DNA of 64,000 nucleotides. Origin: Streptomyces sp. Go-475. Its GTDB lineage: Bacteria; Actinomycetota; Actinomycetes; Streptomycetales; Streptomycetaceae. The position numbers and the translations under genes are program-made. This document shows, piece by piece, positions 1 to 64,000 of the stretch. The DNA lies in the NCBI RefSeq assembly GCF_003330845.1, contig NZ_CP026121.1, positions 930,001-994,000 on the forward strand. The letters run 5' to 3'. Under the pieces are notes generated by a model. It was not told where the DNA came from. It saw only the letters and a program-made list of their open reading frames with translations, and searched no databases. How positions within the stretch are numbered: position 1 is the first letter of the stretch; each line of letters starts with the position of its first letter.

Positions 1-64
1 CCGCATCGAAACGGAACCACCGCTGCCGACCGGGTCGCACCCCGTGCCGGACCGGTGAGGTCCC

Positions 65-919
65 TCACCCGGCGGAGGACCGGCGCTCCGGCGAGGCGGT
101 GACGATCCAGACGGATCCGGGGACGCGCACCCCGTCGGAGGTCTCGAACTCCGCGAGGGCCTCGCGCACTTCGGCGTGGACGCGGGCGACGGTGCCCGGG
201 TCGACATCGCGCAGGTTGTGACGCGTCGGGCCCATGGCGAAGAGGAAGCCGGCGGCGTCACGCGCGTCGGCACCCAAGGTCATGGGCGCCTCGGCGAGGG
301 TCACGTCGACGTCGGCGAAGCCGGCAGCGGCGAGCACGTGCCGGATACGCGCGGGGTCGACGAGCGACATCATGCCCCGGGCAGCGGGGGACGGCTCGCG
401 CAGGTACGGCGAGAGGGCGGCGGTCGCCCGTGCGTAAGCGCTCTCCGGGCCCTCGGGCCGGGGGCCGAGGAAGGCGAGCCGCCCGGTCGGCACCAGCGCG
501 TTCCGGAGCTGCGTGAAGGCCGCGACGGGGTCGGCGAAGAACATCACACCGCCGCGGCTGAGGACGACGTCGAACCCGCTGCGCGGGAAGGGGTGCACCT
601 GGGCGTCCCCCTGTTCGAAGCTGACATTGCCGAGACCTTCCGAGACGGCGTCGCGGCGGGCACGGTCCAGCATCGGCGCGGACAGGTCGATGCCCACGAC
701 GTTCCCGTCGTACGCCTGCCGCGCGGCCATGCGCGTCGTCCGGCCGGTGCCGCAGCCGACGTCCAGGACCCGGTCCGCGGTGCCGATCCCCGCGGCGGCG
801 AACAGGGGCGCGTTGAACGCGTCCAGCATCGCGTTGTACCACTCCGGGTGTTCGGCCCAGTGGACGCCCTCCCAGTCGTTCCATGCCTCTGCCTGCTGAC
901 GGTTCGCGATGGAGTGCAC
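65..919 (-). CDS. Class I SAM-dependent methyltransferase
   Basis: The 284-residue product is a small-molecule-type methyltransferase. Residues 51-59 form the SAM-binding motif I (VLDVGCGTG), followed by an acidic motif II region (VVGIDLS) and a motif near FDVVLSRGGVMFF. Substrate cannot be read from sequence. The GTG start at 917-919 is supported by a purine-rich GGGAGGGAGAG ribosome site just upstream. It is transcribed divergently from a TetR regulator 63 bases away, and the shared gap holds two overlapping inverted repeats, so it is probably a target of that regulator. Family assignment is firm; the role is unknown. Confidence 0.85.
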   Translation of the reverse strand: MHSIANRQQAEAWNDWEGVHWAEHPEWYNAMLDAFNAPLFAAAGIGTADRVLDVGCGTGRTTRMAARQAYDGNVVGIDLSAPMLDRARRDAVSEGLGNVSFEQGDAQVHPFPRSGFDVVLSRGGVMFFADPVAAFTQLRNALVPTGRLAFLGPRPEGPESAYARATAALSPYLREPSPAARGMMSLVDPARIRHVLAAAGFADVDVTLAEAPMTLGADARDAAGFLFAMGPTRHNLRDVDPGTVARVHAEVREALAEFETSDGVRVPGSVWIVTASPERRSSAG

Positions 920-937
920 AGCTCTCCCTCCCCCTCA

Positions 938-968
938 CTAGAGTTGAACTCTAGAGCTGAACTCTAGA
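938..968. promoter_or_regulatory. Double operator between methyltransferase and TetR genes
   Basis: Positions 938-954 read CTAGAGTT-G-AACTCTAG, a palindrome with 8-bp arms. Positions 950-968 form a second inverted repeat, TCTAGAG-CTGAA-CTCTAGA, overlapping the first. Viewed another way, the 13-mer CTAGAG(T/C)TGAACT is directly repeated at 938-950 and 951-963. The element lies between the divergent starts, 14 bases before the TetR start codon and 19 bases from the methyltransferase start. This is the usual place for a TetR autoregulatory operator. Binding is inferred. Confidence 0.7.
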
Positions 969-982
969 TATAAGCTCCAACC

Positions 983-1618
983 ATGGTCGAGGGCAAGGGC
1001 AAGCAGAGCCGCAGGGCACTGGAGACGCGGCGGCGGATCATCGAAGCGGCCGGTGCGCTCTTCGTCGAGCAGGGCTACGGGGCGACCAAACTGCAGGAGA
1101 TCGCCGACCGGGCGGGCGTGGCGGTGCAGACGATCTACTTCGTGTTCCGGAACAAGCCCTCGCTGCTCAAGGAACTCGTCGATGTCGCCATCGCGGGCGA
1201 CGACGAACCCGTGCCGACGATGGACCGCCCCTGGTTCGCGGAGATCCTGTCCGCGCCCACCGCCGAGTCGGCCTTGACGGCCCTGGTGGGCGCCACCCGC
1301 GGGACACTCGAACGCGTCGCGGCCATCACCGAGATGGTCCGCGCCGCGGCCGCGACCAACCCGGAGATCCGGGAGCTCTGGCCGGACCGGGCGGACCCCC
1401 GGTACACGGTCCTCTCGACGGCGGCGAAGTCCCTGACGGAGAAACCGGGCGCCCGCGCCACCGTCTCCGCCGACGAGGCGGCGGACATCCTCTACGCGGT
1501 GCTCAGTCCGGAGCTCTTCCTCATCCTGACCCGCGACCGCGCATGGCCACCGCCCAAGTGGGAGCGGTGGGCATACGACACCCTCCGCACCCAACTGCTG
1601 GCCGGGAACGGGCAGTGA
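983..1618 (+). CDS. TetR/AcrR family transcriptional regulator
   Basis: The product has 211 residues. The N-terminal helix-turn-helix spans about residues 17-64 (TRRRIIEAAGALFVEQGY ... IADRAGVAVQTIYFVF), typical of TetR repressors. The rest is a ligand-binding alpha-helical domain with no recognisable ligand. No good Shine-Dalgarno site precedes the ATG. It is divergent from the methyltransferase and starts next to a double palindrome, so autorepression and control of the methyltransferase are likely. The ligand is unknown. Confidence 0.85.
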   Translation: MVEGKGKQSRRALETRRRIIEAAGALFVEQGYGATKLQEIADRAGVAVQTIYFVFRNKPSLLKELVDVAIAGDDEPVPTMDRPWFAEILSAPTAESALTALVGATRGTLERVAAITEMVRAAAATNPEIRELWPDRADPRYTVLSTAAKSLTEKPGARATVSADEAADILYAVLSPELFLILTRDRAWPPPKWERWAYDTLRTQLLAGNGQ

Positions 1619-1673
1619 GCGACGCCGAGACGGGATAAACTCCTCCGCTCCACCCTGACCGGAGGTCACCTGA

Positions 1674-2201
1674 GTGTTACGCCCACGGCTACTGGCCGGC
1701 GCCCCGTCGGTTCTGGCGGTTCTCGCCCTGTCCGGCTGCTCCTCCCCCTGGGCCTGCACCGACACGACCGCGGAGCGCGGTGAGGCCGGTGTCAGGGTGC
1801 GGGTCGAGGACACGTCCGGGCGGCCTCTCGGCGTCACCGCCGAGGTCGTCGGCTGGCGCCTCGAGCCTCACCCGCAGGTGCCGTCCGAGGGCGACCGGGT
1901 CCACTTCCACTACCGCTTCGACGGCGCCGACGAGAGCTCCGGCCCCGCGGTGGACGCCTGCGCGGTCGACAAGGAGCGTGTGGCGTTGGGGTGCCGGAGG
2001 GTCCACGCGTCCGAAGCGTTCGGGCCGGACGGTGACCTCACCGGCGACGACTGGCTCGACGTCGAGCACCCCGAGCGGGTGGCCGGAGTGCTGTTGATCC
2101 CCGATGACCAGTCCTACGACAGACGAACCTGCGAGCAGGACATCAAGGACGGCGGCGGTCGGCATCCTCCGCAACCAGCCGTCATAGGGGACCAGTTGTG
2201 A
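1674..2201 (+). CDS. Small secreted lipoprotein, unknown function
   Basis: The product has 175 residues and starts at GTG with GGAGG eight bases upstream. A lipoprotein signal peptide ends in the lipobox LSGC (Cys at about residue 22). The mature part is rich in acidic residues and cysteines and matches no family I recognise. The second codon (1677-1679) is TTA, the rare leucine codon read by the developmentally controlled bldA tRNA in Streptomyces, so translation may be limited to late growth. It follows the TetR gene by 55 bases but may have its own promoter. Confidence 0.65.
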   Translation: MLRPRLLAGAPSVLAVLALSGCSSPWACTDTTAERGEAGVRVRVEDTSGRPLGVTAEVVGWRLEPHPQVPSEGDRVHFHYRFDGADESSGPAVDACAVDKERVALGCRRVHASEAFGPDGDLTGDDWLDVEHPERVAGVLLIPDDQSYDRRTCEQDIKDGGGRHPPQPAVIGDQL

Positions 2202-2225
2202 GCCGTCCGGCTGGCGACCGGCAGC

Positions 2226-2660
2226 TCACGGTGAGGAGAGCTGTCCGCGCACCCGGTCAGGCTCGGGGTTGGTGTACGGCCGGCCCGCCACGAGGACGGT
2301 CGGCACGGTCTCATTGCCGTCGTTGGCCGCCCTCACCGCTGCGGCTCCGGCCGGGTCACGCCAGATGTCGACCCAGTGCAACGCGCGGGCGCCACGGCCC
2401 AATCGGATGCGCAGTCGCAGGCAGTACTTGCAGCCCGGCCGCCAGAACACGATGGGCCGGCCGTCGACCGCGCTGCGGCGTCGTGCCTCCGCCGCAGCGA
2501 TCGACTTCGGGAAGACCAGGCGGGAGTTCACGCCCGCGAGCAGCACAAACACCAGCAGGAATACGGCCGCTGCGCCCGGGCTCCCGCCGAGGAGCAGCCC
2601 GGTCGCAACGGCGGAGCCGCAGAGCACGAGCAGCAGCGGCAGGATCCACGCGCGTGTCAT
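2226..2660 (-). CDS. Membrane-anchored glutaredoxin-like protein
   Basis: The product is about 144 residues from the ATG at 2658-2660. Two hydrophobic segments (AWILPLLLVLCG..., AAAVFLLVFVLLAG) are followed by a thioredoxin-fold domain. This has the redox motif CKYC in RPGCKYCLRL and a cis-proline TVP in NETVPTVLVAG. It resembles actinobacterial mycoredoxin/glutaredoxin-like membrane proteins that reduce mixed disulfides with mycothiol. A GTG at 2714 would add 18 residues and overlap the chorismate mutase gene by 14 bases; I prefer the ATG because the first membrane helix follows at once. Neither start has a clear ribosome site. The gene follows the secreted chorismate mutase in the same direction. 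Confidence 0.7.
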   Translation of the reverse strand: MTRAWILPLLLVLCGSAVATGLLLGGSPGAAAVFLLVFVLLAGVNSRLVFPKSIAAAEARRRSAVDGRPIVFWRPGCKYCLRLRIRLGRGARALHWVDIWRDPAGAAAVRAANDGNETVPTVLVAGRPYTNPEPDRVRGQLSSP

Positions 2661-2700
2661 GAAGACGCAGACTGTCGATGAATCGACATGCTCCTGGAAG

Positions 2701-3318
2701 CTACGCGGCGGCACACACCGACGGCAGCGCCCGCCCGAGCCCCTTCAAGTGCAGGGCGTCGAGCCGATGGTCGTACGCGGACCAGCCGGCCGCGATGACC
2801 AGGCGCGGACCGCAGGACGGCAGGGCGCGGGCCCGCTCCGTCTCCGCCAGCGCGGCCAGCAGTTGCGTGGTGATGCGGTCCAGGGCCGGGCGGACCTCCT
2901 TCGCCAGGTCGGGCCGCTCGGTGGGGCGCTCGTCGGGGTGCGCGTCCCAGCGGGCGTACAGACCGCGCTGCACCAGCTTGTTCGCCTCGATCTGGTCCCG
3001 GAACACGGCGGCCACGGCGTCCGGGTCGAGGCCGAGGCCGGCGGCCCGGGCGCGGACGTCGTCCAGGATCTGCGCCTCGCGCACCGGGTCGTCGATCGGC
3101 GTGTCCGTGCCGTACTTGGCGGCGGCCACCTTGTCGGCCAGCAGCAGCCGCTCCGCGACCAGTTCGGTGACGGTGGTCAGGCCGTGCGCGGCGGCGGCCG
3201 TGTGCGGCGCGGGAGCGGGCCGCTCGACGGCGGCGGCCGCCGGGGCGGCGGTCCCGACGGCCAGGGTGGTCGCGGCGGCGAACAGGGTGAGGGCCGACCG
3301 CAGTCGTTCAGGGCGCAC
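2701..3318 (-). CDS. Secreted chorismate mutase (AroQ-gamma type)
   Basis: The product is about 205 residues and has a Sec signal peptide (VRPERLRSALTLFAAATTLA ... APAAAA). The mature all-helical domain matches the exported AroQ-gamma class exemplified by the secreted M. tuberculosis enzyme: conserved Arg/Lys in VAERLLLADKVAAAKY, then DDPVREAQILDDV and FRDQIEANK. Two C-terminal cysteines could form the disulfide seen in that class. It converts chorismate to prephenate, here outside the cytoplasm. The GTG at 3316-3318 follows a GGAAGGA ribosome site. The frame stays open far upstream, but that stretch runs through a tandem repeat and is not protein-like. The physiological role of exported chorismate mutases is unsettled. 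Confidence 0.8.
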   Translation of the reverse strand: MRPERLRSALTLFAAATTLAVGTAAPAAAAVERPAPAPHTAAAAHGLTTVTELVAERLLLADKVAAAKYGTDTPIDDPVREAQILDDVRARAAGLGLDPDAVAAVFRDQIEANKLVQRGLYARWDAHPDERPTERPDLAKEVRPALDRITTQLLAALAETERARALPSCGPRLVIAAGWSAYDHRLDALHLKGLGRALPSVCAAA

Positions 3319-3448
3319 AGGAGGTGTCCTTCCATGGGGGGGCAAGTCCCAACTTACCGACACCGCCTCCCACATGGCGCACCGAGGCCCCCGGCAGACC
3401 ACCCGCCACGCAACGCACCACGACCCCTCACCCCACCACCCCGCAACG

Positions 3449-3553
3449 CACCGCTCCCCCACGAACCGCCGCGCGCACAACGGCACCGCTCCCCCACGAA
3501 CCGCCGCGCGCACAACGGCACCGCTCCCCCACGAACCGCCGCGCGCACAACGG
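3449..3553. repeat. 35-bp tandem repeat, three contiguous copies
   Basis: Copies lie at 3449-3483, 3484-3518 and 3519-3553; each begins CACCGCTCCCCCACGAACCG. A fourth partial copy starts at 3554 and diverges after about ten bases. The copies are identical as far as I can compare them. The array sits in the gap (3319-3707) between the divergent chorismate mutase and GH115 genes, upstream of both promoters. There are no spacers, so it is not CRISPR. Confidence 0.85.
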
Positions 3554-3605
3554 CACCGCGCCCCACATCTGGACGCCCTCGCACCCCCTCCCCTAGGGTG
3601 CCTCG

Positions 3606-3617
3606 GCAAGCGCTTTC
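3606..3617. promoter_or_regulatory. Possible LacI-type operator upstream of GH115 gene
   Basis: GCAAGCGCTTTC contains the perfect 8-bp palindrome AAGCGCTT (3608-3615), with a further matching outer G/C pair. Central CG and such arms are typical of LacI-family sugar-regulator operators in actinomycetes. It lies about 90 bases before the likely GH115 start. The motif is short, so chance occurrence is possible. Confidence 0.35.
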
Positions 3618-3707
3618 TAGCCTGCCCATGCCAACTCCCCTGTGCGCAGCCCCGCCGACGGCCCGGACGAGGAACCGCCGCGGGTCCGGCGCGGAAAGGC
3701 AGTGCCC

Positions 3708-6620
3708 GTGCAGCAGAGACCGTCTCTCCCCTCGGTGAGCCGCAAGTCGTTCTTACGGGGCATGGCGGCCGTGGGCGCCGCTCCCCTGCTCCCCCTCGCC
3801 ACCGCCGAAGCCGCTCCCTCGGCCCGCCCCGACTTCCCCCTGGTCCGGGGCGGCACCGCGGTGGACGTCTTCGTGGACGCGGCCGACGACCCCGCCGTCA
3901 TCCGCGCGGCCGGCGACCTCCAGGCGGACGTGGAACGGGTGGGCGGCGTACGGCCACGGCTGCTCCACTCCGTGCCCGAACGGGCCGCGCTCCTCGTCCT
4001 GGTGGGGACGATCGGCGCGAGCCCGGTGATCGAGCGGCTCGTCCGCCGCGGACGCCTGGACGTCTCCCGGGTCGAGGGCCGCTGGGAGGCGTCCGTCACC
4101 CAGGTCGTGGACCACCCGCTGCCCGGCGTGGACCGCGCCCTGGTCATCGCGGGCAGCGACCGGCGCGGCACGGTCTACGGCGTCTACGACACCTCGGAGC
4201 GCATCGGCGTCTCCCCCTGGTACTGGTGGGCCGACGTCCCCGTCGTCCGCCGCGACACCGTGACGGTCCCGGCCGGCCCCCTCAAGCGCCTCGAACCCGC
4301 CGTCCGCTACCGCGGCATCTTCATCAACGACGAGCAGAACCTGACCACGTGGTCCCACCGCACGCAGGAGCCGGACAAGAACATCGGCCCCCGGACCTAC
4401 GAGCGGGTCTTCGAGCTGCTGCTCCGCCTCAAGGCCAACTACCTCTGGCCGGCGATGCACCCGTACTCCGACTTCTTCAACAAGCACCGCGAGAACCCCG
4501 AACTGGCCGAGCGCTACGGCATCGTGGTCGGCTCCAGCCACCCCGAGGCCATGCTCCGCAACGGCGTGCACGAGTGGCAGCCGTGGGCCGAGGAGCACCG
4601 CAACCCCGACGGCAGCCTGCCGCTCTACGACTACACGGTGAACCCGGCCGTCATCTCCGACTACTGGCGGGCCCGGGCCCGCGAGAACGCCTCCTACGAG
4701 AGCAGCTGGACGATCGGCATGCGGGGCCTGCACGACTCCGCGCTGGAGACGAAGTACGCGACGACGATCCCGGAGAAGGTCGCGGTGATGAACGACATCA
4801 TCGCCGACCAGCGCCGCATCCTGGCCGAGGAGGTGGGCGAAGCGGCCCGGCCGCAGATCTTCATCCCGTACAAGGAGGTCCTGGAGCTGTACAACGCGGG
4901 CGTCCAGGTCCCCGACGACGTCACGCTGATCTGGCCGGACGACAACCACGGCAACATGCGCCAGCTCCCGAACGAGGCGGAGCGCCGCCGCGCCGGCGGC
5001 AACGGCATCTACTACCACCTGTCCTACTGGGGCCGCCCCAGGAGCTATCTGTGGCTGGACACCACGCAGTTGGGCAAGGTGTGGCAGGAGCTGCGGCGGG
5101 TCCACGACCACCAGGCCGACCGGATGTGGATCTTCAACGTCGGTGACATCAAGTCGATCGAGACGGGCCTGTCCTTCTGCCTGGACATGGCGTGGGACGT
5201 GGACCGCTGGGGCCCGGGGAACGTCGAGGACTTCCTCGTGGAGTGGGCCGGGCGTCAGTTCGGCCGGCGGCACGGTGCGGAGATCGCCGCCATCCGCACG
5301 GAGTACTACCGCCTGGCGGCCGAGCGGCGCCCGGAGTTCATCGACCGGGCGGTCTTCTCGACGGTCCACCACGGCGACGAGGCGGGCCGCCGCATGACCG
5401 CCTACGAGGAGTTGCTGGAACGGGTCCGCCGGCTGGGGGCGAAGCTCCCCGAGGCCTACCGGGACGCCTACTACGAGCTGGTCGAGTACCCGGTCCACGG
5501 CGCCTGCTTGATGAACCTGAAGTACTACTGGGCGGACCGCAACGCGCTCGCCGTCCGGCAGGGCCGCGGCGCGGGGACGAACCGCTTCGCGGACCTGGCG
5601 GAGGCCGCGCACGCCGAGGAGCAGGCGATCACCCGGAGGTACAACACCGAGATCGCGGGCGGGAAGTGGGACGGCATCGTCAACCCCTACCCGTCCCAGA
5701 TCCCGAAGGCCCCGGGCCGCCCCTCCGTCACGCGGGTGCCCCGGCAGGAGACCTCGGGCCTGGGCCTGGCCTCCGAGGGCAACGAGACGGGCGCCGAGCG
5801 CCCCCTGTCCTTCTCCTCCTACACCCGCGACCGCCGCTTCGTGGACGTCTTCAACACCGGCTTCCTCCCCCTGGCATGGCGGGCCGAGCCGAGCCACCCG
5901 TGGCTGCGGCTGAGCACCGCGGGCGGTGAACTCACCGACCAGACAAGGGTGTGGGTCGAGGTCGACTGGGCCCGGGTCCCGGAAGGCACGCACCACCCGA
6001 AGCTGGCCTTCACCGGCGCCGGCACGACCCTGGAGGTGCCGCTGCGGGTGGTCAACGACGGGGAGCGGGCCCGGCGGCGGGTCCGCGGCTTCGTCGAGGC
6101 CCACGGCCACGTCTCGATCGACGCGGCGCACTTCGAGAGCCGGGTGGCCCGCGGCGGAGCACACTGGCGGGTCGTCCGCGGGCTGGGCCGCCGGACGGCC
6201 GCCGTCGAGGCGGTCCCGACGACCGCTCCGGCGATCACGGACGACGTCGCCACCCGGTCACCGGAACTGCGCTACCGGGTGCGCTTCACCACGACCGGCA
6301 CCTTCCCGGTGACGGTCTTCCGGCTGCCCTCCCTCGACGAGCGGGGCGCACGGCGGCTGGCGGTCGCCCTCGACGACCAGCCGCCGTCGGTCCTGTCGGG
6401 CCAGGCGATCGCCACCGGCAACCGCGGGGACGCCTGGGCCCGCAACGTGGAGGAGGGCGTCGAGAAGCTGACGACCCGGGTGACGGTGTCCAGGCCGGGT
6501 GAGCACGTGCTGCGGGTGTTCATGGTGGACGCGGCGATGGTGCTCGACCAGATCGTGATCGACACGGGCGGCCTGGCGGCCTCTTATCTGGCGCCGCCGG
6601 AGAGTTACCACCGCCCCTGA
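3708..6620 (+). CDS. Secreted glycoside hydrolase family 115 (xylan alpha-glucuronidase)
   Basis: The product has about 970 residues. GH115 enzymes remove 4-O-methyl-glucuronic acid branches from glucuronoxylan. Features of the family include RYRGIFINDEQNLTTWS early in the catalytic domain, the tryptophan- and tyrosine-rich core (NYLWPAMHPYSDFF, WPDDNHGNMRQLP, MWIFNVGDIKSIE) and a beta-rich C-terminal region. The N-terminus carries a twin-arginine-like export signal (SRKSFLRGMAA) before a hydrophobic stretch. The GTG at 3708 follows GGAAAGG by nine bases and is preferred over the GTG codons at 3702 and 3642. The leucine codon at 3753-3755 in the signal peptide is TTA, suggesting bldA-dependent translation. 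A strong terminator follows. Confidence 0.88.
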   Translation: MQQRPSLPSVSRKSFLRGMAAVGAAPLLPLATAEAAPSARPDFPLVRGGTAVDVFVDAADDPAVIRAAGDLQADVERVGGVRPRLLHSVPERAALLVLVGTIGASPVIERLVRRGRLDVSRVEGRWEASVTQVVDHPLPGVDRALVIAGSDRRGTVYGVYDTSERIGVSPWYWWADVPVVRRDTVTVPAGPLKRLEPAVRYRGIFINDEQNLTTWSHRTQEPDKNIGPRTYERVFELLLRLKANYLWPAMHPYSDFFNKHRENPELAERYGIVVGSSHPEAMLRNGVHEWQPWAEEHRNPDGSLPLYDYTVNPAVISDYWRARARENASYESSWTIGMRGLHDSALETKYATTIPEKVAVMNDIIADQRRILAEEVGEAARPQIFIPYKEVLELYNAGVQVPDDVTLIWPDDNHGNMRQLPNEAERRRAGGNGIYYHLSYWGRPRSYLWLDTTQLGKVWQELRRVHDHQADRMWIFNVGDIKSIETGLSFCLDMAWDVDRWGPGNVEDFLVEWAGRQFGRRHGAEIAAIRTEYYRLAAERRPEFIDRAVFSTVHHGDEAGRRMTAYEELLERVRRLGAKLPEAYRDAYYELVEYPVHGACLMNLKYYWADRNALAVRQGRGAGTNRFADLAEAAHAEEQAITRRYNTEIAGGKWDGIVNPYPSQIPKAPGRPSVTRVPRQETSGLGLASEGNETGAERPLSFSSYTRDRRFVDVFNTGFLPLAWRAEPSHPWLRLSTAGGELTDQTRVWVEVDWARVPEGTHHPKLAFTGAGTTLEVPLRVVNDGERARRRVRGFVEAHGHVSIDAAHFESRVARGGAHWRVVRGLGRRTAAVEAVPTTAPAITDDVATRSPELRYRVRFTTTGTFPVTVFRLPSLDERGARRLAVALDDQPPSVLSGQAIATGNRGDAWARNVEEGVEKLTTRVTVSRPGEHVLRVFMVDAAMVLDQIVIDTGGLAASYLAPPESYHRP

Positions 6621-6624
6621 CCAC

Positions 6625-6669
6625 GGACCGGGTGGAGTCGGCCGCGGGCGACGGCCGACTCCACCCGGT
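6625..6669 (+). terminator. Strong hairpin terminator after GH115 gene
   Basis: A 19-bp perfect stem (6625-6643 paired with 6651-6669; arm GACCGGGTGGAGTCGGCCG) has a 7-base loop. It begins five bases after the GH115 stop codon. There is no U-tract, as is usual for Streptomyces hairpin terminators. Confidence 0.85.
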
Positions 6670-6925
6670 CTTCGCGGCTCCGGATCCGTGTATACGGAAA
6701 ATATGTAAGGAGAACCGAAGGAGCCGGAGTGGCGGAAGAAAGCCGTCTGCCGCCTTGCGTGCACCGGAGGTGATTCACCCAGCGCTTCCCCGTGCACCCG
6801 TGCGCCCCCCTGGAGAAAGGGTTCGTCACGTCAGCGGCCGGCTTGGACTGGGCAGGACATGGTGCAGGTGCCACGTCGGTGAAAAATCACCGTATTCCCT
6901 GGTCGACTGAGGCAGGTGGTATTCG
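6670..6925. other. Intergenic region before the terpene operon
   Basis: No convincing gene is seen. It should hold the promoter of the P450-terpene synthase operon. A near-palindrome, TCCGTGTATACGGA, sits at about 6685-6698 in an unusually AT-rich patch that ends with AATATGTAAGGAG. I cannot assign a promoter with confidence. Confidence 0.4.
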
Positions 6926-8401
6926 ATGAACGGCCGCGTTCACGAAACGGAACAGCAATGGACCGTTGGTACTGCTCCAGGCATATTCCCATCCGTCGGC
7001 CACGGTATCGCCTTGTTCCGTCGGCCGCTCGAGTTTCTGAAATCCCTGCCCGCGCAGGGCGATCTGGTCGAGATACGCCTCGGCCCCCAGCGCGCCTGGA
7101 TGGTGTGTCACCCCGAGCTGGTCCACCGCATGCTCAGGGACTCCCGCACGTTCGACAAGGGCGGACCGCAGTACGAGAGGCTCCGGGCGCTGATGGGCGA
7201 CGGCGTCGTCACCTGCCCGCACGCGGAGCACCGGCGTCAGCGCAGGCTGCTGCAACCCACCTTCCGCCCCTCCACCGTCTCCGGGCACACGGGCCTGATG
7301 GCCGAGGAGGCGGCGTCCCTGTGCCGTGAGTGGCGTGACGGCCAGCAGGTCGACGTCAGTGCGGCCATGCTGGGGCTGACGACCCGGCTGATCAGCCGTG
7401 TCCTGCTGTCCGACTCGCTCGGCCCCGCCGCGACCGACGAGGTGCGGCACTGCCTCGCCGCCATCGTCCGCGGCCTGTTCGTGCGCACGATCGTGCCGGT
7501 CGACGCCCTGTTCCGGCTTCCCACCCCGGCGAACCGCCGCTACCGGCGTGCGGTGGAGCGGGTTCGCGAGCTCATCGACGCCGCGATCGCCGAGCGCCGG
7601 CGGGGCACGCCCCGCGACGATCTGCTGGGGCTCCTGCTGGCGGCCTCGGACACCGAGGGCGGCGAGCCCCCGGTCACCGACCGAGAGATCCACGACCAGC
7701 TCGTGTCGCTCCTGCTCACCGGTTCCGAGAGCCCCTCGATGTGCCTGGCCTCCACCTTCAGCCTCCTGGCCCGGCACCCGGAGGTCGAGCGGCGGCTGCA
7801 CGCGGAGGTCGACACCGTCCTCGCGGGCCGGTCGCCGGACGTCGACGACCTGCCCCGCCTGGTCTACACGCGCTCCGTCATCACCGAGACGCTGCGCCAC
7901 TCCCCGCCCGGCTGGCTCTTCACGCGGGTCACGACCCGGGAGACGGAGTTCGCCGGACGCCGGCTGCCGCGGGGAGCCACCGTCCTGTACAGCCCGTACC
8001 TCCTGCACCACGACCCGGCGTCGTTCCCCGAGCCCGACCGGTTCCGGCCCGAGCGCTGGCTGGAGGGCGAGGCCGCCACCGGTCCGAACGGGGCGTTGAT
8101 CCCGTTCGCGGCGGGCAGCCGCAAGTGCATCGGTGACCTGTTCTCCCTGGCCGAGATGACGGTGGCCCTCGCGACCATCGCCGGCCGCTGGCGGCTGCGT
8201 CACCCCTCCGGGCGCATCGCACCCCTGCGCCCCGGAGCGACCCTGGGACCCCGGTCCCTGACGATGATCTGCGCACGACGAGCGGACGCACCGGACGGCG
8301 CGGTGCCGCGTGCCGTCGCCCAGGTACCCGAAGCCGCGGCCGGCGCGTCCGGAGCGGAGAAAGCCGGAAGGGACGGTGACAACGGTGTCCACCACGCATG
8401 A
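6926..8401 (+). CDS. Cytochrome P450, terpenoid-associated
   Basis: The product has 491 residues. The heme loop FAAGSRKCIG places the axial cysteine at residue 401, the K-helix has an intact ETLR (ExxR), and the PERF-type element is FRPERWL. In the I-helix the usual GxE/D-T-T reads GSESP, so the oxygen-activating threonine is replaced by serine. The style of the K-helix and following strand (PPGWLFTRVTT) resembles terpene hydroxylases such as CYP170. The ATG is preceded by AGGTGG. The last 26 bases overlap the terpene synthase gene, so it probably oxidises that enzyme's product. A C-terminal tail of about 50 residues beyond the P450 fold is alanine-rich. Confidence 0.88.
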   Translation: MNGRVHETEQQWTVGTAPGIFPSVGHGIALFRRPLEFLKSLPAQGDLVEIRLGPQRAWMVCHPELVHRMLRDSRTFDKGGPQYERLRALMGDGVVTCPHAEHRRQRRLLQPTFRPSTVSGHTGLMAEEAASLCREWRDGQQVDVSAAMLGLTTRLISRVLLSDSLGPAATDEVRHCLAAIVRGLFVRTIVPVDALFRLPTPANRRYRRAVERVRELIDAAIAERRRGTPRDDLLGLLLAASDTEGGEPPVTDREIHDQLVSLLLTGSESPSMCLASTFSLLARHPEVERRLHAEVDTVLAGRSPDVDDLPRLVYTRSVITETLRHSPPGWLFTRVTTRETEFAGRRLPRGATVLYSPYLLHHDPASFPEPDRFRPERWLEGEAATGPNGALIPFAAGSRKCIGDLFSLAEMTVALATIAGRWRLRHPSGRIAPLRPGATLGPRSLTMICARRADAPDGAVPRAVAQVPEAAAGASGAEKAGRDGDNGVHHA

Positions 8402-9392
8402 GGAAATCGCGACCATCACGCAGAGCGGAATTCCGGCATCCAACCTGGTGGAGCTGATCGACGCTCGTCTCCACATGCCCTTCCCGTTCCGGCGCAATCC
8501 CCACGAGGCCGCGGCCGCCGCGGGCGTCGACACCTGGCTGCGCACGACCGGCCTGAGCGACGAACCCGGGGTGCCGGCGATGATCGCCCACACGCGCCCC
8601 GCCGAACTCGCGTCCTACAACAGCCCGGACGCCGATGCGGAGATACTCCAGCTCGTCGCCCATCAGATCGCTTACCAATTCGTGTTCGACGACCGTGCCG
8701 AGGAGGTCGGCCGGCACCGGCCGGGCCAGTTGCTGCCCATGCTGTGCGAGAGCATCGCGATCCTGCGGGACGGCGCGCTCCCCAGCACCCCGCTGGGAGC
8801 GGCCCTGTCCGACCTCTACCGGCAGATCCGCGAACGGTGTACGCCCGCACAGGCCGCGCGCTGGGCGTGGAAGAGCCGTGAGTACGTGCACGGGCTGCTG
8901 TACGAATCGGTGGCGCAGACCCACCCCTCGCCCATACGGTCCGGGCTCTGCACGTCGATACGCTCCCTCACCGCGGGCGTCGAGCCCTTCTACCCGCTGT
9001 GCGAGGCCGCGCAGCCCCACGAGTTGACCTCCGCGGAGCTCCATCATCCGCTCATGCGGCGCCTGAGCCGGCTGTCGGCCGACGCGGCGGTGTGGATCCC
9101 CGACCTCTTCTCCGCCGTCAAGGAGCAGCGGTCCGGCGAAATGATCAACCTGGCCCTCGCCTACCAGCGGGCCCACCAGTGCCCCCTGCCGGTCGCCGTC
9201 ACCCTGGCCATCCGGCAGATCAACCACACGATCCGCGAGTTCGAGAGGCTCTTCGACGAGATCAAACCGGAGTTGAGCCCTTCGGGCGTCGGCTATGTGG
9301 AAGGCATGGCCGGCTGGATCCGCGGCTGCTACTACTGGTCCCGCACCGTGCCGCGCTACGCGGACGCGGGGAGGGCCCCGGCCCTGCGGTGA
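8376..9392 (+). CDS. Class I terpene synthase (bacterial sesquiterpene synthase-like)
   Basis: The product is about 338 residues, the usual length for bacterial terpene cyclases. The aspartate-rich motif is FVFDDRAEE (D105, D106, E109). The effector-region arginine sits in RSLTAGVEPFYPL, and the C-terminal RY pair is in TVPRYADAG. The second metal motif, normally NDxxSxxxE, reads PDLFSAVKE (242-250): serine and glutamate are kept but the first asparagine is proline. The enzyme should cyclise a prenyl diphosphate; the product is unknown. GTG at 8376 follows GGAAGGG closely; GTG 8385 is an alternative. Overlap with the P450 gene indicates translational coupling. Confidence 0.85.
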   Translation: MTTVSTTHEEIATITQSGIPASNLVELIDARLHMPFPFRRNPHEAAAAAGVDTWLRTTGLSDEPGVPAMIAHTRPAELASYNSPDADAEILQLVAHQIAYQFVFDDRAEEVGRHRPGQLLPMLCESIAILRDGALPSTPLGAALSDLYRQIRERCTPAQAARWAWKSREYVHGLLYESVAQTHPSPIRSGLCTSIRSLTAGVEPFYPLCEAAQPHELTSAELHHPLMRRLSRLSADAAVWIPDLFSAVKEQRSGEMINLALAYQRAHQCPLPVAVTLAIRQINHTIREFERLFDEIKPELSPSGVGYVEGMAGWIRGCYYWSRTVPRYADAGRAPALR

Positions 9393-9595
9393 GGGGTACC
9401 GGCGATCCCGGCCTCAGACCGGGCTGACGGCGCCCATTCGAGCCACGGTACCCGCCGGATCCGCGCTCCACACCGCAATAGCAGGTCATTCACCCTTCTT
9501 TGTCGTGCCCGTCCCAGAATCCGGTCAAGGCACCTGTCGGGAGGCGTACGCTCGCGCTGCCTCCCGATGGCCGACGACAGGAAGCGGTACGGCAC

Positions 9596-12505
9596 ATGGC
9601 GAATGAGCTGCGGCAACCCACGCCCGAGTCCAGGCCGTTGCTCGAGCGTCGCAAGGAGCTCCGGGCACTCGACTCGGCCCTGGCCCGCCTGCGTGACACC
9701 GTCGACGGCGTGCCCCAGGCGCCGCGCGGCGGGCTGCTCGCCTTCACCGGTCCGGCCGGCATGGGCAAGACCGCCCTGCTGACCGAGGCCCGGGCCCGCG
9801 CCACGTCGGAGGGGTTCACCGTGCTGTCGGGCCGGGGCGGCGAGAAGGAACAGGAACTGGCGCTCCACGTGGTGCGCCAGCTCGTCCAGCCCGCTCTGGC
9901 ACCGCTGGACGAGACCCAACTGCGTGCGTTCCTGGGCGGCTGGTACGACATCGTCGCCGCCGCGCTGGGTCTGGTCGCGACGCCGAGCGGCCATGTGCCG
10001 GACCCGACCGGGGTTCGTGACGGTCTCGACTGGGTGATGACGCGCCTCGCGGTGAAGAAGGCGCCGGTGGTCCTGCTCCTGGACGACCTGCACTGGGCGG
10101 ACGTCCAGTCGTTGAGCTGGCTCGCCTCCTTCGCGCCCCGGGCCGTGGACCTGTCGATGCTGATCGTCGTGGCGTACCGGCCCGACGAGCTGCCGCGCGA
10201 GGCGGCCTCCCTCCAGGCGCCCGCCGCCGACCTGGGGAGCCGTCCCTTCACCCTGGCGCCGCTCAGCACCGAGGCCGTCGCACGGATCATCCGGGACGAG
10301 GTGGGCGAGGAGGCCGAGGACGCGTTCTGCGAGGAATGCCGGGCGGTCACCGGAGGGAGCCCGTTCGAGGCCGTCGAACTCGCCATCAGGCTCGGCGAGC
10401 GCAAGCTGAAGGGCACCAGCGAGGACCTGCCCGCCATGCGTGACCTGGCCGCCGCGGTGAAGGGGCCCGGGCTGATCGAGCGTCTGCAGAAACTCGGCAC
10501 GACCACGGTCCGTTTCGCCTACGCGGCGGCCGTCCTCGGTCAGGCCATCTCGCCGGAACTGGCGTCCACGATCGCGGCGATCGGCAGCACGGCCGCGGCC
10601 GAGGCGACGGAGAAGCTGCGGGCCGCCCGGATCCTGGCCGACGGCGACGGGGCCCGGGACAGCCTGGAGTTCGTCCACCCGCTGATCGCCACCACGATCT
10701 ACCGGTCCATCACGCCCAGCCTGCGGGAAGGGATGCACAACTCGGCCGCGGAGGCCGTGCGGGCCGCCGGGCTCGGCCCCGCCGCCGCGGCCCGGCATCT
10801 GCTGGAGGTCCCCTGCGAGGGCAACGCCGAGGCCGTCGCCTGTCTGCGGGAGGCCGCCCGTGAGGCACTGCACTCCGGTGCCCCGGAAGCGGCCCGGCGT
10901 CTGCTGACCAGGGCCCTGCAGGAGCCGCCGCTGCCGGAGGAACGCGCCGTGCTGCTCCACGAACTGGCCTCCGCGACCTTCCTCATCAAGCCCACGGCCA
11001 CCGTCGTCCATCTGCGCGAGGCGCTGGCCGAGCCCGGCATCGAACCCGAGCTGCGCGCCTCGATGGTGTACCGGCTGGCCCAGGCGCTGGCCCACACCGA
11101 CCGGATGGCGGAGGCCGCGACGGTGGCGGCCGAGGAGGCACAGCGGACCGCCCACCCCAGGATCCGGCTGCGGCTCCAGGCCGACCACTTCAGCTGGAGC
11201 GCGTTCCGCACCGACGAGCCGGACTCGGCCGGCCGTTCGCGGGCGCTCGCCCGGCTGGCCGACCGTCTGCCCGGCCGTGGTCTGGAGGAGCGTTACATCC
11301 TCGGGATCCGGGCCTGGGACGCCATGATGTGCGGCGAGCCCCGGGAGAAGGCCCTCGCGTACGCCGAGGAGGCGCTGCGCGGCGGACTGAGCTGGACCCA
11401 CGAGAACCAGGGTTTCGAGGTGCCCGTGTCGGTCGCCCTGGTGTTCATGTACTGCGACCAGCCGCGGCGGTCCGAGGAACTGTTCGCGCGGGGCATGGCG
11501 GAGTGCGAGTCGAAGGGCTGGCGCGGTTCGCATCTGGCTCTGGGGCAGACGCTCTCCGGGTACATCCGGTACCGCCGTGGCTGCCTGGCCGAGGCGGAGA
11601 GCCTGGTGCGGGAGGGCCTGAGCATCGCCGACCGGGTGGAGGGCGCGGTACCCGCGCAGTGGTTCGCCGTGGGCATCCTGATCCAGACCCTGCTGGCCCG
11701 CGGTCGCCCCCTGGCGGCCCGCCGGCTCGCCGACAAGTACGGCTACGGGGACGTCATCCCGAACGCCGTGATCTATCCCGACCCGCGCACCGTGTACGCC
11801 GAGCTGCTCCTGGCGGAGGGCCGGTCCGACGAGGCCGCTGACCTGCTGTCGGAGGTCGGTGAGTGGCTGGAGAGCCGGGAGTGGCGCAATCCGGCCTGGT
11901 GCACCTGGCAGTTGGGCCTGGCCTCCGCACTGTCCCGCAGCGCTCCCGACCGGGCCGTGCGCCACGCGCAGGACGCCGTGAAGCGGGCCCGGGACTTCGG
12001 CGCGGCATCGGTGATCGGCCAGGCGCTGCACGCCCAGGCGGAGGTGACGGGCGGCGAGGCGGCTCTCGATCTGCACACGGAGGCCGTCGACCATCTGCAG
12101 CGGTCACCGGCGGCGTACGAACTGGCCCGCGCCCTGGTCGGCCACGGTGCCGCGCTGGCCCGCAACGGCCGGCTGCACGACGCCGCCGACCGCTTGTACC
12201 AGGGCCTGGAAGGCGCGGTGCACTGCGGTGCGGAGGGGCTGGCGGCCCGGGCCCGGCGGGAACTGTCCGCCGCCGGTCTGCGGCCGCTGCCCCTGCGCTA
12301 CCCGCAGACGGACACGCTCACCGCCCAGGAGCGCAAGGCGGCCGAGAGGGCGGCGCAGGGCCATCCCGTGGCGGTGGTCGCGAAGGAACTGCACCTGACC
12401 GAGCAGGGTGTGCGGCACTTGCTCTCCTCCGTGTACCGCAAGATCGGCACGGACGCGGGGGGTCTTGCCGAGGCGCTGAAGACGTTCCCCCGGCCGCGGC
12501 CCTGA
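9596..12505 (+). CDS. LAL-family (large ATP-binding LuxR) transcriptional regulator
   Basis: The product is 969 residues. An AAA/NTPase domain opens the protein with Walker A GPAGMGKT at residues 52-59 and Walker B VVLLLDDLHWAD. A long helical TPR-like middle follows, then a C-terminal LuxR-type helix-turn-helix (LTAQERKAAERAAQG ... VRHLLSSVYRKIGT). LAL proteins are pathway activators of Streptomyces secondary metabolism. The ATG at 9596 has AGGAAG about 13 bases upstream. It starts 203 bases after the terpene synthase in the same direction, so it may regulate that operon. It is convergent with the NACHT gene, with the stop codons almost touching. Confidence 0.85.
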   Translation: MANELRQPTPESRPLLERRKELRALDSALARLRDTVDGVPQAPRGGLLAFTGPAGMGKTALLTEARARATSEGFTVLSGRGGEKEQELALHVVRQLVQPALAPLDETQLRAFLGGWYDIVAAALGLVATPSGHVPDPTGVRDGLDWVMTRLAVKKAPVVLLLDDLHWADVQSLSWLASFAPRAVDLSMLIVVAYRPDELPREAASLQAPAADLGSRPFTLAPLSTEAVARIIRDEVGEEAEDAFCEECRAVTGGSPFEAVELAIRLGERKLKGTSEDLPAMRDLAAAVKGPGLIERLQKLGTTTVRFAYAAAVLGQAISPELASTIAAIGSTAAAEATEKLRAARILADGDGARDSLEFVHPLIATTIYRSITPSLREGMHNSAAEAVRAAGLGPAAAARHLLEVPCEGNAEAVACLREAAREALHSGAPEAARRLLTRALQEPPLPEERAVLLHELASATFLIKPTATVVHLREALAEPGIEPELRASMVYRLAQALAHTDRMAEAATVAAEEAQRTAHPRIRLRLQADHFSWSAFRTDEPDSAGRSRALARLADRLPGRGLEERYILGIRAWDAMMCGEPREKALAYAEEALRGGLSWTHENQGFEVPVSVALVFMYCDQPRRSEELFARGMAECESKGWRGSHLALGQTLSGYIRYRRGCLAEAESLVREGLSIADRVEGAVPAQWFAVGILIQTLLARGRPLAARRLADKYGYGDVIPNAVIYPDPRTVYAELLLAEGRSDEAADLLSEVGEWLESREWRNPAWCTWQLGLASALSRSAPDRAVRHAQDAVKRARDFGAASVIGQALHAQAEVTGGEAALDLHTEAVDHLQRSPAAYELARALVGHGAALARNGRLHDAADRLYQGLEGAVHCGAEGLAARARRELSAAGLRPLPLRYPQTDTLTAQERKAAERAAQGHPVAVVAKELHLTEQGVRHLLSSVYRKIGTDAGGLAEALKTFPRPRP

Positions 12506-12506
12506 C

Positions 12507-15500
12507 TCACCGCGTCCTGGAATTGTGCTGAGCCCGGTGCCCCATCGCCTCCCAGAATCTCCGCAGCTCGCCGAGGTGGGTGCGGCGTTGCCAGGAGGCC
12601 TTGGGGCTCAGGGGGGAGCGGGAGCGGGACAGGAGGGTGGACTGGGCGCGGCAGAAGGCCTCGCCCAGTTCCACGCGCTGGCCGTCGAGGCCCCTGGGCG
12701 GGTAGGGGCACAGTTCGAAGGCGCAGTCGTCGCGGCAGTTGGAGCCCGCCTGGGAGGAGGCCGTGCGGACGGCGGTGCGGCCGGGGTCGAGGGGCGTACG
12801 GTCCAGGGTGAGGCAGGGCGGCAGGTCGGGCCGGGCGGTGTGCTGGAGGCGTCGGATGCGGTCGGTGGGCCAGTCGCCCCGTTCGGCCAGGTTCAGCAGC
12901 AGCAGGACGTCGGCGAGGAGTTGCTGCGCGCTCGGGTGCAGGGCGCTCCAGCCCGTGGACGGCGGGATCCACAGGTTGTGCTTGCGTGCCTCGCCCCGGG
13001 AGGTCTGGGAGCCGACGTGGGCGGCGACGCCCGATTCGTCGATCCACAGGAACCGTTCGGGCTGCCGGGTCTCCAGGGCCCAGGCACACAGTTTCCCGGC
13101 CGCGGTGACGAACGGGTGCTCGGGTTCGCCGTCGGGCCGGGCGAGCCACTGGCGGACCTGCTGCGCGGGGTCGGAGCCGTGGCCCCGGGAGGGGAACCCG
13201 GCCGTGGCGCCGTCGGGCAGATCCCACAGGGTCAGCGCGTGCAGCAGGGTGAGGCGGGTGAACCAGAACCGGGTGCGCTTGAGCATGTCCCAGGCCTGCT
13301 CGCTCAGGTACTCGCGGGCCTCGGGCCGGGCGTGCGGGTGCCGGTGCCGGCGGTTCGCGGCGTACTTGAAGCCCTGGGCGAGCGCGACCTCCACGTTGAG
13401 GTCGAGTCCCGCGTGCGCGTCGGGGCTGTCCTCGGGGATGCCCACGCGCCGCACCCAGCTCTCCAGGAAGGCGTACGGCGTGTCCTGGTGCCGGTGGGTG
13501 GTGACGGAGCCGACGAGCAGGGGGATCAGCCAGGCGCACAGGGTGTTGTCCCGCCACTGCCGTTCCTCGGCCTCACGGTCCTCGCGCTCCCGCCGGCGCT
13601 CCTGACGCCGCTGTTCCTCACGCTCCTTCAGCTCCCGCTTGAGCCGGGCGACCTGTCCTTCGCCGCGCCGGCGCTGCCTGGTCTCCCGCTCCCCCACCAG
13701 TTCGGGCTGCTGTCCGCCCCACAGTTTCTCCCGCCAGTCGGGCTCCCGCTCGACGCGCTGGCCCTCGACGACCTGCGGCCCGCGCAGCCGGGGCTGGAGC
13801 GCGGCGAAGGCCAGGTCGCCCCCGGCGCCGATCTCCTGGGCGATGGCCAGCCGGACCGGGTACGAGGGCTCCAGGCGGGCGATCTCGAACAGTTCGAGGT
13901 AGGCGGGGCGCAGGGTCTGCCGCTGGGCGACCGAGCGCATGGCCTCGCCGAAGCGGCTCACGAGCAGGGCCTTCGCGGTGCGCAGGGTGTGCGGGTCGCG
14001 GGCCCGCAGGTCCGGCCAGGCCGTGCACAGCCGCATGGCGATGAGGTGCTGCTCCGGCTGGGCGTCGACGCTGTCGATCTCCAGGGCGGCGGCGTAGAGC
14101 TCCAGGGCCTTGCTGTGCAGGGTGCGGCCGAAGAGGGGGCGGGTCTCCTGCTTGTCGTTGTTGTCGGGGCAGGTGTTCCGGACCGTCTGCGCCTGGCAGG
14201 CGGCCTCCATCAACAGGTCCCGGGCGGCGCTGACCGGGCACCATCGCGTGCCGTCCGGGCCGGTGGCGCCCGGCTCCTCGTGGACGCACGCGCCGTCCGG
14301 GAGCCGGGAGTGCAGCACCATGGCGATCAGCAGTTCCCGGCCAGGACTCTGCAGTGCCGCCGGGAAGTAGCGGCCCTCCGTCGGCTGGGCCGGGACGTCC
14401 GGGTGGATCACCGCGTTCAGGAAGCGGGCGCCCAGTTGGGCCTGGATGACGCTGTGCTGGAAGCGGACGCGGTCGCCGCCGAGTTCGACCAGCTCCATCC
14501 GGGCGCCCCAGTGTGCGGCGAGCCTGAGGTCGATGCCGCTGTCGCCGACCCTGCGGGCCAGTTCCCGGACGATCTCGGGGAAGCGGGAGCGGGCCGGGTC
14601 CTGTTCGTCGACGACGTCCGCGAACCGCACCTCGGAGGTGTCGAGGGCGAGGCCCACGCAGGCCAGCGCGGACAGGTAGTGGACGGTGGAGCGGCGGTCC
14701 TCCGCGGAGAGCGGCAGGTCGGGCCGGAAGCGGCCGCTGATGAGGGCGCTGAGCCAGGTCTCGAACAGGTGGAACCGCAGGGACGCCCGGTCGCCGCCCC
14801 GCGTCTCCACGGCCTCCTCGTCCGCGGAGCCGGCCAGGGCGCGCTCCAGCAGTCCCTGTTCGTGCAGTTCGGCGGCGATCTCCAGATAGGTGGGGGCCTC
14901 CGCGATGCCGGCCCGTTCGACGATCCAGTCCAGTCGTTGCCGGTCCTCCCCGGCGCCCCCGGAGGAGATGTAGGTGAGGGCCGCCTCCTCGCTGAGCGGT
15001 TCCAGTTCGGTGAGGGAGGCCTCCATGCCGCGCAGCGAGTCGTGCGGCCGGGAGGTGATGATCAGCGGCAGTCCCTCCTCGTTGGCGCGGCGGATGGCCA
15101 GCCGGATGATGGTGTCGCGCTCCTCCGTCAGGCCCTCGGCGGTCAGCGCCTCCTCCAGTCCGTCGGCGAGCACCACGATCCGCCCCTGCTGGCAGAGCCG
15201 CCGCCACACCTTCTCCGCCTCGGCGGCGGAGCGGATCTGGCCCTGCACCTCCCGGCAGAAGCGTTTGAAGGCCAGCTCGCGGAAGTCCAGGTCCTGCTCG
15301 GCTGCGCGAAGCCGCAGCGGCACGGGCACCGCCCCGCGCTCGGCGAGCCGCTGGGTCAGCAGCACGACCAGTGCCGTCTTGCCGGTGCCGATGCCGCCGA
15401 CGACAACGTGCGTCCGGCGGAAGCGGCGGTCGCGCAGGTCCTCCATGAGGACGGAGCAGAGCTGGTCGCGGCCGACCACCCGGCCGAAGATGCCGCCCGC

Positions 15501-16007
15501 CGTCTCCACGAGTTCGTGGGGGTCCAGGCGGGCCTTCCTCAGGTAGGCCCGGCGCACATGGCTGAACCGGAAGAACAGGTAGGCGACGGTGGCCAGCGCG
15601 AGGGTGAGGAACGGCATGAAGAGGGACTGGAGGACGGTGCAGCTGAACCCGTCATCCCCCTGGCACTGTTGATCGACCCATCTGACGGGTGATTGGAAGC
15701 TCTTCTCCTGCGGCAGGGTGATCACGGCCGTGACGACCAGGAACAGCAGCAGCAGCGCGCCGAGGAACGTCAGGACCAGCAGCGCCACGTACCCGCCGCT
15801 CTTGCGGACCCGCCAGATCCTGGTCCGGTCGTAGCCCTGCCGCATCAGGCGGCGGCGGTGCAGCGCGCGGCGGACGCCGAGCCCGTCGAGCACGGCTCGC
15901 CGGAGCAGCCGGGACAGTCCTCCTTCGCGCGGCGGGGCGGGGGTCTGGGGAGCACGCGTACCACCGTTCACCCTGTGAGGGTTCCGCGCGGGCGGGCTCC
16001 CGGGCAC
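12507..16007 (-). CDS. Membrane-anchored NACHT-type STAND NTPase
   Basis: The product is 1166 residues. A basic, proline-rich N-terminus is followed by two membrane helices at about 71-97 and 129-148. The NTPase has P-loop GGIGTGKT (204-211), Walker B VVLADGLEE matching the NACHT D-G-x-E-E pattern (about 276-284), and a sensor strand ending IITSRP (about 313-321). The region after the NTPase is helical. A highly charged Arg/Glu coiled coil (about 780-840, with RERERRREREDRE-like sequence) precedes a C-terminal part I do not recognise. The family includes regulators and antiphage sensors, but no effector domain is visible. Start is uncertain: GTG 16007 has no good ribosome site. Confidence 0.75.
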   Translation of the reverse strand: MPGSPPARNPHRVNGGTRAPQTPAPPREGGLSRLLRRAVLDGLGVRRALHRRRLMRQGYDRTRIWRVRKSGGYVALLVLTFLGALLLLFLVVTAVITLPQEKSFQSPVRWVDQQCQGDDGFSCTVLQSLFMPFLTLALATVAYLFFRFSHVRRAYLRKARLDPHELVETAGGIFGRVVGRDQLCSVLMEDLRDRRFRRTHVVVGGIGTGKTALVVLLTQRLAERGAVPVPLRLRAAEQDLDFRELAFKRFCREVQGQIRSAAEAEKVWRRLCQQGRIVVLADGLEEALTAEGLTEERDTIIRLAIRRANEEGLPLIITSRPHDSLRGMEASLTELEPLSEEAALTYISSGGAGEDRQRLDWIVERAGIAEAPTYLEIAAELHEQGLLERALAGSADEEAVETRGGDRASLRFHLFETWLSALISGRFRPDLPLSAEDRRSTVHYLSALACVGLALDTSEVRFADVVDEQDPARSRFPEIVRELARRVGDSGIDLRLAAHWGARMELVELGGDRVRFQHSVIQAQLGARFLNAVIHPDVPAQPTEGRYFPAALQSPGRELLIAMVLHSRLPDGACVHEEPGATGPDGTRWCPVSAARDLLMEAACQAQTVRNTCPDNNDKQETRPLFGRTLHSKALELYAAALEIDSVDAQPEQHLIAMRLCTAWPDLRARDPHTLRTAKALLVSRFGEAMRSVAQRQTLRPAYLELFEIARLEPSYPVRLAIAQEIGAGGDLAFAALQPRLRGPQVVEGQRVEREPDWREKLWGGQQPELVGERETRQRRRGEGQVARLKRELKEREEQRRQERRREREDREAEERQWRDNTLCAWLIPLLVGSVTTHRHQDTPYAFLESWVRRVGIPEDSPDAHAGLDLNVEVALAQGFKYAANRRHRHPHARPEAREYLSEQAWDMLKRTRFWFTRLTLLHALTLWDLPDGATAGFPSRGHGSDPAQQVRQWLARPDGEPEHPFVTAAGKLCAWALETRQPERFLWIDESGVAAHVGSQTSRGEARKHNLWIPPSTGWSALHPSAQQLLADVLLLLNLAERGDWPTDRIRRLQHTARPDLPPCLTLDRTPLDPGRTAVRTASSQAGSNCRDDCAFELCPYPPRGLDGQRVELGEAFCRAQSTLLSRSRSPLSPKASWQRRTHLGELRRFWEAMGHRAQHNSRTR

Positions 16008-16119
16008 CGACGCGGCCCGGATTCACCCGACGGAAGCTCCCCGGGCACCCGCCACCCAGCGGTACGCCGTAGCGCAGGCCGTCACCTGACCGCCTCAACT
16101 CCCGTCTCTGTCGGATCAC

Positions 16120-16148
16120 TTGACGTTGAACCGTTTCACTGCTTCTCT
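16120..16148 (+). promoter_or_regulatory. Candidate promoter of tandem esterase gene
   Basis: TTGACG at 16120-16125 is a good -35 element. A weak -10 (TTCTCT, 16143-16148) follows a 17-base spacer. A start site near 16155 would place the CebR box immediately downstream, which is a repressing position. Confidence 0.4.
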
Positions 16149-16162
16149 CGAAAGGCTGCTCA

Positions 16163-16176
16163 TGGGAGCGCTCCCA
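16163..16176. promoter_or_regulatory. CebR-type operator TGGGAGCGCTCCCA
   Basis: The 14-base sequence TGGGAGCGCTCCCA is a perfect palindrome. It equals the published Streptomyces CebR box, the operator of the cellobiose-responsive LacI-family repressor of cellulose utilisation genes. It ends 26 bases before the start codon of the secreted tandem esterase. Cello-oligosaccharide induction of that gene is inferred. Confidence 0.85.
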
Positions 16177-16202
16177 GCCACCCCCCACGTGAAGGGAAGC
16201 CC

Positions 16203-18191
16203 GTGCAGACCTCCCCCCGCCCCTCCCCCAGACGCGTCCTGCCCGCTCTCCTCACGGCCGTGCTCCTGGCCTGTCTGCTGTCGTGGACGGGCGGCTCGCC
16301 CGCGCACGCCGCGGCCGGGGACGGCTCGGTGTCCGACCCGAACATCACCTACGTCGGACGCTGGGACGTCTCCTCGGGCACCGCGGCCGTGCCCCACTGG
16401 ACCGGCGCCTACCTCCGGACCGGCTTCACCGGCACCACCGTGAAGGTCAAGGCCAGGAACGCGGTCAACTTCTACGCGAGCATCGACGGCGGCCCCGACG
16501 TCTTCCACGCGGGCGTGCGCGGCACGGTGAACCTCACCCCGCGGCCGCTGTCCCCCGGCACGCACACCCTGCGCCTGTCGTACCGCTCCGGCGACACCGT
16601 CTTCCAGGGCCTCGTCCTGGACTCCGGGGCGCGGACCGTCGCGACCGGCGCACCGTCCGGGCTGGTGGAGTTCGTCGGCGACTCCATCACCGCGGGCGCC
16701 CTCACCGACCGGCTGGCGCTCGACTCGTACGCCTGGAAGACCGGCGAACGGCTGGGGATGCGGCACACGCAGATCGCCCGGTCCGGGTACTGCCTGGTCG
16801 CCCGCTCGGGTTGCACCGGACTGAGCGGACAGTTCTTCCGGACGGGCAGCACCGGCGACACCCCCTGGGACTTCTCCCGCTACCGCGCCGACGCGGTCGT
16901 CATCAACCTCGGCACCAACGACATCGGGCACGGCGTGTCCGGCGCGGCCTTCCAGTCGGCGTACACCACCTTCCTGCGGGACGTGCGCGCCCAGTACCCC
17001 ACCGCACAACTGTTCGCGGTGCAGACGCTGAAGAAGCGTTACGTCACGGAGACCAGGGCCGCCGTCAGCGCCCGCAACGCCGCGGGGGACGCCCGGGTGC
17101 ACTACGTCGACACCACCGGCTGGCTCACCGACGGCACCCACTACGAGGACGGCAACGGGCATCCCAACGAGGCGGGCCACACCAGGTTCGCCGAGCGCCT
17201 GGCCCCGGTCGTCGCCGCCCGGCTGGGCAGCGGCGCCGCGGTGAAGGCCGCCGCTCCCGGGCAGCCCGGCGACCCGAACATCAAGTTCGTCGGCCGCTGG
17301 GACACCACCAGCTCCGCCACCGCGTACACCCCGTACTGGGCCGGCGCCTACTACCGGGCCGGCTTCACCGGACGGACGGTCAAGCTGAAGCAGCGGGGCA
17401 CGATCGACCTGTGGGCGCGGATCGACAACGGGCCGGTGAAGTTCTACGACGACGTCAAGGGGACGGTGAACCTGACCCCGACGCCGCTGGCCGCCGGCAA
17501 CCACACGCTCCAGGTCAACTACCAGGTGGTGGCGGGGTCGTACAAGGGCGACGCCGTCTTCCAGGGGCTGGTCCTCGACAGCGGCGCGACGACCTTCGCC
17601 CCGCCCGCCCCGGCCAAGCTGATCGAGTTCGTCGGTGACTCGATCACCGTGGGCACCACGACCTCGCAGAACGCCCGTACCGCGTACGGCTGGCTGATCG
17701 GGGAGCGGCTGGGTGCCGAGCACACGCAGATCGCGCAGGGCGGCGCGTGCCTGGTCGCCGCGGCGGACGGCTGTGTGGGACTGGAGCGGCAGTTCACCAA
17801 GCTCAACCCGAACGCGGCGACGCCCGACTGGAACTTCTCCCGCTACCGGGCCGACGCGGTCGTCATCAACCTCGGCACCAACGACGTGGGGCACGGCGTG
17901 AGTTCCACGCAGTTCCAGTCGGCGTACAGCAGTCTGCTGCGCAAGGTCCGGGCCGCCTACCCGCAGGCGTGGATCTTCGCGCTGGAGACGTTCCGCGGGC
18001 GGTTCGTCCCGCAGACCGAGGCCGCCGTGCGGGCCGCCGTCGCCGGTGGTGACGCCCGGGTCTCCTTCGTCGACACGAGCGGCTGGCTGGGGTCGGGCGA
18101 CCTGACGGACTCGGTGCATCCCAACGACCGGGGGCACCGGGTCATCGCCGACCGGCTGGCTCCGGTCATCGCGGCGCGGATCGGGGGCTAG
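16203..18191 (+). CDS. Secreted tandem-domain SGNH esterase (carbohydrate esterase family 2-like)
   Basis: The product is 662 residues with a Sec signal peptide ending near SPAHAAAG. Two homologous halves follow. Each has an N-terminal beta-sandwich (DPNITYVGRWD, DPNIKFVGRWD) and an SGNH hydrolase domain. Each hydrolase has a GDS nucleophile block (EFVGDSITAG, EFVGDSITVG), a GTND block (INLGTNDIGHG, INLGTNDVGHG) and a C-terminal catalytic histidine (NGHPNEAGH, SVHPNDRGH). This arrangement is that of CE2 deacetylases acting on acetylated xylan or glucomannan. Both catalytic sets look intact. GTG 16203 follows GAAGGGAAG. A CebR box lies in the promoter, linking it to cellulose breakdown. Confidence 0.82.
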   Translation: MQTSPRPSPRRVLPALLTAVLLACLLSWTGGSPAHAAAGDGSVSDPNITYVGRWDVSSGTAAVPHWTGAYLRTGFTGTTVKVKARNAVNFYASIDGGPDVFHAGVRGTVNLTPRPLSPGTHTLRLSYRSGDTVFQGLVLDSGARTVATGAPSGLVEFVGDSITAGALTDRLALDSYAWKTGERLGMRHTQIARSGYCLVARSGCTGLSGQFFRTGSTGDTPWDFSRYRADAVVINLGTNDIGHGVSGAAFQSAYTTFLRDVRAQYPTAQLFAVQTLKKRYVTETRAAVSARNAAGDARVHYVDTTGWLTDGTHYEDGNGHPNEAGHTRFAERLAPVVAARLGSGAAVKAAAPGQPGDPNIKFVGRWDTTSSATAYTPYWAGAYYRAGFTGRTVKLKQRGTIDLWARIDNGPVKFYDDVKGTVNLTPTPLAAGNHTLQVNYQVVAGSYKGDAVFQGLVLDSGATTFAPPAPAKLIEFVGDSITVGTTTSQNARTAYGWLIGERLGAEHTQIAQGGACLVAAADGCVGLERQFTKLNPNAATPDWNFSRYRADAVVINLGTNDVGHGVSSTQFQSAYSSLLRKVRAAYPQAWIFALETFRGRFVPQTEAAVRAAVAGGDARVSFVDTSGWLGSGDLTDSVHPNDRGHRVIADRLAPVIAARIGG

Positions 18192-18210
18192 GCAGCCGCC
18201 GGGGCGGGCC

Positions 18211-19773
18211 TCACATCGGGCCGGGGCCCGCCCCGCCCTTCAGGCGCTCCAGGTCGGAGGGACGGACCTGGATGACGATCAGGGCGATCAGGGCGGCGAC
18301 GGCGGTGAAGATCGCCGCCATGATGAAGGCGGCCGAGACGCCGGCGGTGAAGACCTGGTCGGACCAGGGCTTGGGCAGTTGCCCGGTGCGTTCGAACCGC
18401 CGGCTCTCGGCCGGGGTCGCCTGTTGGAGGAAGTTCTGGACCTGTTTGTCGGTCTCGTTGGCGCTGGCCGTGCCTGACATCGTGGCCAGGATGGACAGGC
18501 CGAGGGAGCCGCCGACCTGCTGGGTGGCGTTGAGGAGTCCGGAGGCCGCTCCGGTCTCGAGGGTGGGCACGTTGGACAGCGCCATGAGGGTCAGCGACAC
18601 GAACTCCATGCCCATGCCCAGGCTGAAGACGAGCATCGGGCCAAGGACACTGCCCGCGTAGGTCGAGTGCACGTCGGTCAGGGTGAGCCAGGCCAGTCCG
18701 GCCGCCGCCAGGATCGCGCCCAGCACCATGAACGGCTTGGGCCCGTAGACGGGCAGGAACCGCGAGGCCAGTCCGGCGCCGATGGCGATGACCGCGCTGA
18801 CCGGCAGGAAGGCGAAGCCGGCCTGCAGAGGGCTGAATTCCAGCACGTTCTGCACGAAGAGCGTCAGGAAGAAGAACATGCCGAAGATCGCGGCGGCCAG
18901 GCACAGCATGATGCCGTAGGTGCCCGCGCGGTTGCGGTCGGCGAACATGTGCAGGGGCGTGATGGGCTGTCTGGAGCGCCGCTCGATCAGGATGAAGACC
19001 GCGAGCAGCACGACCGCCCCGGCGAACGAGGCCAGGGTGAGCGCGTCCCGCCAGCCGTCCTGCGCGGCCCGGATGAAGCCGTAGACGAGCAGCACCATGC
19101 CCGCGGTGGAGGTGAGCGCGCCGGTGATGTCGAAGTGCCCGGGGTGACGTTCGGACTCCCTGATCCACTTGGGTGTGGCGAGCACGATGAGCAGGCCGAT
19201 GGGCACGTTGACGAACAGCACCCACCGCCAATTCAGCCACTCCACGAGCATCCCGCCCGCGAGCAGGCCGATCGCGCCGCCGCCGGCCGAGACCGCGGCG
19301 AAGACCCCGAAGGCGCGGTTGCGTTCCGGTCCCTCGCGGAAGGTCGTGCTGATCAGGGCGAGGGAAGTGGGGGACGCGATGGCGCCGCCGACGCCCTGCA
19401 GGGCGCGGGCGCCGAGGAGTTGCCCGGAGTTCTGGGCGAAGCCGCCGAGCAGGGAGGCCAGCACGAACAGCAGCACGCCGAAGACGAAGACGCGCCGCCG
19501 GCCCAGGATGTCGCCGGCCCGGCCGCCGAGCAGCAGCAGGCCGCCGAAGGTCAGGGTGTAGGCGTTCACCACCCACGACAGGCTCGTGGTGGAGAAGTCC
19601 AGCGAGCTCTGGATGTGCGGCAGCGCGATGTTCACGATGGTGATGTCGAGGACCACCATCAGCTGGCACGAGGCGATGACGAAGAGTGCCATCGCGCTTC
19701 CGCCACCACCGGGTTCCCTGGTGGCGGTCGTCTGTGGTGCGGCCGGCTGCGGGCTGCTGCCTGCGGTGTCCAC
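18211..19773 (-). CDS. MFS drug exporter, DHA2 (14-helix, EmrB/QacA) family
   Basis: The product is about 520 residues with 14 hydrophobic segments. The DHA2 markers are visible: motif D1 near MVVLDITIVNIALP, motif A GGRAGDILGRRRVF, and antiporter motif C-like GAIGLLAGGMLVEW. It probably exports a lipophilic drug or cation in exchange for protons. The GTG at 19771-19773 is one possible start and no ribosome site is clear; an upstream GTG near 19810 is an alternative. It is divergent from ramR and nearly touches the esterase gene at its 3' end. Confidence 0.8.
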   Translation of the reverse strand: MDTAGSSPQPAAPQTTATREPGGGGSAMALFVIASCQLMVVLDITIVNIALPHIQSSLDFSTTSLSWVVNAYTLTFGGLLLLGGRAGDILGRRRVFVFGVLLFVLASLLGGFAQNSGQLLGARALQGVGGAIASPTSLALISTTFREGPERNRAFGVFAAVSAGGGAIGLLAGGMLVEWLNWRWVLFVNVPIGLLIVLATPKWIRESERHPGHFDITGALTSTAGMVLLVYGFIRAAQDGWRDALTLASFAGAVVLLAVFILIERRSRQPITPLHMFADRNRAGTYGIMLCLAAAIFGMFFFLTLFVQNVLEFSPLQAGFAFLPVSAVIAIGAGLASRFLPVYGPKPFMVLGAILAAAGLAWLTLTDVHSTYAGSVLGPMLVFSLGMGMEFVSLTLMALSNVPTLETGAASGLLNATQQVGGSLGLSILATMSGTASANETDKQVQNFLQQATPAESRRFERTGQLPKPWSDQVFTAGVSAAFIMAAIFTAVAALIALIVIQVRPSDLERLKGGAGPGPM

Positions 19774-19927
19774 CGTTCGACGGTATGCCCGCGTTCCCGA
19801 CCTCACCACTCGATCAACGTCGGCCTGAAATTCCCGACATGGGAGGTGATAATCCGTTCTAGGAGGTGCAGAGGACCGGAGCATGCCGGAGCGGGTACGG
19901 GGGCCGCACAGCCGAGTGGGAGCGACA

Positions 19928-20533
19928 TTGATCCGCGTTCTTCTCGTCGAGAACACCCGCCTGGTGCGGGGAGCGTTCGCCGCTCTCCTGTCACGTGAGG
20001 ACGACATCGAGGTCGTCGCCGAAGCCGAGGGCAACGGTGAGGTTCTCGCCCGCGCCCTGTCGTGCCGCCCGGACGTGGTCGTGATCGACGTGGACTCCAG
20101 GGAGGGCGAGGAACTCGCCGCACGGGGCGAGCTGAGGGCCCGGCTCCCGGACTGCCGGATGCTGCTGCTGATGGCGTCGACGACACCCGAGCGGTTGCGC
20201 CGCGTGCTCGGTCTGCACGCCGCCGGCGTCATCTGCACCAACGCCCCGGCGGACCGTCTCGTCCACGGTGTCCGCAAGCTGGTCAGGGGGCAGCGGTTCA
20301 TCGACCCGGAGTTCGCGCTGGTCGCGCTGGACGCGGGAGAGAACCCGCTGACACCGCGCGAGGTGGAGGTGCTGCGGCTGGCCGCCGACGGCACGCCGAC
20401 GCGGGAGATCGCCGAGCGGCTGTCACTGTCCGTGGCGACGGTGCGTAATCACCTGACCGCCATCACGCGGAAGACGGGGGGACGCAACCGGATCGACGCG
20501 ATCCGGATCGCCCGGGAGTCGGGCTGGGTGTGA
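19928..20533 (+). CDS. ramR: RamR/AmfR atypical NarL-type response regulator
   Basis: The product is about 201 residues: a receiver domain plus a LuxR-type helix-turn-helix (LTPREVEVLRLAADG ... VATVRNHLTAITRKTG). It sits convergent to ramB in the SapB locus, where RamR/AmfR activates the ramCSAB promoter. The receiver keeps the phosphoacceptor (D54 in VVVIDVDS). However, one acidic pocket residue is Asn (VEN) and the conserved Lys is Thr (T104, GVICTNAP). This fits an orphan regulator not driven by a classical kinase. The TTG at 19928 has GTGGGAG six bases upstream and matches the normal receiver start; ATG 19883 would add 15 residues. Confidence 0.82.
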   Translation: MIRVLLVENTRLVRGAFAALLSREDDIEVVAEAEGNGEVLARALSCRPDVVVIDVDSREGEELAARGELRARLPDCRMLLLMASTTPERLRRVLGLHAAGVICTNAPADRLVHGVRKLVRGQRFIDPEFALVALDAGENPLTPREVEVLRLAADGTPTREIAERLSLSVATVRNHLTAITRKTGGRNRIDAIRIARESGWV

Positions 20534-23159
20534 GGGCTCGTACGGGCCCTCCGGGCTTCGTACGGGCCCTCCTGGCTTCGGGCGGGGCTTCCTGGGTGTT
20601 CGCGCGCGTCCCGCGACGCGCTCCGCGGTCGTCCGCAGGACCGCGGCCATCCCGGCCCGTGCCATCGCCCCGGCGGTCGGCCGCGCCGGCCGGGCACCGC
20701 CGCCCGGAGAAGCGCCGGCCGCGCCCCAGTGGCCGACCAGGTCGCGGTAGAGCGGGGACGCGGCCATCAGCTGCCCGTGGGTGCCGAGGGCGACCCGCGT
20801 GCCGTCCATGACCAGGACGCGGTCGGCCCGCAGCGCGGAGCTGATGCGGTGGGCGACGACGATCAGGGTGCCCGGGGCGCGGGCGAAGGCGTCCTCGGCG
20901 ACGGCCTCGGCGAGCGGGTCGAGGTGGCAGGTCGCCTCGTCCAGCAGCGTCAGCCGGGGCGCCGGGAGCAGGGCGCGGGCCAGGGCGACGAGCTGCCGCT
21001 CACCGGCCGAGAGGCGCCTGGGGTCCAGGGGCGCGTCATAGCCGCCGAGGCGCTCGACGAGGGGCGCGGCGCCCACGGCGCGCACCGCCGACTCCACGTC
21101 CGCCCGGGGCGCCCCGGGAGCCAGGTAGGTGAGGTTCTCCGCCAGTGTGCCGGCGAAGACGTACGCCTCCTGGGGGATCAGGACGCGGTGCCGGGCCAGA
21201 CCCTCGCCGCGGCCGACCAGAGCACGGACGGGCAGGTCATCGAGGTATACCTGCCCGGCCCGCGGTTCGAGCACCCCGGCGATCAGGGCCGCCAGGGTGG
21301 ACTTCCCCGCGCCGCTCGGGCCGACCACGGCGAGGTGCTCACCGGGCCGCAGGAGAAGGTTCAGGTCGCGGATCACCGGGTCCGCGGACTGTGCGTAGGC
21401 GAAGGTGAGACCGCGGACGTCCACACGACAGCCGCCGCCCCGGACCACCGGCCGGTCGCGGCCGCCGCCGGCTTCCCCCGGACTGGACGCGGCAGCGCCG
21501 TGCGCGGGCTCGGACCGGGAGGCCGTCGCGCCGTGCGCGGGCCCGGGGCTGGACGCGGCAGCGCCCTGCGCGGGCTCGGACCGGGACGCCGTCACGCCGC
21601 GCGCGGGCCCGGGCTCGGTCCGGGACGCCGTCGCGCCCTCCGCGGGCTCGGACCGGGACGCCGTCGCGCCGTGCGCGGGCCCGAGGCTGGACGCGGAAGC
21701 GCCCTGCGCGGGCTCGGACCGGGACGCCGTCACGCGCGCGCGGGCCCGGGCTCGGTCCGGGACTCCGTGGCGCCCTCCGCGGGCTCGGGCCGGGACGCCG
21801 TCGCGCCGCGCGCGGGCCCGGGGCTGGACGCGGAAGCGCCCTGCGCGGGCTCGGACCGGGACGCCGTCACGCCGCGCGCGGGCCAGGCTCGGTCCGGGAC
21901 TCCGTGGCGCCCTCCGCGGGCTCGGGCCGGGACGCCGTCGCGCCGCGCGCGGGCCCGGGGCTGGACGCGGCAGCGCCCTGCGCGGGCTCGGACCGGGACG
22001 CCGTCACGCCGCGCGCGGGCCCGGGCTCGGTCCGGGACTCCGTGGCGCCCTCCGCGGGCTCGGGCCGGGACGCCGTCGCGCCGCGCGCGGGCCCGGGGCT
22101 GGACGCGGAAGCGCCCTGCGCGGGCTCGGACCGGGACGCCGTCACGCCGCGCGCGGGCCCGGGCTCGGTCCGGGACTCCGTGGCGCCCTCCGCGGGCTCG
22201 GGCCGGGACTCGTCCGCGACGTCGGCCATCCGGCCGACGGTGACCAGCAGCCACAGCCCGCTGCTGCCCAAACCCTGCACGAAGCCCTGCAGGGCCGGCT
22301 GGAGGGCCTGCGACACATAGGTCACCGCGCCGAGGATCGCCCCGGCCGTCACGCCGTTGCGCACCAGCCAGGGCGCCGCGAGCAGGATCAGCAGCAGGGG
22401 CACCCAGCCGCTGACGCCCAGCGCCGCGGTCCGTACCGCGGTGAGGCGGGCCAGCGAGAGGGTGGCGCGTGCGGCGTCGTCGACGTGCGCGCCCGCCGCC
22501 GCCCCGATCCGGTCCTCGGCGCCGCAGGCCACCACGTCCCGCAGCCCGCCGGTCAGGCCGCCCGTGGTCTCGGCGATGCGCTCGTCCGCCAGGACGACCT
22601 CCCGCTGCCGCGCGGCCATCGCCCGCAGCGCCGCGGCGAACAGGGCGAGCCCGAGCAGCAGCGGAGGCAGGACGAGGGCGACCAGCACGACGTCCAGGCC
22701 GGCCAGGCCCACCAGCACGCCGACGGTGGTGACCAGGAAGCCCTGGATGAACAGCACGATCGCGCCGTAGGCGTCCCGGGCCCGTTCCACGTGCTCGGTG
22801 AGCCGCGCCACCCCGGCGGTGTCGGCCGGCTCGCCCAGCCGGGCGGACCGGTGCAGGGTGCCCTCGGTCACCAGCGTGGTCAGCTCGTCGCGGAAGGGTT
22901 CGATGAGCGCGGCGAGGCCGAGCACGGCGTGCCGGGTCGCCCAGGCGCCGACCACGTAGGCGACGCCCAGCGCGCCCAGCCAGAGGAAGCCGGTGGCCGG
23001 CCGGTCGGCGAGGAAGCCGCGGTCGACGGCGCGGGCGACGATCCACCCGGAGAGGAAGGCGGGCACGGCCTGCACCAACGACCAGGCCACGAGCCGCCCG
23101 TACTCCCGGCGCCGGCGGCTCAGCGAGGAGCGCAGGATGCGCACGGACCGCCGGCTCAC
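20423..23159 (-). pseudogene. ramB: RamB-like ABC exporter, frame-shifted inside a tandem repeat
   Basis: The N-terminal membrane domain (SRRSVRILRSSL ... GRMADVADES) reads from GTG 23159. The nucleotide-binding domain (Walker A GPSGAGKST, signature LSAGERQ, Walker B LTLLDEATCHLD) is in another frame. Between them lies a 138-bp repeat array encoding Ser/Glu/Pro/Ala/Gly linker. Compared with sister repeats, one base is missing near 21884 and one near 21735. Restoring both joins the three frames into one protein of about 912 residues. As given, translation stops at 21867. The GTG overlaps the ramA stop. The extra C-terminal 110 residues overlap ramR antisense and may not be real. RamA/RamB export SapB. 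Confidence 0.75.
21495..22210. repeat. 138-bp tandem repeat array inside ramB
   Basis: The marker GCGCC(C/G)TGCGCGGGCTCGG recurs at 21495, 21561, 21699, 21836, 21973 and 22111. Spacings are 66, 138, 137, 137 and 138. The 138-bp unit (46 codons) is itself built of two related halves. Two units are one base short. On the minus strand the unit encodes blocks such as TASRSEPAQGASASSPGP. The array joins the RamB membrane and ATPase domains. Confidence 0.9.
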
Positions 23160-24886
23160 CGGGCACCCCCGGCGCCCGTACGGACCGGCGTCCTGGTCAC
23201 GGACGGCGGCTGGAACGTGGCCCGGTACTCGGGGTCCGCCCACAGGTCGCGGTGCGTCCCCCGCCCCCGGACCCCGCCGTCGGCGAGCCAGATCACGAGT
23301 TCCGCCCGGTCCGCGGTGGAGGTCCGGTGGGTCACGATGAGACGTGTGCGGTCGGCGAGCGCACCGGTGAGCACCTGGCTGATGTGGTGCTCGGTCACGG
23401 TGTCGAGGCTGGCGGCGACGTCGTCGAGGATGAGCACCCGCCCGGCCTGGACGAAGGCCCGGGCCAGTCCGACCCGTTGCGCCTCCCCGCCGGAGACCGG
23501 GGTGTCGGCGACCCGGCTCGCGTAGCCGGCGGGCATGCGGCGGATGAACGCGTCGGCCCGGGCGGCCCGGGCCTGTGCCGCCAGTTCCCCGGCGGAAGGG
23601 GTGCGCGGCCCGAACCCGATGGCGTCGGCGAAGGTCTCGCCGAGCAGCACCGGGCGTTCGAAGCCGTACGCCACGGCCCGCCTGAGCTCCTCGCGGGCGA
23701 GTCGGCGCAGCGGCACGCCGTCGAGCAGGACCTCGCCCTCGTCCGGGTCGACGAGGCGTCCGGCCAGCGCGGCCAGCAGCGACTTGCCGGACCCGGAGCG
23801 GCCGACGACGGCGACGAGGGCGCCGCCGGGGATCGTCAGGTCGAGGTCGTTCAGGACGGGGCCGTCCGCGCCGTGGACGGTCACTCCCCGGAAGCGGATC
23901 CGTCCTGGTCCTTCGGGGAGTCGCTCGTGCCCGTACGCCACGGGCGGTTCGGCGATCACCTCGGCGACCCGGGCGGCCGCCGCGCGGGCCTGGGCCAGTT
24001 CGTTCAGCGACGACATGACGCCGCCGATGCCGGCCGCCATGACGACGTACTCGCTCGCCGCGAGCACCTCCCCCGGCGTGATGCGGCCCTGGGTGAGCCC
24101 CACGCCGGCCACCGCCAGGACGGCGACCACCAGCAGCGGGACGACCAGGTCTCCGCGTGCCGAGATCCGCGCGAGCGCGTTCCACATGCCCAGTCCGTGC
24201 CGGTGCAGCTCGGGCAGGGGCTCGAGGACCCGTCGGGTCTCGCGGTCGAGGGTCCCCGCCGCGGTGATCGTGCGGATGCCGCCCAGGGCGTCGACCAGCC
24301 GTGCGGCGATGGTGCCCTGCACGCGGAAGTAGCCCTCGCCGGCGTCGGAGATGTCGCGCAGGAAGGCCCGTACGAGGAGGACCAGGATCGGCATGCCCGC
24401 GAGGAAGGTGAGGCACAGCCAGTAGTCGATGAGCGCCAGGGCGGCGATCGCGCCGAGCGGGGGGATGACGCCCATGACGATCCACACCAGGCCGGACGCG
24501 GCGTCCCCGGTCCGGGCGGAGTTGCCGACCAGCCGGCTCACCAGGTCGCCCGGGGGGAACCTGCGGGTGGCCCGGGTGCCGAGGGCCAGCACGTGCCGCA
24601 GCAGTGTGTGCCGCAGCCAGGCCGTCGACCGGGCCTCGGCCGCCTGCCCGACGAGATCGTCCACGGCGTCGACGGCCACCATGACGAAGACCAGCACTCC
24701 GGTCAGGGCGAGCCACCGCGCCGCGTCGCCGTGGCCGAGGACGGCGTCGAGGGTGCGGCCCATGACGGCCGGCAGCGCGAGGGTGGCTCCGGTGAGCAGC
24801 AGGGAGGTGACGACCGTGACGCCCACCCAGACGCCGCCTCGCCGGGCTGACGCCAGCAGCAGGCGGTCCGGTGCGCGCAGGCTCAT
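23156..24886 (-). CDS. ramA: RamA ABC exporter (membrane plus ATPase domains)
   Basis: The product is 576 residues: a six-helix exporter domain then a nucleotide-binding domain with Walker A GRSGSGKS, signature VSGGEAQR and Walker B VLILDD. The catalytic Glu after Walker B is Asp here (ILDDVAASLD). With RamB it should form the heterodimer that exports the SapB lanthipeptide. ATG 24886 follows GGGAGGAA. It lies 79 bases after ramS, and its TGA overlaps the ramB GTG, indicating one operon with coupled translation. Confidence 0.85.
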   Translation of the reverse strand: MSLRAPDRLLLASARRGGVWVGVTVVTSLLLTGATLALPAVMGRTLDAVLGHGDAARWLALTGVLVFVMVAVDAVDDLVGQAAEARSTAWLRHTLLRHVLALGTRATRRFPPGDLVSRLVGNSARTGDAASGLVWIVMGVIPPLGAIAALALIDYWLCLTFLAGMPILVLLVRAFLRDISDAGEGYFRVQGTIAARLVDALGGIRTITAAGTLDRETRRVLEPLPELHRHGLGMWNALARISARGDLVVPLLVVAVLAVAGVGLTQGRITPGEVLAASEYVVMAAGIGGVMSSLNELAQARAAAARVAEVIAEPPVAYGHERLPEGPGRIRFRGVTVHGADGPVLNDLDLTIPGGALVAVVGRSGSGKSLLAALAGRLVDPDEGEVLLDGVPLRRLAREELRRAVAYGFERPVLLGETFADAIGFGPRTPSAGELAAQARAARADAFIRRMPAGYASRVADTPVSGGEAQRVGLARAFVQAGRVLILDDVAASLDTVTEHHISQVLTGALADRTRLIVTHRTSTADRAELVIWLADGGVRGRGTHRDLWADPEYRATFQPPSVTRTPVRTGAGGAR

Positions 24887-24965
24887 GGTTCCTCCCTGCC
24901 GTCCCGTGGTGCGGGAACGAGGGAAACGGACGGGCGGGGACGCGCTGGGCATCCCCGCGTATCGG

Positions 24966-25112
24966 TCACTTGCCGCTGCACAGCAGCGCACTGAGGTTGC
25001 TGGCGCCGCCCGCACAGAGCGTGATGCTGAGCCGGCTGTGCCTGCCCTTGGGGCCCTTGCCGCCGCCGTAGGCGACAGTCGGGTCCATGGCCTGCAGCTC
25101 GAGGAGTGTCAT
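24966..25112 (-). CDS. ramS: SapB-type lanthipeptide precursor RamS/AmfS (48 residues)
   Basis: A 48-residue peptide. The leader contains LLELQ (residues 3-7), the motif recognised by class III lanthipeptide synthetases. A Gly/Lys-rich hinge follows. The core has two Ser-x2-Ser-x3-Cys units, SRLSITLC (26-33) and SNLSALLC (38-45), the exact spacing used for the two rings of SapB. The ATG lies in an ATGA overlap with the ramC stop and has a very strong GGAGGAGGTGA site. It is encoded between the synthetase and exporter genes, as in known ram/amf operons. Confidence 0.93.
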   Translation of the reverse strand: MTLLELQAMDPTVAYGGGKGPKGRHSRLSITLCAGGASNLSALLCSGK

Positions 25113-27742
25113 GAGGGTTCACCTCCTCCCTGACCTCGTGGGGACGGGGGAACTGGGCCGTGCGGCGCGTTCCACCTGTCGCTGGGAGCGAGGAACGGCA
25201 GCCGTACGGGGCTGGTGTGGAGCGCGGAGCCGACGGCGAGCAGGACTCCCGCGCTGCCGGTGGCCAGGTCGGTGGAGAGCCGCATGAGCTGCTCGCCCGG
25301 GAAGGCCAGGTGGTCCCGGTAGGTGAGCGCGTGGCGGGACAGGCGGCGGATGTGCTCGGCGACCACGGGGTCGCGCCGCGCGGCGGTGCCCGGGGGATGC
25401 GGCCGGCTGAGGCAGAGGATCATCCCCGCCAGGCCCTGGAATAGCCCGGACTGGATGTAGAACCGTCCCTGAGCCGCCGTGCGGATCGCGGCGGACGCCG
25501 CGCGGAAGGTGTCGTCCTGGCGGTGGGCCAGGTAGTCGTCGAGCACGAGGCCGATCCCGGCGCTGCCGGTGCCCAGGTACGGCAGGCTCCGCCAGCCCTC
25601 GTCGACCTCCATGGACCCTCCCTCACGGAGGACGCAGCGGCGCAGGTCCTGCCGGAGGGCCGTGCCGGCCAGGTCGAGGAACTCCGGGTCGCCGGTGTGC
25701 TCGTACAGCCGCAGGAACATCAGGGCCGGCCCGGTCGAGCCGTGCATCAGCCCGGCCTTCGGGGTCTCGCCGTCGTCCGGGCTCTCGTCGGCCGGTCCGA
25801 GCCGTTCGGCGACGAGCCCCGCCACCACGAAGGCCGCGTCGCGGAACGCGGGGTCGCCGGTGGCCGCGGCGAAGTGCTGGAGGTCCAGGCCGATCCCGGC
25901 CAGGCCTCCATGCAGGTCGGGTCCCAGTTGCTGCCACTGTTCGCCGAGGCACATCTCGACAACCTTCGTCGCCTCCTCGCGGTGGCCGAGGTGGTCGAGG
26001 GTGTACGCGACGCCGTGCAGGCCGTCGTAGAGACCGAGGCGCGCCCCCGGCTCGGGGTGCAGGGCGTGGCGTACGAGCCACTCCTCGTGGTCCGGGTGGC
26101 GGCCGGCGCCGACCGTGTCCAGCGCGTACAGCACTCCCGCCGCGCCGTGTGCGAGGCCCAGGCCCCCGCCCGGGACGGTGAACTGCTCGACGTCGCCCGG
26201 GAAGAGCCGGTCGTCGCGGTCCGGTGTGGCGGCGGCCAGGATGGCGGCGGTCATGGACGCGCGGGCGCGCGGCCAGCTCTGATGGTCCGGTTCCAGCCGC
26301 TGCGGTGTGCCGGAGCCCGCCCGCGCGCCGGTGCCGTCGCCGGCGATCACCCGTACCGCGTCGTCGAAGAACCCCTGGGGGACGGGGAAGATCCGGGTGG
26401 CCTCCTCGGCGAACTGCCGTGCCTTCCCCGCGTCGAGCGGGAACAGGTTGGTGAGCGGCAGGAAGAGGAAGAGCCGCAGGCAGGCCAGTGCGTAGCGGTC
26501 GATGTCGGTGCCGGTCAGGCCGCGCGGGACGGTGAACCCGGGGGCCGCGAGGCGCTGGCTTCCCTGGTCGGTCACGTCCGCGACGCCCTCGAAGTCGATG
26601 AGTACGAGACGGCCGTCGGGGCGGACCAGCATGTTGTCGGCGTGGAGGTCGCCCACGATCAGGCCCCTGGCGTGTACGGCGTCGACGGCGCGCTCGGCCT
26701 GGTCCAGCATGTCGAGGGCCCAGGCGGTGTAGCCCTCGGTGTCCATGGCGGTGGTCTCCGGCAGGACGAGGGGGCAGCGTTCCACGAAGAGGGTGTTGAG
26801 CGTCGGCCCCTCGACGAACTCCTCGACCAGGAAGTGGTGCTCCCCGAGGACGAAGTGGTCGAGCAGGGCCGGCACGCAGTCGAGCCCGCGCAGCCGTTCG
26901 AGGGCGTCCCGCTCGCGGTGCTGCCGGGTGACGGCGTCGGCGCCGTCCAGGGTGAGCCCGGCGTACGGGCGGGCCTCCTTGAGCACGACCCGCTGCCCGG
27001 TCCGCAGGTCGTGACCGGTGTAGAGGCCGCCGCCGTTGGAGAAGTGCAGGGCGCTCTCGATGCGGTAGGGCAGGTCGGCGACGGTCGTGCTGTTCCGTTC
27101 GGCCAGGTGGGGTTCGAGGAAGGCGGGCAGGGTCACCCAGTCCGGCACCCGGAACACCGGTCCGCGCACGTCGGGCACGAGCCGGCCGGACGGGTCCTCG
27201 ATCGCCGGTACCAGCTCGCCGTCGGGCGACAGGCAGGTCCGCACGGCGAACCCTCCGTACCTGACGTACAGCGGGCCGTCCCCCCAGCGCAGGTCGCTGA
27301 GGATGTACGGGCCCGGACGGCCCGCCACGACGGGGCCCAGCTCGTGGAGGACCGTTTCGAGCTGGGCCTCGTCCGCCGGGTAGATCGTCACGAACTTGCC
27401 GCTGGATCCGCGCGGGGCGTACTTGGCGTTGGCGAGCAGGAGGTGGTCCTCGCTCGGCAGGAACTTGAAGGCGATACGAGCGGAGACGCAGTAGTCCCAT
27501 ACGGCGCTCAGGACCTCCCGGGCCGTGCCGAGCGAGGCCGACACGTGGATCTTCCAGCCCTGCGGCGGAAGCACCAGGCCGTCGGGGGTGAGCACCACCC
27601 AGCTGTCCAGATCGGACCGCACCCACCCGTCCGGGGCCGGACATCGGGCCAGTTCGAAGCTGTCGCTCTGGCCTTTGGCGCGGGCGGGCGTGTCGTAGAA
27701 GTCCGGGTCCATGAGGCAGAACGCCTCGTAGCGCATGTCCAC
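25109..27742 (-). CDS. ramC: Class III lanthipeptide synthetase RamC/AmfT
   Basis: The product is 877 residues. The N-terminal lyase-like domain opens MDMRYEAFCLMDPDFYD, close to known RamC proteins. A central Ser/Thr kinase-like domain has catalytic LIVGDLHADNML and metal-binding VLIDFEG. The C-terminal LanC-like cyclase (HGAAGVLYALD, LHGGLAGIGLD, GSAGIGLVLDDYL) lacks the zinc ligands, as in class III enzymes. It phosphorylates and eliminates core serines of RamS and forms the rings. GTG 27742 is preceded by GGGAGA. The upstream gap to 27984 should hold the RamR-controlled promoter; I see only a 7-bp hairpin (27796-27817) and no certain RamR sites. Confidence 0.92.
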   Translation of the reverse strand: MDMRYEAFCLMDPDFYDTPARAKGQSDSFELARCPAPDGWVRSDLDSWVVLTPDGLVLPPQGWKIHVSASLGTAREVLSAVWDYCVSARIAFKFLPSEDHLLLANAKYAPRGSSGKFVTIYPADEAQLETVLHELGPVVAGRPGPYILSDLRWGDGPLYVRYGGFAVRTCLSPDGELVPAIEDPSGRLVPDVRGPVFRVPDWVTLPAFLEPHLAERNSTTVADLPYRIESALHFSNGGGLYTGHDLRTGQRVVLKEARPYAGLTLDGADAVTRQHRERDALERLRGLDCVPALLDHFVLGEHHFLVEEFVEGPTLNTLFVERCPLVLPETTAMDTEGYTAWALDMLDQAERAVDAVHARGLIVGDLHADNMLVRPDGRLVLIDFEGVADVTDQGSQRLAAPGFTVPRGLTGTDIDRYALACLRLFLFLPLTNLFPLDAGKARQFAEEATRIFPVPQGFFDDAVRVIAGDGTGARAGSGTPQRLEPDHQSWPRARASMTAAILAAATPDRDDRLFPGDVEQFTVPGGGLGLAHGAAGVLYALDTVGAGRHPDHEEWLVRHALHPEPGARLGLYDGLHGVAYTLDHLGHREEATKVVEMCLGEQWQQLGPDLHGGLAGIGLDLQHFAAATGDPAFRDAAFVVAGLVAERLGPADESPDDGETPKAGLMHGSTGPALMFLRLYEHTGDPEFLDLAGTALRQDLRRCVLREGGSMEVDEGWRSLPYLGTGSAGIGLVLDDYLAHRQDDTFRAASAAIRTAAQGRFYIQSGLFQGLAGMILCLSRPHPPGTAARRDPVVAEHIRRLSRHALTYRDHLAFPGEQLMRLSTDLATGSAGVLLAVGSALHTSPVRLPFLAPSDRWNAPHGPVPPSPRGQGGGEPS

Positions 27743-27984
27743 GGGAGTCTCCCGGGTCTGCCGGTGGGGCTCGGTGCCCTTGAGGCGGTGTCCACGGCTC
27801 CTGAGATGAGAGGAGCCGGCTGGACTTCGTGGGGGGAACGTTCACCCGGGGTCACTACCGAGCTTTGCAGAGTCGGTCGCCGCGGAACACCTCCGTTCGT
27901 CACGCGTGCGGCGGGAGATCGTCACCCCGGGGCCGGGAGGAACGACGAGGTGCCCCGGGTGTTCTTCCACCAGGAGGCCCGCTG

Positions 27985-29388
27985 TCAGCGGCCGCCGCGG
28001 ATCAGCCCCGTCAGGTAGCGCCACAGTGACGACCGCTGCCGGGCCGACTGGTCCGGCAGGACCTCCTGGGCCACCTCCGGCGCGGGGTCGTCCGTCACCG
28101 GCCGCGCGGGCGGCGCCGCGGCGAGGGAGTAGCGCACGGGCAGCGAGCGCAGTCCGCGCATGAACGGCGAGGAACGCCAGGGCAGTTGGTCGGCCGGCAG
28201 GGCGAGGTCGACGTGGTCGAACCGCTCGAACAGGCGGCCCACACCGGCCGCCGCGACCGTCGAGGCGAGTTCCCGCGCCGGGCACTGGCGCGGTCCGGCT
28301 CCCCAGGACAGGTGCGCCCGGGTGCTGATGGCGGTGCCGGAGGCGACGTGGTCGGCGAAGAGCGGGTCGGCGTGCGCGGCGGCGGAGGAGACCCACACCG
28401 GGTCGCCCGCGTGGATGGTGTAGTTGCCGAGCCGGGTGTCCCGGGCGGCGAAGCGCGGGACGAAGTTCACCAGCGGCGGCTTGCGCATGACCACGCGGTT
28501 CATGGTCTCCCTGACCATCCCGGCGGACAGGCTGGCGCGCACGCTGCCCTCGCCCGAGATGACCTCCACGACGGTGTTGGAGATGAGGATGCCGACGTGG
28601 TCGGAGGTCATGCCGAGCAGCATGAACAGCTCGCGGGCCAGGTGGTCGAGCGACAGGTCCGGGTGCGCGGCCAGCAGGTAGGAGGGGAAGTCGTCGCCGG
28701 GCTTCTCCAGCTTCTGCGCGGCCAGTTCGGCCAGGGTGGCCAGCAGGCGCTCCAGCGCGGCCTCGGCGTCGGGGCCCGCGTCGAGCACGCGCCACATGTC
28801 CATCAGCGCGTCGTCGCCCTGTGAGCCGGGGAAGCCGAGAAGGTGACTGGCCACCATCAGCGGCAGCGGCCGGGAGAACTGCGCGGACAGGTCGGCGACG
28901 CCGGTCCTGCCGCCCTGGCCGACCAGCGTGATGAGTTCGTCGGCGTAGGCGGTGACGGCGGACTTCAGGCGCTTGGCCTGGGGGTGGCGCGGGTCCTGGA
29001 ACGGCTTGAGGGCCACGTCCCAGGCCGTGCGCAGCGGCCGGTAGCCGGGGCCGCCCTGGATCAGGATGTGGTTGACCTCCAGGGACGGTCCGAGCGGCCA
29101 GTCGGCGGGCACGCGGCCCTCGGAGCGGGCCCGCCAGTTCTCCAGTCCCTTGGGCCAGCCGTCGTCGTCCTGGAGGACCTGGAGCGCCTCGCGGTAACCG
29201 AGGACCAGCCAGGCGGGCACCCCCAGCAGGTCGACCGGCGCGACCGGGCCGTGCTGCTGCCGCAGCCGCTCGTACACGAGCGCGGGCCGCGTCTCGTAGT
29301 CACGGGTCAGCAGCGGTTCAGGATTCAACGACTCCAGTCGCGTGTCGTCCAGGTCCACGGATCCGCCGTCACCCCACTGGGATTCCAT
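27985..29388 (-). CDS. Cytochrome P450 lacking the ExxR arginine (CYP157-like)
   Basis: The product is 467 residues. The heme loop SWGAGPRQCPAR has the axial cysteine at residue 369. The K-helix, where ExxR is nearly invariant in P450s, reads ETMN (294-297), so Arg is replaced by Asn. Non-canonical ExxR is known in the Streptomyces CYP157 family, often found in conservons, and general sequence style fits. The ATG at 29388 has GGAGGG ten bases upstream and is preferred over GTG 29424. It precedes ramC by 242 bases in the same direction, but a link to SapB is unproven. Confidence 0.8.
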   Translation of the reverse strand: MESQWGDGGSVDLDDTRLESLNPEPLLTRDYETRPALVYERLRQQHGPVAPVDLLGVPAWLVLGYREALQVLQDDDGWPKGLENWRARSEGRVPADWPLGPSLEVNHILIQGGPGYRPLRTAWDVALKPFQDPRHPQAKRLKSAVTAYADELITLVGQGGRTGVADLSAQFSRPLPLMVASHLLGFPGSQGDDALMDMWRVLDAGPDAEAALERLLATLAELAAQKLEKPGDDFPSYLLAAHPDLSLDHLARELFMLLGMTSDHVGILISNTVVEVISGEGSVRASLSAGMVRETMNRVVMRKPPLVNFVPRFAARDTRLGNYTIHAGDPVWVSSAAAHADPLFADHVASGTAISTRAHLSWGAGPRQCPARELASTVAAAGVGRLFERFDHVDLALPADQLPWRSSPFMRGLRSLPVRYSLAAAPPARPVTDDPAPEVAQEVLPDQSARQRSSLWRYLTGLIRGGR

Positions 29389-29519
29389 CGTCTTGCCACC
29401 CTCCGACACGCCCTGTACCGGCACACCATCAGTCGGTAGCCGGAAACGGTGGGGACCCTACCCCAGGCGGAACTCCCGGGTAACGACGGGGGTGGGCGAG
29501 GCGACGCCCCGGTCGCGCG

Positions 29520-30626
29520 TCAGGCGGCGGTGTAGCCGAGTTGACGCCGCATGTAGGGCGTCATGAGGGTCTTCGCCTTGGCCAGGGTGGTGGTGCGGCT
29601 GCCGAGGACCGCGGACTCACCGCCCGGCACGGGCAGCATGGTCAGCCCGTCGGCCGCGCCGAACGGCACGATGAGCGGGGTGCGGTGGATCGGGCGGTAC
29701 AGGCGCGGCTCCTTGCGGTGCTTTCCGGAACTCTGCAGGTAGGCGCGGATGTTGTGGGCGGCGAGGTCCGCCTGGGCGAGGGCGGCGGGGGTGATCTTGA
29801 GTTCGGTGGCGTCGTTCACGTCGCCGACGGCGAACACGTCGAGTCTCCCGTCGACCCGGAGCATCCGGTCGACCTTCACGTGTCCGGCGGCGTCGAGCCA
29901 GTCGCCGTGTCCGGCCAGCCGCAGCCAGAGGGTGTTGGGGGTGGTGCCGGTCGCCCAGAAGGACAGGTCGGCCTCCAGGACGGTGCCGCGGGCGTCGCGA
30001 TAGGTGCCGAAGTCGTTGCCGGGGGACATGAAGGAGTCGAGCCGGACCTCCACGTCGTGGGACTCCAGCCAGGCGCGTGCCTTGCGGCCCGGCCGCTCGC
30101 TGCCCGTGGAGTCGAGCAGGGCCGGCCCGGCGTGGGCGAGCGTGACCCGGGCGTCCGGCCGGGCGAGGCGGATCTCGGCGCTGAGTTCGACGCCGCCGGG
30201 GCCGCCGCCGACGACGAGGACGTGCTCGGCGGTGGCGATGTTGCGCTGGTGCTCGGCGAAGGACTTGGCCGCCTCCTCGGTGGTGGTGCCCACGAAGCGG
30301 GCCGGTTCGGGGTAGTCGGCGCCGGTGGCGATCACGAGGACGTCGTACGGCAGCCGTTCGCCGGTGGCGAGGGCGACCTGCCGCTCGGCGGTGTCGATGC
30401 GGACGGCCTTGCCGGTGACCACCCGGCCGTGGCGCAGCAGCCGGTCGTAGGGGATGAACGGCGTGTGCGTCCACTCGGGCCGGACACCCGCGCGCAGGGA
30501 GGCGATGCGGTGGAAGAAGACCTCCTTGCGGTCCACCAGCGTGACCCGGGCCGTGCCGTCCAGCCGCCTGGCCAGCCGGACACCGGCGTATCCGCCGCCG
30601 ATCACCACTACGTCGCCGTCGAACAC
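29520..30626 (-). CDS. NAD(P)H-dependent FAD oxidoreductase (NDH-2/AIF-like)
   Basis: The product is 368 residues with two Rossmann motifs: FAD binding VVVIGGGYAGVRLA at the start and NAD(P)H binding VLVVGGGPGGVELSAE in the middle. The FAD-contact strand LDVFAVGDVND follows. This is the pyridine nucleotide-disulphide reductase type 2 fold without a CxxC active site, as in single-subunit NADH:quinone reductases and FSP1-like enzymes. GTG 30626 has AGGAGA six bases upstream. It stands alone between the P450 and the sugar transporter. Confidence 0.82.
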   Translation of the reverse strand: MFDGDVVVIGGGYAGVRLARRLDGTARVTLVDRKEVFFHRIASLRAGVRPEWTHTPFIPYDRLLRHGRVVTGKAVRIDTAERQVALATGERLPYDVLVIATGADYPEPARFVGTTTEEAAKSFAEHQRNIATAEHVLVVGGGPGGVELSAEIRLARPDARVTLAHAGPALLDSTGSERPGRKARAWLESHDVEVRLDSFMSPGNDFGTYRDARGTVLEADLSFWATGTTPNTLWLRLAGHGDWLDAAGHVKVDRMLRVDGRLDVFAVGDVNDATELKITPAALAQADLAAHNIRAYLQSSGKHRKEPRLYRPIHRTPLIVPFGAADGLTMLPVPGGESAVLGSRTTTLAKAKTLMTPYMRRQLGYTAA

Positions 30627-30791
30627 ACCGAGTCTCCTGTGCTGGTGGGGGTGCGAGTGCCGCCGCGGACGGGCCCCGCTCGGACCGGCCCCGGCGGCCA
30701 CTCGACTGACGGTGAGAGTAGCGCTTGAAAATTAAAGGGATCCCGAGGTTCCGTGCATGTTCCGTGAAGAGATCGGGCCTCTGAGCGGCCG

Positions 30792-31955
30792 TCACTTCCC
30801 CCAGATCCGCCGGTAGGCCTCCCGGTAGCCCGCGGGGTCCCAGGTCGTGGCGCCGGCGCTGTTGTCGGCGGTGGCGATGTGGACGGGCGCCACGTACCCG
30901 CTGGCGGGGCGGCCCGCGAAGGCGCGGTTGAACTCGTCGACGATCTGCCAGCCCTGGAGGGACAGCGGCTCGGGCACGGTGGCGGCCTGGTACTGCCCGC
31001 TGTTGATGCGCTGGAAGGCGGACGGGTCGCCGTCACCGGCGCCGATGTTGAAGGGCGGGCCCGAGCCCTTCTCGCCGGCCGCGCGGAAGGCGGGGGCGGC
31101 GTCGGCGAAGTACAGGTCGTTGATCGCGACGGAGTGGGTCCACCGGTCCTGGAACCGGGAGAGCAGGGAGGAGATCTCGCGCGGGGTGCGGCTGCTCGCG
31201 TCCGGGATCGGGATGTTCTCCACCGAGAGCAGCCGCACCCCCTGACAGCTCGTCAGCTCCTTTCTGATCAGGTCGGACTTGTTCCTGGCGAAGGGGATCG
31301 AGGCGTCGGTGATGAGCACGACCCCGGCGCGCCCGTCCGAGTCGGAGATGATCCACTGCGCGCTGATGCGGGCCACGTCCTCGACGCGGGTGGTGACGTT
31401 GGTGAAGAGCTCGGGCTGCCGGCTGGGGCCGGGCTCGGGGACCGCGTGCCAGCCGATGAGCGGAATGCGCTGCGCGGTGGCCCGGGCGACCTGCTGTGCC
31501 GTCGAGTTCGGGTCGAACCCGCCGATGACGATGCCCGAGGGCCGCAGGGCCACGGCCTCGCTCATGGCGGCCTGGATGCCGGCCGGGGTGCCCCCGCCGT
31601 CGATCACGCGGACGCTCCAGCCGATGACCCGCGCGGCCTCGCGCACGCCCCTCGCGGCGCCCGCGACACCGGGGTTGGTCATGGTCTGGGCGACGTAGAC
31701 GAGGGTCCTGCCGGACACCGCCTCCGGGCCGCTGGTGGGTCCGCCCCAGGGGATGTCCGTCCGCTCCGCCCGTGTGACGGCGTCTTGGGCCCTGGCGTGG
31801 ACGTCGGGACAGCCGTTCCGGCCGGTCGCCGTCTCGTCCGGGCCGTCCGACGAGCCGCGTTCGCAGCCGAGGAGGGCGGTTGCGGCCGCCAGCAGGGCGC
31901 AGCAGGCGAACCGCGCGGTGCGGACTGTGGGGGCGGCCTTGCGGTTGCGGTGCAC
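30792..31955 (-). CDS. Sugar-binding lipoprotein of an ABC importer (Peripla_BP_4)
   Basis: The product is 387 residues. The signal peptide ends in lipobox LLGC. The mature protein is a two-domain periplasmic-binding fold of the ribose/xylose class (TLVYVAQTMTNPGVAGAARG, GIVIGGFDPNSTAQQ, AGVVLITDAS). It captures a sugar at the outer membrane face for the permease and ATPase encoded just upstream. GTG 31955 has AGGAG seven bases upstream. The sugar cannot be told from sequence. Confidence 0.85.
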   Translation of the reverse strand: MHRNRKAAPTVRTARFACCALLAAATALLGCERGSSDGPDETATGRNGCPDVHARAQDAVTRAERTDIPWGGPTSGPEAVSGRTLVYVAQTMTNPGVAGAARGVREAARVIGWSVRVIDGGGTPAGIQAAMSEAVALRPSGIVIGGFDPNSTAQQVARATAQRIPLIGWHAVPEPGPSRQPELFTNVTTRVEDVARISAQWIISDSDGRAGVVLITDASIPFARNKSDLIRKELTSCQGVRLLSVENIPIPDASSRTPREISSLLSRFQDRWTHSVAINDLYFADAAPAFRAAGEKGSGPPFNIGAGDGDPSAFQRINSGQYQAATVPEPLSLQGWQIVDEFNRAFAGRPASGYVAPVHIATADNSAGATTWDPAGYREAYRRIWGK

Positions 31956-31985
31956 GGGAGGCTCCTGGAAGGAAGTCGGGGCGGC

Positions 31986-33077
31986 TCAGGGGGGCGGGCC
32001 GGCGGGACCGCCCTCCGGTGCCGCGGCGGGCGGCGGCGGGGGCGGTGCGGCCGGGGTGTCGCGGGCCGCGGCACCACCGCGCAGCCTGCGGCGGGCGGCG
32101 TAGCCTGCCAGGCCGACGGCGATGAGCAGCGTGCCGCCGTGGAACAGCGGGACCGTCCAGAACTCGGCGCCCAGTTGGGCGATGCCGGTGAGGCCGACGG
32201 CGAGCACGGCGACGGCGACGACGGTGCCGAGGGCGTTGGGCCGGCCGGGCCGGATCGCCGTGGAGCCGAGCAGGGCGCCGACGAAGGCGGGCAGCAGGTA
32301 GTCGAGTCCGACGCTCGGGTTGCCGATCTGCTGCTGGGCGGCGAGCAGCACCCCGGCGAAGCCGACGATCAGCCCCGAGGCGGCGAACGCGTAGACGGTG
32401 TACGTGCGGGTCGGGATGCCGACGAGGTCGGCCGCGCGGGGGTTGGACCCGACGACGTACAGGTACCGGCCGAGCGGGAGCCGCTCCAGCACCAGCCACA
32501 GGACGGCCGCGAGGGCCAGCACGTAGAAGGCGGGGACCGGCAGGCCGAGGAACGTGGAGTCGTAGAGGTCGGTGAAGGCGGGCGGGAGGCCCTGCGGGCC
32601 CGGGACGATCCGGCCGCCGTCGGTGATCCAGCCGGTGACGGCGTACATCATGCTGCCGGTCCCGAGGGTCGCGATGAAGGAGTCGATCCGGCCGAACTCG
32701 ACGATGACGCCGTTGAGGACGCCCACCACCAGCCCTCCGGCGAGCACGGTGAGGCAGGCGAGCGGCCAGGGCCAGCCCTGGTGCACCACGAGCTGGAGCA
32801 CCATCACGTGGGCGAGGCCGAGGCCGTAGCCGATGGAGAGGTCGAACGCGCCGGTGACGATGGGCACCATGGCGGCGAGGGCCAGGACGGCCGGGATCGA
32901 CTGGTTGGACAGGATCGAGTCGACGGTGTCCAGGGTCGGGAAGGTGTCCGGCAGGGCGAGGGAGAAGACCAGCCAGAGCAGGGCGGTGAGGACGAGCAGG
33001 CCGTAGGCGCCGACGTGGTGCCCGCCCGGGCGGCGGGGACGGCCGGGGCGGCTCTGCGACCGGGGCGGCGGTGTCAT
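31986..33077 (-). CDS. Sugar ABC permease (RbsC/BPD_transp_2 family)
   Basis: The product is 363 residues with about ten membrane segments. The family signature is visible around LGTGSMMYAVTGWITDGG and GSNPRAADLVGIPTRTYTVYAF. It forms the membrane channel of the importer. Its ATG overlaps the ATPase stop as ATGA, so translation is coupled. The C-terminus is a proline/alanine-rich tail. The reading frame is open far upstream, but that part overlaps the ATPase gene and is not real. Confidence 0.85.
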   Translation of the reverse strand: MTPPPRSQSRPGRPRRPGGHHVGAYGLLVLTALLWLVFSLALPDTFPTLDTVDSILSNQSIPAVLALAAMVPIVTGAFDLSIGYGLGLAHVMVLQLVVHQGWPWPLACLTVLAGGLVVGVLNGVIVEFGRIDSFIATLGTGSMMYAVTGWITDGGRIVPGPQGLPPAFTDLYDSTFLGLPVPAFYVLALAAVLWLVLERLPLGRYLYVVGSNPRAADLVGIPTRTYTVYAFAASGLIVGFAGVLLAAQQQIGNPSVGLDYLLPAFVGALLGSTAIRPGRPNALGTVVAVAVLAVGLTGIAQLGAEFWTVPLFHGGTLLIAVGLAGYAARRRLRGGAAARDTPAAPPPPPPAAAPEGGPAGPPP

Positions 33078-34624
33078 GGGCGCGCGGCGGTGGACGGGGG
33101 CATGGCGGAGGCCGCCCGGGTGAGTCCGGCGACGGTGAGGGCGGGGCCGCTCAGCTCGGCCGTCACGGCTCCGCGCACGAAGACCAGGGTGCGCCGGCAC
33201 ACGCCCGCGACCTCCTCGAAGTCGGTGGACAGCAGCAGGACCGCCAGGCCCGCCTCCAGCGCCTGCTGGAGCAGGCGGTGGATCGCGGCCTTGGCGCCGA
33301 CGTCCACGCCCGCGGTCGGCTCCTCGAGGATCAGCAGCCGCAGGTCCGCGCGCAGCCAGCGGCCGATCATGACCTTCTGCTGGTTGCCGCCGGAGAGCGT
33401 GGCGATGGGGGTCTCGCTGTCGCGGGGGCGCACCGCGAAGCGGTCGATCAGGGCGGCGGCGCGGGCGCGTTCGCGGCGCGGTCCGATCCAGCGGGGCGCG
33501 GGTCCGCCTCCCGTGCGGGGGTTGGCCATGAGGTTCTCCCGGACGGTCAGCTCGGCGAGGCAGCCCTCCCGCAGCCGGTCGCCGGGCACGAAGCCGACAC
33601 CGCGGGCGACGGCCTCCGCGACCGTGCGGGGGCGGTACGGCCGTCCGTGGAGCACGGCCCGCCCGCCCAGCAGGGGCCCGGCGCCGGCCAGGGCGCGGCC
33701 CAGGTCGGTGTGCCCGGCGTCCGAGAGGCCGACCAGGCCGAGGACCTCCCCGGCGGCGAGTTCCAGGCTGACCGGTGCGGTCCGGGCGGTGCGTACGCCG
33801 TCGAGGGTCAGGACGGCCGGCGCGTGGGCCGGGGCCCTGGCGGGGCGGTGAGCGACCGGGGCCCCCTCGGCGCCGACGATGTCGTGGACCAGGCGGGCGG
33901 GGCTGTGGCCGGCGAGCGGGCCGTGGCTGACGAGCCGGCCGTCGCGCAGGACGGCGAAGGTGTCGGCGACCTGGTACACCTCGTCCAGGCGGTGGCTGAC
34001 GTAGAGGACGGCGTGGCCGCGGTCGCGCAGGTCGTGCAGGACGCGGAAGAGCCGGGCGCTGTCCGCGGCGGGCAGGCGGGCGGTCGGCTCGTCGAGGACG
34101 ATGAGCCGCGCGCGTGCCGCCAGGGCCCGGGCGATCGCGACCAGCGAGCGGTCGGCGGGGGCGAGCGCGGAGACCGGCGCTTCGGGGTCGAGGTGTCCGG
34201 CGACGATGCGCAGGGCGCCGACGCAGCGCTCGCGGGTGCGCCGCCAGGAGATCAGCCCGGCCCGGCGTGCGTAGCCGGTGGTCAGGGCGATGTTCTCGGC
34301 GACCGTCATCCAGTCCACGAGGCCGAGGTCCTGGTGGATGAAGGACATGCTCCGGGAGGCGGTGTGGCTGCCGAGGGGGTGTCCGGCGACCGTGATCTGT
34401 CCCGCGTCGGCCTGGTGGACGCCGGCGAGGATCTTGATGAGCGTGGACTTCCCGGCGCCGTTGGGCCCGAGGAGGGCGAGGACGCTGCCGGCGTGGACGT
34501 CGAGGTCGACCCCGGCCAGCGCGACGGTGCCGCCGAACCGCTTGCCGAGCCCCCGGACGCGGACCAGGGGCTCCGGGCCGAAGGGCGAGGCCGCCTTGGC
34601 TGAGGTGTCGGGAGCGTCGCGCAC
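33074..34624 (-). CDS. Sugar ABC importer ATPase with two nucleotide-binding domains (RbsA type)
   Basis: The product is 516 residues. The first ATPase domain has Walker A GPNGAGKST and Walker B LIVLDEPTARL. The second has a degenerate N-terminal motif (GLSDAGHTDLG in place of Walker A), signature LSGGNQQK and Walker B LLILEEPTAGVD. This asymmetry is usual in RbsA-like proteins. It energises uptake with the permease and binding protein downstream. The start is GTG 34624 with no ribosome site. A -10-like element six bases before it suggests leaderless translation. Confidence 0.87.
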   Translation of the reverse strand: MRDAPDTSAKAASPFGPEPLVRVRGLGKRFGGTVALAGVDLDVHAGSVLALLGPNGAGKSTLIKILAGVHQADAGQITVAGHPLGSHTASRSMSFIHQDLGLVDWMTVAENIALTTGYARRAGLISWRRTRERCVGALRIVAGHLDPEAPVSALAPADRSLVAIARALAARARLIVLDEPTARLPAADSARLFRVLHDLRDRGHAVLYVSHRLDEVYQVADTFAVLRDGRLVSHGPLAGHSPARLVHDIVGAEGAPVAHRPARAPAHAPAVLTLDGVRTARTAPVSLELAAGEVLGLVGLSDAGHTDLGRALAGAGPLLGGRAVLHGRPYRPRTVAEAVARGVGFVPGDRLREGCLAELTVRENLMANPRTGGGPAPRWIGPRRERARAAALIDRFAVRPRDSETPIATLSGGNQQKVMIGRWLRADLRLLILEEPTAGVDVGAKAAIHRLLQQALEAGLAVLLLSTDFEEVAGVCRRTLVFVRGAVTAELSGPALTVAGLTRAASAMPPSTAARP

Positions 34625-34630
34625 CCGAAC

Positions 34631-34636
34631 AAATTA
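34631..34636 (-). promoter_or_regulatory. Possible -10 element for a leaderless sugar-ABC transcript
   Basis: On the minus strand TAATTT lies six bases upstream of the GTG start, in an AT-rich island (34629-34655) unusual for this sequence. That spacing puts transcription start at the start codon. No good -35 is visible. Confidence 0.4.
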
Positions 34637-34691
34637 CATCATTTCGGGCATCTTTCAGGCGTGCTGTGCCTGCGCTGCGGCGGTCGATGTG

Positions 34692-36425
34692 TCAGGCCGC
34701 GTCGAGCCCGCACTCGGCCCAGATGACCTTGCCCTCGGGAAGGTACCGGGTGCCCCAGCTCTGCGAGAGCTGCGCGACGAGGAACAGGCCGCGGCCGCCC
34801 TCGTCGGTGCTGGCGGCCCGGCGCAGGTGGGGGGCGGTGTTGCTGGTGTCGGAGACCTCGCAGATCAGGGTGCGGCCGTACAGCAGCCGCACCCGGATGG
34901 GGGCGGCCCCGTGCCGCACGGCGTTGGTGATCAGCTCGCTGAGGATCAGCTCCGCGGCGAACGCGGTCTCGTCGAGCCCCCAGTCGGTCAGGCGCCGTAT
35001 GGCGGAGGCCCGGACCTCGCCGACGAGCGCCGGGTCGGCGGACAGCTCCCAGGTGGCGATCCGGTCGGGGTCGAGGGCGTGGACGCGGGCGACGAGCAGG
35101 GCGATGTCGTCGTGCGGGTGGGCGGGCGCCACGGTGTCCAGGACCGCCTGGCAGGTCTCCTCCGGGGCGCGCTCGGGGTGTGCCAGGGCCGTGCGCAGCT
35201 GCTCCAGGACGACGTCGACGTCGCGGTGCCGGTCCTCGATGAGGCCGTCGGTGTAGAGCACCAGCTGGCTGCCCTCGGGGAGGTCGACCTCCCCGGCGTC
35301 GAAGGGCAGCCCGCCGAGGCCGAGCGGGGGCCCGGCCGGCAGGTCGGGGTAGGTCACGGTGCCGTCGGGGTGGACGAGCGCGGGCGGCGGGTGCCCGGCC
35401 CGGGCCATCAGACACTGCTGCGCGGCCGGGTCGTAGACGGCGTACAGGCAGGTCGCGCCGATGACGCCGGCGCCCTTGCCGTCCGGGTCCTCCCGGTCCA
35501 GGCGTCCGACGAGGTTGTCCAGGTGGGTGAGGACCTCGTCCGGGGGGAAGTCCAGCTCGGCGAAGCTGCGCGCGGCCGTGCGCAGCCGGCCCATGGTGGC
35601 CGCGGAGAGCATGCCGTGGCCGACGACGTCGCCGACGAGGAGCCCGACGCGGGCGCCGGAGAGGGGGATGACGTCGTACCAGTCGCCGCCCACGTCCGAT
35701 TCGGCGGGCAGGTAGCGGTGGGCGACCTCGACGGCGTCCTGGTCGGGCAGGCCGTGCGGGAGGAGGCGGCGCTGGAGGGCCAGGACCATGGTGCGTTCGT
35801 GGGTGTAGCGCCGGGCGTTGTCGATGGAGAGGGCGGCGCGGGTGGCGAGTTCCTGGGCCAGTGAGCGGTCGTCGTCCCCGAAGGAGCCCCCGGCGCGGTA
35901 GAAGCTGGCGATGCCCAGGACGACCCCGCGGGCGAGCAGGGGGACCGCGATGAGGGAGTGGACGTGGGACAGCAGGCGCGCGGTGTGCTCGGGGTCCTGG
36001 GCGAGCCAGCCCGCGGCGGCCTCCAGGTCCGGCTCCAGCACCGCCTCGCCGCTGGTCAGGCAGCGCAGCTGCGGCGCGGTCGGGCCGAAGTCCATGCGCT
36101 TGCCGGGCGGGGTGAAGGGCAGGCCCTCGCGGACGCCGTGGACGACCGTGCGGCGCAGGTCGGCGAGGGGGTCGGCGGACTCCTCGCCGCGCAGGACGGC
36201 GTCGGGCAGGTCGATGGTGACGAAGTCGGCGAGACGCGGGACGGCCGTCTCGGCCAGTTCCTCGGCGGTGCGGCGGACGTCCAGGGTGGTGCCGATGCGG
36301 GCGCTGGCCTCGGACAGCAGCTCCAGGCGCCGGCGCGCGGCCAGGGCGTAGGCCCCGACGTGCGGCTCCCCCACCATCAGCAGCCCCCTGGCCGGGAACG
36401 ACGACCCGGAGCGCTCCTCCCCCAC
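34692..36425 (-). CDS. SpoIIE-type PP2C phosphatase with GAF and anti-sigma kinase-like domains (C-terminal part of a split gene)
   Basis: The 577-residue frame contains a GAF domain (about 30-185), a PP2C/SpoIIE phosphatase (about 215-425, ESDVGGDWYDVIPL, VGDVVGHGMLSAA, HDDIALLVARV) and a C-terminal HATPase fold (AELILSELITNAVRHG, DEGGRGLFLVAQLS). Such proteins dephosphorylate anti-anti-sigma factors and also act as anti-sigma kinases. The nominal GTG 36425 has no ribosome site. The frame continues open upstream, encoding the same DRTVAPDGDGTA repeats as the preceding gene. I therefore think this is the C-terminal part of one 1121-residue protein. Confidence 0.8.
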   Translation of the reverse strand: MGEERSGSSFPARGLLMVGEPHVGAYALAARRRLELLSEASARIGTTLDVRRTAEELAETAVPRLADFVTIDLPDAVLRGEESADPLADLRRTVVHGVREGLPFTPPGKRMDFGPTAPQLRCLTSGEAVLEPDLEAAAGWLAQDPEHTARLLSHVHSLIAVPLLARGVVLGIASFYRAGGSFGDDDRSLAQELATRAALSIDNARRYTHERTMVLALQRRLLPHGLPDQDAVEVAHRYLPAESDVGGDWYDVIPLSGARVGLLVGDVVGHGMLSAATMGRLRTAARSFAELDFPPDEVLTHLDNLVGRLDREDPDGKGAGVIGATCLYAVYDPAAQQCLMARAGHPPPALVHPDGTVTYPDLPAGPPLGLGGLPFDAGEVDLPEGSQLVLYTDGLIEDRHRDVDVVLEQLRTALAHPERAPEETCQAVLDTVAPAHPHDDIALLVARVHALDPDRIATWELSADPALVGEVRASAIRRLTDWGLDETAFAAELILSELITNAVRHGAAPIRVRLLYGRTLICEVSDTSNTAPHLRRAASTDEGGRGLFLVAQLSQSWGTRYLPEGKVIWAECGLDAA

Positions 36426-38056
36426 ACCCAGGCCTCCGACGGGGGTGAGGGCGTCACCGGGTTGGGCGGTGCCCGTGTCGGCCCCGGCGCCGATGGTCCG
36501 CTTCGACCGGGCGGGGCGCCCGCCGCCGTCGGCGGCGACGGCCTCGTCCGGCTCGGCGGTTCCGTCCCCGTCGGGGGCGACGGTCCGGTCCGGCTCGGGG
36601 ATGCGCCCGCCCGGTCCGTCCGGGATGACGGCCTCACCCGGGTCGGCCGTTCCGTCCCCGTCGGGGCGACGGTCCGGTCCGGCTCGGGGATGCGCCCGCC
36701 CGGTCCGTCCGGGATGACGGCCTCACCCGGGTCGGCCGTTCCGTCCCCGTCGGGGGCGACGGTCCGGTCCGGCTCGGGGATGCGCCCGCCCGGTCCGTCC
36801 GGGATGACGGCCTCACCCGGGTCGGCCGTTCCGTCCCCGTCGGGGGCGACGGTCCGGTCCGGCTCGGGGATGCCCCCACCCGGGCCGACTGTCGCGGACT
36901 CCCCAGACCCGGCGGCGCCCCGGCCCCTGTCGGCCCCGGAGCCGTCGCCCGGCTCGGCTGGTCCCCGCTCCCCGACGGCCGTGACCACCGGACCGGGTTC
37001 GGTGGCCAGGTGTCCGGGCGGCAGGGTGAGCGACGGGCGGGCGGGCAGTGGGGTGGTCGCGAGGGCGGCCAGGTCCGGCACGGTGTCCAGCTGATGGGGC
37101 AGGACGAGAGGCGCTCCCGCCGGGGAGCCGGGCAGCACGGCCTCCACGGCGAAGCCCCGCACCCCGGAGGCACTCGTCATCGGACGGCTCACGAGCGTCA
37201 CCAGGCGGCCGTCGGGCAGGGCCACGTCGACGGCGGCCCGCTGCGCGCGGGAGATCAGCTCGGCGGCCTTCTCCAACAGGATCTCCCGGTCACGCGGGGG
37301 GAGCGCGTCCACGGGCGCGTCCCTCGCGACGCCCCGGCGCAGCCCGGCGGCTCCCGCCCCGCTGGCCGCGTACGCCCGCAGCAGGGCACGCTCGTGCGCG
37401 GAACTCTGCCCCAGCAGCCGCCGCTCGATGACCTCGGCCGCCCTGCGGATGGTGACGCCCAGCCCGGGCTGCTCGAAGCCGCGCGGGTAGCCGAAGCACA
37501 GGACGCCCTCGATGCGCCCGCTGAGCGGGTCACGGACGGGCAGCGCGACACAGGCGTTCTGCTGGGAGCGCTCCGCGAAGTGTTCGGCGCCGTAGACGCG
37601 GATGAGCTGCCGCTCGGCGAGGGCCAGGCCGATGCCGTTGGTGCCGGCGACCTGCTCCGAGAAGACGAAACCGGGGGCGACCTGGATCGCCGGCAGGCGC
37701 CTGGCCATCGACGGGTCCCCGAAGCGGCGCAGCAGGACCGTTCCGTTCGCGTCGGCGACCGAGATGTTGACCTGGCTGCCGGCGAACGTGGCCTGCAGCC
37801 GGTCCAGCACGGGCACGGCCGCGCGGACGATGCGGCCGCCCGGGTCGAAGTCGTCCCGGTAGGGCAGGTCGGACTGGTCCGGCGACAGGCCCAGGGACCG
37901 GCAGCGCCGCCACGAGTCCAGGATGGATCCCCGCACGCCCTCCTCGACCGGCTCGCCCTGGAGGAACCGCTCGCGAAGGCGGGCGGGCCCCGTGCCCTCA
38001 GTCGCACGACCCGCCGGCTGGGGTTCCTCGCCGGACCGAACCACGCTCCGCCTCAC
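36377..38056 (-). CDS. GAF-domain sensor (N-terminal part of a split GAF-SpoIIE protein)
   Basis: The frame opens with an AcoR-like helical segment (LRERFLQGEPVEEGVRGSI..) and a GAF domain (about residues 85-230: VFSEQVAGTNGIGLALAE, NACVALPVRDPLSG). A second small domain (about 270-330) is followed by a Pro/Asp/Gly-rich repeat linker. One base is missing near 36664 relative to sister repeats. After it the frame encodes arginine/serine/proline-rich nonsense to 36377. Restoring it joins the phosphatase frame directly. Start is GTG 38056, without a clear ribosome site. The domain order suggests a stress sensor controlling an anti-sigma pathway. Confidence 0.7.
   Translation of the reverse strand: MRRSVVRSGEEPQPAGRATEGTGPARLRERFLQGEPVEEGVRGSILDSWRRCRSLGLSPDQSDLPYRDDFDPGGRIVRAAVPVLDRLQATFAGSQVNISVADANGTVLLRRFGDPSMARRLPAIQVAPGFVFSEQVAGTNGIGLALAERQLIRVYGAEHFAERSQQNACVALPVRDPLSGRIEGVLCFGYPRGFEQPGLGVTIRRAAEVIERRLLGQSSAHERALLRAYAASGAGAAGLRRGVARDAPVDALPPRDREILLEKAAELISRAQRAAVDVALPDGRLVTLVSRPMTSASGVRGFAVEAVLPGSPAGAPLVLPHQLDTVPDLAALATTPLPARPSLTLPPGHLATEPGPVVTAVGERGPAEPGDGSGADRGRGAAGSGESATVGPGGGIPEPDRTVAPDGDGTADPGEAVIPDGPGGRIPEPDRTVAPDGDGTADPGEAVIPDGPGGRIPEPDRTVAPTGTERPTRVRPSSRTDRAGASPSRTGPSPPTGTEPPSRTRPSPPTAAGAPPGRSGPSAPGPTRAPPNPVTPSPPSEAWVWGRSAPGRRSRPGGC
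36548..36880. repeat. 90-bp tandem repeat in the GAF-SpoIIE linker
   Basis: The marker GGGGATGC(G/C)CCC recurs with its A at 36601, 36690, 36780 and 36870, giving spacings of 89, 90 and 90. Each unit encodes 30 residues, such as GGRIPEPDRTVAPDGDGTAD. The short unit reads TCGGGGCGAC (about 36661-36670) where others read TCGGGGGCGAC, a one-G loss in a G-run. Confidence 0.88.
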
Positions 38057-38209
38057 TTGTGCCCGTGACCATCCGCTACTCGGAAGAATTCCCGCTTTTC
38101 GGAGGAGAATCTTGCATTGATGAGGATACGGGCATTACGGGCATGCGTCACGGCATGCCGGAGCGCCCGGGGCCCGGCGGCCGGCCGGGCCGGGCCGGGC
38201 GGACCGCGC

Positions 38210-38632
38210 TCAGCCCAGGAAACTCAGCCGCACCTTGCGATCCGGGTTGTCCTTGTTGGTGTCCACCAGGCACACCGACTGCCACGTCCCGAGCTCCAGG
38301 CGACCGCCCAGCACCGGCAGGGTCGCGTGGGGCGGCACGAGCGCCGGCAGGACGTGGTCGCGGCCGTGGCCGGGGCTGCCGTGCCGGTGCTGCCAGCGGT
38401 CGTCGGCGGGCAGCAGCGTGTGCAGCGCGGCCAGCAGGTCGTCGTCGCTGCCGGCGCCGGTCTCGAGAACGGCGATCCCGGCCGTGGCGTGCGGGACGAA
38501 GACGTTGAGCAGGCCGTCGCGGCCGGCGGCCGCCTCGCGCAGGAAGGACTCGCAGTCGCCGGTGATGTCGACGACCCTCTCCGTGGAACCGGTGGTGATG
38601 TTCAGGACTCGGGTGGTGAAGGCATCTGACAT
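38210..38632 (-). CDS. YjbQ/UPF0047 family protein
   Basis: The product is 140 residues from the ATG at 38630-38632, preceded by GGAGGGC. It matches the compact YjbQ family: NVFVPHATAGIAVLETG, a charged middle, and the C-terminal LELGTWQSVCLVDTNKDN. E. coli YjbQ has weak thiamin phosphate synthase activity, but the true role is unsettled. The conserved histidines and glutamate are present. It is flanked by unrelated genes. Confidence 0.85.
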   Translation of the reverse strand: MSDAFTTRVLNITTGSTERVVDITGDCESFLREAAAGRDGLLNVFVPHATAGIAVLETGAGSDDDLLAALHTLLPADDRWQHRHGSPGHGRDHVLPALVPPHATLPVLGGRLELGTWQSVCLVDTNKDNPDRKVRLSFLG

Positions 38633-38718
38633 GCCCTCCATCCTGACGCACGCGCCGGGTTCCACCGGGACGCGCCCGACCGTGTACTGATACCGGAGTC
38701 CACTGGACGAGACGCCCG

Positions 38719-38748
38719 TTGACCGTGCGCATGCCGACTGGCTAGGTT
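38719..38748 (+). promoter_or_regulatory. Promoter of leader peptide and ssu operon
   Basis: TTGACC (38719-38724) and TAGGTT (38743-38748) are separated by 18 bases, a good vegetative promoter. The expected start site, about seven bases on, coincides with the ATG of the leader peptide at 38756, so the message is probably leaderless. Confidence 0.7.
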
Positions 38749-38755
38749 CTGGCGC

Positions 38756-38839
38756 ATGTTGCGTTCAGCCCTGCTCACCACGCGCGGTCACATCGACCTG
38801 CTGCGGGTGGCCTCCGCCGCGTGTCGCCGCGGCTGCTGA
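38756..38839 (+). CDS. Cysteine-containing leader peptide upstream of ssu operon
   Basis: A 27-residue open frame starts MLRSALLTTRGHIDLLRVAS and ends with AACRRGC, with cysteine codons TGT and TGC near the end. The R-G-H-I-D-L-L-R-V-A-S core matches the short leader peptides seen ahead of sulfur genes in actinomycetes. Such Cys codons are thought to sense cysteine supply by ribosome stalling. The ATG sits at the predicted transcription start. After the stop there is a pyrimidine tract (about 38840-38885) and an 8-bp hairpin (38934-38941 with 38947-38954) before the ssuC start. The control mechanism is inferred. Confidence 0.78.
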   Translation: MLRSALLTTRGHIDLLRVASAACRRGC

Positions 38840-38981
38840 CGCCCTTCTCCCTCTTCTCCTTCGTTTTTCCCTTCCTCGCCCTCGTCGCGCCTGCCCGCTG
38901 ACCGGCTCTGAGCCCGTCGGCGTGGCGCGGCGCGGGTGAGGTGTGCCCTCACCCCGGCCCTCGCTCTTACGTGGAGCCCCC

Positions 38982-39851
38982 ATGAGCATCAGCCATGCCC
39001 CGCCCCCATCATCGACACCCGATATTTCGCTTATATCGGGTGCGGATCTCGATCTCCAGCCCCTGGTGCCCGCCTCCTCCCGCCGCGCCCGTGTGCCCCG
39101 CTGGCTGCGGCGCACCACCGGCCCGGTCCTGCTGCTCGCGCTGTGGCAACTCCTCAGCAGCACCGGGGCGTTGCCCCCTGACGTGCTGGCCTCGCCCGGC
39201 CGGATCGCCCGGGTCGCCGGGGACATGGTGGCCGACGGCTCACTGCCCGCGGCCATGGGCACCTCGCTCCGGCGGGTCGCCGCCGGGCTGCTGCTCGGTC
39301 TGCTCGTCGGCATCGGACTCGCCCTGGTCTCGGGCCTGTTCCGGATCGGCGAGGACCTCGTCGACGCGCCCGTGCAGATGCTGCGGACCGTGCCGTTCGT
39401 GGGTCTCATCCCGCTGTTCATCATCTGGTTCGGCATCGGCGAGGCCCCCAAGGTCGCCATCATCACGCTCGGCGTGACCTTCCCGCTCTACCTCAACGTC
39501 TACGCCGGGATCCGGGGCGTGGACGCCCAGTTGATCGAGGCCGGGGAGTCCCTCGGGCTGTCGCGCTGGGGGCTCGTCCGGCATGTCGTCCTGCCGGGCG
39601 CGCTGCCGAACGCCATGACCGGCCTGCGCTACTCGCTCGGCATCGCCTGGCTCGCGCTGGTCTTCGCCGAGCAGGTCAACGCCGACTCCGGCATCGGGTT
39701 CCTGATGGTGCAGGCGCGGGACTTCCTGCGGACCGACGTGATCGTGGTCTGCCTGGTCGTCTACGCCTTCCTCGGCCTGCTCGCCGACTTCATCGTCCGC
39801 TCTCTCGAAAAGGTGCTGCTGCAATGGCGACCGACGTTCACCGGCCGGTGA
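38982..39851 (+). CDS. ssuC: Aliphatic sulfonate ABC permease SsuC
   Basis: The product is 289 residues with about six membrane helices. The BPD_transp_1 EAA loop appears as EAGESLGLSRWGLVRHVVLPGALP, and the protein resembles SsuC/TauC nitrate-taurine permeases. It carries sulfonates with SsuB and SsuA. The ATG at 38982 follows GTGGAG. It is 142 bases after the leader peptide and overlaps ssuB by 28 bases. Substrate class is judged from the whole operon and the leader. Confidence 0.85.
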   Translation: MSISHAPPPSSTPDISLISGADLDLQPLVPASSRRARVPRWLRRTTGPVLLLALWQLLSSTGALPPDVLASPGRIARVAGDMVADGSLPAAMGTSLRRVAAGLLLGLLVGIGLALVSGLFRIGEDLVDAPVQMLRTVPFVGLIPLFIIWFGIGEAPKVAIITLGVTFPLYLNVYAGIRGVDAQLIEAGESLGLSRWGLVRHVVLPGALPNAMTGLRYSLGIAWLALVFAEQVNADSGIGFLMVQARDFLRTDVIVVCLVVYAFLGLLADFIVRSLEKVLLQWRPTFTGR

Positions 39852-40564
39852 CCCCCCAGGCGGTCCACGTCGAGGGGCTCACCCGCTCCTTCGACGGGCG
39901 CGCCGTCATCGACGACCTGCGACTGGACGTCCGGCCGGGCGAGTTCGTGGCCCTGCTCGGCCGCAGCGGCTGCGGCAAGTCGACGCTGCTGCGCATCCTC
40001 GCCGGGCTGGACCGCGACATCGAGGGCACCGTACTGGTGCCGCGCCGCAAGGCCGTCGCCTTCCAGGCACCGCGGCTGATGCCGTGGAAGAAGGTGTGGC
40101 GCAACGTCCTGCTGGGCCTGCCCGGCAAGCCCGCACGCGCCGTCGCCGAGCAGGCCCTGGACGAGGTCGGCCTCGGCCACCGCACGGACGCCTGGCCCAA
40201 GACCCTCTCCGGCGGCGAGGCCCAACGCGCCTCCCTCGCCCGGGCGTTGGTGCGCGAGCCCGATCTGCTGCTGCTCGACGAGCCGTTCGGCGCGCTCGAC
40301 GCGCTCACCCGCATCAAGGCCCAGCGGCTCGTGGGCGAGTTGTGGCAGCGCCGGGGCTGCGCGGTGCTCCTCGTCACCCATGACGTGGAGGAGGCCGTGC
40401 TGCTCGCCGACCGCGTCCTGGTGATGGACGGCGGCGTCATCGCCCACGAGCAGCGCGTCGACCTGGACCGCCCCCGCGACATCACCGACCCGCGCTTCGC
40501 CGCCCTGCGCGCCGGGCTCCTCGAACGCCTGGGCGTCGAGGCGACGGCCGCCGAAGCCGCTTGA
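39824..40564 (+). CDS. ssuB: Aliphatic sulfonate ABC ATPase SsuB
   Basis: The product is 246 residues. Walker A is GRSGCGKST, the signature is LSGGEAQRASLARALV, and Walker B is LLLLDEPFGALD. Tight similarity to SsuB/TauB importer ATPases is clear from AFQAPRLMPWKKVWRNV. The gene overlaps ssuC at its start. The stop is 41 bases before the likely ssuA ATG. Confidence 0.87.
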   Translation: MATDVHRPVTPQAVHVEGLTRSFDGRAVIDDLRLDVRPGEFVALLGRSGCGKSTLLRILAGLDRDIEGTVLVPRRKAVAFQAPRLMPWKKVWRNVLLGLPGKPARAVAEQALDEVGLGHRTDAWPKTLSGGEAQRASLARALVREPDLLLLDEPFGALDALTRIKAQRLVGELWQRRGCAVLLVTHDVEEAVLLADRVLVMDGGVIAHEQRVDLDRPRDITDPRFAALRAGLLERLGVEATAAEAA

Positions 40565-40605
40565 ACTCCCCTTCTCCTCCCTCTACAGCGAACGGAACCG
40601 CCATC

Positions 40606-41634
40606 ATGCGACGACGCCTCGTCCCCGCCGCCCTGCTCCTCCCCCTCGCCCTGCTGCTCACCGCCTGCGGCGGGAACTCGGCCGCCAGCACGTCGGACGG
40701 CGGCACCGACGGCAAGGGCTCCGTCACGATCGACGTCGGTGATCAGAAGGGCGGTTCGGAGGCCATTCTGCGGGCCGCCGGGGAGCTGAAGAACCTGGAC
40801 TACAAGATCAAATGGTCGACGTTCACCTCGGGGCCGCCCCTGCTGGAGGCGGTCAACGCGGGGGCCGTCGACATCGGCGGCGTCGGCAACACCCCGCCGG
40901 TCTTCGCGGCCGGGGCGGGCTCGAAGATCAAGGTCGTGGCCGCCTGGCACGGCACGTCCAAGGGCGACACCATCCTCGTCCCGAACGGCTCGCCCCTGAA
41001 GAGCCCCGAGCAGCTCAAGGGCAGGTCGGTCGCCGTCGCCCAGGGCTCCTCCGCCCACTTCCAGCTGGTCGCGTCCCTGAAGAAGGCCGGGCTGAAGCTG
41101 AGCGACATCAAGGTCAAGTACCTCCAGCCGGCCGACGCGCTCGCCGCGTTCACCTCCGGCAAGGTCGACGCGTGGGCGGTGTGGGACCCGTACACCTCGC
41201 AGATACTCAAGGCCAGGCAGGGCCGGGTCCTCACCGACGGGGAGGGCGTGACCAACGGGCTCACCTTCCAGGTCGCCGCCCCGGCCGCCCTGAAGGACAA
41301 GAGGAAGGCCGCCGCCGTCAAGGACTACCTGGAGCGGCTGCGGCGCGCCTACACCTGGGTGTACGACCACGAGAAGGAGTGGGCCGAGGTCTGGGCGAAG
41401 GACACCGGGCTCCCCGAGGACGTGGCGCTGGCTGCGGTCAGGCGCACGTACACGACCCGGATCGCGGTCGCCGTCGACAAGCCGCTGATCGCCTCCGAGC
41501 AGGAGATCGCCGACACGTTCACGGCGCTGAAGCTCATCCCGCGCAAGGTCGACTTCGCCGAGTTCACCGACACCCGGTTCAACGGCGACCTGCCGCCGTC
41601 GACCTCGGCGGCACGGCCCTCGGAGGGCTCGTAG
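40606..41634 (+). CDS. ssuA: Sulfonate-binding lipoprotein SsuA
   Basis: The product is 342 residues. A lipoprotein signal (MRRRLVPAALLLPLALLLTAC) is followed by a periplasmic-binding fold of the sulfonate/nitrate class (VTIDVGDQKGGSEAILRAAG, VDIGGVGNTPPVFAAGAG, VDAWAVWDPYTSQI). It delivers alkanesulfonates, a sulfur source, to SsuC. An upstream TTG at 40561 would overlap ssuB; the ATG at 40606 gives a normal signal peptide and is preferred, though its ribosome site (ACGGAAC) is weak. Confidence 0.87.
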   Translation: MRRRLVPAALLLPLALLLTACGGNSAASTSDGGTDGKGSVTIDVGDQKGGSEAILRAAGELKNLDYKIKWSTFTSGPPLLEAVNAGAVDIGGVGNTPPVFAAGAGSKIKVVAAWHGTSKGDTILVPNGSPLKSPEQLKGRSVAVAQGSSAHFQLVASLKKAGLKLSDIKVKYLQPADALAAFTSGKVDAWAVWDPYTSQILKARQGRVLTDGEGVTNGLTFQVAAPAALKDKRKAAAVKDYLERLRRAYTWVYDHEKEWAEVWAKDTGLPEDVALAAVRRTYTTRIAVAVDKPLIASEQEIADTFTALKLIPRKVDFAEFTDTRFNGDLPPSTSAARPSEGS

Positions 41635-41673
41635 CGCGGGAAGATCCACGGCCGCCGCACTGTTGGTAGAAGC

Positions 41674-42750
41674 GTGAACAACACACGCGAGGTCGAGGTA
41701 GTCGTCATAGGCGCTGGTCAGGCCGGTCTGGCCGGCGCCTATCACCTGCGGCGATCCGGTTTCGAGCCGGACCGCGACTTCGTCGTGCTGGACCACTCCC
41801 CCGGGCCCGGCGGCGCCTGGCAGTTCCGCTGGCCGTCGCTGACGTACGGCAAGGTGCACGGCATGCACGCGCTGCCCGGGATGGAGCTGACGGACGCGGA
41901 CCCGGCGCGGCCGTCCGCCGAGGTGATCAGCGAGTACTTCGACCGGTACGAGCGGACCTTCGGCCTGCGGGTGCGGCGGCCCGTCGACGTCCGGGCCGTG
42001 CGCGAGGGGGCCGGCGGGCGGCTGCTGGTGGAGACCTCGGACGGCGTGTGGTCGACGCGGGCGCTGATCAACGCGACCGGCACCTGGGACCGGCCGTTCT
42101 GGCCGCGCTATCCCGGCCAGGAGACCTTCCGGGGGCGGCAGTTGCACACCGCGCAGTACCCCGGGCCCGAGGAGTTCGCCGGGCAGCGGGTCGTGGTGGT
42201 GGGCGGCGGCGCCTCGGGCACCCAGCACCTGCTGGAGATCGCCTCGTACGCGGCGGCCACGACATGGGTGACCCGGCGCCCGCCCGTCTTCCGGGAAGGG
42301 CCCTTCGACGAGAACGCGCGCCGGGCGGCCGTCGCGCTCGTCGAGGAGCGGGTACGGCAGGGGCTGCCGCCCCGCAGCGTGGTCTCGGTGACGGGGCTGC
42401 CGCTCGACGACGCGATCCGGCAGGGCATCGAGGACGGGGTGCTCGACCGGCAGCCGATGTTCGACCGGATCACCCCGGACGGGGTCGAGTGGAACGACGG
42501 CCGGCGCGTCGACGCCGACGTGATCCTGTGGGCCACCGGGTTCCGGGCCGCCATCGACCACCTCGCCCCGCTGCGGCTGCGCGGCCCCGGCGGCGGCATC
42601 CGCATGGAGGGCACGCACGCGGCCGCCGACCCCCGCGTCCACCTCGTCGGCTACGGCCCCTCGGCCAGCACGATCGGCGCGAACCGCGCGGGCCGGGCGG
42701 CCGTCCGCGACATCAGGCGGTTGCTGGAACGGGAACCGGCCGCGGCATGA
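41674..42750 (+). CDS. Flavin-containing monooxygenase-like NAD(P)/FAD protein
   Basis: The product is 358 residues. It has an FAD Rossmann motif VVVIGAGQAGLAGAY, an NADPH motif VVVVGGGASGTQHL, and the FMO-style strand VILWATGFRAAIDHL. Such CzcO/FMO proteins oxygenate S- or N-containing small molecules. It starts 39 bases after ssuA on the same strand, so it may help use the imported sulfonate; this is inference. The start is GTG 41674, without a strong ribosome site. Confidence 0.8.
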   Translation: MNNTREVEVVVIGAGQAGLAGAYHLRRSGFEPDRDFVVLDHSPGPGGAWQFRWPSLTYGKVHGMHALPGMELTDADPARPSAEVISEYFDRYERTFGLRVRRPVDVRAVREGAGGRLLVETSDGVWSTRALINATGTWDRPFWPRYPGQETFRGRQLHTAQYPGPEEFAGQRVVVVGGGASGTQHLLEIASYAAATTWVTRRPPVFREGPFDENARRAAVALVEERVRQGLPPRSVVSVTGLPLDDAIRQGIEDGVLDRQPMFDRITPDGVEWNDGRRVDADVILWATGFRAAIDHLAPLRLRGPGGGIRMEGTHAAADPRVHLVGYGPSASTIGANRAGRAAVRDIRRLLEREPAAA

Positions 42751-42753
42751 ATC

Positions 42754-43593
42754 TCAGGGACGTTCCGCCGTGCTCTTGCGGTGGGCGTTGAACTCCGCGA
42801 CGTTGCGGGTGTGTTCGCGGTAGTCCGCGGTGAAGCGGGTGTCGCCCGGCTTGACCGTGACGAAGTACAGCCAGTCTCCCGGGGGCGGGTTGACGGCGGC
42901 GCGCATCGCCTCCTCGCCGGGGTTGTCGATGGGCGTGGGCGGGAGTCCCATGCGCTGGTACGAGTTGTAGGGGCTGTCGAGGCGCGTGTCGCCGGCCGTC
43001 GTGCGGAGCGTGGAGCGGTTCAGCGCGTAGTTGAGGGTGGAGTCCATCTGCAGCGGCATGCCGCGCTCCAGGCGGTTGAAGATCACCCGGGCCACCTTGC
43101 CCATGTCGGCGCGGGTGGCCGCCTCCGCCTGGACGATGCTCGCGATGGTGACGGCCTGGTAGACGTTCATGGCGTTGCGCTGCGCCCCGGCGGCGATGGG
43201 CGCGCCGTTGAACTTCTCGTTCGCCGTGTCGACCATCAGCGCCAGGAGCTTTTCCGGCGTGACCTTCTCCTGGAGTGGATAGGTCGCCGGGAAGAGGTAG
43301 CCCTCGGGGTTGCCCTCGGCGTCGTTCGGCAGCTTCAGGGCGGCCTTCGCGAGGGACTTCTTCGTGCTGCCGGCGGGCAGGGCGAGGGCCTTGTCGACGG
43401 CGGCGTAGACCTGGCTCGCGCGCCAGCCCTCGGGGATCACCAGGGTCGTGGGCCGGCCGTCCTCCTCGGGCGCCAGGGTCAGCAGCGGCACCGCCACCGC
43501 GGTACCGACCACGACGGCCCCGGTCGCGACGAGGGCGATGCGGCCGCGGCGCGTCAGTCGAATCGTGCTCCGTGGCGGAGTGTTCTTCTGCAT
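42754..43593 (-). CDS. mltG: MltG-like endolytic transglycosylase
   Basis: The product is 279 residues. A single membrane anchor (RIALVATGAVVVGTAVAVPLL) precedes a YceG/MltG domain with the family elements EGYLFPATYPL, ASIVQAEA and MDSTLNYAL. MltG cuts nascent peptidoglycan strands near the membrane. It is shorter than many MltG proteins. The glutamate in VQAEA fits the catalytic site. It is convergent with the monooxygenase, three bases apart, and it precedes an ABC exporter gene end. The ATG at 43593 is chosen over 43632 because the latter adds no recognisable sequence. Confidence 0.78.
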   Translation of the reverse strand: MQKNTPPRSTIRLTRRGRIALVATGAVVVGTAVAVPLLTLAPEEDGRPTTLVIPEGWRASQVYAAVDKALALPAGSTKKSLAKAALKLPNDAEGNPEGYLFPATYPLQEKVTPEKLLALMVDTANEKFNGAPIAAGAQRNAMNVYQAVTIASIVQAEAATRADMGKVARVIFNRLERGMPLQMDSTLNYALNRSTLRTTAGDTRLDSPYNSYQRMGLPPTPIDNPGEEAMRAAVNPPPGDWLYFVTVKPGDTRFTADYREHTRNVAEFNAHRKSTAERP

Positions 43594-43636
43594 GCGGGCA
43601 CGGTAACCCGCATATCGCCATAAACCCGGCATATTT

Positions 43637-45439
43637 TCATCTTGTCGGTTCCAGTTGGGCGTCCCGGCGTACGAGCGCCGCGTACCGGCCGTCCCGCTCC
43701 AGGAGTTCCTCGTGCGTGCCGCGTTCGACCGCGCGCCCCGCGTCGAGGACCACGATCTGGTCGGCGCCCCGCACCGTGGAGAGCCGGTGGGCGATGGTCA
43801 GGGTGGTGCGGTTCGCCGACAGCGCGTCGATCGCGTCCTGGACCGCGGCCTCGGTCCGGGTGTCCAGCGCGCTGGTGGCCTCGTCGAGGATGAGGACCGG
43901 CGGGTCGCGCAGGATCGTGCGGGCGATGGCCAGGCGCTGCTTCTCACCGCCGGAGAAGCGGTGGCCGCGCTCGCCGACGACGGTGTCGTAGCCGTCGGGC
44001 AGGGACGCGATGTGGTCGTGGATCTGCGCCGCCTTCGCCGCCTGGTGCAGTTCCTCGTCGGTGGCGTCGGGCTTGGCGAAGCGCAGGTTGTCGGCGACGG
44101 AGGCGTGGAAGAGGTACGTCTCCTGCGAGACGACGCCGACCGCGCGGGCCAGGGTGTCGAAGTCGAGGTCGCGGACGTCGACCCCGTCGAGGGTGACGCG
44201 GCCGCCGGTGACGTCGTACAGGCGGGGCACCAGGTAGCCGAGCGTGGACTTGCCGGCGCCGGTGGGTCCGACGACGGCGAGGCTGCCGCCGGCCGGGACG
44301 GTGAGGTCGATGCCGTCGAGGACGGGGCCGCCCTCGTCGTCGTAGCCGAAGGAGACGTTCTCGAAGCGGACCTCGCCCTTGATCCGGTCGAGGCGGACCG
44401 GGTCAGGGCGTTCGGTGATGTCGATCGGCAGGTCGAGGTACTCGAAGATGCGCTGGAAGAGGGCGAGCGAGGTCTGGATCTGCACACCGGTCGACAGCAG
44501 GCTCACGGCGGGGCGGAACAGGCCCTGCTGGAGCGAGACGAACGCGACGATCGTGCCGATGGAGACCTCGGGGCCGCCCAGTTGGAGGGCCATGCCGGCG
44601 GTCCAGTAGATGACGGCGGGCAGGGCGGCCATGACGATCGTGATGACGGCCATGCGCCAGCGGCCGGCCATGTTGGACCGCACCTCCAGGTCGACGAGTT
44701 CCTCGGACTCGTCGGCGAAGGACTTCGTCAGCGAGTCGGAGCGGCCCATCGTGCGGCCGAGCAGGATGCCGCTGACGGAGAGCGACTCGGTGACCGTGGC
44801 GGCCATGGCGGCCATCTGCTTCTGGCGCTGGGTGGTGATCTTCCGCCGTTCGTTGCCGACGCGGCGGCTGATCCACACGAACACCGGGAGCAGCAGCAGG
44901 GAGACGACGGTCAGGCGCCAGTCGAGGGCGATCATCGCGACGATCGTGGCGATCACGCTGGTGGCGTTGGAGACGAGCGAGGTGGCGGTGGAGGTGACGG
45001 TGGCCTGCATGCCGCCGATGTCGTTGGCGATGCGGGACTGCACCTCGCCCGTGCGCGTGCGCGTGAAGAAGGCGAGGGACATGCGCTGGAGCCGGCCGTA
45101 GACCGCGGTGCGCAGGTCGTGCATGACGCGCTGGCCGACCGTCGTGGAGATGAGGGTCTGCAGCACGCCGAAGACGCTGGTGAGGACGGCGCTGAGGATC
45201 ATGCCCAGGGCGAGCAGGCTGAGCAGGCCCGTGCGCCCCTCGGGGATCGCGACGTCGAGGATCTCCTTCAGCAGGAAGGGCGTGGCGACCGAGACCAGCG
45301 AGGAGGCGCCGACCAGCAGGCCGACGACGGCGAGCCGGCCCCGGTACGGGCGGAAGAGCCGGAGAATGCGGCGGACCTGCCGGGGCTGTTCCGTCGCCTC
45401 GGCGGGTGGGGTCCAGGACGCTTCGTGGTCGGGGTGCAT
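43637..45439 (-). CDS. ABC exporter, half-transporter (membrane plus ATPase)
   Basis: The product is 600 residues: an exporter membrane domain (about 50-340) and an ATPase with Walker A GPTGAGKST, signature FSGGEKQRLAIART and Walker B VLILDEATSALD, all intact. It probably works as a homodimer in multidrug or lipid efflux. The ATG at 45439 follows GAAGGAG by five bases. It is divergent from a MarR regulator with an inverted repeat between, so regulated efflux is likely. Confidence 0.85.
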   Translation of the reverse strand: MHPDHEASWTPPAEATEQPRQVRRILRLFRPYRGRLAVVGLLVGASSLVSVATPFLLKEILDVAIPEGRTGLLSLLALGMILSAVLTSVFGVLQTLISTTVGQRVMHDLRTAVYGRLQRMSLAFFTRTRTGEVQSRIANDIGGMQATVTSTATSLVSNATSVIATIVAMIALDWRLTVVSLLLLPVFVWISRRVGNERRKITTQRQKQMAAMAATVTESLSVSGILLGRTMGRSDSLTKSFADESEELVDLEVRSNMAGRWRMAVITIVMAALPAVIYWTAGMALQLGGPEVSIGTIVAFVSLQQGLFRPAVSLLSTGVQIQTSLALFQRIFEYLDLPIDITERPDPVRLDRIKGEVRFENVSFGYDDEGGPVLDGIDLTVPAGGSLAVVGPTGAGKSTLGYLVPRLYDVTGGRVTLDGVDVRDLDFDTLARAVGVVSQETYLFHASVADNLRFAKPDATDEELHQAAKAAQIHDHIASLPDGYDTVVGERGHRFSGGEKQRLAIARTILRDPPVLILDEATSALDTRTEAAVQDAIDALSANRTTLTIAHRLSTVRGADQIVVLDAGRAVERGTHEELLERDGRYAALVRRDAQLEPTR

Positions 45440-45478
45440 GGGCTCCTTCGAGGGGGTGCGGCGGGCCGGATCACAGCT

Positions 45479-45501
45479 CATTGTTACCTATACTCACAAT
45501 G
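45479..45501. promoter_or_regulatory. Inverted repeat, probable MarR operator
   Basis: CATTGT (45479-45484) and ACAATG (45496-45501) form an inverted repeat with an 11-base spacer, in an AT-rich island between the divergent ABC exporter and MarR genes. A further TATTGT half-site occurs at about 45515-45520. Symmetry and place suit a MarR dimer. Confidence 0.6.
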
Positions 45502-45526
45502 AACTGCATCCTGATATTGTTCCCGC

Positions 45527-45976
45527 ATGACCACCCCCGATCCCGACGGCCTGCTCGCCGAGCAGTTGCTCCGGCTCACCCGCCGGGTGCACCGCATCCA
45601 GAAGCGCCATCTGGAGCAGCGCGAGCTGGGCATCACGCCGGCGCAGTCCCGGCTGCTGCGCACCCTGGCGCACTGGGGCTCGCCACCGCGCATGGCGGAT
45701 CTGGCCGAGCGCCTGGAGGTGGTGCCCCGGGCCGTGACGACGCTGGTCGACGCCCTGGAGGCGAGCGGCAAGGTGCGGCGGGTGCCGGATCCGGCGAACC
45801 GGCGCGTGATCCGCATCGAGCTCACGGACGACGGCCGGGGCGCGCTGCGCGAGCTGCGGGCGGCGCGCAGGTCGGCCGCGGAGGAGATCCTCGCGCCCCT
45901 GACGGAGGATCAGCGCGCGGCGCTCGGGGGGCTGCTGGACACACTGATCGACGGGACGCCGGTGCGTTCCTGCTGA
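45527..45976 (+). CDS. MarR family transcriptional regulator
   Basis: The product is 149 residues. The winged helix spans about residues 45-110 (LAHWGSPPRMADLAERLEVV ... RRVIRIELTDDGRGAL), typical of MarR repressors that release DNA on binding small aromatic drugs. It is divergent from the ABC exporter. The ATG lies 25 bases after the inverted repeat. It is convergent with dctA, separated by a strong bidirectional terminator. Confidence 0.87.
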   Translation: MTTPDPDGLLAEQLLRLTRRVHRIQKRHLEQRELGITPAQSRLLRTLAHWGSPPRMADLAERLEVVPRAVTTLVDALEASGKVRRVPDPANRRVIRIELTDDGRGALRELRAARRSAAEEILAPLTEDQRAALGGLLDTLIDGTPVRSC

Positions 45977-46009
45977 TGCCCCGGGCTCAGGACGCCTCCA
46001 CCCACACGA

Positions 46010-46056
46010 CGGGCCGCGGCCGCCGCTCCCTCTGCCGGAGCGGTGGCCGCGGCCCG
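46010..46056. terminator. Bidirectional hairpin terminator
   Basis: A 20-bp stem (46010-46029 with 46037-46056) has one G-T wobble and a 7-base loop. It lies between the convergent MarR and dicarboxylate symporter genes, 33 bases after the MarR stop and 11 bases beyond the symporter stop. Confidence 0.85.
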
Positions 46057-46067
46057 TTCGGTTTCGG

Positions 46068-47486
46068 TCAGCCGACCTCGGGAGCGGGCTCCTTGGGCTT
46101 CTGGGCGGGGATGCCCGGCGCCGGGGTCGCGGCCGTCGTCGGCTCGACCGCCCGGGTGTCGTCGCTGTCGCCGTCGCCGCCCTGAGGCGGGTCCGTCTCC
46201 TCGCCGTCGAGCGTCTTCTTCGCCCGCTCGATGTCGAGCGCCCCCTCCCAGCGGGACACCGCGAAGACGGCCACGCAGTTGCCCAGCAGGTTCGTGACGA
46301 CCCGCATCGAGTCCATGATGCGGTCCACGCCGAGGAGCAGGGCGACGGCTCCGGCCGGAATGGCGCCCAGGGACGAGGCGGTCGCGGCCAGGGCGAGGAA
46401 CGCCGAGCCGGGGATGCCCGCCATGCCCTTGCTGGTCAGCATCAGCACCAGGACCACGGTGACCTGCTGTCCCAGGGTCAGGTCCACGCCCACCGCCTGG
46501 GCGATGAACAGCGTGCCGATGGACAGGTAGAGCGAGGCGCCGTCGAGGTTGAACGAGTAACCGGTGGGCAGCACCAGGCCCACGGCGTCGTCGCGGGCGC
46601 CGGCCCGGCGCAGCTTCTGCATCACGCGCGGCATGACGGACTCGGTGGAGGCGGTGCCGAGCGCCAGCAGCATCTCCTCGCGGATGTAGCGCAGGAACTT
46701 CCACAGGCTGAGCCCGGTCACCATCCGCAGGGCGACGGCGAGCAGCGCGATGAACAGCGCCGCCGCGACGTAGCAGAGCACGATGAGCTTGGCGTACTTC
46801 GTCATCACGCCCAGGCCGTAGTTGCCGACCAGGTGGGCCATGGCGCCGAACACCGCGAGCGGGGCCAGCCGCATGACGAAGCCGACGACCGCGAAGATGA
46901 TCTCCTGGGCCTGCTCGATCGCGGGCAGGATCTTCGGCACCTTGGTGTGCCCGAGGTGGAGCAGGGCGGCGCCCACCAGACAGGCCAGGATGAGCACCTG
47001 GAGGAGTTCGTTGTCGGCGAAGGCGCCGATGAAGCTCTGCGGCAGCGCGTTCAGGACGAACTCGGTCGTCGAGGGCAGATGGCCGCCGCCCGTGGTCTCG
47101 TTCACCGCGGCGGCGTCCAGCGACGAGGGGTCGACGTTCATGCCCTTGCCGGGGCCGACGAGGTTGGCGGCGACGAGGCCGATGACCAGGGCGGCCGTGG
47201 AGGCGACCTCGAACCAGATCAGGGCCTTGACCCCGATCCGGCCGAACGCCTTCAGGTCACCGGCCTTGGCGATGCCGACGACGACCACGCAGAACACCAG
47301 GGGCGAGATCACCGTCTTGATGAGCCGGGTGAAACCGTCGCCGAGCGGCTGGAGAGCCGTGGCCGTGTCCGGCCACAGCTTCCCGACGACGATTCCGAGG
47401 ACGAGCGCGCAGAGGACCTGCGCGAACAGTGAGGTACGCAGCGTGCGTGCGACGCGTCGCGGCAGGGACGGTACGGACGGTGGCAC
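46068..47486 (-). CDS. dctA: C4-dicarboxylate:cation symporter DctA
   Basis: The product is 472 residues with about eight membrane helices and two re-entrant loops. Family elements include STESVMPRVMQKL (the serine-rich loop region), PTGYSFNLDGASLYL, LTSKGMAGIPGSAFL and DRIMDSMRVVTNLLGN. It imports succinate, fumarate or malate with cations. The cytoplasmic C-terminus is an acidic, proline-rich tail. The promoter gap (47487-47661) holds no gene; I see no clear two-component binding site. Confidence 0.88.
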   Translation of the reverse strand: MPPSVPSLPRRVARTLRTSLFAQVLCALVLGIVVGKLWPDTATALQPLGDGFTRLIKTVISPLVFCVVVVGIAKAGDLKAFGRIGVKALIWFEVASTAALVIGLVAANLVGPGKGMNVDPSSLDAAAVNETTGGGHLPSTTEFVLNALPQSFIGAFADNELLQVLILACLVGAALLHLGHTKVPKILPAIEQAQEIIFAVVGFVMRLAPLAVFGAMAHLVGNYGLGVMTKYAKLIVLCYVAAALFIALLAVALRMVTGLSLWKFLRYIREEMLLALGTASTESVMPRVMQKLRRAGARDDAVGLVLPTGYSFNLDGASLYLSIGTLFIAQAVGVDLTLGQQVTVVLVLMLTSKGMAGIPGSAFLALAATASSLGAIPAGAVALLLGVDRIMDSMRVVTNLLGNCVAVFAVSRWEGALDIERAKKTLDGEETDPPQGGDGDSDDTRAVEPTTAATPAPGIPAQKPKEPAPEVG

Positions 47487-47661
47487 GGGGCCTCCTTGGG
47501 GGACGGACTACACAGAAGCCGGAGGGGACTTCTGCGATACGGAAAGCGGCTTCCGTGACCGATCACTGTGGAGGTTGTCTTGATCGCGCACAAGACCGCA
47601 ACGTTTCAGCCATGTAAAAGCACCTTGAGTGGCGCACATCACACGCGTCACACGGGTCGCC

Positions 47662-49248
47662 TCAGCAGCGTCTGCGGTCCGTCGTGAGCACCCCCTGCGT
47701 GGTGGTCAGCGTGCGGTCGTAGCAGCCGTGGGAGCCGTGGAGCCGGTACCGCTCGCTGGTGGTGCCGACCGCGTGCCGTTGGTCGCGCGGGACGCCCGCC
47801 GTGTAGGTGGCGTCGCCCGTGTAGGTGTCGTCGAGGCGTGACCACGCCGTGCGCCGGCCGTCGCGCAGGACGGCGGTGGTGGCGCGGTCGCCGAGGGTCA
47901 GGACCGTGCGCAGCCGGTCGCCCGCGCCGAGCGTGGTCGTGCCGTCCATCGTGTAGGTGCGGTGCGTGCGGGTGCCGCGGCCGTCGACGGTCACCGACTC
48001 GTCGTCGGTCCAGGTGGCCGTCAGCCCGTCGCTCGTCTCGCCGTCGGTCCAGCGGTGTTCGGAGGTGTGGGCGAGAGAGCGGCTGACGGTGGTGGTGACG
48101 CGGCCGTGCGAGGTGTCGACGTATCCGGCGACGGTCAGCCGGTGCGCGCCCTCGGTGTCCACCCGGTGCCCGGAACCCGGAGTGTATACAGAGGAGTTGG
48201 CCAGGTGGCCGGCCTTGTGCACGGTGAGGGCGCCGGTGACCCGCGCGCGCCGTTCGTCCTGCCAGACCAGGACGTTCACGGGCGCGCTCCAGCCGGTCTG
48301 CCCCTCGGGCACGCCGACGACCGACACCTCGACGCGGTGCGGGCGGCCGTCGTTGAGGAGGCCGGCGAAGGGAGTGAGGTCGTAGGTGATCGGCTTGATG
48401 TCGAAGGCGCGGGGGCCCGGGATCACGTACCAGAGGAACGGGTTGGACCAGCCGCCGGTCCACACGGTCGGGAACGGCGTGGCGATGCCCGCGAGTCGGC
48501 CGTCCACGCGGATCTGCACCTCGCGGTAGGGGCCGCCCTGGCCGGCCTTGCAGGAGTACGGCGCCGGATCGGGCACCGTGAGGTACCAGTACTCCTCGCA
48601 ACCGCCGCCGGAGCCGGTGGCGTACACCTCGGCGACGATGCGTTCGCTGTTGCGCGGGGTGGTGAGGGTCGTGCCGCCGTCGAGGGTGAGGACCCGGTCG
48701 GGGCTCGCGGCGTCGGGGCGGCCCGGGTAGAACGTCAGCGTGACCGTGACGTCGAGGACGCCCGTGTAGGTGTCGTCGACGACGTTCCCGATGAGCATCT
48801 CGACGTCCCGGCTCTTCCGGAAGGTGTCGCCGTAGCGCGTGACGTCCTTCTCCACCGACCACTCGATGCCGTCGGGCGAGGGCTGCGGCGTGGAGGTGCG
48901 GAAGATCTCCACCCCGCCGACGTGGAGGTAGCCGAGCCGGTCGTACTGGCGGCCCTTGACCTTGCCGTCGAGCCGCAGCACCACCTTGCTCCAGCGGTCG
49001 CCGCAGCCGTCGGGCGGGGTGTAGGTGCCGCGGTAGGGGGTGAAGTCGCGGAACCGCGCCCGGGCGAGGGTGACTTCGCAGGACTTTCCGGACGGCCGCT
49101 CGACGGGCGGGGCGGCCGTGACCGGGTCGTGCCAGTCGGTGCCGAACTCGGCCGGGACGTCGGCCGCCCGGGCGGGACCGGCGCCGAGGAGGGTGCTCGC
49201 CAGGAGGGTCGCCCCGGCAAGCATGGACATGACGATCCGTCTCTTCAT
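47662..49248 (-). CDS. Secreted peptide-N-glycosidase A-like amidase
   Basis: The product is 528 residues with a Sec signal peptide (MKRRIVMSMLAGATLLASTL ... ARAAD). The mature beta-rich protein matches the PNGase A family (peptide-N4-asparagine amidase A): WSKVVLRLDGKVKGRQYDRLG, GGVEIFRTSTPQPSPDGIEW, RIVAEVYATGSGGGCEEYWY. These enzymes release N-glycans from glycopeptides. Substrate in soil is unknown. ATG 49248 has no good ribosome site; upstream frame is proline/arginine-rich and not used. Confidence 0.8.
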   Translation of the reverse strand: MKRRIVMSMLAGATLLASTLLGAGPARAADVPAEFGTDWHDPVTAAPPVERPSGKSCEVTLARARFRDFTPYRGTYTPPDGCGDRWSKVVLRLDGKVKGRQYDRLGYLHVGGVEIFRTSTPQPSPDGIEWSVEKDVTRYGDTFRKSRDVEMLIGNVVDDTYTGVLDVTVTLTFYPGRPDAASPDRVLTLDGGTTLTTPRNSERIVAEVYATGSGGGCEEYWYLTVPDPAPYSCKAGQGGPYREVQIRVDGRLAGIATPFPTVWTGGWSNPFLWYVIPGPRAFDIKPITYDLTPFAGLLNDGRPHRVEVSVVGVPEGQTGWSAPVNVLVWQDERRARVTGALTVHKAGHLANSSVYTPGSGHRVDTEGAHRLTVAGYVDTSHGRVTTTVSRSLAHTSEHRWTDGETSDGLTATWTDDESVTVDGRGTRTHRTYTMDGTTTLGAGDRLRTVLTLGDRATTAVLRDGRRTAWSRLDDTYTGDATYTAGVPRDQRHAVGTTSERYRLHGSHGCYDRTLTTTQGVLTTDRRRC

Positions 49249-49447
49249 GGGCGGTGTTCTACGGGGAGTCCGCCGCCCGCGCAATGAGCACCGGCCCGCC
49301 GGGGCAGCCCTGTTCCCACCCGTGTCGGCCGGTTCCGGCCGGTGGACGGAAAACCGGTTGCCTCCGACCACGTGGCGACGCGAACCTGTCACGGTTTGCT
49401 GCCCTCGGTCCTCACCCCCATCCCCTGACACGAGCCACTGGGACGTC

Positions 49448-51253
49448 ATGCAGATTCAAGACCTTCCGTATCCCGACCCGGGCGTGCCAGACACGCGATC
49501 GGGTCCCCGATTCCTGTGGTGGCTCTTCCGGAACCAACTGGGCGGTCAGCTCAAGTCGCTGGCCTGGGGGCTGCTGCACTTCGCCTCCGTCGCCGCGCTG
49601 CCGTTCTGCGTCGGTGTCGCCGTGCAGGCCGTGGTCGACCGCTCCGGCTCGCGACTGGCCCTGGCGGGCGGGCTGCTGGCACTGGCCTGCGCCGGCAACG
49701 CGGTCGGCGACACCTTCCTGCACCGCTCCGCCGTCACCAACTGGATCACGGCAGCCGCCCGCGTCCAGCAGCTCCTCGCCCGCAAGGCCGCCCAGTTGGG
49801 CTCGGCGCTGACCCGGCGGGTCGCGGCCGGTGAAGTGGTGGCGGTCTCCACGGGTGACGTGGAGAAGATCGGCTGGTTCGTGGAGGCCCTGTCCCGGTTC
49901 ACCGCGGCCGTGGTCACCGTCGTGCTGGTCTGTGCCGGCCTGCTCGTCTACCAGCCGGCGCTCGGCGTGGTCGTCGCCGTGGGCCTGCCCGTGCTGGCAC
50001 TCGCCGTGCTGCCGCTGCTGCCCCGCGCCACCCGGCGCGCCGACGTCCAGCGCGAGAAGGCCGGACGCGCCACCGAACTCGCCTCCGACACCGTCGCCGG
50101 ACTGCGCGTGCTGCGCGGCATCGGCGGCGAGGAACTCTTCCTCGAACGCTACCGGCGCGCCTCCCAGGAGGTCCGGCACGCGGCCGTGCGCAGCGCCCGG
50201 ATGTGGTCCCTGATCACCGCGATCCAGGTCCTGCTGCCGGGACTGCTGCTCATCGCGGTCGTCTGGTACGGCGTGCACCTGGCGCGCCAGGGCCGGATCA
50301 CCGTCGGTGAACTGGTCACCGTCTACAGCTCGGTGATGGTCCTCACCTATCCGCTGCGGCACTTCGAGGAGATCGCCATGGCGTACTCCTTCTCCCGGCC
50401 GTCCGCGACGCGGGCCGCAGGTGTGCTGGCGCTGGAGCGGGCCACGGACACCGCGGGGTCGCGCACGGCCGGCGTCCCCTCCGGAGACCTCTACGACCCG
50501 GAGTCCGGGCTGCTCGCACCGGCCGGCCGGCTGACCGCCGTGGTGTGCGGCGACCCGGACGCGGCGGGCCGGCTGGCCGAACGGCTGGGCGGGCACCCCT
50601 CGCAGGAGGGCACCTCGGTGCTGCTGGGCGGAGTGCCGCTCGACGAACTCCCGCTGGACAGCGCCCGTACGGCCGTCCTCGTCCAGGACAAGGACCCGGT
50701 CCTGCTGTCGGGCACGTTGCGCGACCTGCTCGACGTGCCCGCGTCGGGTGACGTGGAGCCGCGCGCGGCGCTGGCGGCGGCGCAGTGCGAGGACGTGCTG
50801 GCGGCGCTGGTGCAGGGGTCGCTGGGCGCGACCGACCCCATGGACGCCCGGATCACCGAGCGCGGCCGGTCCCTGTCCGGCGGTCAGCGGCAGCGGCTCG
50901 CGCTCGCCCGGTCGCTGCTCGCGGACCCGGAGGTGCTCGTCCTGGACGAGCCGACCTCGGCCGTCGACTCGCACACCGAGGCCCGGATCGCCCAGGGCGT
51001 ACGGGAGTTGCGCGCGGGGCGCACGACCGTGGTGTTCACCTCCTCCCCGCTGCTGCTGGACCGGTCCGACCGGGTCGTGTTCCTGCACGAGGGCGAGGTC
51101 GTCGCGGTCGGTACCCACCGGGAACTGGTGCACTCCGAGCCCCGTTACCGGGCGGTGGTCACGCGCGAGACGGACGACGAGGCCGCGCTGAGCGGTTCCG
51201 TCGCCCTGAAGGACGTCCTGCAGGAACTGGAAGAGATCGAGGAGAAGGCATGA
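49448..51253 (+). CDS. ABC exporter subunit with degenerate Walker A
   Basis: The product is 601 residues with six membrane helices and an ATPase domain. The Walker A position (about residue 366) reads VVCGDPDAAGRLAERL, without GKS/T. The signature LSGGQRQRLALARSLL and Walker B VLVLDEPTSAVD are intact. It therefore cannot bind ATP normally on its own and should pair with the next gene product, which has an intact Walker A but a degenerate signature. The ATG at 49448 is preceded only by a weak site. The stop overlaps the next ATG (ATGA). Confidence 0.82.
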   Translation: MQIQDLPYPDPGVPDTRSGPRFLWWLFRNQLGGQLKSLAWGLLHFASVAALPFCVGVAVQAVVDRSGSRLALAGGLLALACAGNAVGDTFLHRSAVTNWITAAARVQQLLARKAAQLGSALTRRVAAGEVVAVSTGDVEKIGWFVEALSRFTAAVVTVVLVCAGLLVYQPALGVVVAVGLPVLALAVLPLLPRATRRADVQREKAGRATELASDTVAGLRVLRGIGGEELFLERYRRASQEVRHAAVRSARMWSLITAIQVLLPGLLLIAVVWYGVHLARQGRITVGELVTVYSSVMVLTYPLRHFEEIAMAYSFSRPSATRAAGVLALERATDTAGSRTAGVPSGDLYDPESGLLAPAGRLTAVVCGDPDAAGRLAERLGGHPSQEGTSVLLGGVPLDELPLDSARTAVLVQDKDPVLLSGTLRDLLDVPASGDVEPRAALAAAQCEDVLAALVQGSLGATDPMDARITERGRSLSGGQRQRLALARSLLADPEVLVLDEPTSAVDSHTEARIAQGVRELRAGRTTVVFTSSPLLLDRSDRVVFLHEGEVVAVGTHRELVHSEPRYRAVVTRETDDEAALSGSVALKDVLQELEEIEEKA

Positions 51254-53031
51254 TCGGCGTAGCGCCACCGGCGTACGACCCGGCGGCCCCGACGACGGCG
51301 AACACCCTGCCGGTGGGGGCCCCCGCGACCGTCCGCGCCTACGTGGCCGAACTGCTGCGCCGGCACAGCCGGGCGTTCCTGCTGCTGGTCGCCGTCAACA
51401 CGGTCGCCGTCATCGCCTCGATGGCCGGTCCGTGGCTGCTGGGCGGACTGGTGGAGCGGGTGTCCGACGGGGCACGGGAGCTGCGGCTGGAGCTCACCGC
51501 GGGGCTGTTCCTGGCCGCGCTGGCCGTCCAGGCCCTGTTCGTCCGTCAGGTGCGGCTGCGCGGCGCGATGCTGGGCGAGCGGATGCTGGCCGACCTGCGC
51601 GAGGACTTCCTCGTCCGGTCGGTCGGGCTGCCGCCCGGCGTGCTGGAGCGGGCCGGGACCGGCGATCTGCTGTCCCGGATCACCACGGACATCGACCGGC
51701 TGGGCAACGCGATGCGCGAGGCCGTGCCGCAGCTGTCCATCGGCGTGGTGTGGGTGGTCCTGCTGATGGGCGGGCTGGTCGTCACGGCGCCGCCGCTGGC
51801 GCTCGCCGTGCTGCTCGCCCTGCCGCTGCTGATCGTCGGCTGCCGCTGGTACTTCCGGCGGGCGCCCTCCGCGTACCGCTCGGAGTCCGCCGGGTACGCC
51901 GCCGTGGCCGCCGCGCTCGCCGAGACGGTGGACGCCGGGCGCACCGTCGAGGCCCACCGCCTCGCCGAGCGCCGCATCGCCCTGTCGGAGCGCCGCATCC
52001 GGGAGTGGACCGCCTGGGAGCGGTACACGCTCTGGCTGCGGTCGGTGCTCTTCCCGGTCATCAACACCACGCACGTGACCGTGCTCGCCTCCGTCCTGAT
52101 GATCGGCGGCGTGTTCGCCCTGCACGGGTGGATCGACGTCGGGCAGCTCACGACCGGCGCGCTGATCGCCCAGATGCTCGTCGACCCGGTGGGCATGATC
52201 CTGCGCTGGTACGACGAGCTGCAGGTGGCGCAGGTGTCCCTGGCCCGGCTCGTCGGGGTCCGGGACATCGAGCCGGTCGACGGTGACGCCGAGCTGGTCC
52301 CCGACGGGCGCCATGTGCACGCCGACCGGGTGCACTTCGGCTACCTGGAGGACGTGGACGTCCTGCGCAAGGTGTCCCTGGAGGTCGCCCCCGGCACCCG
52401 GCTGGCGCTGGTCGGTCCCTCGGGGGCGGGCAAGTCCACGCTGGGCCGGCTGCTCGCCGGGATCTACGCGCCCCGGGACGGCCGGATCACCCTGGGCAGC
52501 GCCGAGCTGTCCCGGATGCCCGCCGAACGCGTCCGCGAGCACGTGGCGCTGGTCAACCAGGAGCACCACGTCTTCGTGGGGTCCCTGCGCGACAACCTCC
52601 TGCTGGCCCGGACGGGTGCCGACGACGCCGAGCTGTGGGCGGCGCTGGGCGCGGTCGACGCGGACGGCTGGGCCCGGGCGCTCGACGACGGCCTGGACAC
52701 GGAGGTCGGCTCGGGCGGGCTGGCGCTCACCCCGGCGCAGGCCCAGCAGATCGCGCTGGCCCGCCTGGTGCTGGCCGACCCGCACACGCTCGTCCTGGAC
52801 GAGGCGACGTCCCTGCTCGACCCACGCGCCGCCCGTCACCTGGAGCGCTCCCTGGCCCGGGTCCTGGACGGCCGCACGGTCGTCGCCATCGCCCACCGGC
52901 TGCACACCGCGCACGACGCGGACGTCATCGCCGTGGTCGAGAACGGACGGATCAGCGAGCTGGGCAGCCACCAGGAGCTGGTCGCGGCGGACGGGGCGTA
53001 CGCGGCGTTGTGGAGGTCGTGGCACGGGTGA
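51250..53031 (+). CDS. ABC exporter subunit with degenerate signature motif
   Basis: The product is 593 residues with six membrane helices and an ATPase with Walker A GPSGAGKST and Walker B LVLDEATSLLD. The signature that normally reads LSGGQ is LTPAQ (LALTPAQAQQIALARL). Together with its partner it forms one canonical ATP site (this Walker A with the partner's LSGGQ) and one dead site. This is the pattern of heterodimeric exporters such as TAP or TmrAB. The cargo is unknown. Confidence 0.85.
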   Translation: MIGVAPPAYDPAAPTTANTLPVGAPATVRAYVAELLRRHSRAFLLLVAVNTVAVIASMAGPWLLGGLVERVSDGARELRLELTAGLFLAALAVQALFVRQVRLRGAMLGERMLADLREDFLVRSVGLPPGVLERAGTGDLLSRITTDIDRLGNAMREAVPQLSIGVVWVVLLMGGLVVTAPPLALAVLLALPLLIVGCRWYFRRAPSAYRSESAGYAAVAAALAETVDAGRTVEAHRLAERRIALSERRIREWTAWERYTLWLRSVLFPVINTTHVTVLASVLMIGGVFALHGWIDVGQLTTGALIAQMLVDPVGMILRWYDELQVAQVSLARLVGVRDIEPVDGDAELVPDGRHVHADRVHFGYLEDVDVLRKVSLEVAPGTRLALVGPSGAGKSTLGRLLAGIYAPRDGRITLGSAELSRMPAERVREHVALVNQEHHVFVGSLRDNLLLARTGADDAELWAALGAVDADGWARALDDGLDTEVGSGGLALTPAQAQQIALARLVLADPHTLVLDEATSLLDPRAARHLERSLARVLDGRTVVAIAHRLHTAHDADVIAVVENGRISELGSHQELVAADGAYAALWRSWHG

Positions 53032-53422
53032 GTGAGTCCCGGGGGTAGGGACGCGTGCCGGGCGGGGCCCGGTCTCGTGCCGGTGATGAGGCCGGGCCTC
53101 AGGGAGGGCGGGCCACGGCTGGGGCGGGCAGCGGGCAGGCCGGGCCGCCGGTGGGCCGGTCGCAGGCAGGCAGGCCGGTCGCAGGCAGGCGGGGCCGCCG
53201 GTGGGGCTGGGCCGGAGCGGGCCCCGGGTACCACCGGGGCGCGCGGCCCTGCCCTGGCGTTGCGCGGTGGCGAGGCTCGGTGGAAGGCTGGAAGCAGGCA
53301 CCGGCTCGGGGAACGCCCGGGAACCACGCGGTTCGGCGACGGGCGGCGCCAGTGTTCCGTACGGCGGCGGCCCGGCGCGGGCCCCGTGGTGACGGGCTCG
53401 TCCCCACCCCCTGGAGGTACCC
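53032..53422. other. Intergenic region with short GC-rich repeats
   Basis: No gene is supported. The stretch about 53154-53215 contains two near copies of GGCCGGTCGCAGGCAGGC and two of GGGCCGCCGGTGGG. It must hold the promoter of the DUF5709 gene; I cannot place it. GGAGG near 53412 is the ribosome site of that gene. Confidence 0.5.
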
Positions 53423-53893
53423 GTGAACAGCTCCGACGGCTGGGGCGACGACGTCTACCAGCCGGACCAAGACGAGCAGAGGGAGGACACGGGGCTGCTC
53501 GACGCCGAGGACACCCTGGAGTACGACGGCGTCGACGATCCCCTGGACCGGGGCTGGTCCCCTCCCGAGCGGCCCTGGGCCGTCGAGCACCTCGGCGTGA
53601 CGGCGGCCGAGCGGCTGCGGGGCGAGACGCTGGACCAGCGGCTCTCCGAGGAGCTGCCGGACCCCGTCGCGCCCGACGGGGACGGCCTCGGGGACTGCCA
53701 GGGCACCGACGGGGAACTCCTCGACAACGAGGTGGGCGCCGCCCGCTCCGGCCGCCTGGTGGCGCCCGACGAGGGCACGCACGAGGACGAGGAGCCCGCG
53801 CTGGTCGCCATGGACGTGGGCATCGACGGCGCGGCCGCGTCGGCCGAGGAGGCCGCCGTGCACATCGTCGACGAGGACACCCTGCCCGGCTGA
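53423..53893 (+). CDS. DUF5709 family acidic protein
   Basis: The product is 156 residues, very acidic, and opens [15 protein letters not shown]. It has the family pattern [26 protein letters not shown] and ends [15 protein letters not shown]. Function is unknown; such proteins are common in Streptomyces. The GTG start at 53423 follows GGAGG at seven bases. It precedes the L31 gene by 44 bases and may share its transcript. Confidence 0.85.
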
Positions 53894-53937
53894 TCACAGC
53901 ACCGACCGAGCCGACCCGAGCCGTCCGAGGAGCATCC

Positions 53938-54183
53938 ATGCAGCAGGACAAGCACCCCGACTACCACCCCGTCGTCTTCCGCGACCGCGCCGCCGGGTAC
54001 GCGTTCCTCACCCGGTCCACCGCGACCAGCGACCAGACCATCGAGTGGGACGACGGCGAGACCTACCCGGTCGTGGACGTGGAGATCTCATCGGAGAGCC
54101 ACCCCTTCTACACGGGCAAGGCCCGCACGGTGGACTCGGAGGGCCGGGTCGCGGCGTTCGAGCGGCGGTACGGCGGCGGCTGA
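53938..54183 (+). CDS. rpmE2: Ribosomal protein L31, type B (zinc-free form)
   Basis: The product is 81 residues and begins [20 protein letters not shown], the type B L31 pattern. It lacks the CxxC zinc site of the primary L31, so it can replace it in ribosomes when zinc is scarce. In actinomycetes such paralogues are commonly Zur-controlled, but no Zur box is apparent in the short upstream gap. GAGGAG lies six bases before the ATG. Confidence 0.92.
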
Positions 54184-54202
54184 GGCCCGTGAGCGGGCGC
54201 GC

Positions 54203-54997
54203 TCAGATGACGTTGAGCGCCGCCGCGCAGCCCACCCCGCCGAGCAGCATGAACGCCGGCATCAGCACCCTGAGCTCGACCCAGCTGCCCGCCCGGAACC
54301 GCATGGCCTTCGGCGGCCCGACCGGGTACCAGCGCTTCCGCCCGACCGGGATGGGCCACAGGATCGGGCAGCCGGAGACGGTCAGCGCGTCCCCGATGTC
54401 GTGCACGATCGCGCCCAGCACCACCGGCAGGCCCAGCCACAGGTACTCCTGGCCCGGCGCCGTGAACAGCCAGTCCGCGCCGTTGCCCGGCTGGTCCAGG
54501 ATGCCCGCGAGGATCCACGCCGTGGTCGCGGCCAGCAGCCAGACCAGGACGTCGGCGCTGGAGCCGCGGGTCGCCCGCCACAGCAGGCCCTCGATGGCCA
54601 GGACCAGGTGCACGAAGAGGATCGCGAGGACGCCCCAGCGGTCGCTGCTGATCGCCACGACCGAGGTGCCGGCGCCGATCAGCACCGCCCACAGCCAGGT
54701 GTGCGTGAGGGTGCGGTGCCCGCCGGAGCGGCGCGGGTCGCCCTGCTTCTTCGTGGCCTTGTAGACGGCGTACGACAGCTTGTCGACGATCTCGCACAGC
54801 CAGCGCGACAGCGGCCCGAAGGACCGGGAGATGGTGGCCGCCTTGTGGTCCAGGTCCGGGGCGAGGGCGGCTCCGGCGCAGATCAGGGCACCGACGAGGA
54901 GGACCGGCCAGGGCATCGGCTGCCCGGCGGCGGCCGCGGCCGCACCGACGCCGAGCCAGGCGGCGGCGCCCGACAGTGAGTGTGCTGGTCCCATCAT
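54203..54997 (-). CDS. YdjM-like (DUF457) membrane metal-dependent hydrolase family protein
   Basis: The product is 264 residues with about six membrane segments. Family elements: MMGPAHSLSGAAAWLG at the start, ALAPDLDHKAATISR, GGHRTLTHTWLW and ILWPIPVGRKRWYP. Conserved His and Asp residues may bind metal; function is not established. Two adjacent ATG codons (54997, 54994) can start it; GGGGAA lies upstream. It is convergent with rpmE2 and divergent from the helicase. Confidence 0.82.
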   Translation of the reverse strand: MMGPAHSLSGAAAWLGVGAAAAAAGQPMPWPVLLVGALICAGAALAPDLDHKAATISRSFGPLSRWLCEIVDKLSYAVYKATKKQGDPRRSGGHRTLTHTWLWAVLIGAGTSVVAISSDRWGVLAILFVHLVLAIEGLLWRATRGSSADVLVWLLAATTAWILAGILDQPGNGADWLFTAPGQEYLWLGLPVVLGAIVHDIGDALTVSGCPILWPIPVGRKRWYPVGPPKAMRFRAGSWVELRVLMPAFMLLGGVGCAAALNVI

Positions 54998-55142
54998 GGC
55001 CGTTCCCCGCCCCATTCCTCGTGTGCCGCTGTCCAGTTGACCGGGTGCGCTGACGCGTCGTCGGCGCCCCAGCGTAGCGTTCGTGATCTTCCGGGCCGCA
55101 GCCGATTCCCGCATCGGGCACCGGGCCAGGCAAGATGGGGGC

Positions 55143-57656
55143 GTGACCCTCATCGATCAGCTGCCGCCGACCGCCGACCCCGACGCCCTGTACGAAGCCT
55201 TCGAGTCGTGGGCCGGCGAGCGGGGGCTCACGCTCTACCCCCACCAGGAGGAGGCGCTGATCGAGGTGGTCTCCGGCGCGAACGTGATCGTGTCGACGCC
55301 CACCGGATCCGGCAAGAGCATGATCGCCGCGGGCGCGCACTTCGCGGCCCTGGCCCGCGACGAGGTCACCTTCTACACGGCTCCGATCAAGGCGCTGGTG
55401 TCGGAGAAGTTCTTCGAGCTGTGCAAGATCTTCGGCACGGAGAACGTCGGCATGCTCACCGGCGACGCGTCGGTCAACTCCGACGCCCCGGTCATCTGCT
55501 GCACCGCCGAGGTCCTGGCGTCGATCGCGCTGCGCGACGGCAAGGACGCGGACGTCGGCCAGGTCGTGATGGACGAGTTCCACTTCTACGCCGAGGGCGA
55601 CCGCGGCTGGGCCTGGCAGATCCCGATCCTGGAGCTGCCGCAGGCGCAGTTCGTGCTGATGTCGGCGACGCTCGGCGACGTCTCCTTCTTCGAGAAGGAC
55701 CTCACCCGCCGCACCGGCCGCCCCACGGCGGTGGTCCGCTCGGCCACCCGCCCGGTGCCGCTGTCCTACGAGTACCGCTTCACGCCGCTCACCGAGACGC
55801 TCACCGACCTGCTCCAGGCCCGGCAGGCGCCCGTGTACATCGTGCACTTCACGCAGGCCCAGGCCGTGGAGCGGGCGCAGGCGCTGATGAGCATCAACAT
55901 GTGCTCGAAGGAGGAGAAGGAGCAGATCGCCGACCTGATCGGCAACTTCCGCTTCACCACCAAGTTCGGCCGCAACCTCTCCCGTTACGTCCGGCACGGC
56001 ATCGGCGTCCACCACGCCGGCATGCTGCCCAAGTACCGCCGCCTGGTGGAGAAACTCGCGCAGGCCGGTCTGCTGAAGGTCATCTGCGGCACCGACACGC
56101 TCGGCGTCGGCGTCAACGTCCCCATCCGCACGGTGCTGTTCACGGCCCTCACCAAGTACGACGGCACCCGCGTGCGCACCCTGCGGGCCCGGGAGTTCCA
56201 CCAGATCGCGGGGCGCGCCGGCCGGGCCGGTTACGACACGGAGGGCTTCGTCGTCGCGCAGGCCCCCGAGCACGTCGTCGAGAACGAGAAGGCCCTCGCC
56301 AAGGCCGGCGACGACCCCAAGAAGCGCCGCAAGGTCGTCCGCAAGAAGGCACCGGAGGGGTTCGTCGCCTGGTCGGAGCAGACCTTCGAGAAGCTCATCG
56401 CCTCGGAACCGGAGCCGCTGACCTCCCGGTTCCGGGTGACGCACACGATGCTGCTGTCGGTGATCGCCCGCCCCGGCAACGCCTTCGACGCGATGCGCCG
56501 GCTGCTGGAGGACAACCACGAGCCGCGCAAGCAGCAGCTGCGGCACATCCGCCGGGCCATCGCCATCTACCGCTCGCTGCTCGACGGCGGCATCGTCGAG
56601 AAGCTCGACGAGCCGGACCCCACCGGCCGCATCGTCCGCCTCACGGTCGACCTCCAGCAGGACTTCGCGCTCAACCAGCCGCTGTCCACGTTCGCGCTCG
56701 CCGCGTTCGAGCTGCTCGACCCCGAGTCGCCGTCGTACGCCCTCGACATGGTGTCCGTCGTGGAGTCGACGCTCGACGACCCGCGCCAGATCCTCGCCGC
56801 CCAGCAGAACAAGGCGCGCGGCGAGGCCGTGGCCCAGATGAAGGCGGACGGCGTCGAGTACGAGGAGCGCATGGAGCGCCTCCAGGACATCACGTACCCG
56901 AAGCCCCTGGAGGAGCTGCTCTTCCACGCGTACAACACGTACCGCAAGAGCCACCCCTGGGTCGGCGACCATCCGCTGTCGCCGAAGTCGGTCATCCGCG
57001 ACATGTACGAACGGGCGCTGTCCTTCACGGAGTTGGTGTCCCACTACGAGCTGGCCCGCACCGAGGGCATCGTGCTGCGCTACCTGGCCAGCGCCTACAA
57101 GGCCCTCGACCACACCGTCCCGGACGACCTCAAGTCCGAGGACCTCCAGGACCTGATCGAGTGGCTGGGCGAGATGGTGCGCCAGGTCGACTCCAGCCTG
57201 CTGGACGAGTGGGAGCAGCTCGCCAACCCGGAGGAGATGACCGCCGAGGAGGCCCAGGAGAAGGCCGACGAGGTCAAGCCGGTCACCGCCAACGCGCGCG
57301 CCTTCCGCGTCCTGGTCCGCAACGCCATGTTCCGCCGCGTCGAACTGGCCGCCCTGGACCAGGTCGAGGAGCTGGGCGAGCTGGACGGGGAGTCCGGCTG
57401 GGACGCCGAGGCGTGGGGCGAGGCGATGGACAAGTACTGGGACGAGTACGACGACCTCGGCACCGGTCCCGACGCGCGCGGCCCGAAGCTGCTGCTCATC
57501 GAGGAGGAGCCGGAGAACGGCCTGTGGCGGGTGCGGCAGATCTTCCACGACCCGAACGGCGACCACGACTGGGGCATCAGCGCGGAGGTGGACCTCACCG
57601 CCTCGGACGCGGAGGGCCGTGCGGTCGTCCGGGTCACCGACGTCGGCCAGCTGTGA
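55143..57656 (+). CDS. Ski2-like DEAD/DEAH-box helicase
   Basis: The product is 837 residues. Helicase motifs appear in order: Walker A TPTGSGKS (about 50), TAPIKALVSEKF, DEFH Walker B (about 141), LMSATLGD, and motif VI QIAGRAGRAG (about 350). The long C-terminal helical part resembles Ski2/Mtr4-like RNA helicases. The GTG at 55143 gives VTLIDQLPPTADPD as N-terminus; upstream sequence is not conserved-looking. It precedes the thioesterase gene by 37 bases in the same direction. Confidence 0.87.
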   Translation: MTLIDQLPPTADPDALYEAFESWAGERGLTLYPHQEEALIEVVSGANVIVSTPTGSGKSMIAAGAHFAALARDEVTFYTAPIKALVSEKFFELCKIFGTENVGMLTGDASVNSDAPVICCTAEVLASIALRDGKDADVGQVVMDEFHFYAEGDRGWAWQIPILELPQAQFVLMSATLGDVSFFEKDLTRRTGRPTAVVRSATRPVPLSYEYRFTPLTETLTDLLQARQAPVYIVHFTQAQAVERAQALMSINMCSKEEKEQIADLIGNFRFTTKFGRNLSRYVRHGIGVHHAGMLPKYRRLVEKLAQAGLLKVICGTDTLGVGVNVPIRTVLFTALTKYDGTRVRTLRAREFHQIAGRAGRAGYDTEGFVVAQAPEHVVENEKALAKAGDDPKKRRKVVRKKAPEGFVAWSEQTFEKLIASEPEPLTSRFRVTHTMLLSVIARPGNAFDAMRRLLEDNHEPRKQQLRHIRRAIAIYRSLLDGGIVEKLDEPDPTGRIVRLTVDLQQDFALNQPLSTFALAAFELLDPESPSYALDMVSVVESTLDDPRQILAAQQNKARGEAVAQMKADGVEYEERMERLQDITYPKPLEELLFHAYNTYRKSHPWVGDHPLSPKSVIRDMYERALSFTELVSHYELARTEGIVLRYLASAYKALDHTVPDDLKSEDLQDLIEWLGEMVRQVDSSLLDEWEQLANPEEMTAEEAQEKADEVKPVTANARAFRVLVRNAMFRRVELAALDQVEELGELDGESGWDAEAWGEAMDKYWDEYDDLGTGPDARGPKLLLIEEEPENGLWRVRQIFHDPNGDHDWGISAEVDLTASDAEGRAVVRVTDVGQL

Positions 57657-57693
57657 CGGGCCGGGCCGCAGCGAGCACAGGAGGATCCCACCG

Positions 57694-58566
57694 ATGACGA
57701 CGAACCCGGCCGAGAGACTGGTCGACCTGCTCGATCTGGAGCAGATCGAGGTCAACATCTTCCGTGGCCGCAGCCCGCAGGAGTCCCTGCAGCGGGTGTT
57801 CGGGGGCCAGGTGGCGGGCCAGGCCCTGGTCGCCGCCGGCCGCACCACGGACGGTGACCGTCCTGTGCATTCGCTGCACGCGTACTTCCTGCGCCCGGGC
57901 ATCCCGGGCGTGCCGATCGTCTACCAGGTCGAGCGCGTGCGCGACGGCCGGTCGTTCACGACCCGCCGGGTCACGGCCGTGCAGCAGGGCCGCACGATCT
58001 TCAACCTCACCGCTTCCTTCCACAAGCCGGAGGAGGGCAGCTTCGAGCACCAGCTGCCGCCGGCCCGCTACGTCCCGAACCCGGAGTCGCTCCCGACCGT
58101 CACGGACGAGATCCGGGAGCACCTGGGCGCCCTGCCCGAGCAGTTGGAGCGGATGGCCCGTCGCCAGCCCTTCGACATCCGCTACGTGGACCGGCTGCGC
58201 TGGAGCCCGGAGGACGTCGAGGACGCCGAGCCGCGCAGCGCCGTGTGGATGCGCGCGGTCGGGCCGCTCGGCGACGATCCGCTCGTCCACACCTGCGCCC
58301 TCACCTACGCCAGCGACATGACCCTCCTGGACGCCGTCCGCATCCCGGTCGAGCCGCTCTGGGGCCCGCGCGGCTTCGACATGGCGTCCCTGGACCACGC
58401 GATGTGGTTCCACCGCCCCTTCCGCGCCGACGACTGGCTGCTGTACGACCAGGAGTCCCCCATCGCGGTCGGCGGCCGTGGTCTGGCCCGGGGCCGCATC
58501 TACGACCGTGACGGCCGACTGGTCGTGTCGGTCGTGCAGGAGGGGCTCTTCCGGAAGCTGGGCTGA
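57694..58566 (+). CDS. tesB: Acyl-CoA thioesterase II (TesB family)
   Basis: The product is 290 residues with a double hot-dog fold. Typical segments are RVFGGQVAGQALVAAGRT, HAYFLRPG, TLTYASDMTLLDAVR (here ALTYASDMTLLDAV) and SLDHAMWFHRPFRADDWLLYDQESP. It hydrolyses medium- and long-chain acyl-CoA to free acid. AGGAGG sits nine bases before the ATG. It likely forms a transcription unit with the helicase. Confidence 0.9.
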   Translation: MTTNPAERLVDLLDLEQIEVNIFRGRSPQESLQRVFGGQVAGQALVAAGRTTDGDRPVHSLHAYFLRPGIPGVPIVYQVERVRDGRSFTTRRVTAVQQGRTIFNLTASFHKPEEGSFEHQLPPARYVPNPESLPTVTDEIREHLGALPEQLERMARRQPFDIRYVDRLRWSPEDVEDAEPRSAVWMRAVGPLGDDPLVHTCALTYASDMTLLDAVRIPVEPLWGPRGFDMASLDHAMWFHRPFRADDWLLYDQESPIAVGGRGLARGRIYDRDGRLVVSVVQEGLFRKLG

Positions 58567-58625
58567 CCTGGCCCCCTCCTCGTCAGCGCCGCCAGGGGCG
58601 CAGACAGCGTCGGCGGGGCCGGGCC

Positions 58626-59246
58626 TCAGGCGGTGCCGGCGGGGCCGGGCAGGAAGATCAGGTCCAGCTGGTGGGCGAGCACGCCGGTGGCCGACTCGGC
58701 GCTGCGCTGGCCGACCAGGACGCTGGTGCCGAGCCCGGCGGACAGGGACAGCAGACCGGCCGCCGCCGCCCGGGGGTCCACGCCGGGCCGCAACCGCCCT
58801 TGCTCCGCCGCTTGCCGGAGCAGCCCGGCCACGGTGTCCTCGGCGCTGTCCGGGTCCTTGATGAACGGCTGGGCGGCGAGCGCCTCGTCCGTCACGGCCA
58901 GGACCGCGTACGAGGTGTACAGGTGGTGAAAGGTGCGGCTCTCGGCATCGACCGGCAGGGCCGCCGCCAGGAGCGCCTCGATCACCGCGCGCGGCCCCGG
59001 GTCGGCGCCCGCGGCCGCCACCCGGGCGGCCACCCTTCGCGCGAACCGCTCGGTGAGATGGCGGAGCCCGAAGAGCAGCAGCTTCTCCTTGGACTCGAAG
59101 TAGTACTGCACCAGCCGGAGCGACACACCCGCCTCCGCCGCCACGTCGCGCATCCCCACCGCGTGCAGGCCCAGCCGCCCGGCGGCCCGGACGAGTGCCT
59201 CCGCGATCTCGGTCCGCCGCTCCGCATGGTCGACGCGTCTGGGCAT
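58626..59246 (-). CDS. TetR/AcrR family regulator
   Basis: The product is 206 residues. The helix-turn-helix covers about residues 9-55 (RRTEIAEALVRAAGRLGLHA ... AGVSLRLVQYYF). The C-terminal domain is of the TetR_C6-like type. GGAGAG lies upstream of the ATG at 59246. It is divergent from the alpha/beta hydrolase, with a perfect palindrome in the gap; it probably represses that gene and itself. Confidence 0.86.
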   Translation of the reverse strand: MPRRVDHAERRTEIAEALVRAAGRLGLHAVGMRDVAAEAGVSLRLVQYYFESKEKLLLFGLRHLTERFARRVAARVAAAGADPGPRAVIEALLAAALPVDAESRTFHHLYTSYAVLAVTDEALAAQPFIKDPDSAEDTVAGLLRQAAEQGRLRPGVDPRAAAAGLLSLSAGLGTSVLVGQRSAESATGVLAHQLDLIFLPGPAGTA

Positions 59247-59318
59247 CCTTCGCTCTCCGCTCCGGTCGGCAGTGCACGGGCCCTCCGGCCCCTTTGATGA
59301 TACAGCCGTACCATCATC

Positions 59319-59336
59319 GTGGTACGGTCGTACCAC
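59319..59336. promoter_or_regulatory. TetR operator GTGGTACG-GT-CGTACCAC
   Basis: An 18-bp inverted repeat with 8-bp perfect arms and a 2-base centre. A related half-site CGTACCA lies at 59308-59314, within TGATACAGCCGTACCATCA. It stands between the divergent TetR (start 59246) and hydrolase (start 59364) genes. Confidence 0.75.
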
Positions 59337-59363
59337 AAAGATGGACCGTTCCGGGAGGTAGCC

Positions 59364-60308
59364 GTGTCCTCGTCCGCAACAGCCCCCCGCCAGGCCGATG
59401 TCGGCCGCTTCGTCAGCGACGCCTGGCGCGAGCGGTACTTCGCCGCCTGCGACGCCGTCTACGCGCTGGGCGCACCGGCCTCCTGGGAGCAGGACGTGGA
59501 GACGTCCTTCGCGACCACCCACGTCTACCGCTACGACCCGGCCGACCCCGCCGCCCGCGACCGCACCCCGGTCGTCCTCGTGCACGGCGCGGGCAGTGCC
59601 TGCTCCGCCATGTGGTATCCGAACACCGCCGACCTGAGCTCCGAGCGGCCCGTCTACGCCCTCGACACCCCGGGCGATCCCGGCCGCAGCGTCCAGCGCG
59701 CGCCCATCCACCAGCCCGAGCGGGCCGCCCAGTGGCTCGACGAGTCCCTTGCCGCGCTCGGACTCGACCGGGTCCACCTCGTGGGCAGCTCGTACGGCGG
59801 CTGGCTCGCCCTGAACCAGGCACACCACAGGCCCGAGCGCCTCGCCTCGGTCACCCTGCTCGATCCGGGCGGCCTGGAGAAGGTGGGGCTGCGCTTCTTC
59901 GTGTGGATCTTCGCGAGCCTGTTCGCCACCTTCGCCCCCAAGGCGCTGCGGCCCCGCCTCGCCGCCTGGCTGGAGCAGCCCGTGCTCGTGGTGCCGGAAC
60001 TGCGTGCCATGGTCAGGAGCGGAGTGCGCGCCTACCGCATACGCCGCCCTGCCCCCCTGCCCCTGTCCGAGACCGAACTGGCGGGCATCACCACGCCGCT
60101 GTACCTGCTCATGGGCAAGCGCAGCCTGCTGGTCCACCCCCAGCGGCAGCTGGAGCGCGTCCCACGACTCATCCCGGGCGCCCGGGCCGAGATCCTCTCC
60201 GACACCGGCCACGGACCCCAGATCGACCATGCCGAGCGGAGCAACCGCCTGATGCTGGACTTCATGGACGCCGTGGAGCGCGGCGGGGCTGATGCGGTGA
60301 GGAGGTGA
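59364..60308 (+). CDS. Alpha/beta hydrolase
   Basis: The product is 314 residues. The oxyanion-hole strand is VVLVHGAGSACSAMW, the nucleophile elbow is GSSYGG (Ser), and the histidine is in SDTGHGPQIDHAE. Substrate unknown; the fold suits an esterase or lactonase. GTG 59364 follows GGGAGGTA by five bases. Expression is probably controlled by the divergent TetR through the palindrome 28 bases upstream. Confidence 0.86.
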   Translation: MSSSATAPRQADVGRFVSDAWRERYFAACDAVYALGAPASWEQDVETSFATTHVYRYDPADPAARDRTPVVLVHGAGSACSAMWYPNTADLSSERPVYALDTPGDPGRSVQRAPIHQPERAAQWLDESLAALGLDRVHLVGSSYGGWLALNQAHHRPERLASVTLLDPGGLEKVGLRFFVWIFASLFATFAPKALRPRLAAWLEQPVLVVPELRAMVRSGVRAYRIRRPAPLPLSETELAGITTPLYLLMGKRSLLVHPQRQLERVPRLIPGARAEILSDTGHGPQIDHAERSNRLMLDFMDAVERGGADAVRR

Positions 60309-60464
60309 TCGGGCGGGGTCCGGGCTGGCCGCGTTCTCCTCGGTGGGTGCGGCGATGAGTTCCTGGTGCGTGCGGGGTCTGTCGGTGTGACGGCCGGTGA
60401 TGTTCCACCCGGGAAGATCGCCGTTCCGTACCCGCACCGATCGCCCCCGCGCGAGGAGAACCCC

Positions 60465-61040
60465 ATGACCGCCACCTACACCTTCGACGTCTTCTCCAGC
60501 CTCGACGGCTACGGCACCGCCCGCGCCGGCTGGACCGGCTACTGGGGCAAGCAAGGTCCCGAGTTGCTCGACCACCGCCTTGAGCTGTACGGCGCGGAAC
60601 AGCGGATGGTCTTCGGGGCCAACACCTACCGGGCGTTCGCGCGGATGCTGGCGTCGAGCACCGAGGAGTCCGACGTACGTGACCCATGGGTCACCCGGAT
60701 GAGGAACCTGCCCGCCACGGTGGTGTCGACGACGCTGGAAGGCCCCCTCGACTGGCCCGACGCGACCGTCGTGAGCGGTGACGCCGTCGACGTCGTCACC
60801 CGGCTCAAGGAGGAGTCCGACGTGCCGTTGCGCTCGCACGGCAGCCTGTCGATGAACCGGGCGCTGATGGCGGCCGGCCTGGTCGACCGCCTGCAGGTGA
60901 CGCTCTTCCCCGTCATCACCGGCCGGACCGGGCTGAACCCGGTCTTCCAGGGCGCGGCCGACTTCGACCTCGAGCTGGTCGGGCACCGGACGCTCGACGG
61001 TCACATCCAGGAACTCGTCTACCGGCCCACCCTCCACTGA
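60465..61040 (+). CDS. Dihydrofolate reductase family (RibD C-terminal-like) protein
   Basis: The product is 191 residues. It begins with the strand TYTFDVFSSLDGYGTARAG, has RMVFGANTYRAFARML, and the NADPH-binding SHGSLSMNRALMAAGLVDRL. Single-domain proteins of this type are NADPH-dependent reductases of unknown substrate; true DHFR activity is doubtful. GAGGAGAA precedes the ATG. Confidence 0.85.
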   Translation: MTATYTFDVFSSLDGYGTARAGWTGYWGKQGPELLDHRLELYGAEQRMVFGANTYRAFARMLASSTEESDVRDPWVTRMRNLPATVVSTTLEGPLDWPDATVVSGDAVDVVTRLKEESDVPLRSHGSLSMNRALMAAGLVDRLQVTLFPVITGRTGLNPVFQGAADFDLELVGHRTLDGHIQELVYRPTLH

Positions 61041-61109
61041 CCCGTGCACATGCGAAGAGGGCCGCGGATCGCAGGGGCACTGTCAGTGGCGGGTGGCAGC
61101 ATCGGTCGC

Positions 61110-63005
61110 ATGACGGACACCACGGCATTCGACTGGCGTTCCTTCCTGCTCAAGTGGAGCGGGGAGTGGGCGGATTCCCTGCCGGACGACGACACGCGGA
61201 GCGCGGACGACGAGGCCGCGCGGCAGGCGCGGTGGCTGGGGTTCCCACCCGCGTCCGAGGAGCGGATCGCGGCCATGGAGGAGCGCCTCGGCCGCCGGAT
61301 GCCCCCGTCGTACCGGGAGTTCCTCAAGGTCAGCGACGGGTGGCGGCACGCGGGCGGCTTCGTGTGGCTCCTGTCGGGCACCGAGGACGCCCGCTGGCAC
61401 GACAACGAGTCGGGACTCGCCGACCTGACGGAGGAGTACCTGGACGAGGACGCCGGGCCCGAGGAGCGGCGGGAGGCGGACCTCTGGCGGCGCGGACTGC
61501 AGCTCGACGTCGAGGCCGACGCCACCTACGTCCTCCTGGACCCCGAGGACGTGGACGAGGACGGCGAATGGGCCGTGTACACGTGGGCGAGCTGGCGGGC
61601 CGCGCCACCCGAGCGGCACGCGAACTTCCTCGCCTTCATGCAGGACATGCACCGGGAGTTCCACAGCCTGCGCGCGCACCGGGGCGACGGGGAGCCGGAG
61701 TTCGCCAGCGACACGACGCGCGAGCTGGACGCCCGGATGGAGGAGGCCCGGCTGGAGGCCCTGCGCGGCGACTGGGAACAGGCCGGGAGGGCGCTGGACG
61801 AGGCCAAGGAGTACGGCAGACCGCGGGCCGCGGGGCTGGGCGACCAGATACGCCGTCTGCTCGGCGAGACCTCCATGGTGTACTTCGACGGGCTGGTGAC
61901 GGACCCGCGGTACGCCCCCGAGCTGCTGCCGCCGCTGGTCGCCGAGCACGCGGCGCACTCGTACCGCGACGACTCCACGCTGCTCTTCCATCTGCGGGGC
62001 GCCGACGAGGACTTGGTGTCTCTCGCCTACGCGACGCTGGACCAGGTGCGGAACGGCACGTACCGGTACGCGCCGGCCGGACCGTTCGGGGAGGCGGTCG
62101 AGCGGGCGCGGGAGCTGGCCCGGTGGGGGGACTCCGACGGGGCGTGGCGGACCCTGACCGACGCCCTGCCCCTGTGGGAGCCGCTGGGGCCGGACCATCT
62201 GGCGCCGCTGGCCTGGGTGGCCGATCCCCTGCTGGGGCCGCTGCTGACTCCGGAGCGGGGCCGGGAGTTGCTGTCCACGCCGAGGGGCGGGCAGGAGGGT
62301 GAGGCACCGCGCCCGGGGGCCGGGCTCGACCCGGGCGGCCTGGCGTGGCTCGCGGAGCCGGACCCGGGCAACAACCGCACGTCCTACCGGTTCGTCCTCG
62401 TGGAGGGGGTGGAGCCGGAGGAGCTGCCCGGACGCCTCGCGGACGGGGACGGCGCCGTGCTGAACGAACCCATGACCCTCTGGGAGGCGCGCCGCGGGTC
62501 GCTGGGCAGCCAGCAGGAGTTCTCGTCCTTCGACGACAGGGCGCTCATGGCGGTGGGCCGGGCCGGCGCCGGCTGGAGCTTCGCCTTCGACGGTGATCCC
62601 GCCCCGTTCGACCAGCGGCGGTTCGTCTCGCCGGCCGCGGCCGCCGGCGCCGGCACCCGCGCGGTGGTGGTGTGGAGCGGCCTGAGGCCATGGCACGGGG
62701 AGCCGTTCTTCCACCTTTCGGTGGCGCTGGACGGTGTCGAGCAGTACGCGTTCACCCACGCGGACGGAGAGACCCGCCGGAGCGGGGAGATACCGCGGGC
62801 GCTGGATCCGAGCCGGTTCTTCGGCGGCGCCCCGGAGGACAGCGCCGAGGTGGAACGGCCGCTGCTGGAAGCGGTGGGCCAGGAGTTCGGTGTGTCGCTG
62901 CCGCGTCATGCCATCGTCAACGGACGGCTGCACACGTTCACCACCCGCTCCTGGACGCGTCCGCCGCGGGACGGCGAGACGTACGCGGTGCTCCGGATCG
63001 GGTAG
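61110..63005 (+). CDS. SMI1/KNR4 (SUKH) domain protein
   Basis: The product is 631 residues. A SUKH-1 domain occupies roughly residues 35-180 (PPASEERIAAMEERLGRRMP, SYREFLKVSDGWRHAGGF, WAVYTWASWRAAPPERH). SUKH proteins are often immunity proteins for polymorphic toxins. A long C-terminal part (about 180-631) with several domains has no fold I recognise. No toxin gene adjoins it in this window. The ATG at 61110 has a weak ribosome site. Confidence 0.75.
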   Translation: MTDTTAFDWRSFLLKWSGEWADSLPDDDTRSADDEAARQARWLGFPPASEERIAAMEERLGRRMPPSYREFLKVSDGWRHAGGFVWLLSGTEDARWHDNESGLADLTEEYLDEDAGPEERREADLWRRGLQLDVEADATYVLLDPEDVDEDGEWAVYTWASWRAAPPERHANFLAFMQDMHREFHSLRAHRGDGEPEFASDTTRELDARMEEARLEALRGDWEQAGRALDEAKEYGRPRAAGLGDQIRRLLGETSMVYFDGLVTDPRYAPELLPPLVAEHAAHSYRDDSTLLFHLRGADEDLVSLAYATLDQVRNGTYRYAPAGPFGEAVERARELARWGDSDGAWRTLTDALPLWEPLGPDHLAPLAWVADPLLGPLLTPERGRELLSTPRGGQEGEAPRPGAGLDPGGLAWLAEPDPGNNRTSYRFVLVEGVEPEELPGRLADGDGAVLNEPMTLWEARRGSLGSQQEFSSFDDRALMAVGRAGAGWSFAFDGDPAPFDQRRFVSPAAAAGAGTRAVVVWSGLRPWHGEPFFHLSVALDGVEQYAFTHADGETRRSGEIPRALDPSRFFGGAPEDSAEVERPLLEAVGQEFGVSLPRHAIVNGRLHTFTTRSWTRPPRDGETYAVLRIG

Positions 63006-63200
63006 ACCGCAGGGGGTCGGTGATCTCCTCGGCCGGGGGTGGAGCCGGGGGCGCCGGGCCGGGCGTGGAGCCGGGCCGGGCCGGGCGTGGAGCCTGGCCG
63101 GGCGGAGACGGCCCGTGCGGCTCCGATCGCGGCGGCGCCCCGGTCCGGCGACCATGGCAGGAGGAGGCCCAGCCGGGTCACACGCCCGCCGATCCGGGAG
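63006..63200. repeat. Short GC-rich degenerate repeats
   Basis: Three near copies of GGG(C/G)GTGGAGCC(G/T)GG lie at about 63037-63096, between the SUKH and transporter genes. No gene or clear promoter is visible. Confidence 0.5.
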
Positions 63201-64000
63201 GTGACCACGCTGCACACCGTGCTCCCCGTCGTGTTCGCGGTCTGCGCGGCCTTCAGCAATGCCGTGGCGACGGTGCTGCAACGCAAGGCGGCGCTCACCG
63301 TGCCGCGCTCGGAGGGGTTCCGGGCCGGGCTGATGCTCGATCTCCTGCACCGGCCCGTCTGGCTGGCCGGGATCCTCGCGGTGATCGGCGCCGCCGTCTG
63401 CCAGGCGCTGGCGCTGGCGACCGGGCCGCTGACGATCGTGCAGCCGCTGTTCGTGCTGGAGCTGCCGCTGACCCTCGTCGTCGCCTCGCTGCTGATGCAC
63501 CGGAGGCTGCCGGGCACGGGCTGGCTGGCCATGACGGTGGTGGTGGCGGGGCTGGCGATCGCGCTCGCCGCCGCGTCGCCCACCGGCAACCGCACCCATG
63601 TGGAGCTGGACCGCTGGATCCCCGCGCTCGCCGTGTGCGCGGGGGCGGTGGTGGGCCTCGCCCTGGCCGCCGTCCGCCGCCCGGAGGGCCGGGCCCGGGC
63701 GGCGTTCCTGGGTGCGGCGACGGCGATCAGCTACGCGGTGACGGCGGCGCTGATGAAGGCCGCCACCCACATCCTCGACGACCAGGGGATCCTGGGGTTC
63801 CTCACCGCCTGGCAGACGTACGCGTTCGCCGCGACCGGCGTGTGCGCCCTGTTCCTGCTGGAGAACGCGATGCAGGCCGGTCCGCTGGTCGCCTCGCAGC
63901 CCGCGCTCACCCTCGGCGACGCGCTGGTGAGTCTCGCCCTCGGCATCCTCCTGTACGAGGAGACGGTCCGCTCCGGCTGGTGGCTGCTGCCCCAGCTGTT
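63201..64000 (+). CDS. DMT-type (EamA-like) membrane transporter, 3' end cut by the window
   Basis: At least 266 residues in one frame from GTG 63201, open to the window edge. About nine hydrophobic helices are seen: TVLPVVFAVCAAFSNAVATV, PLTIVQPLFVLELPLTLVVA, GWLAMTVVVAGLAIALAAAS and others, in the repeating pattern of drug/metabolite transporters. The pattern GPLxIVQPLFVLELP and the QAGPLVASQPALTLGDALVS repeat recall the DMT family magnesium/permease-like proteins of actinomycetes. Start is uncertain: a CGGGAG site touches the GTG; GTG 63219 would be an alternative. Substrate unknown. Confidence 0.75.
   Translation, partial: MTTLHTVLPVVFAVCAAFSNAVATVLQRKAALTVPRSEGFRAGLMLDLLHRPVWLAGILAVIGAAVCQALALATGPLTIVQPLFVLELPLTLVVASLLMHRRLPGTGWLAMTVVVAGLAIALAAASPTGNRTHVELDRWIPALAVCAGAVVGLALAAVRRPEGRARAAFLGAATAISYAVTAALMKAATHILDDQGILGFLTAWQTYAFAATGVCALFLLENAMQAGPLVASQPALTLGDALVSLALGILLYEETVRSGWWLLPQL

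Follow-up and report, generated by a model that had tools for sequence, protein, structure and literature searches.

Two single-base losses in the repeat-grown linker of a RamB-type exporter half from Streptomyces sp. Go-475 are probably sequence errors

In the assembly of Streptomyces sp. Go-475, the gene for RamB is broken twice by single-base losses within a 138-bp tandem array. RamB is most likely an ordinary member of a heterodimeric ABC exporter pair that would export a putative SapB-like class III lanthipeptide. Comparison with related sequences suggests that both losses are probably residual consensus errors; the true gene would then be an uninterrupted 912-codon frame whose tether has grown through the array. 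The array is an extreme-length case of a common, disordered and freely growing RamB tether, so that the linker is ordinary in kind and extreme in length. The window analysed is the whole stretch of 64,000 nucleotides at positions 930,001 to 994,000 of contig NZ_CP026121.1, and coordinates refer to it unless given as genome positions.

The ramB gene and its cluster

The genes and parts of genes considered here are the following.

19883..20533, plus strand: response-regulator-like, LuxR-type regulator in the RamR position (GerE, 57.3 bits; 97% identity to S. lomondensis)
20423..23159, minus strand: whole ramB gene, if read in one frame (from open frames, sequence and intact relatives)
20426..21430, minus strand: RamB ATPase half with variable tail (ABC_tran, 87.9 bits over 20522-21430; Walker A GPSGAGKS, signature LSAGERQ, Walker B LLDEAT, H-loop VAHR)
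21471..22208, minus strand: 138-bp (46-codon) tandem array that forms most of the linker, five units and one partial unit (GC 0.86)
21659..21795, minus strand: fourth unit, 137 bp, one base missing near 21736
21796..21932, minus strand: third unit, 137 bp, one base missing near 21888, with an adjacent substitution
22212..23159, minus strand: RamB membrane half, 316 residues (94% identity and dN/dS 0.20 to S. lomondensis; confident in the S. lomondensis protein model)
23156..24886, minus strand: ramA, partner half-exporter with a 19-residue linker (ABC_membrane and ABC_tran matches)
24966..25112, minus strand: precursor peptide gene (leader LLELQ, two SxxSxxxC motifs)
25109..27742, minus strand: class III LanKC synthetase of RamC type (NCBIfam lanthi_synth_III, 1118.7 bits against a cut-off of 575 bits; Pfam RamC_N)

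The ramB gene starts with a GTG at 23159, overlapping the ramA stop, and ends with a stop at 20423-20425; the regulator on the plus strand is convergent with the lanthipeptide genes. The interval 21495..23159, to which the initial annotation had assigned the broken gene, takes in the membrane half and the array, and the gene extends further, with the ATPase half and the stop at 21430-20423. RamB adjoins the class III LanKC synthetase, the precursor and the partner half-exporter, as expected of a RamB/AmfB-type neighbourhood. Its membrane half alone matched no family in Pfam or NCBIfam and is 38-94% identical to other RamB relatives, which supports homology, while the ATPase half retains the complete set of catalytic motifs of a RamB/AmfB-type protein, with motif residues invariant or nearly so across 39 sequences. 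The earlier assignment of gene and cluster is thus borne out as a class III lanthipeptide cluster with LanKC, precursor, RamA, RamB and a LuxR-type regulator, which is SapB-like only by the precursor motif, a SapB cluster in the strict sense being one whose peptide restores aerial growth.

The order of LanKC, precursor, two half-exporters and regulator, the two domains and the motifs are shared with the ramCSAB/ramR and AmfB-type clusters of Streptomyces, whose RamB proteins we take to be the closest relatives. The source RamB differs from these in its linker of about 260 residues, composed of 46-residue repeats, and in a frame that is broken twice in the assembly. A cluster of like make-up is compared with ramCSAB/ramR and amfTSAB/amfR in an excerpt of PMC13380574. 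The ramC gene upstream of the S. lomondensis ramB (NZ_BMWC01000004.1) shows a frame change after residue 342; the source gene is whole.

The array and the broken frame

TRF places the array at 21495-22209, with a period of 138, 5.2 copies and a 96% match, and a unit-by-unit cut of the minus strand agrees, yielding units of 138 (22208-22071), 138 (22070-21933), 137 (21932-21796), 137 (21795-21659) and 138 bp (21658-21521), followed by a partial unit (50 bases shown). Identity at a lag of 138 over the whole array is 0.659, a value lowered by the two frame-shifting losses, whereas 200 shuffles that moved base pairs in steps of two reached at most 0.469 at any lag from 20 to 299. The two one-base losses, which had been placed by eye near 21884 and 21735, coincide to within four bases with the short units found here, at 21888 and 21736; in the fourth unit the base is missing from a run of just two C. 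A three-frame reading of the minus strand puts the membrane half, the middle stretch and the ATPase half each in a frame of its own, as had been claimed, and no single open frame spans both halves in the assembly. By coordinate arithmetic, 23159 to 20423 plus two bases corresponds to 912 codons and a stop, in line with the corrected length of about 912 codons proposed at the outset.

The array is also the most GC-rich 500 bp (0.864) in 863 kb sampled from the source genome. When two array units were searched against 392 genomes of the genus, full-length matches of high identity were confined to the source genome, and the other 313 genomes with matches gave short or diverged GC-rich ones.

Linker length in RamB and RamA

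According to the initial annotation, the alternative to real losses was an expanded linker not expected of RamB homologues. We therefore compared linkers across loci from related genomes and 60 further loci, which together provided 121 loci with both halves and 112 distinct linkers. The 60 further loci, taken from matches in 199 of the 392 genomes, were a selection (15 among the closest, plus 45 in genomes with no more than four contigs) and are consequently no random sample. Outside the 121 stand L065, whose matches are partial and which has a frame change and a stop, as well as L001, L002, L033 and L072, in which the ATPase half is absent from the sequence examined.

All but two of the distinct RamB linkers (110/112) are in frame, the exceptions being the source ramB and L036, which is out of frame and additionally carries a stop within the membrane half. 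The further loci are in frame without exception (60/60, 45 of them in assemblies of at most four contigs). In-frame RamB linkers span 14-269 residues with a median of 31.5 (n=110); 47 reach at least 40 residues, 11 at least 100, and eight are repeat-rich, defined as having at least 40% of the linker length in repeated five-residue words. RamA linkers at the same loci (n=95 in frame) lie near 19 residues in 92 cases, with quartiles of 19 and 20. Three exceed 35 residues (162, 74 and 79), which means that RamA is not wholly exempt from linker growth. The spread of the two linkers differs among the 46 first-set loci that have both (Levene p 2e-7; related loci are not independent). RamA values of L010, L034 and L042 were omitted owing to mis-pairing by tblastn. 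A Gly/Thr-rich repeat near the start of the ATPase domain was seen in RamA of L010, L042 and L053.

Long and repeat-rich linkers thus occur in frame in relatives, so a long linker is not foreign to RamB homologues and the initial choice between a real loss and an unexpected linker breaks down on the linker side. The longest in-frame RamB linker, of 269 residues, belongs to a RamB-like gene of another Streptomyces genome (L220, genome G164) and contains a 207-bp array of 3.0 copies. That gene resembles the source ramB in its linker length and array and differs in being in frame, in a membrane half of 47% identity and in an unrelated repeat sequence. In-frame RamB arrays were also found in two other loci, L251 and L252. 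The RamB tether, and rarely that of RamA (3/95 above 35 residues), therefore appears free to grow by tandem duplication, and its range of 14-269 residues offers a natural test of the tether length that an ABC exporter tolerates. Searches of an open-licence library brought up no earlier description of this pattern of RamB linker growth.

Structural comparison and proposed mechanism

The RamB of S. lomondensis (L039) is 94% identical to the source protein in both halves and shares peptide words with its linker; it differs in having a linker of 74 residues and an intact single frame of 699 residues. An AlphaFold model of this protein, built with a 39-sequence alignment, has 464 of 699 residues at pLDDT of at least 90 and falls below 50 across nearly all of residues 323-384, so that the linker models as disordered. 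The fold matches the heterodimeric ABC exporters TmrAB, TM287/288 and MsRv1273c/72c along almost the full chain (E about 1e-24 to 1e-22) at 18-25% identity, with TM-scores of only 0.3-0.5 because the model places the two RamB halves loosely. To our knowledge, these solved exporters have no long linker.

Between the source and S. lomondensis RamB, dN/dS is 0.20 in the membrane half; in the ATPase half it is 0.32 when the core is taken alone and 0.41 when the tail is included. The ATPase half shows 12 amino-acid-changing differences in 238 codons. These values indicate that both halves have been held by selection since the split from S. lomondensis, a measure that says little about a very recent break.

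Based on these comparisons, we propose a hypothetical history in which (i) the tether between the last membrane helix and the ATPase domain would have grown by duplication of a 46-codon unit; (ii) the assembly consensus would have kept two uncorrected single-base omissions in a gene whose true form is an uninterrupted 912-codon frame, with some 260 residues in its tether; (iii) RamB would presumably be made, as one 912-residue exporter half with a flexible tether, and would form a heterodimer with RamA; (iv) the tether would only hold the ATPase domain near its membrane half, which leaves its sequence free and would allow in-frame duplications to persist. Coupling between the membrane and ATPase domains of such exporters runs via intracellular loops, and for this reason a long, loose tether would be tolerated. 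RamA has LILDDV at the place of LLDEAT in RamB; by the rule that links such a motif difference to the hydrolysing half-exporter, RamB, with its full catalytic set, would carry the hydrolysing site.

Origin of the frame breaks

The extreme GC content and self-similarity of the array make it most likely that two single-base omissions were kept in the consensus. Omission of C or G in runs, with resulting frame shifts, is described in an excerpt of PMC4487206 for a PacBio assembly of Streptomyces before correction with Illumina contigs. Excerpts of two further papers report that short-read polishing is unreliable in repeat regions (PMC8812927) and, from a large nanopore/Illumina set, that higher GC leaves more bases uncovered by short reads (PMC11260486).

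Losses of the same kind occur in other arrays. The second long array of the window (36537-36887, minus strand; 90 bp, 3.9 copies) precedes the GAF/SpoIIE/ATPase part of a regulator gene, and the loss of one G from a run of five breaks the frame within it, whereas both parts of the S. lomondensis counterpart are in one frame. To set these losses against the background, 275,020 bases of the source genome were aligned to S. lomondensis, about half of them (some 139 kb) being readable as coding sequence. Outside arrays, nine uncompensated indel groups with readable coding flanks were found in these 139 kb. The source frame is kept in four, three of which are breaks on the S. lomondensis side; another four have a frame change at a stop codon of the source genome, within or beside the group; and at most one (near 1,043,076) could be a break of the source genome. 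The window arrays contain three losses in 1,066 array bases, an enrichment with p 4e-7 if no group is charged to the source genome and p 9e-5 if all nine are. A count of frame breaks from the predicted proteins of the two genomes (nine pairs flagged for 199 genes in one direction and 12 for 188 in the other) was blurred by over-long predicted starts, missed ramB and was replaced by the count of nucleotide gaps.

A sample of 1,663,000 bases of the source genome yielded 19 arrays whose period is divisible by three, whose units are at least 85% alike and whose length is at least 140 bp; the frame was readable in ten and not readable in nine. Five of the ten readable coding arrays are shifted, namely those of ramB, the SpoIIE-like gene, an AfsR-like gene, a gene without family hits and a second RamB (with its loss outside the array), and five are not. 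The AfsR-like gene (L114:16892-17544, genome near 4.817 Mb) has a 39-bp array of 16.8 copies with BTAD before it and NB-ARC/TPR after it, the two sides lying in different frames. The unshifted arrays include some with a GC of 0.79-0.81, and the in-frame arrays of L220, L251 and L252 are cases in which an assembly has rendered such a repeat correctly; both observations, together with the short C run at the fourth-unit loss, count against sequence error. These frames were read from flanking open frames. A stricter test with 300-base flanks on all arrays left 58 of 72 'unsure', and its random-interval control gave 18% apparent shifts, which arose from gene boundaries. One further array of the window, at 3444-3564 (35 bp, 3.5 copies, 97% alike), has a period that is not a multiple of three.

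The question raised by the initial annotation, real loss or assembly error, accordingly leans towards error on sequence comparison, given the GC content of the array and the like losses in other arrays. Were the losses real and recent, ramB would be a pseudogene, its ATPase half would not be made in frame, and export would fail or depend on another exporter. We regard this as unlikely. The double change in the third unit and the loss in the fourth are both present in the sequence, L036 provides a case of RamB decay, the second RamB of the genome is out of frame with an in-frame counterpart in S. lomondensis, and dN/dS is higher in the ATPase half than in the membrane half; yet the ATPase half retains its catalytic motifs with few amino-acid-changing differences, the remaining cluster genes are open, and two single-base losses in one array together with like losses in others fit a shared technical cause better. 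True decay does occur in the source genome, as a gene at genome 816.8-817.4 kb (L187), presumably for a secreted glycoside hydrolase, is broken several times in the source and whole in S. lomondensis.

At or near arrays, the frame is lost in several source genes whose domains are regulatory or developmental, which could suggest a switch in vivo: bases would be lost from repeat-bearing linkers and later regained, turning exporters and regulators off and on. Such a switch is very improbable, since single bases and not whole units are lost, all but two of the 112 distinct RamB linkers are in frame, the two RamB genes are shifted by different amounts, and XXXYYYZ heptamers in 21700-21960 consist of G and C only. 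The different shifts of the two RamB genes likewise led us to reject a programmed frame shift. Nor does the array behave as a phase-variable contingency locus, in which a change of unit number alters the frame: with 138 = 3 x 46, gain or loss of a unit keeps it. We give equally little credence to the related conjecture that linker repeats of developmental genes are hot spots of frame loss acting as a crude switch, with both RamB genes, the SpoIIE-like phosphatase and the AfsR-like regulator off in the sequenced cells and on in others. The least probable reading is a split transporter, with a membrane half that stops within the array and a separate chain, begun inside the array, that supplies the ATPase half. 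An open frame with a GTG start at 21733 does carry the ATPase half, and a tether is dispensable in principle, but that start lies inside the repeat with no ribosome-binding site before it by eye, and in L036, the sole other out-of-frame locus of the 121, the membrane half is itself interrupted by a stop. For the third-unit loss we also considered a base-calling error linked to methylation; the m5C motifs given for S. coelicolor in an excerpt of PMC10148868 are GGCmCGG and GCCmCG. With residual consensus error as the preferred reading, a frame break that a finished Streptomyces genome shows inside a GC-rich coding array should be taken as gene loss only with support from reads.

A second RamB in the genome

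The second RamB (L121:8600-9330, genome near 8.321 Mb) is 43% identical to the first in the membrane half and carries a 45-bp array in a long linker. Close to its ATPase half, in unique sequence outside the array, one C in a run of three puts it out of frame; the S. lomondensis counterpart has a short linker and is in frame. A shift in unique sequence is not accounted for by errors confined to repeats, and it could reflect either a further error or genuine loss. With both RamB genes truly broken, the strain would make neither pump. We first suspected a 5-base duplication in this gene, but the comparison with S. lomondensis showed a run of three C versus two instead.
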